From positions 1-33,600 of the IMG/VR virus record IMGVR_UViG_3300027241_000017: a DNA stretch of 33,600 nt. The stretch is one strand, 5' to 3'. The position numbers and the translations under genes were made by a program. The DNA is from a virus. Positions 1-33,600 of this stretch are shown piece after piece (position 1 is the stretch's first letter; each line of letters begins with the position of its first letter). The notes beneath the pieces were generated by a model. The model worked only from the letters and a program-made list of their open reading frames with translations, did no database searches and had not been told where the DNA came from.

Positions 1-1
1 T

Positions 2-631
2 GAAGTTATCGCTGACCGTGGTATCTGGATGGCTAAGAAACGTTACATCCTGAACGTCCATAACAACGAGGGTGTCCAATACGCAGAACCTAAACTCAAG
101 ATGATGGGTATCGAGGCAATCAAGTCTTCGACACCTTCGGTCGTGCGTGACAAGTTCAAGGAAATCTTTCGGGTTATCGTAGAAGGTACCGAATCAGACA
201 CACAACAGTACATTCGAGACTTTAAGTCCCATTTCAGAACCTTACCACCCGAAGATATTTCATTCCCTCGTGGTATATCTGCCCTGAACAAATGGATAGA
301 CCGCAAGACTATCTTCAAGAAAGGTACACCGATTCATGTGCGCGGTGCGTTGTGTTACAATGCCGCATTGAAGACTCACGGTCTGACACAGAAGTATCAG
401 GAAGTCCAGACGGGCGAGAAGATTAAGTTCGTTTATCTGAAAGTTCCTAATTACTTGGGTCAGAATGTTATATCATACCCACTTAATATGCCAAAAGAGT
501 TGCGTCTACATACTCATATCGATTATGACCTGATGTTTACTAAAAGTTTTCTAGACCCACTTACTCCCATTCTTGATGCGGTTGGTTGGGACGCGGAACC
601 TCCGTCGTCACTAGAGGATTTCTTCGGATGA
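2..631 (+). CDS. 43: DNA polymerase, family B (T4 gp43-like), C-terminal part
   Basis: This is the 3' end of the replicative DNA polymerase gene; the 5' part lies outside the window and the frame is open from base 2. The sequence shows the thumb region typical of T4/RB69 gp43: AKKRYILNV, then YAEPKLKMMGIE and KSSTP, which matches my memory of the T4 enzyme almost word for word. The protein ends in SLEDFFG, equivalent to the T4 tail SLDFLFG that binds the sliding clamp gp45. It makes phage DNA at the replication fork with the clamp, helicase and primase. Its stop codon overlaps the next start (ATGA), so the next gene is probably translationally coupled. No exonuclease or palm motifs can be judged because they are upstream. 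The family assignment is secure. Confidence 0.95.
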   Translation, partial: EVIADRGIWMAKKRYILNVHNNEGVQYAEPKLKMMGIEAIKSSTPSVVRDKFKEIFRVIVEGTESDTQQYIRDFKSHFRTLPPEDISFPRGISALNKWIDRKTIFKKGTPIHVRGALCYNAALKTHGLTQKYQEVQTGEKIKFVYLKVPNYLGQNVISYPLNMPKELRLHTHIDYDLMFTKSFLDPLTPILDAVGWDAEPPSSLEDFFG

Positions 632-948
632 TACCTAATAATAAGACTAACCATACAGATACGCATTCTGGGAAGAGGATGTTTATCAGAGGCGGTGGAA
701 GAAAAAGTGATAGACCACTAGACTCTTTTGACTTTGATATTTCCCAACAACATTTAGACAATGATAAATGGTCACAAGATAATGATTGGTCTCATAAGAA
801 GAGATTGAAGTTTTCTGAGGGCACTATGAAAAAACATTTGAAAAAATACATGAAAAAAAGTGTCCGAAGGATTTACCGTGGTGTGGACGAGAGGTTTGTT
901 GATGACCCCGAACTTTTCAAACGATACTTAGAAGATTTCTTCGGTTGA
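628..948 (+). CDS. Small basic protein with polymerase-like clamp-binding tail
   Basis: A 106-residue protein that starts at the ATG overlapping the polymerase stop (ATGA). An upstream in-frame start at 586 exists but would overlap the polymerase gene more deeply. The N-terminal half is polar and low in hydrophobic residues, so it is probably flexible; residues about 60-95 are rich in Lys and Arg (KKHLKKYMKK). The last residues are YLEDFFG, nearly the same as the polymerase tail SLEDFFG. In T4, polymerase gp43 and the late-transcription coactivator gp33 (112 residues) end in similar clamp-binding peptides. The sequence therefore suggests a clamp-tethered factor, possibly a gp33-like coactivator. 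That role is inference; outside the tail I recognise no homology. A sigma-70 promoter for the next gene overlaps its stop codon. Confidence 0.8.
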   Translation: MIPNNKTNHTDTHSGKRMFIRGGGRKSDRPLDSFDFDISQQHLDNDKWSQDNDWSHKKRLKFSEGTMKKHLKKYMKKSVRRIYRGVDERFVDDPELFKRYLEDFFG

Positions 949-973
949 CAGACCCCCTATATTATGGTATAAT
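945..973 (+). promoter_or_regulatory. Consensus sigma-70 promoter for the primase gene
   Basis: TTGACA at 945-950 and TATAAT at 968-973 are separated by 17 bp, a perfect host sigma-70 promoter. The -35 box contains the TGA stop of the upstream gene. The predicted transcription start falls at about 980, the first base of the next ATG, so this transcript would be leaderless or nearly so. Confidence 0.85.
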
Positions 974-979
974 GTCTAC

Positions 980-1948
980 ATGAATTACGAATTAACTATA
1001 TTTAAAAATCAGTTCGACAACAAGACTCATCGCAAGCAATCTTTTGATACTTGGGATGCCTTCGTTGGTTTACTGAAAGCACTCTCGACTAAAGAGGGAC
1101 AAAAAGGTGGTGCTAACAGTTCTGCTCTTATTACTCCTGCTGTTTTCGAGGACGGCACGACTCGCGCTAACCGCAATACTCTACGTTGGGGTGGTTGGTG
1201 CTGTGTTGATGTGGACGATCATAATTATCCTACCGGTTCTCTTAGTGCCCTAGAAGACGCATTACGTGAAGACTTCGGTCAGTATGATTATGTGGTCTAC
1301 AATACAGCAAGTTCACGTGAGCCGACTCATCCGAAAGACGTAGATAACTATCCTAAGTTTCGCATTGTCTTTCGATTAGACGAGACGGTTGAGACCGAGC
1401 GCATCAAAGCGTTCTGGTACGCACTCAACACTGAACTGGGTGAGATTGGTGACCCACAGACTAAAGACCTTGCGCGTATGTACTATATCCCTGCGGTATA
1501 TCCTAACGCGTGGTCGTTCTTCTTTGAGAATAAAGGAGCTGCTCTGAATGTGTCAGAGTTGATTGCTAAACATCCTTATCACGAGAAGACTGGTAATTCT
1601 TTTCTAGATAGACTACCTCCACACTTGGCATCTGCCGTAATTCAACATCGTAAGGACGGTCTAAATAATACTGACTTCAGATGGTCATCATATCGTGACT
1701 GCCCGTTCTGGCCTCGAAGACTGGGTGCGGAGTATCAACAAATTAGCGACACTGGGTGGTATGGTAAGATGTACAGCATTATGTTGTCAATTGCGGGTAA
1801 CGCATATGCGAAAGGATATCCCCTCACCGCCACCCAACTCGCAGACCTAATTCGTGAGTTCGACAACGATACTGGAAACTGGTATGCTAGTAGGCCTCTG
1901 TTGGTAGAGGCTGATCGAGCATTAGAATACATTTATAGGAATGGTTAA
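980..1948 (+). CDS. DNA primase, archaeo-eukaryotic primase/prim-pol type
   Basis: A 322-residue protein that probably makes primers at the replication fork. Residues 74-80 read CCVDVDD, matching the paired catalytic aspartates (D77, D79) of the AEP/prim-pol fold. A basic strand follows at 126-133 (KFRIVFRL), like the third prim-pol motif, and SSREPTH near 111-116 could supply the central histidine motif. The C-terminal ~100 residues are helical and resemble a PriCT-type accessory domain. T4 itself uses a DnaG-type primase (gp61) with a TOPRIM fold, so this would be a different primase class placed next to the polymerase. No Shine-Dalgarno is visible and the ATG sits at the predicted +1 of its promoter. 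The fold is fairly likely; activity is inferred. Confidence 0.75.
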   Translation: MNYELTIFKNQFDNKTHRKQSFDTWDAFVGLLKALSTKEGQKGGANSSALITPAVFEDGTTRANRNTLRWGGWCCVDVDDHNYPTGSLSALEDALREDFGQYDYVVYNTASSREPTHPKDVDNYPKFRIVFRLDETVETERIKAFWYALNTELGEIGDPQTKDLARMYYIPAVYPNAWSFFFENKGAALNVSELIAKHPYHEKTGNSFLDRLPPHLASAVIQHRKDGLNNTDFRWSSYRDCPFWPRRLGAEYQQISDTGWYGKMYSIMLSIAGNAYAKGYPLTATQLADLIREFDNDTGNWYASRPLLVEADRALEYIYRNG

Positions 1949-1951
1949 ACA

Positions 1952-2893
1952 ATGAAGAAAATACTTGTAACCGGCGCTGCCGGATTCATAGGTTCACAAC
2001 TCGCTGGACGTTTACAAAACAATGGGTATGAAGTAAAAGGTATCGATAATTTCAATCGTCACCTGTATGACCCGAAACTCAAAATAGACCGCATGACTCA
2101 CTTTGACCTGTTTATCTGGAACTGTGACCTCGCGGACGACATCAAGACTGAAGCGTTATTGCGTGAATTTTCTCCAGATGTTATCATCCATCTCGCTGCT
2201 CACGCGGGCGTACGTGACTCAATGGGTAAAGAGAAACAGTATCACCGTAACAACATTGATGCTACTCAGAATCTTATTGATGTGTGTAAGAAATACCTTC
2301 CCGACACTCGTATCATTTATGCGTCAACGTCTTGTGTGTACGCGGGTTCTCAGGTACCTTGGACTGAAGGTCAAGAGACCGGTAAACAGTTGAACGCATA
2401 TGGTTACACCAAGTGGGCAAACGAATGTCAGTTCCAATCGTCAGGACTCAACACTGTCGGTCTACGATTCTTCACTGTATATGGCCCTTGGGGTCGTCCT
2501 GATATGGCTTTATTTGATTTTACGAATAAAATCCTTGACGGGGAAGAGATTACCGTGTATAATTACGGGAACATGAAGCGAGACTTTACCTTCGTGGAAG
2601 ATATCCTAGATGGTATCGAGTGCGTTTTAAATCATCCTGAGATTGAATCGGGAGAGATTTTCAACATCGGTCGTGGTGAACAAGTCGAACTTATGGAATT
2701 CATCACGCAAATTGAAAAGAATGTAGGTAAAGAGGCAATTAAAAACCTCGCACCTAAACATCCAGCGGATACTCTAGAGACTTGGTCTAATACTTCTAAG
2801 TTAGAGGCTCTAGGATATCAACCCAAGGTAAGTATCGCCGAAGGTGTTGAACGTTTTTATGAATGGTACAAAACTTATAATGGGATTAAATAA
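1952..2893 (+). CDS. NAD-dependent epimerase, UDP-glucuronate 4-epimerase-like
   Basis: A 313-residue short-chain dehydrogenase/reductase of the extended sugar-nucleotide type. The NAD-binding motif TGAAGFIG is at residues 7-14, the active-site Ser/Thr cluster STS at 125-127, and the YxxxK pair at Y150 and K154. The segment GLRFFTVYGPWGRPDMA is characteristic of plant and bacterial UDP-glucuronate 4-epimerases, which interconvert UDP-glucuronate and UDP-galacturonate in the cytoplasm. Length is normal for the family. The gene directly precedes a UDP-glucose dehydrogenase (stop and start overlap as TAATG), so the two likely form a pathway from UDP-glucose through UDP-glucuronate to UDP-galacturonate. 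The setting inside a replication operon is odd and may mean the sugar is used on DNA, though surface polysaccharide remains possible. Confidence 0.9.
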   Translation: MKKILVTGAAGFIGSQLAGRLQNNGYEVKGIDNFNRHLYDPKLKIDRMTHFDLFIWNCDLADDIKTEALLREFSPDVIIHLAAHAGVRDSMGKEKQYHRNNIDATQNLIDVCKKYLPDTRIIYASTSCVYAGSQVPWTEGQETGKQLNAYGYTKWANECQFQSSGLNTVGLRFFTVYGPWGRPDMALFDFTNKILDGEEITVYNYGNMKRDFTFVEDILDGIECVLNHPEIESGEIFNIGRGEQVELMEFITQIEKNVGKEAIKNLAPKHPADTLETWSNTSKLEALGYQPKVSIAEGVERFYEWYKTYNGIK

Positions 2894-3807
2894 TGTCAAA
2901 TAATGATGCTCCACTAAGTCCAGCGAATCCTTTTCGTGTGGCAATCGTAGGTCACGGTTTTGTTGGCCAAGCGGTTGAGTATGCGTTTACTCATCCGATG
3001 GTTGCTTTCAAACTAATTGACCCGAAGTACAATACATCGGTAGATGATCTAAAAGAGTTCGACCCACAATGTGTATTTGTGTGTGCTCCGACTCCATCTA
3101 ATGACAACGGAACTGTAGACTCTACTATCGTGGAAAATGCTGTACTGAAGACTCTTTATCACACTAACGCATTGGTCGTAGTTAAATCTACGGTCACTCC
3201 GGATGTAGTCCAGCGACTATACAATACTATGGATCGTCGTCAAGTAGACCGATTCTGTTATAATCCTGAGTTCCTGACAGAGAAGAACGCTAAGGCTGAC
3301 TTCGTTACTGCCAAGTTCCACGTCATGGGTGGTTCTCCACAGGCAACTCAAGAACTGATTGAAATCTATGATATCTTCAGTGGTTGTGAGTCTAATGACT
3401 ATCACCGTATGACCGCATTCGAGGCATCATTCGTTAAGTATACAATCAACTCCTATCTTGCTACGAAGGTAACATTCTTTAATCAGTTATATGACTTGGT
3501 TAATCTATATGGATGTTCTTATAACATCATTACTCGTGCGGCAGGACTGGACGAACGTGTTGGTATGGGCCACACTCGTGTGCCTGGCTTTGATGGTAAA
3601 CGAGGTTTCGGTGGTGCGTGTCTTCCTAAAGATACGAATGCTTTCTTAAAGTTCTCTGCCCATAAGGTGGATGACCAAGAAATATCTTTTGACTTACTTG
3701 AGAAAGTACTTGACATAAACACTCGTTATCGTGTACAATACGACCTTGATGAAAGAGAAAAGGTTAATAACATCACATTCGCTAACTTTGGTGAGGCAAA
3801 AGATTAA
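2893..3807 (+). CDS. ugd: UDP-glucose 6-dehydrogenase-like protein, short form
   Basis: A 304-residue member of the UDP-glucose/GDP-mannose dehydrogenase family. It has the Rossmann motif GHGFVG at 20-25, NPEFL at 124-128 with the conserved Glu (E126), the K/N pair in FVKYTINSY (K182, N186), and the catalytic nucleophile C243 in GGACLPKD. These are the residues that carry out the two-step NAD-dependent oxidation of UDP-glucose to UDP-glucuronate. Usual bacterial enzymes are about 390-450 residues; this one ends soon after the middle dimerisation helix and lacks most of the C-terminal UDP-binding domain. The preceding epimerase would use its product. A putative promoter for uvsX lies in its 3' end. 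Enzyme class is clear; the exact substrate could be another NDP-hexose. Confidence 0.85.
   Translation: MSNNDAPLSPANPFRVAIVGHGFVGQAVEYAFTHPMVAFKLIDPKYNTSVDDLKEFDPQCVFVCAPTPSNDNGTVDSTIVENAVLKTLYHTNALVVVKSTVTPDVVQRLYNTMDRRQVDRFCYNPEFLTEKNAKADFVTAKFHVMGGSPQATQELIEIYDIFSGCESNDYHRMTAFEASFVKYTINSYLATKVTFFNQLYDLVNLYGCSYNIITRAAGLDERVGMGHTRVPGFDGKRGFGGACLPKDTNAFLKFSAHKVDDQEISFDLLEKVLDINTRYRVQYDLDEREKVNNITFANFGEAKD
3710..3739 (+). promoter_or_regulatory. Putative sigma-70 promoter upstream of uvsX
   Basis: TTGACA at 3710-3715 and TACAAT at 3734-3739 are 18 bp apart, inside the 3' end of the dehydrogenase gene. The box lies about 68 bp before the uvsX ATG, so it could drive uvsX apart from the sugar genes. 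Confidence 0.5.
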
Positions 3808-4862
3808 TGAGTATAATGGACAAACTAAAGAAGAACTCTAAGATTAAAGAGACTGAAGTTCTCAGTACGAGTAAATTCTTTACGGCAAAAGATATGGTTG
3901 CGACCGACGTTCCTATGGTGAACGTCGCGTTGTCTGGTTCAGTAGATGGTGGTATTGCTCCAGGCCTTACGGTTCTGGCAGGCCCGTCTAAACACTTTAA
4001 GACTTCATTCGCATTGTTGATGGCAGGTGCTTACCTGAAAGCGAAGAAAGATGCGGTTATGTTGTTCTATGATTCAGAGTTTGGATCGCCTCAATCATAC
4101 TTCGAGCAGTTTGGTATTGATACCTCTCGTGTGTTACACACGCCTATCAAACACGTCGAAGACTTGAAGTTTGACTTGATTAGTCAGCTTGAAGAACTAG
4201 ACCGTGACGACGATGTAATCATTGTCATTGACTCTATTGGTAACCTTGCGTCTAAGAAAGAACTGGACGATGCCTTGAGCGAGAAAGGTGTTGCGGACAT
4301 GTCACGTGCGAAGGCACTGAAGGGTCTGTTCAGAATGTGTACTCCGTATCTTGCGATGAAGAACATTCCAATGTTGGCAATCAATCACACTTATAAAGAG
4401 ATTGGTTTGTTTCCGAAAGATGTGGTTAGTGGCGGCACTGGCATCTATTACTCAGCTGATAACATTTGGATTATTGGCCGTCAACAAGAAAAGACTGGCA
4501 TGGAAATCACTGGTTACAACTTCATCATCAAGGTTGAGAAGTCTCGATATGTGAAAGAACAGTCGAAGATTCCGATTGGCGTATCTTGGGAAGGTGGTGT
4601 ACAGAAGTGGTCTGGTCTGCTCGAGGTTGCCTTGGCTGGTGGATATGTTATCAAACCAAGTAATGGTTGGTATTCGCGTTGTCATGGCACCGAAGCAGAA
4701 GATAAGAAGTTTCGTACCAAGGACACTCTAACCGAAGAATTCTGGGAACCTATCTTTTCTGAAAGTGATTTCAAAGAATTCCTTGCCAAGACCTATCAAA
4801 TAGGGTATAATAGCCCCATCAACTTAGATACACTTGATGCGTTAAAGGAGATAATTGAATGA
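3807..4862 (+). CDS. uvsX: UvsX, RecA-like recombinase
   Basis: A 351-residue RecA-family ATPase. Walker A is the phage variant GPSKHFKTS (59-67) and Walker B is VIIVIDS with following GN (137-146). These and the segment FYDSEFGSP match T4-type UvsX rather than bacterial RecA. It forms a filament on single-stranded DNA and drives strand invasion for recombination-dependent replication and repair, working with a mediator (UvsY in T4, not seen here). The start is the ATG that shares a base with the dehydrogenase stop (TAATG). The next gene begins at an ATGA overlap with its own stop, so it sits in one operon with the small acidic protein and helicase. Length is a little below T4 UvsX (about 390), missing part of the C-terminal tail. 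Confidence 0.92.
   Translation: MSIMDKLKKNSKIKETEVLSTSKFFTAKDMVATDVPMVNVALSGSVDGGIAPGLTVLAGPSKHFKTSFALLMAGAYLKAKKDAVMLFYDSEFGSPQSYFEQFGIDTSRVLHTPIKHVEDLKFDLISQLEELDRDDDVIIVIDSIGNLASKKELDDALSEKGVADMSRAKALKGLFRMCTPYLAMKNIPMLAINHTYKEIGLFPKDVVSGGTGIYYSADNIWIIGRQQEKTGMEITGYNFIIKVEKSRYVKEQSKIPIGVSWEGGVQKWSGLLEVALAGGYVIKPSNGWYSRCHGTEAEDKKFRTKDTLTEEFWEPIFSESDFKEFLAKTYQIGYNSPINLDTLDALKEIIE
4783..4811 (+). promoter_or_regulatory. Putative sigma-70 promoter upstream of the helicase pair
   Basis: TTGCCA at 4783-4788 and TATAAT at 4806-4811 with 17 bp between them, inside the 3' end of uvsX and 48 bp before the next ATG. The same TTGCCA form is used at 27583. Confidence 0.55.
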
Positions 4863-5224
4863 GAGCGTTAGATTTAGATAAACCTAGTCAAGGTGTTGAT
4901 TACGAATTAGTGCCTGCGTACGCGCAGGACGATAGTCAAACGTGGGAAGTAATGATTCTACGTGCTCCATTTGATGGGAGTAGAATCCGTTATAAAAATG
5001 TACAACTTGATGGTGAAGGTGAAGAGACTCAATTAAAGTTTAATTTTGATGTCGTCTCCACACGCTATCCTGAGACGGTCAATCTCGTAAATGAAGAGTT
5101 GCAGCAGTTTTGCACAGATATATTAATTGATGTAATAGAACTAGCAATTAAAGATGGTTCAATTGGAGCAGCAAGTGACGGAAATCAATCTACAACAGAC
5201 GATTCTACGGAATCTATTGACTAA
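4859..5224 (+). CDS. Small acidic protein of unknown function before the helicase
   Basis: A 121-residue acidic protein, translationally coupled to uvsX by an ATGA overlap. Its 3' end overlaps the helicase gene by about 70 bp in another frame. The middle (EVMILRAPFDGSRIRYKNV) looks like beta strands and the C-terminal half like a helix followed by an acidic, Ser/Thr-rich tail. I do not recognise a characterised family. Its position between the recombinase and helicase suggests a replication accessory role, such as helicase loading or single-strand binding partner. That is context only; no catalytic or metal-binding motif is visible. Confidence 0.75.
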   Translation: MRALDLDKPSQGVDYELVPAYAQDDSQTWEVMILRAPFDGSRIRYKNVQLDGEGEETQLKFNFDVVSTRYPETVNLVNEELQQFCTDILIDVIELAIKDGSIGAASDGNQSTTDDSTESID

Positions 5225-6575
5225 TGATCCTTACACACGTAAGGTCGCAGCGTTTATAAATCCTGACTACTTTGAGGGTGTCTATCAGGCACTCTTCAAA
5301 GAGTTTACTAAGTTTATTGCTAAGTTCAATCGTCTTCCCTCTAAGGAAGCTTTCAAGATTGAACTGGACAGTACTGACCGTCTCACTGACGAGCAGTACC
5401 GTCATGCTATGGATATCCTTCCGGACATCTTCAATTACTCTGAGGAAAACTTAGAGTGGTTACTTGAGCGCACTGAGAAGTGGTGTCAAGACCGTGCGGT
5501 GTTTAATGCTGTCATGGAGTCTATCTCTATCATCGACGGCAAACACGCTGAGTTGGGTAAGAATGCTATTCCTGATGTACTGTCTAAAGCCCTGTCCGTA
5601 TCGTTCGATACTAACATTGGTCACGACTATATTGATAACGCTGATGAACGTTTTGATTTCTACCACTTGGAAGAAGAACGTCTAGAATTTGATTTAGACT
5701 ATTTCAATCGTATTACTAAAGGCGGTCTACCTAAGAAGACATTGAACATCGCTCTTGCGGGTACTGGTGTTGGTAAGTCTCTGTTCATGTGCCATATGGC
5801 AGCTTCTGCTCTGTCTCAGGGTAAGAACGTCCTATACATCACTATGGAGATGTCCGAAGAACGTATCGCAGAACGTATTGATGCGAACTTACTGAATGTC
5901 CCTATTGATCAATTAGAACATCTCAGTAAAGATTCATTTACTAAGAAGGTTCAGAATATTGCTACTAAGACTAATGGTAAGTTAATCATTAAAGAGTATC
6001 CAACTGGTTCCGCTCATGCTAATCACTTCCGTGCGTTACTGAATGAGCTAAAACTTAAACGTAATATGATACCTGATATTATTTTCATTGACTATCTGAA
6101 CATTTGTTCAAGTGCGCGTATGAAGGGTATGGGTGGGTCAATCAACTCTTATAGTTACATCAAGTCAATTGCTGAAGAGTTACGTGGACTTGCTGTCGAG
6201 TTTGACGTGCCTGTCGTGTCGGCGACACAAACTACTCGTGGTGGTTACAATAATGATGATGTCGGATTGGAAGATACGTCTGAGTCTTTTGGATTGCCTG
6301 CGACCGCAGACCTTATGTTTGCGCTCATAGTGAATGACGAACTTAAAGCGTCAAATCAGATATTAGTGAAACAGTTAAAGAACCGATATAACGACCTTGG
6401 TGCGAACCAGAGATTCGTTATCGGTGTAGATAGAAGTAAGATGCGATTGTATGATGTTGACCAGAATGATTCGCCTCTAAATAAAGAAGAGGACAATGGC
6501 CCAGCGTTCGATAATAGCGCATCTGGCCAGAGACTGTTAACGGAGAGATCTAATTTTTCTGACTTCAAACTATAA
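5154..6575 (+). CDS. 41: Replicative DNA helicase, DnaB family (T4 gp41-like)
   Basis: A 473-residue hexameric helicase that unwinds the fork and recruits primase. An N-terminal helical domain (about 1-160) precedes the RecA-like motor. Walker A is GTGVGKS (203-209), Walker B IIFIDYL (309-315), and the DnaB-type segment YITMEMSEERIAERI lies between them. The late segment VVSATQTTRGG matches the sensor region of DnaB/gp41. The ATG at 5154 has no clear Shine-Dalgarno; an in-frame GTG at 5175 is preceded by GGAG at good spacing and may be the true start, which would also shorten the overlap with the preceding gene. The C-terminus ends FSDFKL, which is acidic and aromatic but not a clear clamp motif. 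Assignment is secure. Confidence 0.92.
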   Translation: MVQLEQQVTEINLQQTILRNLLTNDPYTRKVAAFINPDYFEGVYQALFKEFTKFIAKFNRLPSKEAFKIELDSTDRLTDEQYRHAMDILPDIFNYSEENLEWLLERTEKWCQDRAVFNAVMESISIIDGKHAELGKNAIPDVLSKALSVSFDTNIGHDYIDNADERFDFYHLEEERLEFDLDYFNRITKGGLPKKTLNIALAGTGVGKSLFMCHMAASALSQGKNVLYITMEMSEERIAERIDANLLNVPIDQLEHLSKDSFTKKVQNIATKTNGKLIIKEYPTGSAHANHFRALLNELKLKRNMIPDIIFIDYLNICSSARMKGMGGSINSYSYIKSIAEELRGLAVEFDVPVVSATQTTRGGYNNDDVGLEDTSESFGLPATADLMFALIVNDELKASNQILVKQLKNRYNDLGANQRFVIGVDRSKMRLYDVDQNDSPLNKEEDNGPAFDNSASGQRLLTERSNFSDFKL

Positions 6576-6586
6576 GGAATCCTATA

Positions 6587-6775
6587 ATGGATCCAATACT
6601 ACACACCGTAATTGCGTTGGCAGTTATTGCTATTGCCTATAGGATAGGTAGACGGTCTGGATTAGCGAGCGGTATTGCCAACACTATAAATTACTTAACG
6701 AACTATGATGTGTTAACTGACGAGGATATTAAAACAGCCAATGAACGATTTGAAAATGAGCGACGCGGAAGATAA
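6587..6775 (+). CDS. Small single-pass membrane protein
   Basis: A 62-residue protein with one hydrophobic N-terminal segment (about residues 6-22, rich in Ile, Ala and Val) followed by a basic stop-transfer stretch (RIGRRSG) and an acidic-basic cytoplasmic tail. AAGGA upstream gives a good ribosome site. Small proteins of this shape are common next to replication genes in marine T4-like phages, but I know of no assigned function. It overlaps the start of the next gene. Confidence 0.75.
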   Translation: MDPILHTVIALAVIAIAYRIGRRSGLASGIANTINYLTNYDVLTDEDIKTANERFENERRGR

Positions 6776-6929
6776 AAATATATTCACCTGCCCTATAGTT
6801 GAAGTGGAAGACGGAGAGCTTGCTATAGAATTCTCTGATGAACTCATGGAAGCCCTTGACTTGAAGGTGGGCGATGTGTTACAATGGAAACAATTAATCG
6901 ATGGAAGTTTTACGTTAAACAAGAAGTGA
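6741..6929 (+). CDS. AbrB-like small protein
   Basis: A 62-residue acidic protein. The core runs VEVEDGELAIEFSDELM, then LDLKVGDVLQW, a swapped-hairpin-like beta pattern resembling SpoVT/AbrB-type DNA-binding domains and antitoxins. Similar short proteins recur in marine phages from memory. Start choice is uncertain: ATG 6741 overlaps the preceding gene, and ATG 6756 (MSDAED) is an equally good alternative; neither has a clear Shine-Dalgarno. It may be a transcription regulator, but the usual basic N-terminus of AbrB is missing here, so DNA binding is doubtful. A putative promoter for the next gene lies in its 3' half. Confidence 0.7.
   Translation: MNDLKMSDAEDKNIFTCPIVEVEDGELAIEFSDELMEALDLKVGDVLQWKQLIDGSFTLNKK
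6856..6885 (+). promoter_or_regulatory. Possible sigma-70 promoter before the oxygenase-like gene
   Basis: TTGACT at 6856-6861 and TACAAT at 6880-6885 with 18 bp spacing, 48 bp before the ATG at 6933. Each box has one mismatch to consensus and it lies inside a gene, so support is moderate. Confidence 0.4.
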
Positions 6930-6932
6930 TTT

Positions 6933-7613
6933 ATGAGCGAAGTTGTTATTAGGAATAAAGAGTTGTTAAAGGTTCTCGATGGTTTCTCGCAAGAGATGTT
7001 ATCAAAACCTTCTTACAATAATGAGAAGTATTGGACATACCACGAAGTTGAAGATATCAACAAAGGTATTTACTATACGTCTCGTGAGTATCTTGATGAT
7101 TGTCTATCTAGATACCCTGAGTTAGTAGGCCCACCCGACCGTTACTTTGCGCAACCTATCTCTAAGATGGTACGTGAAGATAAGGAAATGTGGGGAGACT
7201 TTATGCAGAAGGTCAAGTATGACTTCGCTGCGGAGATTGGAGCACACACGTCCGCATTACTCTCCTATTACCCGCCAGGCGGTTTTGTCGGATGGCATAC
7301 TAACTATGATGCGAACGCTTATCAAATACTATTCACTTGGTCTGAGACTGGTGATGGTTACTTTGAGTACTATGATAAGAAGACTGACGAAATAGTTCGT
7401 ATCCAAGATGTGCCTGGATGGCAAGCTAGACACTATTATTTTGGTTCTGGAGAAGAAGAAGATTTACACTGTTGGCACGCTGCTTACGCAGGATGTCAAC
7501 GCATTACACTAGCATATAAGTTTGTTAATGGTGGTAGTGTGAATAACCCTGAAGATGCGCAAGCGAGAGCGATGCGTGATATGTTAATTGATGAAATTGA
7601 GAGTGAAGAATGA
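6933..7613 (+). CDS. 2-oxoglutarate/Fe(II) oxygenase-like protein
   Basis: A 226-residue protein with a double-stranded beta-helix look. The segment GGFVGWHTNYDANAYQ contains the first metal-ligand histidine, and the second half has DLHCWHAAYAGCQRITLAYKF, with a His and an Arg spaced as in 2OG-Fe(II) oxygenases (distal His and 2OG-binding Arg). The usual HxD reads HTN here, so the acidic metal ligand is missing or moved to the following Asp. It may therefore be a divergent or inactive cupin. I recall the GWHTN form in many marine phage proteins. Possible targets are DNA bases or proteins; nothing in the sequence decides. It is co-directional with the small genes that follow, with an ATGA overlap to the next one. 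Confidence 0.65.
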   Translation: MSEVVIRNKELLKVLDGFSQEMLSKPSYNNEKYWTYHEVEDINKGIYYTSREYLDDCLSRYPELVGPPDRYFAQPISKMVREDKEMWGDFMQKVKYDFAAEIGAHTSALLSYYPPGGFVGWHTNYDANAYQILFTWSETGDGYFEYYDKKTDEIVRIQDVPGWQARHYYFGSGEEEDLHCWHAAYAGCQRITLAYKFVNGGSVNNPEDAQARAMRDMLIDEIESEE

Positions 7614-7879
7614 AATTAAATGATGTGGTAACAGTAGTCACGGTAAGTGGCGAATATGTAGGTAAGTTTGAATCTATGAACTCCAATGGAGTGGTAACAC
7701 TAAAAGACCCACGTATGTTAATTCATGGTGATCAGGGTGTTGGTTTTGCCCGTGGTATTTGTATGACTAGTGATGAAGACACTAGGTCTGTGGCATTCCA
7801 ACAGTATGTGTTTGTTACTGAAACAAATCAAGACTTTTCTAAGGAATATACACGAGCAACTAGTGGGATTATACTATAA
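7610..7879 (+). CDS. Conserved phage protein, Sm-like beta-barrel
   Basis: An 89-residue protein beginning MKLNDVVTVV and continuing GEYVGKFES, then LKDPRMLI. The alternation of short beta strands and the GEYVGK/LKDPR pattern resembles the Sm/LSm fold, where a small barrel binds RNA or other proteins. I recall near-identical proteins in other marine T4-like phages, always unannotated. It starts at an ATGA overlap with the oxygenase-like gene and its stop overlaps the next start (TAATG), so translation of the three is coupled. Function unknown. Confidence 0.75.
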   Translation: MKLNDVVTVVTVSGEYVGKFESMNSNGVVTLKDPRMLIHGDQGVGFARGICMTSDEDTRSVAFQQYVFVTETNQDFSKEYTRATSGIIL

Positions 7880-8118
7880 TGATTTTAGCAGATAAAGATA
7901 AAGTCGCTGCGGCGGTAAGAGAAATGTCCGATAGCATGTTACGTATCGAAGCGGAACGTGAGTTGATGAAAGATATCGTCGACGTTACTGCTGAAAAGTA
8001 CGAGATTGATAAGAAACACTTTCGTAAGATTGCCAACATCTATCATAAACGAAATCTAGATGAAGCTCGTTCTGAAACTAATGAGGTCTTTGATTTGTAC
8101 GAGGAGTTGTTCATATGA
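7879..8118 (+). CDS. dsbA: DsbA-like double-stranded DNA-binding protein
   Basis: A 79-residue helical protein. The stretch LRIEAERELMKDI, then AEKYEID, FRKIANIYHKRN, and ETNEVFDLYEELF lines up with T4 DsbA as I remember it (ELIKDI, ...LALYHKDNRD, ETEEVVELYDTVF). T4 DsbA is a small protein that binds double-stranded DNA and has been linked to late promoters. Its presence fits the TATAAATA late promoters in this window. The start overlaps the previous stop (TAATG) and its stop overlaps the next start (ATGA). The alignment is from memory, so the name is likely but not certain. Confidence 0.65.
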   Translation: MILADKDKVAAAVREMSDSMLRIEAERELMKDIVDVTAEKYEIDKKHFRKIANIYHKRNLDEARSETNEVFDLYEELFI

Positions 8119-8552
8119 GTCATTATTCAGAACAAGAACTTGCTAGTCGATTGAATGACGCAACTCCCGCAGGGTGGGATAAGGCTGGGTTTGGTGTAAG
8201 GGCCCCTAAAGAATCCATTGGATACGACAAACTAGTCGCTCTCCTTGATGCCGATAAGAAGTCTACACCATATAAGTTCCGTGAAGGTCAGTTACTCGAT
8301 GAATTACGGTTGTACATTGATTCAACTTATAACCAACACTATGCCGGCGGTAAGATTCAGGCGACCGAAGATATTATTGACGATGGGCATGGAACAGGGT
8401 TTTGTATCGGTAACGCTAAGAAGTATTTAAAACGTTATGGTAAGAAGGGTGAGACTCCTAAAGAGTGGCGTAAGGACATTATTAAAGTGTTACACTACTC
8501 GTTGATTCAACTGTACATACATGACTTAGAGCACGATTCTGAAGTAGTATAA
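8115..8552 (+). CDS. DUF3310-type protein
   Basis: A 145-residue protein. The second half contains YNQHYAGGKIQATEDII, then GTGFCIGNAKKYLKRYGKKGE, the hallmark of the DUF3310 / phage nucleotide-kinase-like family (H-Y-x-G plus GNxxKYxxRxxxK). Members are widespread in phages and have been proposed to act in nucleotide metabolism, but no reaction is established for this form. The N-terminal 70 residues are not part of that domain. Its stop codon TAA (8550-8552) lies inside the late promoter TATAAATA of the next gene, so the early operon that includes it ends exactly where late transcription begins. Confidence 0.75.
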   Translation: MSHYSEQELASRLNDATPAGWDKAGFGVRAPKESIGYDKLVALLDADKKSTPYKFREGQLLDELRLYIDSTYNQHYAGGKIQATEDIIDDGHGTGFCIGNAKKYLKRYGKKGETPKEWRKDIIKVLHYSLIQLYIHDLEHDSEVV

Positions 8553-8555
8553 ATA
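8548..8555 (+). promoter_or_regulatory. T4-type late promoter TATAAATA
   Basis: Exact match to the T4 late promoter box, 45 bp from its first base to the ATG at 8593. It contains the TAA stop of the upstream gene. In T4 such boxes are read by host polymerase with gp55 and the clamp-bound gp33. Confidence 0.8.
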
Positions 8556-8592
8556 CTCTCATAAATTAATTACTAATTAGGGACAGTATTAC

Positions 8593-9387
8593 ATGTTGTT
8601 GACTGCTGGTTGTAGCTTTGTATGGGGAGATGAGTTAGAGGGGTTCGACCGTAACCCACCTGAACATTGGGACAAAACATGGACTTCTATTCTTGCGAAA
8701 AAACTGAATATGGATTATGTCAACTTAGGTGTATGTGGTTCATCTAATGACAGAATATTCCGTGCTGTAACCGATCACCTTCACAATCCTGAGTTAGAGA
8801 ATCCGACTCACATGGTTGTGATATGGTCGGCATGGCAACGGGCAGAAGTTGTCGAATATATGCGAATGTCTCGTGAAAACGTTGTTGGACTAAACCGACC
8901 GGAGAATGCTACTCAGTACTCTCCGGTACGTACCGCTACTATTGGAACTAAAAAGAAACGGGACATATTAGCACACTATTATAACGAAGCTTATGATTCC
9001 CGTACAGACATCATGCACCACCTTACCATGATGAAGACTATGGAAGTGATGTGTGACGCACTTGGTATTAAACTCATACAGGGAGTTTTCCACTATCGCA
9101 GTTGGTCTAACTTGCTCGGAGTTCTTAACCTCAAAGACCCGAAGGTCGGGGTCTGCCCCGACCACAACGTGGGGTTTATCGGAGATACTCCAATGTACAA
9201 TAGGTGGGTGAAGGATGCTCTAGGTGCTCTAAGACCAAGAAGTAGATACGGACTAGGTAAAGGCCCATGTATGTATGTTACCGCCAAAAAACTTCAGGAC
9301 GTTAAAGAGTTTGGTCATCCGGGCGAGAAGACTCAGCATGTATGGTCAGATCTCATGTTAGCAGAATTTGATAGTATTGAAACTTAA
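8593..9387 (+). CDS. SGNH/GDSL-like hydrolase, late gene
   Basis: A 264-residue protein with SGNH-family blocks in order: GCSFVWGDE (residues 6-14) with the nucleophile-position Ser, GSSNDRI with the block III Asn, IWSAWQR, and a C-terminal GHPGEKTQH with the catalytic-position His. SGNH enzymes act as esterases, lipases or carbohydrate deacetylases. In phages such proteins are seen among virion or late products. AGGGA precedes the ATG at suitable spacing and a TATAAATA late promoter lies 45 bp upstream, so it should be made late. It could modify a polysaccharide on the host surface or be a tail component. A second, diverged SGNH protein is encoded at 29973-30773. Fold is likely; substrate is unknown. 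Confidence 0.7.
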   Translation: MLLTAGCSFVWGDELEGFDRNPPEHWDKTWTSILAKKLNMDYVNLGVCGSSNDRIFRAVTDHLHNPELENPTHMVVIWSAWQRAEVVEYMRMSRENVVGLNRPENATQYSPVRTATIGTKKKRDILAHYYNEAYDSRTDIMHHLTMMKTMEVMCDALGIKLIQGVFHYRSWSNLLGVLNLKDPKVGVCPDHNVGFIGDTPMYNRWVKDALGALRPRSRYGLGKGPCMYVTAKKLQDVKEFGHPGEKTQHVWSDLMLAEFDSIET

Positions 9388-9399
9388 ACTTACTATTTG

Positions 9400-9407
9400 T
9401 ATAAATA
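9400..9407 (+). promoter_or_regulatory. T4-type late promoter TATAAATA
   Basis: Exact late box in a 61-bp intergenic gap, 49 bp from its first base to the ATG at 9449. Confidence 0.8.
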
Positions 9408-9448
9408 AAGTAAAATAACCTAACATTAATTAATATAGGCAAAAAATT

Positions 9449-9733
9449 ATGAGTGATACTACGTTAACAATCGGTCTTTTTGTAATAGTCGCTGTGCTAG
9501 TCGGAGTGTGGTTAAGTAAGAGAGGTGAGAATACTCGAACTGTACTTACCGGCCCGTCTGAAGAAGCGAAAGAAGCAGAACGAGCATTGTTGAATGCCAT
9601 GACTGTTAAAGAACTAAAAGTCTTTATTCAACTGAAACGACAGAGTCTTGGTTTTCCGGCAGATCGTCTACCTACTAAGAAAGCAGACCTTGTAGAGTCA
9701 GCATTACAGTTATGGGCACTTCAACCGTGGTAA
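9449..9733 (+). CDS. Membrane-anchored SAP-domain protein
   Basis: A 94-residue late protein. Residues about 6-23 (LTIGLFVIVAVLVGVWL) form one membrane segment. The C-terminal half, VKELKVFIQLKRQSLGFPADRLPTKKADLVE, has the helix-turn-helix layout of a SAP domain (leucine-rich helix, Gly turn, KxDLVE helix), which usually binds DNA. A membrane-bound DNA-binding protein could tether phage DNA or capsids at the membrane, but that is speculation. A TATAAATA box lies 49 bp upstream of the ATG. The next gene overlaps its 3' end. Confidence 0.7.
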   Translation: MSDTTLTIGLFVIVAVLVGVWLSKRGENTRTVLTGPSEEAKEAERALLNAMTVKELKVFIQLKRQSLGFPADRLPTKKADLVESALQLWALQPW

Positions 9734-10395
9734 AATCATTCAATACTTACTTACAAGAAGGGGTCAATGACCCCGCGATCTTCAAGGCAATCTTTCTTGC
9801 GGGTGGGCCAGGCTCTGGTAAATCATTTATCGTAGGTAAGACTGGATTGACCTCAATGGGTTATAAAGTTGTTAACTCTGATGACGCATTCGAAGCAGCA
9901 ATGAAGAAGGCTGGGATGGAAATGAATCCCGATAATATCTTCTCTGTTCAAGGACAAGAACTTCGCGGTAAAGCGAAGGCACTAACAGGTACCAAACAGG
10001 CGATGTACATTAAAGGTCGTCTTGGTCTCGTTATCGATGGTACGGGTAAAGACCCCGACAAGATTGCTAAACAGGCAGCTTCGTTACGTGAGATTGGTTA
10101 TGATGTCGCAATGGTCTTTGTGAACACTGATGTGGACACTGCTGTTAAACGAGACGCTGAACGCGAACGTACTATCGGCGCAGCAGAGGCAACCAAATAC
10201 TGGAAAGCAGTACAACGTAATATTGGTAAGTTCCAACAGATGTTCGGTAAGAAGAACTTTCTAGTTGTGGACAACTCTGAAGGTAAAGACTACAAACAAG
10301 AGACTGTACGCGCATACCGTGATGCTACTAGGTTTACTAAGTCGCCTATAGAAAACCCTATAGCGAAGAAGTGGATCGCACAGCAGAAGAAATAG
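9712..10395 (+). CDS. P-loop kinase (zeta-toxin/PNK-like) with capsid-targeting-like N-terminus
   Basis: A 227-residue P-loop kinase. Walker A is GGPGSGKS (31-38 from the ATG). Further on come NSDDAFE, VIDGTGK and an arginine-rich lid (RDAERERT), the layout of zeta-toxin and polynucleotide-kinase folds, which phosphorylate sugars, nucleotides or RNA 5' ends. No phosphatase domain follows, unlike T4 Pnkp. The N-terminus reads VKSFNTYLQEG, close to the T4 capsid-targeting peptide, with a predicted cut after YLQE. If translation begins at GTG 9727, this peptide is exactly at the N-terminus; ATG 9712 adds five residues. It lies at the end of a late operon and is followed by an intrinsic terminator. 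Packaging in the head is inferred; the kinase fold is solid. Confidence 0.8.
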   Translation: MGTSTVVKSFNTYLQEGVNDPAIFKAIFLAGGPGSGKSFIVGKTGLTSMGYKVVNSDDAFEAAMKKAGMEMNPDNIFSVQGQELRGKAKALTGTKQAMYIKGRLGLVIDGTGKDPDKIAKQAASLREIGYDVAMVFVNTDVDTAVKRDAERERTIGAAEATKYWKAVQRNIGKFQQMFGKKNFLVVDNSEGKDYKQETVRAYRDATRFTKSPIENPIAKKWIAQQKK

Positions 10396-10416
10396 CCGGT
10401 TTACTGGTAGTTTAAG

Positions 10417-10443
10417 AAGAGACCCTAGCGGTCTCTTTTTTTT
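10417..10443 (+). terminator. Rho-independent terminator
   Basis: An 8-bp stem (AAGAGACC with GGTCTCTT, loop CTAGC) is followed by an unbroken T tract. It ends the late operon that finishes with the kinase gene and insulates the lysis-type operon downstream. Confidence 0.88.
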
Positions 10444-10456
10444 GCTTTAAAATGCC

Positions 10457-10485
10457 TTGACAAAGTTTCGGGTCTCGTGTATAAT
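10457..10485 (+). promoter_or_regulatory. Consensus sigma-70 promoter for the lysis-type pair
   Basis: TTGACA at 10457-10462, 17 bp, TATAAT at 10480-10485. It lies just after the terminator and 25 bp before the next ATG. Confidence 0.85.
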
Positions 10486-10509
10486 GTACCATTAACTAAA
10501 GGAGACCAC

Positions 10510-10677
10510 ATGAAATCTATTGTGTTTTGTATTCTAAGTATCTTAGTCGTAAGTGCTGCGGTATATCAGAGAAATACGTTTGGTGTTGCTGATACAGCTG
10601 TTGTTTTTGCCTCTATTCCTGCTATGTTCTATCTTATTTCAGAAACGCATAATTATATCTTCAAGAGGTACATATAA
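10510..10677 (+). CDS. Small two-segment membrane protein (holin-like candidate)
   Basis: A 55-residue hydrophobic protein. The start ATG 10510 is preceded by AAAGGAGA at good spacing; an upstream in-frame ATG at 10477 overlaps the promoter and is unlikely. Two membrane segments are visible, about residues 4-19 and 25-42, followed by a basic tail (FKRYI). Its stop overlaps the start of a SleB-type cell-wall hydrolase (TAATG). Size, two hydrophobic segments and coupling to a lytic enzyme are consistent with a holin, but early-type sigma-70 control is unusual for one and no family match is visible. Confidence 0.65.
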   Translation: MKSIVFCILSILVVSAAVYQRNTFGVADTAVVFASIPAMFYLISETHNYIFKRYI

Positions 10678-11183
10678 TGAACATGAAGTTAATAGTTGCG
10701 TCAATGTCACTAGTAGGTCTAATCACTCTTCCAGTAATCAGTGAATCTGCTCCCACTTCGTATACTGATATCCAACCAGACGTTAGATGTCTCGCGATGA
10801 ATATCTACCACGAAGCACGTTCAGAGAGTCTTGCTGGTCAGTATGCGGTTGCTGATGTAGTACTCAATAGGGTTGAGTCTAATCGATTCCCTGATACAGT
10901 ATGCGAAGTGGTACACCAAGCACGTTTGTGGGAAGGTTACCCAGTTCGCAATAAGTGTCAGTTTTCATGGTATTGTGATGGTAAGACAGACACCCCCAGT
11001 GAAATGGATGCGTGGTATCGTTCATTATCTGTTGCGACACAAATGCTTTCGGTAGGTAAGTATAGAGGATTGACTGAGGGTGCTACTCACTATCATACTG
11101 ATTATGTTGACCCTTTCTGGAATGAAAGTATGATACTCATCGGTGGGATAGGTGACCATATATTTTATTTGGAGACGCTATAA
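10677..11183 (+). CDS. Cell-wall hydrolase, SleB/CwlJ family, with signal peptide
   Basis: A 168-residue secreted hydrolase. Residues 1-24 form a signal peptide (KLIVASMSLVGLITLPV core, likely cut near SESA). The body has the SleB/Hydrolase_2 signature: CLAMNIYHEARSES with the catalytic Glu, QYAVADVVLNRV, then CQFSWYCDG. Family members are lytic amidases or transglycosylases that cut peptidoglycan. With a signal peptide it can reach the periplasm through the host Sec system without a classic holin pore. AAGAGG precedes the ATG and the gene is coupled to the small membrane protein upstream. It may be the endolysin, or an enzyme for local wall remodelling if expressed early. Confidence 0.88.
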   Translation: MNMKLIVASMSLVGLITLPVISESAPTSYTDIQPDVRCLAMNIYHEARSESLAGQYAVADVVLNRVESNRFPDTVCEVVHQARLWEGYPVRNKCQFSWYCDGKTDTPSEMDAWYRSLSVATQMLSVGKYRGLTEGATHYHTDYVDPFWNESMILIGGIGDHIFYLETL

Positions 11184-11200
11184 TTTCCCTATATAATCGT

Positions 11201-11458
11201 ATGGAATATTTTAACACTCCACTAGGTCTTGCTCATGAAATAGACGAATCGTCTGAACGGCATGTCTATATCATATATGACCATATGGGTTGGATAGTGG
11301 GATGTTATACTTGTCCTGATAGTGCGATAGACCGAGCAGTAGAAGAGGTCTGCGCAGACTATCAATATAACAGTGTTCATGTAGATATAAGTGACGCTGC
11401 TATATACGTCAGTGGTAATGCTGGCGAACTTACCATAATGATAGAAAAATTACATTAA
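11201..11458 (+). CDS. Hypothetical acidic protein
   Basis: An 85-residue acidic protein of unknown family. It looks alpha/beta, with a central HVYIIYDHMGWIVG strand-turn and a helix DSAIDRAVEEVCADY. No catalytic motif is visible. A TATAAT box at 11192-11197 ends only three bases before the ATG, so a transcript from it would begin inside the gene; read-through from the hydrolase operon is more likely. tRNA-Glu follows five bases after the stop. Confidence 0.65.
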   Translation: MEYFNTPLGLAHEIDESSERHVYIIYDHMGWIVGCYTCPDSAIDRAVEEVCADYQYNSVHVDISDAAIYVSGNAGELTIMIEKLH

Positions 11459-11462
11459 CTAA

Positions 11463-11538
11463 GTCCCGTTCGTCTAGAGGCCTAGGACACCGCCCTTTCA
11501 CGGCGGTAACAGGGGTTCGACTCCCCTACGGGACGCCA
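11463..11538 (+). tRNA. tRNA-Glu (UUC)
   Basis: Cloverleaf with acceptor stem GTCCCGT/ACGGGAC, anticodon stem CCGCC/GGCGG around loop CTTTCAC (anticodon TTC), T-loop GGTTCGACTCC, and a 3' CCA encoded in the DNA. It lies between two protein genes in the same direction. Confidence 0.95.
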
Positions 11539-11560
11539 CTTATTAACTGAGAACACTGAA

Positions 11561-11773
11561 ATGCCTATTAAGTATAAAGACGATGTCGTCCACCACAATC
11601 GCACTACCGGTAAATTTACTACCGAGAGATTCTTCGTGAAAACACTTCAGACACCTGAACTTATCGAAGAGTATTCTAGATGTAGGACTCCTAAGATTAA
11701 AGCAAAGTTCCGTAATGAACTGGTTAAACGAGGATTCACTCAGCAAGCCATTACTGAGTTAAACGCAGCGTAA
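11561..11773 (+). CDS. Small basic protein of unknown function
   Basis: A 70-residue basic protein. The N-terminal third has beta-like strands (VVHHNRTTGKFTTERFF) and the rest is helical with several Lys and Arg (TPKIKAKFRNELVKRGF). No known family is recognised; it could bind nucleic acid. It follows tRNA-Glu and its stop overlaps the start of the zincin gene (TAATG), so the two are likely translated together. Confidence 0.6.
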   Translation: MPIKYKDDVVHHNRTTGKFTTERFFVKTLQTPELIEEYSRCRTPKIKAKFRNELVKRGFTQQAITELNAA

Positions 11774-12150
11774 TGAAATTCCGTATAGTATATCGTGAAG
11801 AAGATGGTTCTATCTTTCCTTGGCCCTCACGGTATCGAGGAGTTGTGTTATATCCTTATATCATAATGAGACCGAGAAAATTCACTACCATGAGTATTGG
11901 TGCTAATACTATGAATAATCAATTGGCACTAGAGACTTTGTTCAGACATGAATTGGAGCATTGTTACCAGATAAAACGATACGGTGTACTTAGATTCTAT
12001 TTGAGGTATATGTGGATATTTCTCAGGAAAGGTTATCGTAACCATAGTCTAGAATTGGAAGCGTCTGAAGTAGAACGTATAAAGTTAACCCCAATTGAGA
12101 GAAAATGGTTAGAACAAGGTTTTGTTGATTTATCTGATTTAGATAGTTGA
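11773..12150 (+). CDS. Zincin-like metallopeptidase (minigluzincin type)
   Basis: A 125-residue protein with the zinc-peptidase motif HELEH (HExxH) in TLFRHELEHCYQ, about residues 58-62, and a downstream LELEASE whose Glu can be the third zinc ligand. This layout matches small stand-alone gluzincins seen in phages and bacteria. It would cut proteins in the cytoplasm or process a virion protein; no signal peptide is present. The TGA stop lies inside the -35 box TTGACA of the tRNA-Asn promoter. Motif is clear; function is unknown. Confidence 0.75.
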   Translation: MKFRIVYREEDGSIFPWPSRYRGVVLYPYIIMRPRKFTTMSIGANTMNNQLALETLFRHELEHCYQIKRYGVLRFYLRYMWIFLRKGYRNHSLELEASEVERIKLTPIERKWLEQGFVDLSDLDS

Positions 12151-12175
12151 CAAATAACTCATAGTGTAGTATAAT
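12147..12175 (+). promoter_or_regulatory. Consensus sigma-70 promoter for tRNA-Asn
   Basis: TTGACA at 12147-12152, 17 bp, TATAAT at 12170-12175. The -35 box contains the TGA stop of the zincin gene. A short palindrome (TTCTTAGTAAGAA) sits at the predicted start site and could be an operator. Confidence 0.85.
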
Positions 12176-12201
12176 AGCGTTCTTAGTAAGAAAGAAGAAA
12201 T

Positions 12202-12276
12202 TCCGAAGTAGCTCAGCGGTAGAGCAGTTGACTGTTAATCAATTGGTCGTTGGTTCGATCCCAACCTTCGGAGCCA
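12202..12276 (+). tRNA. tRNA-Asn (GUU)
   Basis: Acceptor stem TCCGAAG/CTTCGGA, D-arm GCTCAGCGGTAGAGC, anticodon loop CTGTTAA (anticodon GTT), T-arm GTTGG/CCAAC with TTCGATC, and encoded CCA. Confidence 0.95.
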
Positions 12277-12310
12277 GAATGCGAGTGGTAGACGTTAAGA
12301 ATGGTAAACG

Positions 12311-12318
12311 TATAAATA
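12311..12318 (+). promoter_or_regulatory. T4-type late promoter TATAAATA before the HNH gene
   Basis: Exact late box between tRNA-Asn and the HNH start, 31 bp from its first base to ATG 12342. T4 homing endonuclease genes also often carry late promoters. Confidence 0.7.
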
Positions 12319-12341
12319 CTTCTATAACAGGAGATTTATCG

Positions 12342-12761
12342 ATGACATTACAAGACGCGATATCAAGTAGTAACAGTATGGCAGAAGCGGCAAAGAAACT
12401 CGACATGCCCTTCATGTCATTCAAAAGAAGAGCACTTGAGTTGGGTTTATATAAGACCAACCAAGGTGGTAAGGGTGTAAGTAAACCTTTCAAGGGTGTT
12501 GAGTTTACCACTCAAGATATTCTTGATGGAAAACATCCGCAATATAACACTAACAGGTTGAAGAAAAGACTTGTCAAAGAAGGAATATTAGTGTATAATT
12601 GCACTTCTTGTGGCATAGGTGATGAGTGGAATGGTAATCCTATCACTCTACAGTTAGACCATATAGACGGTAATAGGTTTGACCACAGTTTAGATAACCT
12701 GAGATTGTTGTGTCCTAACTGTCATAGTCAAACGGATACTTGGTGTGGTAGAAACAAATAA
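12342..12761 (+). CDS. HNH endonuclease, probably intergenic homing type
   Basis: A 139-residue protein. ATG 12342 is chosen because AGGAG lies 8 bp upstream and a TATAAATA late box lies 31 bp upstream; the open frame extends back through tRNA-Asn, which cannot be coding. Residues 15-45 look like a helix-turn-helix DNA-binding segment (MAEAAKKLDMPFMSFKRRA). The C-terminal half is a classic HNH domain with paired zinc cysteines (CTSCG, CPNCH), the catalytic DHIDGN and a later NLRLLC. Lying between two tRNA genes, it resembles homing endonucleases that spread by cutting the tRNA region of related phages (T4 has SegB in its tRNA cluster). A promoter-like site in its 3' part may serve tRNA-Leu. 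Confidence 0.88.
   Translation: MTLQDAISSSNSMAEAAKKLDMPFMSFKRRALELGLYKTNQGGKGVSKPFKGVEFTTQDILDGKHPQYNTNRLKKRLVKEGILVYNCTSCGIGDEWNGNPITLQLDHIDGNRFDHSLDNLRLLCPNCHSQTDTWCGRNK
12571..12599 (+). promoter_or_regulatory. Possible sigma-70 promoter inside the HNH gene for tRNA-Leu
   Basis: TTGTCA at 12571-12576, 17 bp, TATAAT at 12594-12599. It is 164 bp upstream of tRNA-Leu and could keep that tRNA expressed independently of the HNH insertion. Confidence 0.45.
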
Positions 12762-12762
12762 T

Positions 12763-12847
12763 GCGAGTGTGGTGGAATTGGTAGACACGATGGCTTTAGG
12801 TGCCATTGTCGCAAGACGTGGAGGTTCAAGTCCTCTCACTCGTACCA
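12763..12847 (+). tRNA. tRNA-Leu (UAG)
   Basis: Class II tRNA with long variable arm. Acceptor stem GCGAGTG/CACTCGT (first pair a G-T wobble), anticodon stem ATGGC/GCCAT around TTTAGGT (anticodon TAG), T-loop GGTTCAAGTCC and encoded CCA. It begins one base after the HNH stop codon. Confidence 0.93.
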
Positions 12848-12862
12848 TTTAAGGATTATATT

Positions 12863-13138
12863 ATGACAACACGTGAAGAAAGTAAAAACGGAACATATCC
12901 ACTAGATTGGTATGTTAAGTGGGCAGCAACATTATTTATTATAGTATCAGTAATGTTCAGATTGGCAGGCCCTGAGTTTAGAACATACGACCTTGCGGTC
13001 GGTGTGTTGGGTACCGCACTGTGGATGTGGGTATCTATTATCTGGAAAGACCGCGCATTGATTATACTGAACGCGGTTATGATGGTAATGTTAGGTTCAG
13101 CGCTCATTAGAGAATTTTTGGTATATAATAATATATAA
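12863..13138 (+). CDS. Small polytopic membrane protein
   Basis: A 91-residue protein with three likely membrane segments: about 18-34 (VKWAATLFIIVSVMF), 44-60 (LAVGVLGTALWMWVSII) and 66-82 (LIILNAVMMVMLGSAL). The WKDRAL linker between the last two is conserved in similar marine phage proteins as I remember them. ATG 12863 has TAAGGA at 7 bp, so the longer frame running back into tRNA-Leu is not used. Function is unknown. Its stop TAA lies inside a TATAAATA box. Confidence 0.75.
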   Translation: MTTREESKNGTYPLDWYVKWAATLFIIVSVMFRLAGPEFRTYDLAVGVLGTALWMWVSIIWKDRALIILNAVMMVMLGSALIREFLVYNNI

Positions 13139-13141
13139 ATA
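13134..13141 (+). promoter_or_regulatory. T4-type late promoter TATAAATA
   Basis: Exact late box containing the stop codon of the membrane protein gene; the next ATG is 95 bp downstream, farther than for the other late boxes, so confidence is lower. Confidence 0.55.
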
Positions 13142-13228
13142 CAACCGTATATTATTCCTCGCCATCTATATTTGTATCCCCTCGATTTGAATTGCATACG
13201 TCAACAATCGCTAACCAAGGAGACTACG

Positions 13229-13405
13229 ATGGATATTATTATCGTACGATACGTTCGTGATGGTAGCTCGGCTGAACCGATGGTGAGAACTTTTATATCT
13301 CCCCATTCGGCATATACCTTTACTCAAGAACTCGAACTGGATAGGAGTGTGATTTCAATTGAATCATATTTTGACACTGTAGAAGATTTTGATTTGTATG
13401 CTTAG
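13229..13405 (+). CDS. Small acidic protein of unknown function
   Basis: A 58-residue acidic protein. ATG 13229 follows AAGGAGA at ideal spacing; the longer open frame from 13172 has no ribosome site. It begins MDIIIVRYVRDG and ends with an acidic DTVEDFDLYA. Predicted alpha/beta; no family recognised. A terminator hairpin follows directly. Confidence 0.65.
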   Translation: MDIIIVRYVRDGSSAEPMVRTFISPHSAYTFTQELELDRSVISIESYFDTVEDFDLYA

Positions 13406-13412
13406 TTGTGAC

Positions 13413-13437
13413 GAGGGGTCTTCGGGCCCCTCATTTT
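13413..13437 (+). terminator. Rho-independent terminator with UUCG loop
   Basis: Stem GAGGGGTC/GGCCCCTC (8 bp with one T-G pair) closes a TTCG tetraloop and is followed by ATTTT. The T tract is short, so it may be leaky. Confidence 0.75.
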
Positions 13438-13449
13438 AAGAGGTTTATA

Positions 13450-13527
13450 GTGAACTATTTAGAAGTAGCTATTATATTTTGTGTGGTGGTTATTTGTATC
13501 CACCATATGTTTCGAAAAGATCTATAA
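13450..13527 (+). CDS. Very small membrane peptide
   Basis: A 25-residue peptide starting at GTG 13450, with AAGAGG six bases upstream, which makes translation credible. Residues 5-17 (EVAIIFCVVVICI) form one membrane segment, followed by HHMFRKDL, a basic cytoplasmic end. It is too short for standard gene callers. Function is unknown; small single-pass peptides of phages often modulate host membrane proteins, but nothing here shows that. Confidence 0.5.
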   Translation: MNYLEVAIIFCVVVICIHHMFRKDL

Positions 13528-13534
13528 TAGAACA

Positions 13535-13665
13535 GTCGCGACGACGACTCTAAACTCGCTCACAGGGTCTTATTCCCCTGTTTAAATAACTGAATGAGTG
13601 GTGCCCAGAGAGAGCATGGCAAGTCCGGAAGTCAATAGGATTGGGAATAACTCGGTCGAAGACGG
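13535..13665 (+). ncRNA. Possible structured RNA upstream of tRNA-Ser
   Basis: No reading frame of note fills this stretch. Several complementary segments are present: ACTCG..TCA (13554-13562) with TGA..TGAGT (13591-13599), enclosing CAGGG (13563-13567) with CCCTG (13576-13580), and TTATTCCC (13570-13577) with GGGAATAA (13643-13650) as an alternative or tertiary pair. CGAC near 13538 can pair with GTCG near 13655. A TATAAT box at 13523-13528 would start a transcript near 13535, though its -35 is poor. It resembles the stable RNAs of unknown function in the T4 tRNA cluster only by location. Confidence 0.4.
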
Positions 13666-13683
13666 AATAACATATTTAATGCC

Positions 13684-13712
13684 TTGACAGGCATCCTATA
13701 TTATGTTATTAT
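13684..13712 (+). promoter_or_regulatory. Sigma-70 promoter for tRNA-Ser and the peroxidase gene
   Basis: TTGACA at 13684-13689, 17 bp, TATTAT at 13707-13712 (one mismatch). It is 11 bp upstream of tRNA-Ser. Confidence 0.8.
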
Positions 13713-13722
13713 AGCTACAAAT

Positions 13723-13810
13723 GGAGAGTTGGCAGAGTGGTCGAATGCACCTGACTTGAAATCAGACGAACTGAAAGGTTCCGTAGGTTCGAATCCTACA
13801 CTCTCCGCCA
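13723..13810 (+). tRNA. tRNA-Ser (UGA)
   Basis: Class II tRNA. Acceptor stem GGAGAGT/ACTCTCC, anticodon loop CTTGAAA (anticodon TGA), long variable arm, T-loop GGTTCGAATCC, discriminator G and encoded CCA. Confidence 0.95.
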
Positions 13811-13845
13811 TTTGTTTATATTATTGTTTATATTGTGAGTATATT

Positions 13846-15192
13846 ATGAAAAACCTAATGTTAGTGACAGTAACATCCGTACTTCTATCCGCCTGTGGTG
13901 GAGGTACTGAAATGCCCGAGTTCATTGAAGTTCCTTCTACTACAACTCCTCCCGCCCAAACACCCGTACAGATAGAGAGCGCAAAACTGCGCGAGCTAAT
14001 CATAGTCAGTGACCTCGTACTTCCTATGAGTGACGACTATAGTAACATTCCTCAAGATGTGATGAATCCTATAACCGAGGAAAAGGTTAAATTGGGTAAA
14101 TTATTGTTCCATGAAACTGCTATGACTCTTGGTGCTAGCGAAGACCATGAGGCAACATTTTCGTGCGCATCTTGTCACAACGCTAGATCCGGATTCAAGT
14201 CCGGTATTGCTCAAGGTGTGGGTGAAGGTGGTGTCGGTAATGGTTCGAACCGTGTTAATGTCTTGGGGGCTCTCGCTGACGTACAACCTCTCGCGTCTCC
14301 TACCGCAATGAACACTGCTTACCAAGAGGTGATGTTATGGAACGGTCAGTTCGGTAATGCGGTTGATGGTATTGTCAATATAGGTGTTGATGAGTCTATA
14401 CTATCTACTCCGAATACTCCTAAAGAGAATAACGCCCGACAGTGGTCTGGACTAGAAACACAAGCAGTCGCGGGTCTTGGTGTACATCGTCTAAACGTTG
14501 GTGATGATTCTCTGCTTACAACATTACCCGAGTACCAAGAACTTGTTATGGAAATAGGTGGAGATGACTTACTTGTCACTGCCGCACAATCTATTGCCGC
14601 ATTTGAACGTACTATCTTGTCCAATGAAGCACCATTCCAGAAATGGTTGCGTGGTGATGAGGATGCGTTGTCCGAGACTGAACTGAAGGGTGCTCAAGTG
14701 TTCTTTGGTAAAGGTGACTGTGCGGGATGTCACCAAGGGCCTGCTCTTAGTTCCCCACAATATGCTACTAAGGAACAGATGTTCATGGCGGTCGGTTTCA
14801 GTGACTTAGATGTGAATGATAATATAGCAAACGCAGATGCCATCAACGATGCGGTTCGTAAAGGTCGCGGTGGGTTTACTCAAGACGAGTTTGAAGACTA
14901 TCAATTCAAAATTCCACCACTATACAATCTGACAGATTCTAACTTTATGGGTCATGGTGCGTCGTTCGCGAGTGTACGTGAAGTTGTAGAGTATAAGAAC
15001 GCAGGTGTCGCCCAAGCGGATATTCCGGAAGGTAAACTAGACTATAGATTCCGTCCATTAGGATTGACTGCTGAAGAGATTGACCAATTGGTGAAATTCA
15101 TTGAAGTATCTCTGTATGATGATAATCTAAGTAGATATGTACCTACATCATTACCTAGTGGTCAGTGTGTAGAGAATCATCCTGATTGTTAA
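13846..15192 (+). CDS. Di-haem cytochrome c peroxidase family lipoprotein (CcpA/MauG-like)
   Basis: A 448-residue exported protein. Residues 1-17 are a lipoprotein signal with lipobox LSAC (Cys17); Gly at +2 predicts sorting to the outer membrane. Two c-type haem sites are visible: C107-A-S-C110-H111 and C292-A-G-C295-H296. The region FKIPPLYNLTDSNFMGHGASFASV near residues 365-388 matches the conserved FRTPSLRN...MHxGxF block of bacterial di-haem peroxidases. The family reduces hydrogen peroxide with electrons from cytochrome c, or, in MauG-type members, oxidises other substrates. Haem attachment would need the host Ccm system. The open frame runs back through tRNA-Ser; ATG 13846 is chosen because it gives a proper signal peptide. 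Such a gene is not expected in a T4-like phage and was probably taken from a host. Confidence 0.93.
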   Translation: MKNLMLVTVTSVLLSACGGGTEMPEFIEVPSTTTPPAQTPVQIESAKLRELIIVSDLVLPMSDDYSNIPQDVMNPITEEKVKLGKLLFHETAMTLGASEDHEATFSCASCHNARSGFKSGIAQGVGEGGVGNGSNRVNVLGALADVQPLASPTAMNTAYQEVMLWNGQFGNAVDGIVNIGVDESILSTPNTPKENNARQWSGLETQAVAGLGVHRLNVGDDSLLTTLPEYQELVMEIGGDDLLVTAAQSIAAFERTILSNEAPFQKWLRGDEDALSETELKGAQVFFGKGDCAGCHQGPALSSPQYATKEQMFMAVGFSDLDVNDNIANADAINDAVRKGRGGFTQDEFEDYQFKIPPLYNLTDSNFMGHGASFASVREVVEYKNAGVAQADIPEGKLDYRFRPLGLTAEEIDQLVKFIEVSLYDDNLSRYVPTSLPSGQCVENHPDC

Positions 15193-15237
15193 GATACGAA
15201 ACGTATATATAGTAGTCTAACCGAACCATTAAGATTC

Positions 15238-15313
15238 GGGGTTATAGCTCAGCTGGGAGAGCGCCTGCCTTGCACGCAGGAGGTCAACGGTTCGATCCCG
15301 TTTAACTCCACCA
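15238..15313 (+). tRNA. tRNA-Ala (UGC)
   Basis: Acceptor stem GGGGTTA/TAACTCC with one G-T pair, D-arm GCTCAGCTGGGAGAGC, anticodon stem CCTGC/GCAGG around CTTGCAC (anticodon TGC), T-loop GGTTCGATCCC and encoded CCA. A structured RNA begins directly after its CCA. Confidence 0.95.
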
Positions 15314-15496
15314 AAATCCCTAACGGGTACAGGACTAGTACTGTTAAGACAATGTGGAAACTGTTGAATCTCTCAATACGCGCATAGTTTAAATCTAAAT
15401 GCCGCAACAGTTTAGTGACCATGAAAGCTCACACCACATTTTACCGTCTAACTTATAAAAGTACATTCCACAGTCCTGTGCCCGTCGGGGACTTTT
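15314..15496 (+). ncRNA. Structured RNA joined to the 3' end of tRNA-Ala
   Basis: About 180 nt with no credible reading frame but nested complementary arms. The closing stem pairs 15317-15336 with 15472-15491 (ACGGGTACAGGACT with AGTCCTGTGCCCGT, one wobble, extended by TCCC/GGGA past one mismatch). Inside, GTAC pairs 15338-15341 with 15461-15464, GTT-AGAC near 15343-15350 pairs with GTCTAAC at 15446-15452, AATGTGG 15351-15357 pairs with CCACATT 15434-15440, and AAACTGTTG 15358-15366 pairs with CAACAGTTT 15405-15413. A small GTGA/TCAC hairpin (15415-15432) completes a three-way junction. The outer stem ends in CTTTTAT like a terminator. Trimming of the tRNA would set the 5' end. No known family is recognised. 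Confidence 0.7.
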
Positions 15497-15519
15497 ATCA
15501 GACATTTCCAAAATAAGCC

Positions 15520-15548
15520 TTGACATTAAAGAATACGCCTGTTATAAT
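15520..15548 (+). promoter_or_regulatory. Consensus sigma-70 promoter for the exonuclease gene
   Basis: TTGACA at 15520-15525, 17 bp, TATAAT at 15543-15548, 28 bp before the ATG. Confidence 0.85.
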
Positions 15549-15576
15549 GGGGGTATAAATTGAATTGGATTATATT

Positions 15577-16296
15577 ATGTTTAAACACTCTCCCATAGAA
15601 CTACAAGAAATGACCGCTGTAACTACAGAGTTCGGTCGTCAATATGAAACCCCCGAAGGTATCAACCTTCCCTCTATCACTACTGTCCTTTCTATTCTCT
15701 CTCGCGACTCCATTGCTAAATGGCGTGCTCGTGTTGGTGAGAAAGAAGCGAACCGTGTCTCCTATCGCGCATCTACGCGTGGTACTGCGGTTCACGAAAT
15801 CTGTGAACAGTACGTCAACAATGACCCTAATTGGGACAAGTACATGGCGATCAACCCTGATAATGGGGAAATGAAGAAGACCAAACGTACTCCCGACCTA
15901 ATAGATTCTTTTCTGAGAATCAAACCTATTCTTGACGAGCGACTTACTCTTGTTCATGCTCAAGAAGCTCCCCTCTACTCTACCCATCTAGGTGTAGCAG
16001 GTCGTGTGGATTGCGTCGGTGTCTTCGACGGTAAGTTATCCATCATCGATTACAAGACTGCTATGAAACCTAAACGTCTTGACTGGATTAAGAATTACTT
16101 CATGCAAGAGTCTGCCTACGCAATCATGTGGGAAGAACGTACAGGTATGCCTATCACCCAACTGGTCACGATTATCTCTGTAGATAACCATGAACCACAA
16201 GTCTTTATCGAACACCGTGACAACTGGGTTCGTCCACTTATTGACACTATTGCTCAATATAAAGAAGAAAATAACATGAATTCCCTTGACATATAA
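15577..16296 (+). CDS. PD-(D/E)XK exonuclease, RecB/MGME1-like
   Basis: A 239-residue nuclease. ATG 15577 is preferred over the TTG at 15565. The catalytic core is visible in GRVDCVGVFDGKLSIIDYKTA, where the first Asp and the DYK triad form the PD-(D/E)XK site, followed by MQESAYAIMWEE with the QxxxY motif of RecB-type nucleases. The N-terminal part (ASTRGTAVHEICEQYV) matches the conserved helix of MGME1-like phage exonucleases, which trim single-stranded or flapped DNA ends. It probably acts in phage DNA processing or host DNA breakdown. It has its own strong sigma-70 promoter but a weak ribosome site. The stop codon TAA lies inside the next late promoter. Confidence 0.85.
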   Translation: MFKHSPIELQEMTAVTTEFGRQYETPEGINLPSITTVLSILSRDSIAKWRARVGEKEANRVSYRASTRGTAVHEICEQYVNNDPNWDKYMAINPDNGEMKKTKRTPDLIDSFLRIKPILDERLTLVHAQEAPLYSTHLGVAGRVDCVGVFDGKLSIIDYKTAMKPKRLDWIKNYFMQESAYAIMWEERTGMPITQLVTIISVDNHEPQVFIEHRDNWVRPLIDTIAQYKEENNMNSLDI

Positions 16297-16313
16297 ATAG
16301 TATCTGATATACT
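16286..16313 (+). promoter_or_regulatory. Possible sigma-70 promoter overlapping a late promoter
   Basis: TTGACA at 16286-16291 and TATACT at 16308-16313 with 16 bp between them; the late box TATAAATA lies in the spacer. The gene downstream could be read both early and late. Confidence 0.45.
16292..16299 (+). promoter_or_regulatory. T4-type late promoter TATAAATA
   Basis: Exact late box, 48 bp from its first base to the GTG at 16340, containing the stop codon of the exonuclease gene. Confidence 0.8.
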
Positions 16314-16339
16314 CTATAGAGAGTAAAGGGGACTAGTTA

Positions 16340-17491
16340 GTGGCAAATTTATCATACAATGAGATAACACGGGAAAATAAAGAGTACCGCTCTGAAGTTC
16401 TCGTACAGAAAGTTTTTCAGATGGATGGTAAGTCCAATAACTTTGTCACGGATGACGGTATTCTCGTTTCGGAATACATTGTTATCAACAACACGAAGTA
16501 CTCTCATGGAGAACCGTTAGATATTGCGGGTAAGATTCTTGCTCTGAAACTATTACCTACCAACCAACGGAAGGTAATAGTTGGCGGTAAAATGCAAGGA
16601 CAGAAGGCCCGAGCAGAACTGCCTCTTACTAAATTAGAGAAGACTGAAGAGTTTGGTGGTCAACCCGCCGGTGGTACCAGAGTAAACAAAGGTATCAAGT
16701 TCGAGCATGACTTCGTTGAAGTGCTGAACGAACAGCTGTCTGGTATAACGAGTAAGAAGACGTATTCAAAAGAAGTTGAGCATATACTTGTTAAATGTGC
16801 TGAGGCGGTACGGTCTCCGGTAACTGAAGTTATCGCAGAAGGTGGTATGAACCAAAGTCGCCCCATTAAACTTCAAGGTAACCAGATATACATTGACCCA
16901 TATAACCACTCAGACCACGGTAAAAAGTTAACCGACATTACATTGAAGCATGCTAACGGGAAGTTCAGTTACCTTTCCTTGAAGTTCTCAAGTACCTTGA
17001 CTTTCATGAATGCGGGTATTAGTACGATATTTACTGCGTCTGACATAAGGTCTGGGTCAATACAGACTGCTATGGGTAAGGCTATATTAGATACATTCGG
17101 TTTGGAAAATGAGATATTCTGTGATGTGTTTAATAGTTATGGGAGAAAAAAATTCCCTAACGTGAAAGCGAAATTAGATAAACAAAAGTTAAAGAAATTC
17201 TTACAGACTTGTATTGGTTCTAAGTATTGGATGGTTCACGGTATGGAAGGCGGTAAGGTGTATTTCTGGGAAATGTCTGAAGCAAAAAACCCACAGTATG
17301 CCACTATCACCGGAGATGTTGAGATACAGTATGGTGGTAAACAGGGTAACGGTAAACGAATAGACATTGTATTCAGTAATCAATACTTTGACTTTAAGAT
17401 AAATATACGAAATAAGCAAGGCGGCCTCTATCCATCGCACATCATGTGCGACTATAAGAGTAAACCTGCGACTGGTAAAAAACTATTATAG
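16340..17491 (+). CDS. Uncharacterised late protein, weakly nuclease-like
   Basis: A 383-residue protein starting at GTG 16340, with AAGGGGA about 8 bp upstream. I recognise no family with certainty. The segment KGIKFEHDFVEVLNEQ followed some 60-90 residues later by DITLKHANGKFSYLSLKFS has the spacing of a restriction-endonuclease-like fold (Glu helix, then Asp and an xLK strand), but the usual Glu of the (D/E)xK site is Ser. The C-terminal 100 residues contain several short beta strands. The late promoter and the virion-type gene that follows suggest a structural or packaging-linked role. A nuclease function is only a weak possibility. Confidence 0.7.
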   Translation: MANLSYNEITRENKEYRSEVLVQKVFQMDGKSNNFVTDDGILVSEYIVINNTKYSHGEPLDIAGKILALKLLPTNQRKVIVGGKMQGQKARAELPLTKLEKTEEFGGQPAGGTRVNKGIKFEHDFVEVLNEQLSGITSKKTYSKEVEHILVKCAEAVRSPVTEVIAEGGMNQSRPIKLQGNQIYIDPYNHSDHGKKLTDITLKHANGKFSYLSLKFSSTLTFMNAGISTIFTASDIRSGSIQTAMGKAILDTFGLENEIFCDVFNSYGRKKFPNVKAKLDKQKLKKFLQTCIGSKYWMVHGMEGGKVYFWEMSEAKNPQYATITGDVEIQYGGKQGNGKRIDIVFSNQYFDFKINIRNKQGGLYPSHIMCDYKSKPATGKKLL

Positions 17492-17501
17492 GAGGCCTAT
17501 C

Positions 17502-18287
17502 ATGGCACAATATTCAGTAAATCGTGGTAATCACTACAGCGCAGGTAATAACGACCTACATGAAGTTGTAATGATTGCCGATAAAGATGGTAACATTGGT
17601 GGTGGTAGTGGGGCGTTAGTCAATATCCCCCTCGCCAGCGGTTTGATCGATGGTCAATCGCACATTCACAAATTTGGCGCAACAAGCGTTGACGTGACTA
17701 CCGGAACAGTTTGGGACGGTAACACTGGTAGTGTCACCTACTCATATCCTGATACTGACACCCCCATCGTGACTTCAACAGAAAATATTGGAGATTCGGT
17801 TATAATCACCGGTCTGAATGAATTTTTTCAGGAGATATCAGAGATTGTTGCTATTGGTGATACTGCGGTCGAACGGTTCTCACGCGTATTCCGAGCACAA
17901 ATGCTAAACACTACTAACGTCGCTGATGTCGACATCTCAATGTCTGGTGGTCTTGCTGCTAGAATCACTGCGGGTCTTGCGCAAACTCTGATGGCAGTGT
18001 ATACTGTCCCTGCGGGCAAGACTGCGTACTTACTTAAATTAACATTAGGTTCGGACAAAGCGTCAACTAACTCCGCTATGGGTTACAGTCTTATGTCAAG
18101 GAATAGTCCTCTCAGTCCATTTAGAATTAAAGGAAGACTTTACTCTGCGGGCGGTCAAAATATTCTTCAGGAATATCCTATACCGTTAAGATTCGGTGAA
18201 AAGAGTGATATCCGTCTTGACTTGACAGCAGCACAGGCCACTAAAGTATCAGCAACATTCGAACTTATTTTGGTAGATAACGCATAA
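17502..18287 (+). CDS. Virion structural protein candidate
   Basis: A 261-residue protein behind a strong AGGAGG site. It is rich in Gly, Ser, Thr and Val with repeated short strands (GTVWDGNTGSVTYSYP, SATFELILVDNA) and lacks catalytic motifs. This composition is typical of capsid decoration, fibre or receptor-binding proteins, and similar proteins starting SVNRGNHYSAGNN are known to me from marine phages, annotated as structural. It lies in a late operon after the TATAAATA promoter at 16292 and before the internal-protein block. Which part of the virion it belongs to cannot be told. Confidence 0.7.
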   Translation: MAQYSVNRGNHYSAGNNDLHEVVMIADKDGNIGGGSGALVNIPLASGLIDGQSHIHKFGATSVDVTTGTVWDGNTGSVTYSYPDTDTPIVTSTENIGDSVIITGLNEFFQEISEIVAIGDTAVERFSRVFRAQMLNTTNVADVDISMSGGLAARITAGLAQTLMAVYTVPAGKTAYLLKLTLGSDKASTNSAMGYSLMSRNSPLSPFRIKGRLYSAGGQNILQEYPIPLRFGEKSDIRLDLTAAQATKVSATFELILVDNA

Positions 18288-18302
18288 TGGAAAAATTCTA
18301 CT

Positions 18303-18596
18303 ATGAAAACATTCAAAAAACACCTTGAAGAATCGACCAAAGTAAAGTGGAACAAAGTTCCCGATGGTATGATTGGTCGTAAGAAGGTATATAAACACGT
18401 AACCTCGGACGGTAAGTTTGAGATTCGATTGTCGGGTATGGACTCTATGAAGATGAACAAAGACGGTAGTCAGAAAGTGATGCCTACTGTCTTTGATAAG
18501 AGTGGGAATACTCCAAGACACCCAGCTACAGCGTATAAGAATGTAGAAACTGCCAAGGCAGAAGTTCAGAGATGGATAGATGACCATGAACTTTAA
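18303..18596 (+). CDS. Small internal head protein candidate with capsid-targeting peptide
   Basis: A 97-residue basic protein. Its N-terminus MKTFKKHLEES closely parallels the T4 internal protein signal MKTYQEFIAEA, which directs proteins into the prohead core and is cut by protease gp21 after a hydrophobic-x-Glu; here the cut would fall after HLEE. The remaining ~86 residues (VPDGMIGRKKVYKHV, KFEIRLSGMDSMK, then a C-terminal helix AKAEVQRWIDDHEL) look like a small compact domain. No known activity. It overlaps the start of the ligase-like gene. Packaging is inferred from the N-terminus. Confidence 0.75.
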   Translation: MKTFKKHLEESTKVKWNKVPDGMIGRKKVYKHVTSDGKFEIRLSGMDSMKMNKDGSQKVMPTVFDKSGNTPRHPATAYKNVETAKAEVQRWIDDHEL

Positions 18597-19803
18597 AGAG
18601 TTTATCACAGAGAGTAAAAATACTCACATGACTCACATCGAGGACAAGGTTCTCTATGGTGGTGTTGACGGTACGCGTCAGGCAATTAACGCGTTACGCG
18701 GTCTGCGGGATATGTTGGCGGGTACTTCTAAAGGGAATGTATCCGTGAAGTGGGACGGTGCCCCTGCGGTCTTTTGTGGTACTGACCCAAGTGACGGTAA
18801 GTTCTTTGTTGCTAAGAAAAGTATCTTCAATAAGAACCCAAAGGTATACAAGACTAATGCTGACATTGACGATGATACGTCTGGCGACTTAAATGCGAAG
18901 TTAAAGGAAGCATTACGTTATCTTCCCGAGTTGGGAATCAAAGGTGTTATTCAGGGAGACTTCCTATTTGGTAATGGTGACGTTTCTACCAAGAACATCG
19001 ACGGTCAGAAGTACACCGTTTTCCACCCAAACACTATTGCGTATGCGGTACCTTACGAGCAGTCTAAGTCTGTACGTGACGCGAAGATTGGTATCGTTTG
19101 GCACACTACTTACAAAGGTAGTACCTTCGAAACTATGTCGGCGTCATACGGTGTAGACGTTTCTAAATTAAAGAAGTCCAAGAATGTCTGGTCACAAGAT
19201 GCTATGTTGAGAGATGTGACTCACGCGACAATGTCTAAGAGAGAGACCGAAGAAGTCACTAAGATATTGTCTAACGCGGGTAAGTTATTCAATCAGATAT
19301 CGGCTACAACTCTGCGTACATTACAGGCGAACCCTAAACTCGCACAACCTATTGAGACATACAACAACACCTTCGTTCGTGCGGGAGCATTGCTTCCTGA
19401 CTCAAAAAAGCATGTTAACGGATTGATAAGTAATAGACAAGCTTACTACAAAAAAGAAATCGAAAGTAAGAAATCTCAACGCGGTAAGGACGCTTGGATC
19501 GCTAAAATGAAGGATGAGATGGAGTTCTTTTCTGATGATAATCGTGCTAGTTTAGAAAAGATGTTTGATTTACAGAAAACTCTGGTACTTGCGAAATTAA
19601 AACTTATAAATAGTTTAGACAAATTAAAGACAATTGATACCTTCGTTAAAACTAAAGATGGATATAAAGTAACAGGTGAAGAAGGATACGTAGCAATTGA
19701 TAAACTTGGTGGTGATGCGGTGAAACTAGTTGACCGTATGGAATTTTCATACAACAACTTTTCATCCGATATACTAAAGGGCTGGGACTCAGCTCGTAGA
19801 TAA
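18580..19803 (+). CDS. Ligase-like nucleotidyltransferase with capsid-targeting peptide
   Basis: A 407-residue protein. K57-W-D-G60 in VSVKWDGAPAVF matches motif I (KxDG) of ATP-dependent DNA and RNA ligases, where the Lys takes AMP. KFFVAKKSIF, GVIQGDFLF (122-130) and KIGIVWHTTYKG (169-180) occupy the places of later nucleotidyltransferase motifs, though the motif III/IV acidic residue is changed (QGDF rather than EGDF). The C-terminal half is helical with no OB fold evident. The N-terminus MNFKEFITES (starting at ATG 18586, the alternative start) is a capsid-targeting-like peptide with a predicted cut after FITE. It may be an RNA or DNA ligase carried in the head. A TATAAATA lies inside the gene at 19605. 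Confidence 0.75.
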   Translation: MTMNFKEFITESKNTHMTHIEDKVLYGGVDGTRQAINALRGLRDMLAGTSKGNVSVKWDGAPAVFCGTDPSDGKFFVAKKSIFNKNPKVYKTNADIDDDTSGDLNAKLKEALRYLPELGIKGVIQGDFLFGNGDVSTKNIDGQKYTVFHPNTIAYAVPYEQSKSVRDAKIGIVWHTTYKGSTFETMSASYGVDVSKLKKSKNVWSQDAMLRDVTHATMSKRETEEVTKILSNAGKLFNQISATTLRTLQANPKLAQPIETYNNTFVRAGALLPDSKKHVNGLISNRQAYYKKEIESKKSQRGKDAWIAKMKDEMEFFSDDNRASLEKMFDLQKTLVLAKLKLINSLDKLKTIDTFVKTKDGYKVTGEEGYVAIDKLGGDAVKLVDRMEFSYNNFSSDILKGWDSARR

Positions 19804-19832
19804 TATGGAATAAACCAAAAGAGGATAAGTGA

Positions 19833-20309
19833 ATGGCGCCTATGTCATTTAAGCATTTTATAAATGTTGATTACACCATGTCGGGTGATGAGCAGTTAGC
19901 GTATAATGCTAAAAAGAGAAAGAAAGATATACCTACTGGTAATACTAACGAAAAAGCAGTTGAGACTGATGAAGCGTTAGATGTTACGCAGCGACGTAAA
20001 CTCGGTCAGAGAATGAAACGAAACAAAGCGAAAATCGCTATGGGTCGTAAACGTTCTGAGCGTAAAATCGCGAGTATGGATAAATTAAAATTACGTGCGC
20101 GTAAGTCTGCTCGAAAGGCTCTCGTTAAGAAAATTACTAAGGGCATAGACAAGTCCGAGTTATCTATTGCGCGTAAGAAAGAGATCGAAAAGCGTCTCGA
20201 AAAACCTGCGATGCAAAGTAAGATTGATCGTGCGGCAAGAAAAATTCTACCTCAAGTAAGAAAGGCGGAGATTGAACGAAAGCGCGGTGGTGGTGCGGAT
20301 AAAAAATGA
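19833..20309 (+). CDS. Very basic head protein candidate
   Basis: A 158-residue protein with an extreme content of Lys and Arg from residue 50 onward (GRKRSERKIAS, LRARKSARKALVKK and similar runs). It looks like long basic helices that would bind DNA. The N-terminal 45 residues differ: MSFKHFINVD (from the second Met at 19842) resembles the capsid-targeting peptide, followed by an acidic linker. A DNA-condensing protein packed with the genome is the simplest reading. AAGAGGA precedes ATG 19833. The 3' end overlaps the next start (ATGA). No homolog is recognised by name. Confidence 0.75.
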   Translation: MAPMSFKHFINVDYTMSGDEQLAYNAKKRKKDIPTGNTNEKAVETDEALDVTQRRKLGQRMKRNKAKIAMGRKRSERKIASMDKLKLRARKSARKALVKKITKGIDKSELSIARKKEIEKRLEKPAMQSKIDRAARKILPQVRKAEIERKRGGGADKK

Positions 20310-22012
20310 TTAAGAATTTTTCCCAATACATCATCGAAGAAGAACGCGAAGTTTTCTTCACATTCGGTAGAATGAATCCCCCGACTATCGGTCACGGTAA
20401 AGTAATGGATGCCCTTGCTCAAAAGTCTGGTAAATCCGACTACAAGGTATTCGTATCACAGACACAAGATGCGAAGAAGAATCCACTATCGTATTCCGAC
20501 AAAATTAAGCACGTGCGGAAGATGTTTCCAAAACACGCACGTCAGGTTATGGTAGACAAGAATGTCAAGACTGCCATAAATGCGCTGGTCTCACTATACG
20601 ATCAAGGTTACCGAACAGTAACTATGGTGGTAGGTGATGACCGCATAAGAGAATTCGATGTACTGTTCAATAAATATAATGGACAGCAAGCTAGACATGG
20701 TTTCTATAACTTCAAAAGTATTAACTTAGTATCAGCGGGTAAGAGAGATCCTGATGCTGAAGGTATAGAAGGAATGTCTGCGTCTAAACAAAGAGATAAC
20801 GCGTCAAGTAATGATTTCGTAGCATTCTCTCAAGGCGTACCAAAGTCTATGTCCAATGCGGATGCTCGTCGCTTATATAACGATGTCCGTAAGGGTATGG
20901 GACTGAAGGAAGCGTCGGATTTTCGCAATCACCTAGAATTAACGTCAGTCTCCGAGATACGAGAGAAATTCGTATTAGGTGAACTGTTTTCTGTAGGTGA
21001 TGAAGTTGTTGTAAAGGATAGCGACGAACTAGCAACTGTTGCTATATTAGGAACTAACTACGTTATTATCGAAACTCACGAAGGCAAAAAAATGCGTAAG
21101 TGGTTGGATGCTGTGGAGTTAGTCTCTGAAGAAGTATCTCAGAAAGAACTCAATGACCTAGAGAAGTTTGCGGATCGTTTGCTAAACAAGTTTGATGTTG
21201 ACATCGAATTCACACGTCACTTCAAAGACCGTATGAACGATAGTAGAAACAAACCCGCAATTACTGTGGATGAGTTGAAATCTCTGTTCCAGAAGATGGC
21301 GGACAACAAAGGCAAGAAGATTAAGAAACACGGTAACAGTGAAGCGATCCTCAAGGATATGCAGTCTGATCTAAACCTACCTGTTGTCATCAACTGGAAG
21401 AACGGTGAGTTCGAAGTTGTTAACAAAACAATAATGCGTAAGAAAGCATTCAAGTCTCCTGATCCAGAACTCAAGTATGAGAGCCAAGATCCAGATATCA
21501 AAGATCGTGAGGGAACTCAACCCGCACGTTATCACGCAGGACTCAAGAAGTCTACCAAAGCAAAACGTGACGCACACTTCAAAAAACATGGTAAGAAGGC
21601 AGACGATGATTCATCTGCGTACAAACCAGCTCCTGGCGATGCGACCGCAAAAACTAAACCATCTAAATATACTAAGTCATTTAAGGATATGTATGATGAG
21701 GATTGTTGGGACGGTTACAAAGAAGTCGGTATGAAGAAGAAAGGGAACAAGATGGTTCCTAATTGTGTCGCAGAAGAGAATAGTCAAGGTATTGATGAGG
21801 GGATCTTTGATAAAATAAAGTCTAAGACCACTAACAAAAAACAATACCAACATGCGCTGATGACCTTAAAGAAACTTCTGACTCGTAAGAAAAAGGAATC
21901 TCAAGGTAAAATGAGTCATGGTACACAGTATTATGCGCAGAAGGTCGCCAAGACATATGCGGGCATGAACGATAGAGCACTTCATGATATGCTAGGAGAT
22001 TGGAAACCATGA
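20306..22012 (+). CDS. NMN-adenylyltransferase-like modular head protein candidate
   Basis: A 568-residue multi-part protein. Residues 1-12 (MIKNFSQYIIEE) resemble the capsid-targeting peptide. Residues 14-215 form a cytidylyltransferase-like Rossmann fold: GRMNPPTIGH (21-30, the (H/T)xGH site) and SASKQR (158-163, matching the SxxxxR site), as in NMN/pantetheine adenylyltransferases. Next come a small SH3-like stretch (about 225-280), a phage-specific domain (290-385, EFTRHFKDRM ... VVNKTIMRKK), two short modules recurrent in marine phage proteins (RYHAGLKKSTKAKR ... KPSKYTKSF, recalled as DUF5872; CWDGYKEVGMKKKGNKMVPNC), and a basic helical C-terminus. VAEE and GIDE near 490-500 are further possible gp21-type cut sites. 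Likely substrate is NMN or a related nucleotide; not proven. Confidence 0.8.
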   Translation: MIKNFSQYIIEEEREVFFTFGRMNPPTIGHGKVMDALAQKSGKSDYKVFVSQTQDAKKNPLSYSDKIKHVRKMFPKHARQVMVDKNVKTAINALVSLYDQGYRTVTMVVGDDRIREFDVLFNKYNGQQARHGFYNFKSINLVSAGKRDPDAEGIEGMSASKQRDNASSNDFVAFSQGVPKSMSNADARRLYNDVRKGMGLKEASDFRNHLELTSVSEIREKFVLGELFSVGDEVVVKDSDELATVAILGTNYVIIETHEGKKMRKWLDAVELVSEEVSQKELNDLEKFADRLLNKFDVDIEFTRHFKDRMNDSRNKPAITVDELKSLFQKMADNKGKKIKKHGNSEAILKDMQSDLNLPVVINWKNGEFEVVNKTIMRKKAFKSPDPELKYESQDPDIKDREGTQPARYHAGLKKSTKAKRDAHFKKHGKKADDDSSAYKPAPGDATAKTKPSKYTKSFKDMYDEDCWDGYKEVGMKKKGNKMVPNCVAEENSQGIDEGIFDKIKSKTTNKKQYQHALMTLKKLLTRKKKESQGKMSHGTQYYAQKVAKTYAGMNDRALHDMLGDWKP

Positions 22013-22281
22013 TTACTTTTAAGAAATACCTTGACGAAAAACGATATGCCCTCTATGATACATTGGATCTTGAAGAAGGCCCTGACGGTATCGCTTCTAA
22101 GGCAAAGAAGTCAGGTATATCTCCGGAGACTCTAAAGAAGGTTTATAATCGTGGAGTTGCGGCATGGAAGACTGGTCACCGGCCAGGTACCACCCCCCAA
22201 CAATGGGGACACGCACGAGTCAATGCGTTCATTGTTAAGAAGAAAAAAGGTGGTCTTAACCACGACAAAGATTTAGCATAA
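22009..22281 (+). CDS. DUF5824-like protein with capsid-targeting peptide
   Basis: A 90-residue protein starting at ATG 22009, which overlaps the previous stop (ATGA) and follows AGGAG. The N-terminus MITFKKYLDEK resembles the capsid-targeting peptide. The body contains GISPETLKKVYNRG, AAWKTGHRPGTTPQQWGHARVN and a basic end, which I recall as the DUF5824 module found in many phage head and unknown proteins. LDLEEG near residue 20-25 is a second possible protease site. Function is unknown. Confidence 0.75.
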   Translation: MITFKKYLDEKRYALYDTLDLEEGPDGIASKAKKSGISPETLKKVYNRGVAAWKTGHRPGTTPQQWGHARVNAFIVKKKKGGLNHDKDLA

Positions 22282-22287
22282 TAGCCC

Positions 22288-22316
22288 TTGACAATAAGCG
22301 GTATTCAATATATAAT
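22288..22316 (+). promoter_or_regulatory. Consensus sigma-70 promoter before the polyprotein gene
   Basis: TTGACA at 22288-22293, 17 bp, TATAAT at 22311-22316, 37 bp before the next ATG. It is notable to see an early-type promoter before a predicted head protein. Confidence 0.85.
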
Positions 22317-22352
22317 ACGTTATAAGGTCATATAAAGGAATCGGTAACTAAT

Positions 22353-23504
22353 ATGAAAACATTTCAAGAATTGCGGGAGTCTTCTCGCGACACTATCAAT
22401 AACATCGAAGAAGGTGCTGAGGTATATACCGTTTCAAAGGGTGTATATACTCGTAAGGTTGACGGCGCTACCGCTGACCGGATGAAGAAACAGGGATGGA
22501 AGTTAGTTTCTAAAGAGTCTGTCGAAGAAGCTTATAACGATGATGATTTGGATTATAAGAAAGTAACAAAGACTATAGGCGTCACCCCTAAGCACAAACG
22601 AGACAAACGTGCTAACGCGGCGCAACCTGCGGCACCCAACAAGTCCGCAGCTGCTAGACGCAAGGCGATAGAACGTCATCAAGAACTTATACGGAATAAG
22701 AAGAAAGACCCGTATCAGTATGAGTCTGTAGACCTTGAAGAAGGTAAGATGAAAGAGTTTCATGCCATGGTTAAGAAAGGTATGACTGCCGCGCAGATTG
22801 CCAAGAAACTTGGTATGAAAGAGAAAGATGTTGCTGAGTTCATGAAAGGTATGAATGAAGCAAAAGAATATTCCTACACTGTTGTTCATGCTAAGAAAGG
22901 TAAGGTAGTAGTTACTGCGCCTACTTCATATGATGCGGCACAGAAAGCAGCAAAGCAATGGAAACTAAAGTCTACTGGCGGTGTTGATGCTTATCTTATG
23001 AAAGAAGAAACTTCTGTCGAACTTGACGAAGCATATCAGCAGTTCTTGGATAAGTCACCTAGTAACTGGGGTGAGGAAAAGGTAATCGCTTACGGAACCA
23101 AGAAAGGTTACAAAGTGATTGGCGTATGTGGACATGGTAATGTAGAGGGTATCGTACTGTTCGGTCTTGATGCCTCTGATAAGTCATATGTTGGCAAGGA
23201 AGCAAAGGTTAAGACTGGTCAAACAGTATTCCGTTATGCTACTCGCAACAGTATGGCAGGTGACATCTTTCCTTTAGTTAAGATTGATGTTAAGAAAGGT
23301 CTTCTATATAACCTGTCACAGAAGTCAAGTGACGGTGAAGTCGATTATGCAGAGTTCGAGAGTAAGGGTATTAAGTTACGTTACCTACGTCTTGCGGCAA
23401 CTGCCAACCTCCGTGATATTACTGGGTTCGAACCTGGCTTTGGTTCAATGAAAGAGTCTACTGCTCCTAAAACTCTTAGCGATATTAGAACGAAAAGATC
23501 TTAA
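22353..23504 (+). CDS. Probable head polyprotein with multiple protease sites
   Basis: A 383-residue protein that looks like a chain of small modules. It opens with MKTFQELRES, a capsid-targeting-like peptide. Hydrophobic-x-Glu sites followed by a small residue occur after residues 9 (LRE/S), 20 (IEE/G), 59 (VEE/A), 130 (LEE/G), 169 (MNE/A) and 226 (LDE/A). The pieces between them look like separate units: 21-59, a basic 60-130, 131-169 with a helix-turn-helix look (MTAAQIAKKLGMKEKDV), 170-226, and a 157-residue C-terminal domain of beta strands. T4 prohead protease gp21 cuts at such sites. I infer that maturation releases several packaged peptides. No enzyme motif is visible. Confidence 0.8.
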   Translation: MKTFQELRESSRDTINNIEEGAEVYTVSKGVYTRKVDGATADRMKKQGWKLVSKESVEEAYNDDDLDYKKVTKTIGVTPKHKRDKRANAAQPAAPNKSAAARRKAIERHQELIRNKKKDPYQYESVDLEEGKMKEFHAMVKKGMTAAQIAKKLGMKEKDVAEFMKGMNEAKEYSYTVVHAKKGKVVVTAPTSYDAAQKAAKQWKLKSTGGVDAYLMKEETSVELDEAYQQFLDKSPSNWGEEKVIAYGTKKGYKVIGVCGHGNVEGIVLFGLDASDKSYVGKEAKVKTGQTVFRYATRNSMAGDIFPLVKIDVKKGLLYNLSQKSSDGEVDYAEFESKGIKLRYLRLAATANLRDITGFEPGFGSMKESTAPKTLSDIRTKRS

Positions 23505-23848
23505 TGAAAAAGTTTAAACAATATATAGCAGAATCTTGTTGTGATGATTGTGATGATCTCATCGTTGAAGACGGTGTGTACATCAATGAAGAAGGTAAGA
23601 AAGACAACGTAAAGCTTAACCAAATACAACGTGGTGGTAGTAAGAAGTTTTTCGTATATGTAAAGAATGATAAAGGCAACGTGGTTAAAGTTTCTTTCGG
23701 AGATCCCAATATGGAGATCAAGAGAGACGACCCTAAGAGACGTGCCGCTTTCCGTGCTAGACATGATTGTGCTAATAAGAAAGATAAAACAACTGCTGGA
23801 TATTGGTCTTGTCGACAATGGCGCGCTGGCGCTAAAGTCGATAGTTAA
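23504..23848 (+). CDS. Conserved marine-phage virion protein candidate
   Basis: A 114-residue protein. It starts MKKFKQYIAES, one of the best matches in the window to the T4 capsid-targeting peptide, with a predicted cut after YIAE. A cysteine and aspartate cluster follows (CCDDCDD). The C-terminal domain reads KKFFVYVKNDKGNVVKVSFG, NMEIKRDDPKRRAAFRARHDC, and YWSCRQW, a module I recall from many marine phages, with Cys residues that may bind a metal. Its start overlaps the polyprotein stop. Role in the head is inferred. Confidence 0.8.
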   Translation: MKKFKQYIAESCCDDCDDLIVEDGVYINEEGKKDNVKLNQIQRGGSKKFFVYVKNDKGNVVKVSFGDPNMEIKRDDPKRRAAFRARHDCANKKDKTTAGYWSCRQWRAGAKVDS

Positions 23849-23852
23849 TTAG

Positions 23853-23860
23853 TATAAATA
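23853..23860 (+). promoter_or_regulatory. T4-type late promoter TATAAATA
   Basis: Exact late box in a short gap, 45 bp from its first base to the ATG at 23898. Confidence 0.8.
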
Positions 23861-23897
23861 GTAACAGCTATTTCCAATTTAAACGGTAAAACGATTA

Positions 23898-24185
23898 ATG
23901 CAACCTAACTCAGAAGAACAACGTCTCGCACGAATAGAGACCAAGATTGATAAATTGTCGGATGCGATGATTGATCTTGCTCGCGCAGAAGAAAAACTTA
24001 TCAATATCGATAAGACCTCTCAACAACACGCTGAGAGAATGAATCGTTTCTCTGCGAGAATGGATGTTATTGAAGAAGTTGTAAACGAACAAGGCAAAAC
24101 CGTTAAGGTAATGCAGTATGTATTAACTCTTGCGGCCACTGTGTTCGCGGGTATAATTGTCAAAATGTTTTTTGACACACCATAA
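23898..24185 (+). CDS. XhlA-like coiled-coil membrane protein
   Basis: A 95-residue protein. Residues about 8-70 form a heptad-patterned coiled coil (ARIETKIDKLSDAMIDLAR and following), and residues about 73-90 (MQYVLTLAATVFAGIIVKMFF) form one C-terminal membrane segment. This shape matches XhlA-type lysis accessory proteins and is common in marine phages. It is driven by a late promoter, as a lysis or membrane-associated late protein would be. Without the rest of a lysis cassette next to it, a structural role is also possible. Confidence 0.7.
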   Translation: MQPNSEEQRLARIETKIDKLSDAMIDLARAEEKLINIDKTSQQHAERMNRFSARMDVIEEVVNEQGKTVKVMQYVLTLAATVFAGIIVKMFFDTP

Positions 24186-24204
24186 TAATCATCGGAGACT
24201 AACA

Positions 24205-24885
24205 ATGTCAAATATCAATAAAATCATGGAGGCATATCTGTCAATGAAGGTCTCCGCAGAAAAAACTTTAGAAGAGAAAAAGAAACTCGACCCTGTCAAC
24301 GATAAAGAGAACGATAAAGAATTTAAAGATCGTAAAGACAAAGACATCGACAACGATGGTGATGTTGATTCGTCTGATGAGTTCCTTCACAAGAAACGTG
24401 CCGCAACTGATGACGCAATCGACGGTGGTAAGAAACCTGCTAAGAAAGAAGCCGTAGAACCAGAAGAAGACGAAGTTGCTGAACCAAAAAAGAAACCTAA
24501 AACTGGTAGGGCATCTTTAACTAAAGACATCAAGCATAACTCACATACTGCTGACGCTACTGCCGAGATTTCTAAGATTGAGTCTGTAGATACTCGCGCA
24601 GCGTTTATCGAGATGTGGACTACTATCGAAGAAGCAGTCAAGTCTAAACAAGTTCCTGATAGTGCTGCTAAACCAGAAGGTATCATGGACAAAGAATCTC
24701 CTAAGTCTAAAGAGTTCGCCAAGAAACACGATGTTGAAATGGGTAAGAAACCAGAACTGGTTGCCGATGATGAAGAAGGTCATGAAATGACATCTAAAGC
24801 GGGTCGTGCCGTTAAGAAGCAGTCTTCCGCTAGAAGTGGTGACAACTTGTCCAATGGTGATACTTCGGTAGTTAAGAGTAAATAA
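24205..24885 (+). CDS. Acidic repeat-rich head protein candidate with EF-hand-like loop
   Basis: A 226-residue, highly charged, low-complexity protein. ATG 24205 follows GGAGA; the longer frame from 24157 lies in the previous gene. Residues about 42-55 read DIDNDGDVDSSDEF, an EF-hand/dockerin-like calcium loop also seen in other phage proteins. Lys/Glu/Asp-rich linkers follow (KKPAKKEAVEPEEDEVAEPKKK). IMEA near the start, TLEE/K and TTIEEA are possible prohead protease sites. The composition resembles scaffold or core proteins of the T4 head, such as gp22, but no homology is evident. Role inferred from context. Confidence 0.75.
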   Translation: MSNINKIMEAYLSMKVSAEKTLEEKKKLDPVNDKENDKEFKDRKDKDIDNDGDVDSSDEFLHKKRAATDDAIDGGKKPAKKEAVEPEEDEVAEPKKKPKTGRASLTKDIKHNSHTADATAEISKIESVDTRAAFIEMWTTIEEAVKSKQVPDSAAKPEGIMDKESPKSKEFAKKHDVEMGKKPELVADDEEGHEMTSKAGRAVKKQSSARSGDNLSNGDTSVVKSK

Positions 24886-24887
24886 CC

Positions 24888-25088
24888 GTGATCTCCTTAA
24901 TCACTAAGGAATGTGCTGTTAGAGAATCTACCATTGATAAACGCTGTAAGTTTCCCGATGGTAGATATTATTCTATGACTAAAGGTGATCTAATAAAACT
25001 CTGTGCCGATTTAGGTATAGGGATAACCGGTCTCAAAGGCGAGACTAAAGAACTAATCATTATGCGTATACGCGAAATAAGAGGATAG
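24888..25088 (+). CDS. SAP-like small protein
   Basis: A 66-residue basic protein starting at GTG 24888, two bases after the previous stop; the ribosome site is weak. The C-terminal half, TKGDLIKLCADLGIGITGLKGETKELIIMRI, has the two-helix SAP layout (KxDLxxxxxxxG, then KxELI) and could bind DNA or protein. N-terminal half unknown. Confidence 0.65.
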   Translation: MISLITKECAVRESTIDKRCKFPDGRYYSMTKGDLIKLCADLGIGITGLKGETKELIIMRIREIRG

Positions 25089-25092
25089 TAAT

Positions 25093-25329
25093 ATGATTAA
25101 ATCTCCAAGTTGGTGTAAAGGTGCGGTTCCTTCCATTAAAGGTTGGCATCATCCCAAAACAAATGAACTTCTTAAGGCTCAGGGCTTGACTCATAAACAA
25201 GTATCAGCCTGGAAAGACGCGAAGGATGGTATCGGTAACAAGCACGATGTTGCTGAAGTTGTTCTTACTCATGAAGAAGTAGTCGAAGAATTCTTTGACG
25301 AAGAAGAGATCGAAGACGAAGACGAATAA
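25093..25329 (+). CDS. Conserved small phage protein with acidic tail
   Basis: A 78-residue protein. The N-terminal part SPSWCKGAVPSIKGWHHPKTNELLKAQ is a short module that I recall from many marine phage genomes, usually alone or joined to other modules. The C-terminal 25 residues are almost all Glu, Asp and Val. Function is unknown. It ends the block of head-protein candidates; a 34-bp gap without a clear terminator follows. Confidence 0.75.
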   Translation: MIKSPSWCKGAVPSIKGWHHPKTNELLKAQGLTHKQVSAWKDAKDGIGNKHDVAEVVLTHEEVVEEFFDEEEIEDEDE

Positions 25330-25363
25330 GTTTTTTTAATCACTATTATTATAAGTTGTTTTG

Positions 25364-26332
25364 ATGTTTAAATATTATGTACTCACTAGTAATAGTGTCG
25401 AAAATCTCGCACGTCAGTTCTTCACATTAAGGTATAATGATGTGGTGGTCGTTATCAATACTCTGGATAAGGAGTATGAGAAGACCGCCATTGATTACTG
25501 TGTCAAACACGGTATCGAACATCATATCACTCAATCAGACGGAACCCCAGCCACTGGGAAAAATTCCGTACTAGATTTATTCTTATCTTCTGAAAACGAA
25601 TACATGGTTCAGGTAGACGGTGATGACATCATTACCGCTTACGGAAGAAATCTGTATCGTACTATCGCACTCTCTCCCAATGCTCCTGATGTTATATGTC
25701 TGTATAACCAGTTATGTCTGAATAAATTCAAACCTGACTTATGGGACAGCCAGTACGACTCTAGGTCAGTAAAGATAAAAGGTTGGTTCATCCCAAAGTA
25801 CTTAACCCCCGCATACCCTCATGATTATGAGACAGATGCTACTTTTGCCGATTTGATACCAGAACGTCTAGCACATATGTACATGGATTTTTTTGGTACC
25901 TCACCAGAAGAGGCAGCACATTGGGCAGAAGTCCGAATACGATTGAACAGATTCTTCAGGGAGTATGGAGAGCGATACGAAACATTCAATAGAATGACCT
26001 TCCTATCGCGCAAAGCAGCGTCTGTAATGCGATATGACCCTGAGTATATGATAGGGGAAGACACTCTTCAGTTTTATCGTTTAAAGAAATTGGCGTACGA
26101 GGGTGAATTGGATATGCGTATGCGCAACGAAAGATGGGCATTTAGTTACGTATATATGAATGATACTGAATCTATTACTAAAGAATTTAAAGAAGATGGT
26201 TCTTTAAAGGTCAGTTATGCGTGGATGATACCAGTTGAGGATGGACTAAATAAACTAAAAGACGGACTACCTCCACCTGAGTTTCATTTACCGGAATTAA
26301 CTGACCCATACTATGAAGTTAACAAAAACTAA
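25364..26332 (+). CDS. GT-A fold glycosyltransferase-like protein
   Basis: A 322-residue protein. The first 110 residues show a GT-A glycosyltransferase layout: strand-turn YNDVVVVINTLDKEY, TQSDGTPATGKNSVLDLF with the nucleotide-binding look, and VQVDGDD with the DxD-type metal motif near residues 87-91. The rest is helical and unassigned. ATG 25364 is used rather than the TTG three bases earlier. It could use UDP-uronic acids made by the epimerase and dehydrogenase encoded at 1952-3807, but no sequence feature shows the sugar. Targets might be phage DNA, virion protein or host polysaccharide. Glycosyltransferase fold is likely; its role is unknown. Confidence 0.7.
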   Translation: MFKYYVLTSNSVENLARQFFTLRYNDVVVVINTLDKEYEKTAIDYCVKHGIEHHITQSDGTPATGKNSVLDLFLSSENEYMVQVDGDDIITAYGRNLYRTIALSPNAPDVICLYNQLCLNKFKPDLWDSQYDSRSVKIKGWFIPKYLTPAYPHDYETDATFADLIPERLAHMYMDFFGTSPEEAAHWAEVRIRLNRFFREYGERYETFNRMTFLSRKAASVMRYDPEYMIGEDTLQFYRLKKLAYEGELDMRMRNERWAFSYVYMNDTESITKEFKEDGSLKVSYAWMIPVEDGLNKLKDGLPPPEFHLPELTDPYYEVNKN

Positions 26333-26669
26333 TTTAGTTGTATACGCAGCGAAGAATTATTACAATCCCGAATACATTGACGGAGAAGAGTTCTACGACG
26401 ATCTAAAACGTTTTAAATACGTCAAGAGGTTGTTGAGTAGGTACAGTCAAACTAATGAACTAGCAGAACGTTTGATATTAAATCACTTGATTGTGATATT
26501 TAATGTATTTGGTCATGAGGCGGGTGTGGAAATACTCGCATTAAAAATACCAGCAGACCATTGGGCTGTACTGAAACCATTTCTCATATTCTTACGGGTA
26601 ATAGAAAATAATGAGATTACTGGGGTTGAAATGGATAAATACGTGATAGAAAGATTGAGGAGTGTATAA
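26313..26669 (+). CDS. Conserved T4-like phage protein (DUF7207-like)
   Basis: A 118-residue helical protein. The pattern AAKNYYNPEYIDGEEFYDDLKRFKYVKRLLSR and ERLILNHLIVIFNVFGHEAG matches a protein I recall from cyanophages and other marine T4-like phages, recently labelled DUF7207. Its start lies within the 3' end of the glycosyltransferase-like gene and its stop overlaps the next start (TAATG). Function is unknown, but it travels with the next gene in related phages. Confidence 0.75.
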   Translation: MKLTKTNLVVYAAKNYYNPEYIDGEEFYDDLKRFKYVKRLLSRYSQTNELAERLILNHLIVIFNVFGHEAGVEILALKIPADHWAVLKPFLIFLRVIENNEITGVEMDKYVIERLRSV

Positions 26670-27259
26670 TGGGATTATTAAAATCTGCCGCTGATGTCGT
26701 CTATACGATTAGGTTCTTAAAGTTACTTGTTACTAAGTTCGAGGATACTGGTGCGTTTAAAGCAGGTATCATTGATGATCAAGGTAACAAGCGCCGAGAC
26801 TATGATATGGAGGTCATGGGTAATCGCGATGCCTATCGTGATAACTACACTTCATTCCATCGTCTTGTGTTCAACCTAAAGAAAATCATGGAAAAGGTGC
26901 CAGGCGGTTCTTCGGTCGTTGCTCGATATGGCGCCGCGCTCGCTCTTATTAAAGAGCACGGTGAACTGACCGACAAAAATATTGAAAAGATTCATGAGAA
27001 TACTGGTATAAGTATCCTTGACGTTCTACAGGAACAATCATTCTGGTATGTGTTAGATGACGGGTCACTATCGCCAGGCGTGTATCGAATTAACAACGAT
27101 ACTATGACCGCACAGTGCGAAGATGTCCGGAAGGGTGATAAGATTCGGATAGTCGAAGGTGCTCCTGTACATAATATACTAGGATTAGCCATACACGAAG
27201 GTGTACACATGAAGTCTGGTCAAAGAGTTTTAGCAACATCTGCTGAACTTATTAAGTAA
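26669..27259 (+). CDS. Conserved T4-like structural-type protein
   Basis: A 196-residue protein starting LLKSAADVVYTIRFLKLLVTKFEDT, with AYRDNYTSFHRLVFNLKKI and a central KVPGGSS. The end (IHEGVHMKSGQRVLATSAELI) looks like beta strands. I recall close relatives in many marine T4-like phages near head or tail genes, always without a confirmed function. It is coupled to the preceding gene by TAATG. The C-terminal HEGVH is an HExxH string, but the surrounding sequence is a beta strand rather than a zincin helix, so I do not call it a peptidase. Confidence 0.75.
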   Translation: MGLLKSAADVVYTIRFLKLLVTKFEDTGAFKAGIIDDQGNKRRDYDMEVMGNRDAYRDNYTSFHRLVFNLKKIMEKVPGGSSVVARYGAALALIKEHGELTDKNIEKIHENTGISILDVLQEQSFWYVLDDGSLSPGVYRINNDTMTAQCEDVRKGDKIRIVEGAPVHNILGLAIHEGVHMKSGQRVLATSAELIK

Positions 27260-27316
27260 ATCCTCTCTATGGGGTCTCCCAAAACCCTATATAAAGGACG
27301 CATTACTAAAATGTTC

Positions 27317-27346
27317 TTGACATGACGCCCCATATTCGTGTATGAT
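27317..27346 (+). promoter_or_regulatory. Sigma-70 promoter
   Basis: TTGACA at 27317-27322, 18 bp, TATGAT at 27341-27346, about 50 bp before the ATG at 27397. Confidence 0.65.
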
Positions 27347-27396
27347 ATGCTCTATTCGTTGGCGGGCGTTCAACGTAATTACGAAGAGACTTTCGC

Positions 27397-27579
27397 ATGA
27401 AGACCTATGAAGAATTTAAACGACGGTTTGAGGAAGAGATGACCTCTACCGCGTCAGTGCCTGGAGCCGGTGACGATAATCAAACTGTCATTGTCCGCAA
27501 AAAATACGATAGGAAGAACAAAAGGAAATCTGCCTCAGACATGTTGCGCAGATACTTTCCTGAAAAATTTAAAAAATAG
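27397..27579 (+). CDS. Small protein with capsid-targeting-like N-terminus
   Basis: A 60-residue protein that begins MKTYEEFKRRFEEE, the closest match in this window to the first residues of T4 internal proteins (MKTYQEF). It continues with a short Gly/Ala/Ser stretch (TASVPGAGDDN) and ends in a strongly basic tail (KKYDRKNKRK, RYFPEKFKK). A cut after FEEE would leave a small basic peptide, as in T4 head peptides. It has its own sigma-70 promoter. Internal head peptide is a reasonable guess. Confidence 0.7.
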   Translation: MKTYEEFKRRFEEEMTSTASVPGAGDDNQTVIVRKKYDRKNKRKSASDMLRRYFPEKFKK

Positions 27580-27582
27580 TTC

Positions 27583-27611
27583 TTGCCATCTCGCTCGAAA
27601 TCAAGTATAAT
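27583..27611 (+). promoter_or_regulatory. Sigma-70 promoter for the nrd operon
   Basis: TTGCCA at 27583-27588, 17 bp, TATAAT at 27606-27611, 37 bp before the ATG at 27648. It probably drives the operon that continues into nrdA and nrdB. Confidence 0.75.
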
Positions 27612-27647
27612 GGACACCATGTTAACTGATAGCTGATAGGCACTTAC

Positions 27648-27983
27648 ATGAAAGTTATAGATTGCTCCTCCTACAAAATTGTTATCTTCGATGTCGCGTC
27701 TGATCTGACATCTTTCCTCGATGAGGGACACGATGATAGCAAATTGATATATGTATCGCTTGACGGTACAGACACCACACTACTATCCCCCGATAGGTTC
27801 TTGGTCAAAAACCGCAATAGCTCTTTTCTCAATCATATGATGTGGGAAGGTCTGTTAGACGAAGATGAACAAGACGAATATATAATGAACCGTTGTGAAA
27901 AGTTTTTCAATGATGGCAAACAAATGCTAATAGAAGATTACGACTTCATTGAAGACGAACCATTCTATGATTATTCCAGATAA
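27648..27983 (+). CDS. Hypothetical acidic protein upstream of nrdA
   Basis: A 111-residue acidic protein. It begins with beta-like strands (MKVIDCSSYKIVIFDV) and ends in an acidic and aromatic stretch (EDYDFIEDEPFYDYS). No motif or family is recognised. It is the first gene after the promoter at 27583 and lies 13 bp before nrdA, so it may be co-expressed with ribonucleotide reductase. The acidic, aromatic tail could mimic DNA or bind a protein partner, but nothing more can be said. Confidence 0.65.
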   Translation: MKVIDCSSYKIVIFDVASDLTSFLDEGHDDSKLIYVSLDGTDTTLLSPDRFLVKNRNSSFLNHMMWEGLLDEDEQDEYIMNRCEKFFNDGKQMLIEDYDFIEDEPFYDYSR

Positions 27984-27996
27984 AAAAAGAGTCGTT

Positions 27997-29994
27997 ATGA
28001 ATATTAAAATGGACACGGGTCGCGATGACCTATTGACTGATTATGCCACAGGTATGTTGAAAGACTTTTACTTACGCCCAGAAGAAGATTCCCCGCAAGA
28101 AGGATATGCTCGAGCGGCTATTGCTTGGTCATCGTACAAGGGAGTGTTAGACGAAGCACTAGCACAGAGATTGTATGATTATGTAAGCAAAAAATGGTTC
28201 ATGTTCGCATCCCCTGTACTATCTAACGCTCCAGATAAAGATGGTAAGTCTCGTGGACTACCCATATCATGTTTTCTCACTTTCGTACCGGACACCCTCG
28301 AAGGACTGATCGACCATACCACAGAGTTGCGATGGCTGTCTGTTATGGGTGGTGGTGTAGGTGGACATTGGTCGGACGTTCGTACAGTCTCAGACATAGC
28401 GCCTGGCCCGATTCCTTTCTTACACACAGTAGACGCAGACATGATTGCTTATCGTCAAGGAAAGACGCGTAAGGGTTCATATGCGGCATACCTAGATGTA
28501 CATCATCCAGACATTATAGAATTCTTGAACATTCGTATTCCTACGGGTGACGTTCAACGCAAAGCATTGAATATTCATAATGCGATTAATATTACCGACG
28601 AGTTCATGGCGGCCGTATTGAACGATACAACTTTCGATCTGCGTGACCCGAGTAATGGTTCGGTAAAAGAATCTGTCAATGCCCGTAAATTATGGGAACG
28701 AATCCTTGAGGTTAGATTCCGTACAGGCGAACCATACCTGAATTTCATTGACACTGCGAACCGTGGTTTGCCGATGAGTTTAAAGGAGAAGGGGTTAAAG
28801 ATACATGGTTCTAATCTATGTAACGAGATTCATTTACCCACTAGCGAAGACCGTACGGCAGTATGTTGTCTATCGTCCCTCAACTTAGAATACTATGATG
28901 AGTGGAAAGACACTACTATTGTTGCTGATATTATTACTATGCTTGATAATGTCATTGATTACTTCATAGAACATGCGCCTGACCATATCTCACGTGCTCG
29001 TTTTTCCGCATCACAGGAACGTTCGTTAGGTTTAGGTGCGATGGGATTCCACTCTTTGTTACAAAAACATGGAGTCGCATGGGAATCTGACAAGGCGAAA
29101 GAGATTAACGATGTAGTATTCAAAAATATCCAAAAACAGGCTACTGCGGAATCACTTCGTTTAGGTAAGGAACGTGGAGAGGCACCAGACATGGAAGGTA
29201 CTGGTATGAGAAACGCGCACTTGATTGCCATTGCGCCTAATGCCTCGTCCGGTGTTATACTATCAACCAGTCCTTCTATAGAACCATTGAAGGCCAATGC
29301 GTACACTCATAGAACTCGCGCTGGTTCCTTTTTAGTCAAGAACGTTTACCTTAATCAGTTATTGTCTGATAAGGGGTACAATAACGACTCTATATGGACT
29401 TCTATCATCACCAATAAAGGTTCGGTACAACACTTACCGTTCTTGAACGAAGGTGAGAAGGCGGTATTTAAGACTGCGCAAGAGTTAGACCAGAACTGGG
29501 TCATAGAGCACGCTGCTGACCGTCAGAAGTATATCTGTCAAGGTCAATCGGTTAACTTGTTCTTCCCGGCAGGTGCGCCTAAGCGTTACGTAAACAAGGT
29601 TCATTTCAATGCTTGGAAGAAAGGTCTGAAGGGTCTGTACTACCTGCGAACAGAGGCGACTTCCCGTGCGGAAACTGTATCTGATAAAGTAGAACGCGTA
29701 GCACTTCAGAGTGACAGTCGATCTATCATATACGGTAAGACAGGTTGTCCATACTGTGAAATGGCGAGAGATGAATTAACTCTGCGAGGAATGCCGTTCG
29801 ACTATATTGACTTAAAGGAATCAGGTAAGACTGCTGCCGAAGTTACGGGTCGAGATGTTACCACAGTACCACAGATATATATTGATGGAAAGTACATCGG
29901 TGGATACGAAGACTTGATGAGTAATCTAGCGGATGGTGGTGGATTTCAAACAGGTAATGAGGAGGACAATGAGTGTCGGGCTTGCGAAGGTTAG
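27997..29994 (+). CDS. nrdA: Ribonucleotide reductase alpha subunit fused to glutaredoxin
   Basis: A 665-residue fusion. ATG 27997 is chosen because AAAGAG precedes it; ATG 27967 would add ten residues. The catalytic core (1-560) carries the class I cysteines in GLPISCF, GSNLCNEI (radical Cys with its Asn and Glu) and AVCCLSS, plus the tyrosine pair in GLYYLRTE. There is no N-terminal ATP-cone, so the usual dATP off-switch is missing. Residues about 575-650 are a glutaredoxin: IIYGKTGCPYCEMA (CPYC site), TTVPQIYIDG (cis-Pro loop), IGGYEDL. The protein ends NECRACEG, a CxxC tail like that of NrdA proteins, so the glutaredoxin sits between core and swinging tail. It reduces ribonucleotides to deoxyribonucleotides with NrdB. 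The SGNH gene starts inside its last codons. Confidence 0.95.
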   Translation: MNIKMDTGRDDLLTDYATGMLKDFYLRPEEDSPQEGYARAAIAWSSYKGVLDEALAQRLYDYVSKKWFMFASPVLSNAPDKDGKSRGLPISCFLTFVPDTLEGLIDHTTELRWLSVMGGGVGGHWSDVRTVSDIAPGPIPFLHTVDADMIAYRQGKTRKGSYAAYLDVHHPDIIEFLNIRIPTGDVQRKALNIHNAINITDEFMAAVLNDTTFDLRDPSNGSVKESVNARKLWERILEVRFRTGEPYLNFIDTANRGLPMSLKEKGLKIHGSNLCNEIHLPTSEDRTAVCCLSSLNLEYYDEWKDTTIVADIITMLDNVIDYFIEHAPDHISRARFSASQERSLGLGAMGFHSLLQKHGVAWESDKAKEINDVVFKNIQKQATAESLRLGKERGEAPDMEGTGMRNAHLIAIAPNASSGVILSTSPSIEPLKANAYTHRTRAGSFLVKNVYLNQLLSDKGYNNDSIWTSIITNKGSVQHLPFLNEGEKAVFKTAQELDQNWVIEHAADRQKYICQGQSVNLFFPAGAPKRYVNKVHFNAWKKGLKGLYYLRTEATSRAETVSDKVERVALQSDSRSIIYGKTGCPYCEMARDELTLRGMPFDYIDLKESGKTAAEVTGRDVTTVPQIYIDGKYIGGYEDLMSNLADGGGFQTGNEEDNECRACEG

Positions 29995-30773
29995 TAGTAT
30001 TTGGGGATAGTTATGTACAGGGGTACCGTAGTAAACCCACTATACAAATCAACGAACTTAACTTTCCCTACTACCTCTCGAAAGAATTAGGTGTTGAGGT
30101 CATTAACAAAGGACACCACGGTCACTCCAATCTTGCCATAGCGCATGACGTTATGGCATTTATTCGAGAGACTCCGAAAGAAGAGTTACCTAACTACGCA
30201 TTTTTAATATGTTTCAGTGATTGGCAGAGAGATACCAAAAGAGACAAAGATCGAGAACCTAATCCTGACACGGATGGTGCGCTAGAAGGAATTGTGTGGA
30301 GTCGTTGGCCTCATATAGAAGCACCCGACCCTACTATTTTGAGAGTATCTACCGAGATGGCATACCTCGGCTTAAAACAATTATGTTATAAGTATGATAT
30401 TCCATATAGAATGATAAACAGTTTTGACCATCAGCCGTTCATAGATACCTTAGAGATATATGACGCAGTACATCATGGAGGCGGTAGGATAATCGACCAA
30501 CGCATTGGTAGTTGTCAGTGGCGTATAGAAAGTCCACGTGGGGATTCACATTGGATAGAGAGTGAGTCTATTTACAATACCATTATGGATATTATAGTAG
30601 AAAATTGGTTATCAGAAGAGGATAAAATGCCACCTCTTCAATATGTAAGATACCACCGATTAAAAGAAGAAAACCGAAGATATTTAACTGGGTGTTCTCA
30701 CCCCAATGTGGCGGGCAGTAAATTAATAGCAAAAACTCTCGCACCATATATACAAACTATTCTAAAGGATTAA
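29973..30773 (+). CDS. SGNH/GDSL-like hydrolase between nrdA and nrdB
   Basis: A 266-residue protein starting at GTG 29973 with a strong GAGGAGGA site six bases upstream, inside the end of nrdA. SGNH blocks appear in order: VVFGDSYVQGY (block I Ser), KGHHGHSNLA (Asn block), ICFSDWQR, and GCSHPNVAG near the C-terminus (catalytic-position His). It is related in layout, not closely in sequence, to the product of 8593-9387. Family members are esterases or deacetylases. Neither neighbour explains its role; it is likely a later insertion into the nrd operon. NrdB begins one base after its stop. Confidence 0.7.
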   Translation: MSGLRRLVVFGDSYVQGYRSKPTIQINELNFPYYLSKELGVEVINKGHHGHSNLAIAHDVMAFIRETPKEELPNYAFLICFSDWQRDTKRDKDREPNPDTDGALEGIVWSRWPHIEAPDPTILRVSTEMAYLGLKQLCYKYDIPYRMINSFDHQPFIDTLEIYDAVHHGGGRIIDQRIGSCQWRIESPRGDSHWIESESIYNTIMDIIVENWLSEEDKMPPLQYVRYHRLKEENRRYLTGCSHPNVAGSKLIAKTLAPYIQTILKD

Positions 30774-30774
30774 T

Positions 30775-31749
30775 ATGTCACTATTAAAATTTTCACAAAC
30801 GTACAAACCGTTCCTATATCCTTGGGCAGTTGACCTATCAAAGAAGCACGAAGAAGTGCACTGGATTGAAGACGAAGCAGAACTCTCTGAAGACGTACAG
30901 GATTGGAAGACCAAACTGACCGTGGAAGAAAAGACGTTCATCACTCACGTACTAAGATTGTTCACTCAGTCAGATGTACAGGTAGGTGAGAACTACCACG
31001 AATTATTGATCCCTCGTTTTAAAAACAATGAAGTCCGAAACATGTTGTCATCATTTGCGGCGCGAGAGGCAGTACACCAACGTGCCTATGCGCTCTTGAA
31101 TGATACATTGGGACTACCGGACGAAGACTTCCATATGTTCCTTGAGTATAAGGAGATGGCTGATAAGATTGATTTCATGAAAGATGGAGACTCCAAAACT
31201 AATGCTGGACTAGCACTTTCCTTGGCACAGTCGGTATTCAATGAGGGTATGTCAGTATTCGCATCATTCGTCATGTTGCTGAACTTTCAACGTTTCGGTA
31301 AGATGAAAGGTATGGCGACAATCGTCGAGTGGTCTATCCGTGACGAGACTCTACACGTACAAGGTAACGCGAAGTTGTTCCGTGAGTTCTGCGGAGAACA
31401 TCCGCGCATCGTTAATGACGAGTTAAAGTCTAAGATATATAAGATGGCTGAAAACGCAGTCATGTTAGAAACTAAATTTATTGATCTAGCATTCGCGGGT
31501 AACGCTGTACAAGGTCTCACCAAGAAAGAAGTCATCGACTATATCCGTCACATTGCTGACCGTCGTCTACTTCAACTTGGAATGAAACCATTATTTAATC
31601 AAAAAGATAATCCCTTACCTTGGTTGGACTGGGTACTGAACGGAGCATCACACGACAACTTCTTTGAGAAACGTGTGACCGAATACTCTGTTGTCGGTAT
31701 GGAAGGTACCGATTATGGTTGGGATGAACTGGAGCAAGAGGTAGCATGA
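30775..31749 (+). CDS. nrdB: Ribonucleotide reductase beta subunit
   Basis: A 324-residue class I small subunit. Diiron ligands and the radical tyrosine are visible: QSDVQ (first Asp), EAVHQRAY (Glu, His and the radical Tyr, matching ETIHSRSY in E. coli), NEG in the third helix, and RDETLH (Glu and His). The end (DYGWDELEQEVA) is acidic and would dock on NrdA. It makes and stores the tyrosyl radical that NrdA uses. It follows the SGNH gene at once and overlaps the next small gene, so nrdA, SGNH, nrdB and the zinc-ribbon peptide are one unit. Confidence 0.95.
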   Translation: MSLLKFSQTYKPFLYPWAVDLSKKHEEVHWIEDEAELSEDVQDWKTKLTVEEKTFITHVLRLFTQSDVQVGENYHELLIPRFKNNEVRNMLSSFAAREAVHQRAYALLNDTLGLPDEDFHMFLEYKEMADKIDFMKDGDSKTNAGLALSLAQSVFNEGMSVFASFVMLLNFQRFGKMKGMATIVEWSIRDETLHVQGNAKLFREFCGEHPRIVNDELKSKIYKMAENAVMLETKFIDLAFAGNAVQGLTKKEVIDYIRHIADRRLLQLGMKPLFNQKDNPLPWLDWVLNGASHDNFFEKRVTEYSVVGMEGTDYGWDELEQEVA

Positions 31750-31889
31750 TGAATGCTGAATATTTAATCGAATGTCCGATCTGCGACATTGAGACTAATG
31801 TAGAAGTTACATACGACGATGACCAACCACGGTTTTGTCCTATGTGCGGTTCGGACGTAGACGCAGAACTTCTAGACGAAGAGGACTAG
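31746..31889 (+). CDS. Small zinc-ribbon protein
   Basis: A 47-residue acidic protein that starts in ATGATG overlapping the nrdB stop. It has two CPxC knuckles, C10-P-I-C13 and C31-P-M-C34, seventeen residues apart, a classic zinc-ribbon, followed by an acidic tail (ELLDEED). It is too short for standard gene callers but is clearly real because of the motif and the coupling. Phage zinc-ribbon peptides can bind nucleic acid or host polymerase; its place after nrdB may only reflect operon packing. Confidence 0.8.
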   Translation: MMNAEYLIECPICDIETNVEVTYDDDQPRFCPMCGSDVDAELLDEED

Positions 31890-31893
31890 TTAC

Positions 31894-31943
31894 CATAAGT
31901 CTACATAAATGACACATAAAAGAGTAAAAAGTGTAGACTTATG
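31894..31943 (+). repeat. 12-bp inverted repeat enclosing the GIY-YIG start
   Basis: CATAAGTCTACA at 31894-31905 and TGTAGACTTATG at 31932-31943 are perfect inverse complements with a 26-nt loop. The right arm ends in the ATG start codon of the next gene. In RNA the hairpin would hide that start codon. Confidence 0.85.
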
Positions 31944-32357
31944 AACTGGACATACGAAAAAGAATTATTTGACCCTGAAGAAACCTTCCTAGAAGATTAT
32001 CAGGGTTTTGTTTATATAGTAACTGAACTTAGTACCGGAAAGAAGTACATCGGTAAGAAGTTTTTCTGGAAACCTAAAACACTGCCAGTGACGAAGACTC
32101 GAAAACGTAAGGTAAAAACGCGAGTACAGTCTGACTGGAAGACGTATTTTGGTTCCAGTATAGAAGTAAAAACCTTAGTTGAAGAGAAAGGCCCGGAGAG
32201 TTTCACTAGGGAAGTGTTGAAACTCTGCCGAACCAAGGGTGAATGTTCGTACTATGAAGCTAAGATGCAGTTTCAGTATGATGTCCTACTCAGGGATGAT
32301 TTTTACAACGCGTTCATCGGTTGTAAGATTCACGCAAAACATCTACCTAAAGACTAG
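31941..32357 (+). CDS. GIY-YIG endonuclease-like protein
   Basis: A 138-residue protein. The N-terminal domain shows the GIY-YIG pattern GFVYIVTELSTGKKYIGKKFF, with both conserved tyrosines and the following basic residues, then WKTYFGSS, a helix with Glu (YYEAKMQFQYDVL) and a late Asn (DDFYNAF) that match the remaining catalytic positions. It is basic in the middle (TKTRKRKVKTRVQ), likely a DNA-binding loop. It may be a free-standing homing endonuclease, like the Seg proteins of T4, or a DNA repair or DNA degradation enzyme. Its start codon lies in a 12-bp hairpin, a way to limit early translation known for I-TevI. Its stop codon overlaps that of the minus-strand gene at 32354. Confidence 0.8.
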   Translation: MNWTYEKELFDPEETFLEDYQGFVYIVTELSTGKKYIGKKFFWKPKTLPVTKTRKRKVKTRVQSDWKTYFGSSIEVKTLVEEKGPESFTREVLKLCRTKGECSYYEAKMQFQYDVLLRDDFYNAFIGCKIHAKHLPKD

Positions 32358-32509
32358 CCAACTTCAATATCAGATAGTGCGAAACCGCACATAGCTACAC
32401 CGACGACGCTATACATCAATGTTTCCATGATGGTCATAGCGTCAGTCTCTAAACCACCTACCGCACCCATCACGAAAAACCCACCTACTAAACCAATTAT
32501 TAATTTCAT
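32354..32509 (-). CDS. Small membrane protein (third gene of minus operon)
   Basis: A 51-residue protein, too short for standard callers. ATG at 32509 (minus) overlaps the previous stop as TAATG with GAGGTG upstream. Two hydrophobic stretches are visible (KLIIGLVGGFFVMGAVGG and MYSVVGVAMCGFAL), so it probably crosses the membrane twice. Function is unknown. Its stop shares the bases CTAG with the stop of the GIY-YIG gene on the other strand. Confidence 0.65.
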   Translation of the reverse strand: MKLIIGLVGGFFVMGAVGGLETDAMTIMETLMYSVVGVAMCGFALSDIEVG

Positions 32510-32688
32510 TACTTCACCTCTTCATAAGCGGCAGCAATAGCAAGAAGACCTGTCTTGCTCTTAGGAACTTTCATAAGTTGAATCGCTAACTGTTTTGCAC
32601 CATAAAGGTCACAAGCTTCAGTCTTCTTTATTTCAACTCTCTTATTGTTATAGAAAGCAATCCATCCTGCAAACGTTTCGTTATTCAT
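32509..32688 (-). CDS. Conserved small phage protein (second gene of minus operon)
   Basis: A 59-residue basic protein. The start ATG at 32688 (minus) overlaps the upstream stop (TAATG). The sequence WIAFYNNKRVEIKKTEACDLYGAKQLAIQLMKVPKSKTGLLAI is a pattern I recall in many phages, where it is usually unassigned. It has a beta-hairpin followed by a helix and a basic turn, which would suit nucleic-acid or protein binding. A longer frame starting at 32715 exists, but the coupled ATG is more likely. Confidence 0.8.
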   Translation of the reverse strand: MNNETFAGWIAFYNNKRVEIKKTEACDLYGAKQLAIQLMKVPKSKTGLLAIAAAYEEVK

Positions 32689-32849
32689 TACTTCACCTCC
32701 ACATTGTCGACCCAAGCAACATCACGCTCAAGGTTGTTCATTCGGTAGTTCAGGGCAGCAACAAGACTGTCGAACTTCATATCATTGATCAACTGATCGT
32801 TGACAACATTGCGTAGAACATAGTAGTAGTCAGGTTTTGCGTTCATCAT
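32688..32849 (-). CDS. Small protein (first gene of minus operon)
   Basis: A 53-residue protein starting at ATGATG (32849 and 32846, minus) after GAGAGAG. It begins MMNAKPDYYYVLRN and has a helical middle (FDSLVAALNYRMNNLERDV). No family is recognised. It follows a minus-strand sigma-70 promoter and ends with GAGGTGAAGTAATG, the same junction as the next gene pair. It is too short for standard callers. Confidence 0.65.
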   Translation of the reverse strand: MMNAKPDYYYVLRNVVNDQLINDMKFDSLVAALNYRMNNLERDVAWVDNVEVK

Positions 32850-32880
32850 AATAACTTCTCTCTCTGTCTAATGAGGTACT

Positions 32881-32908
32881 ATTATAACATATATGAAGAT
32901 ATTGTCAA
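32881..32908 (-). promoter_or_regulatory. Sigma-70 promoter for the minus-strand operon
   Basis: On the minus strand, TTGACA (32908-32903) and TATAAT (32886-32881) with 16 bp between them. It diverges from the + strand promoter at 32974. Confidence 0.75.
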
Positions 32909-32973
32909 TGGCTTCATTAGACTATTTGGTTATAAACTCGATGGTGTTATGCTATTTTGTTCTATTAATATTG

Positions 32974-33002
32974 TTGACATTTGTTTCTAAAAGAAGTATA
33001 AT
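32974..33002 (+). promoter_or_regulatory. Consensus sigma-70 promoter for the small-gene operon
   Basis: TTGACA at 32974-32979, 17 bp, TATAAT at 32997-33002, 33 bp before the ATG at 33035. Confidence 0.85.
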
Positions 33003-33034
33003 AGCTGTACAAATTGAGTTGAGAGAGAATTATT

Positions 33035-33238
33035 ATGATTGAAGTTGGTGATGTTGTCTATTGTAACTGGGGTGCGATGCATCCGACCGAAGAACTTGCT
33101 GTTCTCAAGATCGACGGTGATCGTATGTGGTGTGAAGGTGGGTTTACTATGTTACTTGCCGACTTGCGTGATATGAATGAGAACTACCGCAGTCCTATCG
33201 GTGTCTACAAAATAGATACTAACAATGTATATGCTTGA
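33035..33238 (+). CDS. Small protein of unknown function, SH3-like
   Basis: A 67-residue protein. It reads as short beta strands (GDVVYCNWGA, EELAVLKIDGDRMWCEGG), an SH3-like barrel layout often seen in small phage proteins that bind nucleic acid or host factors. No specific family can be named. GAGAGA precedes the ATG and the promoter is a strong early type, so it is likely expressed soon after infection. Confidence 0.7.
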   Translation: MIEVGDVVYCNWGAMHPTEELAVLKIDGDRMWCEGGFTMLLADLRDMNENYRSPIGVYKIDTNNVYA

Positions 33239-33247
33239 GGAATCATA

Positions 33248-33397
33248 ATGTACGTAATGAATCTTGAATGGATTGACAGCTTAGGTGAGAGACACATTGT
33301 GTGGAACGTGGCCGATCCCGAAAAAATGAAGCGTGACCTCATTGCCCTCAATGTTCCGGAAGAGAACATCGAAATATACGAGAAAGATGTTTCTTAA
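33248..33397 (+). CDS. Small protein of unknown function
   Basis: A 49-residue protein. GAGGA overlapping the previous stop serves as ribosome site. It reads MYVMNLEWIDSLGERHIVWNV, then helix PEKMKRDLIALNV and an acidic end. The fold looks like a beta-hairpin and helix. No family is recognised. It is too short for standard callers but well spaced in the operon. Confidence 0.65.
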   Translation: MYVMNLEWIDSLGERHIVWNVADPEKMKRDLIALNVPEENIEIYEKDVS

Positions 33398-33423
33398 TTT
33401 AATATTCTAATGGAGAATAAAAT

Positions 33424-33600
33424 ATGTCTATGACGATAGAGCTAGATAGTGACCAGACCGATGAGATAATTCGAACGGAAATGCGATTTATGATTGAATG
33501 TTTCGAACGCGACTTGGAAGAACGTAGGCAGGGTAAGGGTATGGGTATCTTTGACTCAGACCCTGAACAGGATGTTATGTACATCATCAAACAGATAGAA
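33424..33600 (+). CDS. Small acidic phage protein, 3' end outside the window
   Basis: At least 59 residues, running off the right edge. ATG 33424 has GGAG eight bases upstream. The start MTIELDSDQTDEIIRTEMRF and the acidic helical continuation are typical of small phage proteins I recall with the pattern LDxDQxDxII. Function is unknown. Confidence 0.7.
   Translation, partial: MSMTIELDSDQTDEIIRTEMRFMIECFERDLEERRQGKGMGIFDSDPEQDVMYIIKQIE

Follow-up and report, generated by a model that had tools for sequence, protein, structure and literature searches.

Organization of the locus

The stretch of DNA analyzed here (hereinafter, the window) covers positions 1 to 33,600 of the IMG/VR record IMGVR_UViG_3300027241_000017. 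It contains a gene for a di-haem lipoprotein that lies, as the preliminary description had it, between two tRNA genes, 35 nt past the end of the first and 45 nt ahead of the start of the second. The features of this locus are as follows.

13684..13712, + strand: near-consensus sigma-70 promoter TTGACA-17-TATTAT (11/12 matches), ahead of the tRNA-Ser gene and the peroxidase gene
13723..13810, + strand: tRNA-Ser(UGA), ending 35 nt before the peroxidase start codon
13846..15192, + strand: predicted di-haem lipoprotein gene of the CCP_MauG superfamily (448-aa ORF), assigned by Pfam match and fold and kept in 63 viral contigs
13846..13896, + strand: predicted signal peptide and lipobox LSAC, Cys17 followed by Gly; N-terminus MKNLMLVTVTSVLLSAC-GGG
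14164..14178, + strand: first haem site CASCH, residues 107 to 111, in the peroxidatic (P-haem) domain; invariant in 139 homologues
14338..14340, + strand: Trp165, aligned with the haem-bridging Trp of bacterial peroxidases and MauG; invariant in 139 homologues
14485..14490, + strand: His214-Arg215, near-invariant, aligned where canonical enzymes have Pro-x-Glu
14719..14733, + strand: second haem site CAGCH, residues 292 to 296, in the electron-transfer (E-haem) domain; invariant in 139 homologues
14992..14997, + strand: Tyr383-Lys384, with Lys aligned at the sixth-ligand position of the E-haem
15238..15313, + strand: tRNA-Ala(UGC), starting 45 nt past the peroxidase stop codon

The lipobox Cys is found in all 62 full-length phage copies of the protein and is always followed by Ser or Gly. 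The window protein, with its LSAC-G sequence, has the lipobox Cys and no Asp at position +2, so sorting to the outer membrane is expected by the Lol rule. Both CXXCH motifs are retained together with the lipobox Cys in 62 of the 62 full-length phage homologues, which is far beyond chance, and no close relative without a haem motif was found. Judging from its sequence, the peroxidase-like ORF codes for a secreted, lipid-anchored protein of the CCP_MauG superfamily that carries two covalent c-type haems; the preliminary description had proposed the lipoprotein nature, the two haem sites, and the superfamily, and all three have held up.

In the peroxidase-carrying phages, the tRNA-Ala gene is followed by a conserved structured RNA of ∼150 to 200 nt (positions 15314-15496 of the window, + strand), with a core like GATCTCTCAA..CGTGCATG..AAATGCC. 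It has a folding z-score of -6.45 and compensatory changes in 8 of the 17 consensus pairs (19 phages, alignment A2). This RNA had no match in Rfam, and its core was not found in the gene-lacking relatives or the bacterial loci that were compared.

Superfamily assignment and fold

The ORF product matched the Pfam family CCP_MauG (PF03150) with a score of 74.2 bits against the cut-off of 25.6 (E = 2.2e-20). Searching the solved structures with phmmer retrieved the bacterial di-haem peroxidases 1iqc (2e-16) and 3o5c (6e-16), and the profile of the family reached 4e-36 against solved enzymes of this kind. An AlphaFold2 model built from a 46-sequence alignment (pLDDT 83.4, pTM 0.85) matched 68 PDB chains at E values up to 0.001 in a Foldseek search. 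The top match was the Neisseria CcpR in its active mixed-valence form (6fu3; E = 5e-16, probability 1.00); BthA was matched at 3e-15 and MauG lower, at 1e-10.

Among the NCBIfam models, the best matches, all of them below threshold, were those of the modifying MauG-like families, namely, the MauG-like protein of the His-Xaa-Ser system (TIGR03981; 109.6 bits against the cut-off of 340), MbnH (TIGR04039; 98.4 bits against 362.85), and MauG itself (TIGR03791; 84.2 bits against the equivalog cut-off of 443.85).

Candidate haem ligands and active-site residues

Similarly to the canonical cytochrome c peroxidases, or CCPs (CcpA/CcpR; structures 6fu3, 3o5c, and 1iqc), the phage enzyme has a two-domain di-haem fold with the N-terminal P-haem followed by the C-terminal E-haem, a bridging Trp, and export to the cell envelope. 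In contrast to them, it has Lys where they have Met at the E-haem ligand position, lacks both an aligned catalytic Glu and an equivalent of His71, contains an insertion between Trp165 and Gln206, bears a lipid anchor, and is encoded by a phage. These positions were compared in 139 homologues, of which 62 came from phages, 12 from alteromonads, and 65 from other sources.

Canonical CCPs use Met as the sixth ligand of the E-haem, and in MauG and BthA this role falls to Tyr (PMC6405878). Lys384 aligns to this position without gaps, and Lys is found there in 62/62 phage, 12/12 alteromonad, and 55/65 other homologues, the rest of the latter having Phe or Ile. In nearly all homologues this Lys is preceded by Tyr (Tyr383), which one of the profile alignments prefers, introducing a gap to reach it, and either residue may be the ligand. 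At the position of the catalytic Glu (Glu114 type, within the EQAxGPIxNPxEM block), the aligned residue is Leu or Met, in a part of the alignment that is weak. The His214-Arg215 pair, whose His is invariant across the 139 homologues, falls in the region of this block, and the two can be considered candidate acid-base residues. Gln206, which aligns with the conserved distal Gln, is kept. The residue alignment revealed no equivalent of the distal His71 of PaCcpA, with Glu127 or Asp in its place; the P-haem site may therefore not need reductive activation to be open. Given the replacement of Met by Lys at the E-haem and the lack of an aligned catalytic Glu, catalysis cannot be transferred to these proteins from the canonical CCPs, and the strict designation as a di-haem cytochrome c peroxidase, used in the preliminary description, is not established by the sequence.

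Lys and the His-Arg pair are common to the bacterial relatives as well, so they mark an unnamed subfamily that was not made by phages; a phage-specific gain or loss of catalytic residues was ruled out on the same grounds. The same alteromonad genomes also encode canonical Met-type (L189) and Tyr-type (L188 and L190) enzymes, which makes the Lys-type proteins a separate subfamily. No solved structure and no named NCBIfam model of this subfamily were found in the structure and NCBIfam profile searches. The current analysis points to its presence in the chromosomes of Alteromonadaceae and Bacteroidota, where its unnamed lipoproteins (L045 to L124) show ∼40 to 57% identity to the phage copies and have the same Lys, Trp, His-Arg, haem motifs, and lipobox, the phage copies falling inside the subfamily. 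The chromosomal members are single genes without conserved neighbors, and no operon partner common to the family was seen across the bacterial loci examined, whereas the phage copies group in a clade of their own and reside beside phage tRNA genes.

The preliminary description also offered a MauG-type enzyme as an option. Proteins of the MauG/BthA/MbnH type (3l4m and 6e1c; PMC6405878) belong to the same superfamily as the phage enzyme, likewise lack the Met ligand, and probably share a P-haem without a strong sixth ligand. A modifier of this kind would use H2O2 to oxidize residues such as Trp or Tyr in an envelope protein of the host without any detoxification; its target could possibly be a receptor or a porin, with a superinfection block or a change of the cell surface as the result. 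The order of the subthreshold NCBIfam matches and the presence of a residue other than Met as the aligned E-haem ligand are consistent with such an activity, and the outer-membrane anchor would put the enzyme beside the surface proteins. Lipoproteins that serve in exclusion are known from phages, as exemplified by Llp of phage T5. However, the scores of 84 to 110 bits are far below the cut-offs of 340 to 444 bits, the aligned ligand position holds Lys rather than Tyr (although Tyr383 is only one residue off), and there are no mau, mbn, or His-Xaa-Ser genes in the neighborhood. Moreover, neither a conserved adjoining partner in bacteria nor an obvious partner common to all gene-carrying phages was found. 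On balance, a protein-modifying role appears unlikely.

A role outside both activities has a similarly low standing. The Lys-type subfamily might represent a host-type envelope redox protein that neither reduces H2O2 nor modifies proteins and instead oxidizes small molecules or metals, for example, or only shuttles electrons. Its ligand and catalytic positions are unlike those of all the characterized members that were compared, and it comes from a subfamily for which there is neither a structure nor a named model; yet the peroxidase fold, the bridging Trp, and Gln206 are all retained, and this explanation is viewed as rather improbable.

Distribution of the gene in phages

Two scans of IMG/VR revealed relatives of the peroxidase gene in 63 contigs, with 48 to 100% identity, usually in the same place. 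These included contigs of 137, 145, 151, and 160 kb, each with a single copy. A copy with 51% identity, annotated as “hypothetical protein,” is encoded in the complete genome of Phage C48C1 (156 kb; Pantevenvirales, Kyanoviridae), where it occupies the same place as in the window, with tRNA-Ala and then the exonuclease gene downstream. The UvsX protein of the window is 82% identical to that of Phage C48C1 and less than 60% identical to that of every other phage. The most divergent copies (L034, L036, L174, and L175/L178) are bordered by homologues of T4-like phage genes. The gene has viral genes on both sides and is under selection, as would be expected of a phage auxiliary metabolic gene.

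Genes of such type are often contaminants in viral sequence sets, and bacterial DNA joined to a phage contig could in principle account for the locus. However, no evidence of this was found: identical or syntenic copies are present in independent assemblies, in a total of 63 contigs including those of 137 to 160 kb, as well as in a complete phage genome, and T4-like flanks are seen even around the divergent copies. The chance of an artefact can be regarded as negligible, and the phage residence claimed in the preliminary description is confirmed.

The suggestion that the gene falls outside the known T4-like gene sets has stood as far as it could be tested, with no PHROGs family for the gene, no match to the model in the BFVD viral structure library, and a single genome, that of Phage C48C1, in INPHARED. 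Two further INPHARED matches at 25% identity, to Salmonella and Escherichia “phage” contigs (H2 and H3), are unverified, unannotated drafts and were left out. No relevant report of a cytochrome c peroxidase or MauG carried by a phage was found in the open-licence papers that were searched. Enzymes of this class are known, but that literature yielded no description of a phage-borne clade of them or of the Lys-type active site.

The distribution of the gene was further surveyed in loci anchored on the neighboring exonuclease gene. In all 35 such loci that contain the peroxidase gene, it is flanked by tRNA genes, in nearly every case with tRNA-Ser(UGA) on the upstream side and tRNA-Ala on the downstream side. 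Another 31 exonuclease-anchored loci, with ∼3 to 6 kb of upstream sequence, lack the peroxidase gene; no tRNA gene is seen in that stretch in 30 of these, and the remaining one (L238) has tRNA genes at a distance of ∼5 kb. A search of nine entire contigs of the type lacking the gene gave no peroxidase match anywhere. Since the presence of the gene tracks that of the upstream tRNAs, it can be assigned to a variant of this phage group that is rich in tRNA genes. The presence/absence pattern follows phage relatedness and does not represent a count of independent events. In L034 and L036, the peroxidase gene is found without any nearby tRNA genes.

Selection and promoters

By its dN/dS values, which range from 0.05 to 0.35 (Nei-Gojobori, 12 pairs) with the highest coming from a very close pair, the peroxidase gene is under purifying selection. 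Nearly all of the tRNA-flanked relatives have a sigma-70 promoter with 10 to 12 consensus matches, either directly before the gene (with the -10 element ∼49 nt before the ATG) or before tRNA-Ser, and these promoters score above the mean, and usually above the maximum, of shuffled sequences. Such sigma-70-type promoters suggest transcription by the unmodified host polymerase and, hence, early in infection. A perfect sigma-70 consensus with an extended TG (12/12) is located at positions 15520-15548 (+ strand), ahead of the PD-(D/E)XK exonuclease gene.

These data bear on the possibility that the gene is a passive cargo that was picked up at a tRNA hotspot and is of no use to the phage. Its site is indeed in a variable tRNA region, and related phages without this region lack the gene. 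However, purifying selection over deep divergence, the existence of one long-lived phage clade, and the conservation of the promoter and motifs make a purely passive presence very unlikely. The preliminary description viewed the gene as cargo gained at a tRNA site; the location is as described, but the gene is not a one-off in this contig. It is an old conserved gene of a marine T4-like phage lineage (Pantevenvirales, relatives of Phage C48C1).

Probable origin and gene transfer

A phylogeny, recommended earlier as a means of finding the donor, placed the phage copies, which can be one clade, next to chromosomal genes of Alteromonadaceae. In the 67-row maximum-likelihood tree, the phage copies, a gene from a Haliea metagenome-assembled genome (L046), and a Glaciecola gene (L057) formed one clade (100/98). 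This clade adjoined another Glaciecola gene (L047) inside a larger clade dominated by Alteromonadaceae (100/99), and Bacteroidota fell outside the latter. The AU test did not reject a clade of all phage copies plus L046 (p = 0.146) and rejected a phage clade without L046 (p = 2.6e-59).

The L046 gene (positions 5845-7347) is 77% identical to one of the phage copies. Its neighbors are alaS, lysC, and a host tRNA-Ser, with no other phage genes, which rules out a mis-binned phage contig. Haliea could also be ruled out as the donor, given that L046 is nested in the phage clade and that the gene is found in only 1 of the 140 genomes of its family. The L046 gene likely reflects a phage-to-bacterium transfer. 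The best reading of the tree appears to be an old acquisition from an Alteromonadaceae-like donor, followed by a later transfer from a phage to Haliea.

Phage-encoded cytochrome c

An exported mono-haem cytochrome c of 103 aa (CAGCH motif; Pfam Cytochrom_C, 25.4 bits against the cut-off of 21.3) is encoded in three of the peroxidase-carrying phage contigs, namely, G004 (L166/L267/L305), L307, and L308. Its gene is located 4.9 to 7.5 kb upstream of the peroxidase gene, and the protein is 90% identical between the two phage types (G004 versus L307/L308). More distant copies (46 to 53%) were found in further T4-like contigs, in which no peroxidase gene was detected. The copies are located as follows.

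L166, 182-490; L267, 267-578; L015, 5094-5402; and L309 to L322: phage mono-haem cytochrome c genes

The cytochrome c gene is absent from the window, two other large peroxidase-carrying contigs, and most of the relatives examined, which rules it out as a universal partner; two gene-lacking contigs that were inspected encode no exported CXXCH protein. It is plausible that, where present, the phage cytochrome c serves as an electron donor for the peroxidase. Its occurrence supports periplasmic electron transfer as a putative theme of these phages, but the protein is not a fixed partner of the peroxidase.

Proposed function

The favored interpretation is that the enzyme acts early, at the outer membrane, as an H2O2 peroxidase or an electron sink. 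Because the residues at the ligand and catalytic positions are changed, the H2O2 step is in real doubt, and the probability of this interpretation is put at about 0.5; the MauG-like activity is held to be unlikely. The gene would be expressed soon after infection from its sigma-70-type promoter, and its product would be exported and anchored by the host Sec/Lol system. Haem attachment would be carried out by the host Ccm system, which implies a Gram-negative host that has this system and is most likely a gammaproteobacterium close to Alteromonadaceae or Halieaceae. Electrons could then flow from a periplasmic cytochrome c, made by the host and in some phages also by the phage, to the C-terminal haem, with H2O2 or a similar oxidant being reduced at the N-terminal haem. 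This could shield both the phage and the cell it has infected from peroxide and provide an extra electron outlet for the respiratory chain during phage replication.

A more far-reaching possibility, with the odds against it, is that the phage clade, with its Lys-ligated E-haem and the His-Arg pair replacing the catalytic Glu, is a mechanistically new branch of the superfamily. In this view, T4-like phages would use it to set up a redox system in the cell envelope early in infection, in some cases supplying the cytochrome c donor themselves.

Phage auxiliary metabolic genes for electron transfer include, for example, the photosynthesis and plastocyanin genes of cyanophages. The peroxidase gene resembles them in being a virus-borne, host-like redox gene under purifying selection; in contrast to them, it codes for a covalent di-haem c-type envelope enzyme, and its hosts are probably nonphotosynthetic. 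To our knowledge, no well-studied phage gene acts in the periplasmic redox chain or belongs to the di-haem peroxidase class. Should the favored interpretation hold, the reach of marine T4-like phages would extend to the redox chain in the periplasm of the bacteria they infect, and infection would be linked, in a direct and testable way, to hydrogen peroxide or respiration in surface waters.

Other features near the peroxidase locus

The tRNA region also codes for small HExxH-type proteins (window, 11773-12150, + strand; L166, 4613-4990), neither of which had a Pfam match. In most peroxidase-carrying phages, this is a 126-aa lipoprotein with a HEVAHC motif; in the window, it is a non-lipoprotein with RHELEHC. 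Another ORF of the window (27949-29994, + strand) encodes the large subunit of ribonucleotide reductase with a C-terminal glutaredoxin-like domain (GKTGCPYC...VPQIYIDG), an apparent NrdA-glutaredoxin fusion as read from the translation. A P-loop kinase of the Zeta-toxin/AAA_33 type is encoded at positions 9712-10395 (+ strand) of the window and at 7316-8002 of L267; in contig G004, the homologue immediately precedes the peroxidase gene.

Follow-up and report, generated by a model that had tools for sequence, protein, structure and literature searches.

RNAC and RNAD of phage T4 are late RNAs that have been checked by northern blot and have no known function (PMC9697503), and a review likewise gives their roles as unknown (PMC3014915). 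GOLLD and ROOL, structured phage RNAs often encoded near tRNAs, also have no known function (PMC12286853, PMC7567579) and form cages (PMC12286853). The most abundant transcript of phage ICP1 is predicted to be non-coding (PMC7567579). The 3′ external transcribed spacer of a bacterial tRNA transcript reportedly acts as an sRNA sponge (Lalaouna 2015). The packaging RNA of phi29 is a small phage RNA with paired ends, a junction and conserved loops.

The window analysed here, a 33,600-nt stretch of viral DNA (IMG/VR record IMGVR_UViG_3300027241_000017, positions 1 to 33,600), contains a structured RNA directly behind a tRNA-Ala. Its likeness to RNAC and RNAD lies in being a small RNA right behind a tRNA in a T4-type phage (rnaD, a stable RNA like rnaC, begins about 1 nt after tRNA-Arg) and in lateness, for which the new RNA offers a late-type promoter box only and no RNA data. 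The T4 pair is located behind a tRNA cluster, whereas the new RNA follows a single tRNA that has a late-type box to itself. GOLLD and ROOL are several hundred nt long (GOLLD more than 800 in many members) and are represented by Rfam models, whereas the new RNA measures approximately 145-190 nt across its family and has no Rfam match. Like the tRNA spacer, it would be cut from behind a tRNA and act in trans, a role that is inferred in its case; the spacer is reported to be much shorter. Paired ends, a junction and conserved loops are shared with the phi29 packaging RNA, but the head and terminase genes of this phage group are of T4 type.

No Rfam match was obtained for the RNA in the window at the gathering threshold or at E values up to 10, nor at gathering in eight relatives, and searches for 6S RNA, tmRNA and other Rfam families at curated scores found only tRNA. 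Permissive Rfam thresholds yielded chance matches and the tRNA tail only; a tmRNA match in one relative (L015) was the tRNA tail read as tmRNA and fell below the cut-off. A covariance model of the new RNA (R1, described below), run unfiltered on the tRNA region of T4, gave no match to rnaC or rnaD (best 6.0 bits, elsewhere), and it gave none in the whole T4 genome. No recognised description was found in the published literature searched. The RNA represents a real family for which no description was found: neither Rfam nor the literature searched contains its sequence, its fold or its apical loop. Its kind, a tRNA-linked late phage RNA, is already known from T4.

The reading we favor, as somewhat more likely than not (probability about 0.55), is that a group of marine T4-like phages encodes a conserved structured non-coding RNA that is probably made late, freed from a tRNA and active in trans through its apical loop. 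A tRNA-RNA precursor would be transcribed late from its own late-type promoter, the RNA forming its second half; the usual processing of the tRNA 3′ end after CCA would free the RNA; a rod-like helix, P1, would close both of its ends; and the RNA would present AUCUCUCAAnACGYGCAUGU...AUGCC in trans to a partner, for which a protein is likelier than an RNA. The features of the locus in the window are as follows.

15204..15211, + strand: T4-type late promoter box in variant form (TATATATA for TATAAATA), 26 nt upstream of tRNA-Ala
15238..15313, + strand: tRNA-Ala (UGC), CCA encoded; presumably the 5′ portion of the precursor
15317..15491, + strand: structured RNA from P1 base to P1 base, supported by fold, model match and covariation
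15317..15336, + strand: P1 5′ arm, 5 + 14 bp, from helix placement; two-sided changes in 16 of 20 P1 pairs
15338..15342, + strand: inner helix 5′ arm GUACU, 5 bp with 15460-15464; in the matching helix of the family, 4 of 5 pairs show two-sided changes
15358..15366, + strand: 5′ arm of apical helix P5, 9 bp with 15405-15413, from helix placement
15367..15404, + strand: conserved apical element AAUCUCUCAAUACGCGCAU...AUGCCG, with invariant core UCUCUC and GCAU/AUGC
15415..15432, + strand: extra hairpin GUGA...UCAC, which creates a three-way junction; the hairpin site varies between clades
15472..15491, + strand: P1 3′ arm, from helix placement, then CUUUU, a terminator-like end
15520..15548, + strand: sigma70-like promoter TTGACA-17-TATAAT of the exonuclease gene; a similar promoter is found in 28 of 28 sequences

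The structured element is 175 nt long and starts three bases after the tRNA-Ala end at 15313. The minimum free energy of 15314-15496 was −60.7 kcal/mol, against a mean of −35.6 for 200 dinucleotide shuffles, none of which was as good (z −6.55), and 28 homologues, each folded alone, gave z values from −2.3 to −9.0 (60 shuffles each). The outer helix comprises 14 bp (15323-15336/15472-15485) and a 5-bp extension (15317-15321/15487-15491); a 7-bp helix (15351-15357/15434-15440) and the stem of the small hairpin (15415-15418/15429-15432) were also placed. A preliminary description, made from the sequence alone, had proposed a structured RNA at 15314-15496, continuous with the tRNA-Ala 3′ end, with no ORF and of no known family, and had suggested a similar but different RNA to those of T4. 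These points held: the same arms were placed, the three-way junction included, and the T4 parallel proved apt, RNAC and RNAD being late, adjacent to tRNAs and unrelated by R1. It had also proposed an end like an intrinsic terminator; the 3′ end in the window (GGGGACUUUU) has four U only and makes a weak terminator. Among relatives this end varies from UUCUUA up to nine consecutive U, and several clades have a weak U-run behind P1, a point against the favored reading. The preliminary description had missed the late-type promoter, the invariant apical loop, the exchange of the tRNA and the separate downstream promoter.

Homologues were sought by a scan with the downstream exonuclease, which kept 80 loci from 147 relatives, many with a comparable structured spacer behind a tRNA-Ala, and by scans with the apical motif. 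The RNA was found in 54 marine T4-like phage contigs (8 and 42 from two motif-scan sets, L012-L014, and the window), representing 28 distinct sequences, positioned 3′ of a tRNA and 5′ of a PD-(D/E)XK exonuclease gene. The carriers are related by descent, so their counts are not independent. In addition to these contigs, Phage C48C1 (OQ984149) is the named carrier, detected by blastn of one relative's sequence (L092) against named phages; the same search with the tRNA-Ala and RNA of the window returned no site covering more than 35% of the query, those listed being the tRNA part, and R1 found no match in seven named phage genomes (best E 1.47). Among 30 whole records scanned with R1, many of them fragments, five contained the RNA; of the 25 lacking it, 24 had no match at E up to 1 and one (G021) had a 9.2-bit partial match. 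Two pattern matches without a tRNA end (L105, L109) and a contig whose RNA is identical to that of L015 (L047) were left out of the alignment. The sole match of one pattern scan of bacteria and archaea, a Sulfitobacter contig (L189), has no tRNA in 8 kb and was taken for chance.

R1 was derived from alignment A2, which holds 16 sequences and leaves out the clade of the window; the structure was supplied from L015 and the seed alignment was plain MAFFT. The model recovered the window at 28.3 bits (E 6.6e-5) and L012 at 20.1 bits (E 0.01), with 55, 71 and 93 bits for the L065, L075 and L092 clades. Since a degenerate second copy of the RNA in L011 and L019 scores 19.1 bits, near the value for L012, the score alone is thin for the L012 clade and genome position carries the weight there. 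Across the 28 distinct sequences (alignment A4), two-sided compensatory change was observed in 34 of 48 pairs, the covariation score was 0.464, whereas shuffling gave 0.202 and sliding the partners gave 0.123 or less, and 94.7% of cells were pairing. A4 was fitted to the model structure, so these counts lean toward pairing, and the inner helices of the window are only roughly aligned in it. The preliminary description would have been refuted by arms changing in related phages without compensating pairs; this test was passed. Covariation over 28 distinct homologues excludes a chance origin of the fold, and the homology and conserved pairing of the family are shown.

The degenerate copy comprises the RNA 3′ half (L011 3690-3889, likewise L019) and is located behind a truncated exonuclease start, together with an inserted unit carrying a promoter-like pair and a strong hairpin with a U-run; no Rfam or phage match was obtained.

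That the locus is instead a small peptide gene is suggested by C48C1, where a 31-aa CDS is annotated inside the RNA (OQ984149 59600-59695). The 28 sequences have no conserved frame in common, the frames and longest stop-free runs differ, and sequence change follows the base pairs. This alternative is all but ruled out, and the annotated CDS is probably no gene.

Exact TATAAATA, the late promoter of T4 and KVP40 (PMC2984593), is found upstream of the tRNA in 26 of the 28 distinct sequences, at a distance of 7-73 nt wherever the tRNA was called (all but L154); the window and L012 have TATATATA. Counting against the favored reading, one of the 54 contigs (L164) has no late-type box nearby, and another (L141) is cut. 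Marine cyanophages have a near-identical late box, S-PM2 using NATAAATA (PMC2984593). Over the 150 kb of C48C1 examined, TATAAATA occurred 23 times against 6.3 expected, in several cases ahead of structural genes, for instance those of the tail sheath, head-tail adaptor, tail tube and baseplate. A box of the form TATA[AT]ATA was present within 45 nt upstream of 23/25 RNA-linked tRNAs versus 6/102 other tRNAs, a comparison that ignores kinship, so that its Fisher value overstates certainty. All six boxes at the other tRNAs are TATATATA before tRNA-Asn and none is TATAAATA; that the box of the window is itself TATATATA, also found before tRNA-Asn in relatives, counts against the favored reading. 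Transcription of the RNA and its timing remain inferred, with no transcript data.

Downstream, a TTGACA/TATAAT-like pair matching 9 to 12 of 12 bases lies between the RNA and the exonuclease gene in 28/28 sequences, counted without a shuffled control. A cis-acting leader of the exonuclease gene, acting as riboswitch or attenuator, would be consistent with that gene always coming next (53/54 contigs, L177 being too short to tell). Against this, the sigma70-like promoter separates RNA from gene in every sequence, with start sites unmapped, and 25/30 whole records hold the exonuclease gene without the RNA. The leader explanation is very improbable; the position of the promoter argues that the RNA is probably its own unit and no riboswitch. 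The order of late promoter, tRNA, RNA, end, early promoter and exonuclease is likely, as inferred from sequence alone.

The upstream tRNA is tRNA-Ala in 49 of the 54 contigs and tRNA-Asp in three, indicating that the RNA is kept while the tRNA is exchanged; it was uncalled in L154 and cut off in L141. The tRNA body varies widely among carriers while the RNA persists. Just upstream of 3952 in L154 is a tRNA-Ala without some T-arm bases, uncalled by ARAGORN, and the RNA behind it is intact. In our reading, the tRNA would serve as a leader for processing and the RNA would be the product that is conserved; release by processing is inferred, and the earlier proposal that tRNA processing sets the 5′ end is unproven.

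A possible alternative is that the RNA is a 3′ element of the tRNA precursor which protects the tRNA or helps it mature, or which acts as an insulator between the late unit and the early exonuclease gene, and has no role in trans. Consistent with this, the RNA always lies between the tRNA and the next promoter-like pair, many clades have a terminator-like end, and tRNA and RNA are seemingly gained or lost jointly. A tRNA-Ala probe matched one of the 25 RNA-lacking records (G018, E 1.7e-4, 72% identity), and the probe is insensitive, having also missed an RNA-bearing record (G001). However, an insulator or protector requires a helix rather than a fixed UCUCUC/GCAU/AUGC loop, and to our knowledge no comparable element accompanies other tRNAs of carrier phages, for which the apical motif alone was searched.

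The favored reading of a trans-acting RNA rests on this loop, AUCUCUC..CGYGCAU..AUGCC, which is nearly invariant across homologues. UCUCUC and GCAU/AUGC are fixed and the surrounding helix varies; since the GCAU/AUGC helix and UCUCUC scarcely vary, the sequence itself is constrained beyond pairing. Discovery by motif and exonuclease misses motif-less forms, and the invariance is in part a product of that selection; one departure, UGCGCAU, is seen in the L012 clade, which came from the exonuclease scan. That the loop stays fixed on a varying helix suggests a binding site, an inference made without binding data, as are action in trans and the partner without partner data. With G-U pairs counted, both main forms of the CGYGC core are self-complementary, and RNA dimers formed through it are conceivable. 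Judged by eye only, a pseudoknot between the loop and GAGA of the 5′ inner loop is possible.

The loop might alternatively serve an antisense regulator, UCUCUCAA pairing with UUGAGAGA in the leaders of early phage genes and blocking their translation late. In favor of this, the fixed loop is left unpaired in the model, and UUGAGAGA occurs in 15/1131 ORF leaders of RNA-bearing phages (for example at 33035 in the window). It also occurs, however, in 5/885 leaders of RNA-lacking relatives, no significant excess (Fisher p 0.11); Shine-Dalgarno-like words are more enriched; and the other invariant loop half, CGYGCAU..AUGCC, is left unexplained. We consider this explanation unlikely.

Leaders of the UUGAGUUGAGAGAGA type precede several small genes (window 33035; OQ984149 106645 and 109373) in RNA-bearing and RNA-lacking relatives alike.

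A bolder form of the trans-acting reading, no more than possible, is a new class of late RNA, part of a ribonucleoprotein or a decoy, which would be freed from a tRNA precursor while late genes are active and whose invariant apical loop would bind a protein of phage or host, serving virion assembly or countering a late host defence. Co-occurrence did not single out a partner gene: the 28 C48C1 ORFs present in 3/3 RNA-bearing and 0/4 RNA-lacking contigs are too numerous, and the pattern is confounded by descent. The new family is tRNA-linked and late-type like RNAC and RNAD of unknown function, but its homologues are many, its covariation is strong and its loop is short and fixed. The loop offers exact mutants and a pull-down bait, and the role of tRNA-linked stable phage RNAs thereby becomes testable.

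Just upstream of tRNA-Ala, the window encodes a di-haem cytochrome c peroxidase (13846-15189; CCP_MauG, Pfam E 2.2e-20). The C48C1 homologue of this gene is present in 3/3 RNA-bearing and 0/4 RNA-lacking contigs compared.
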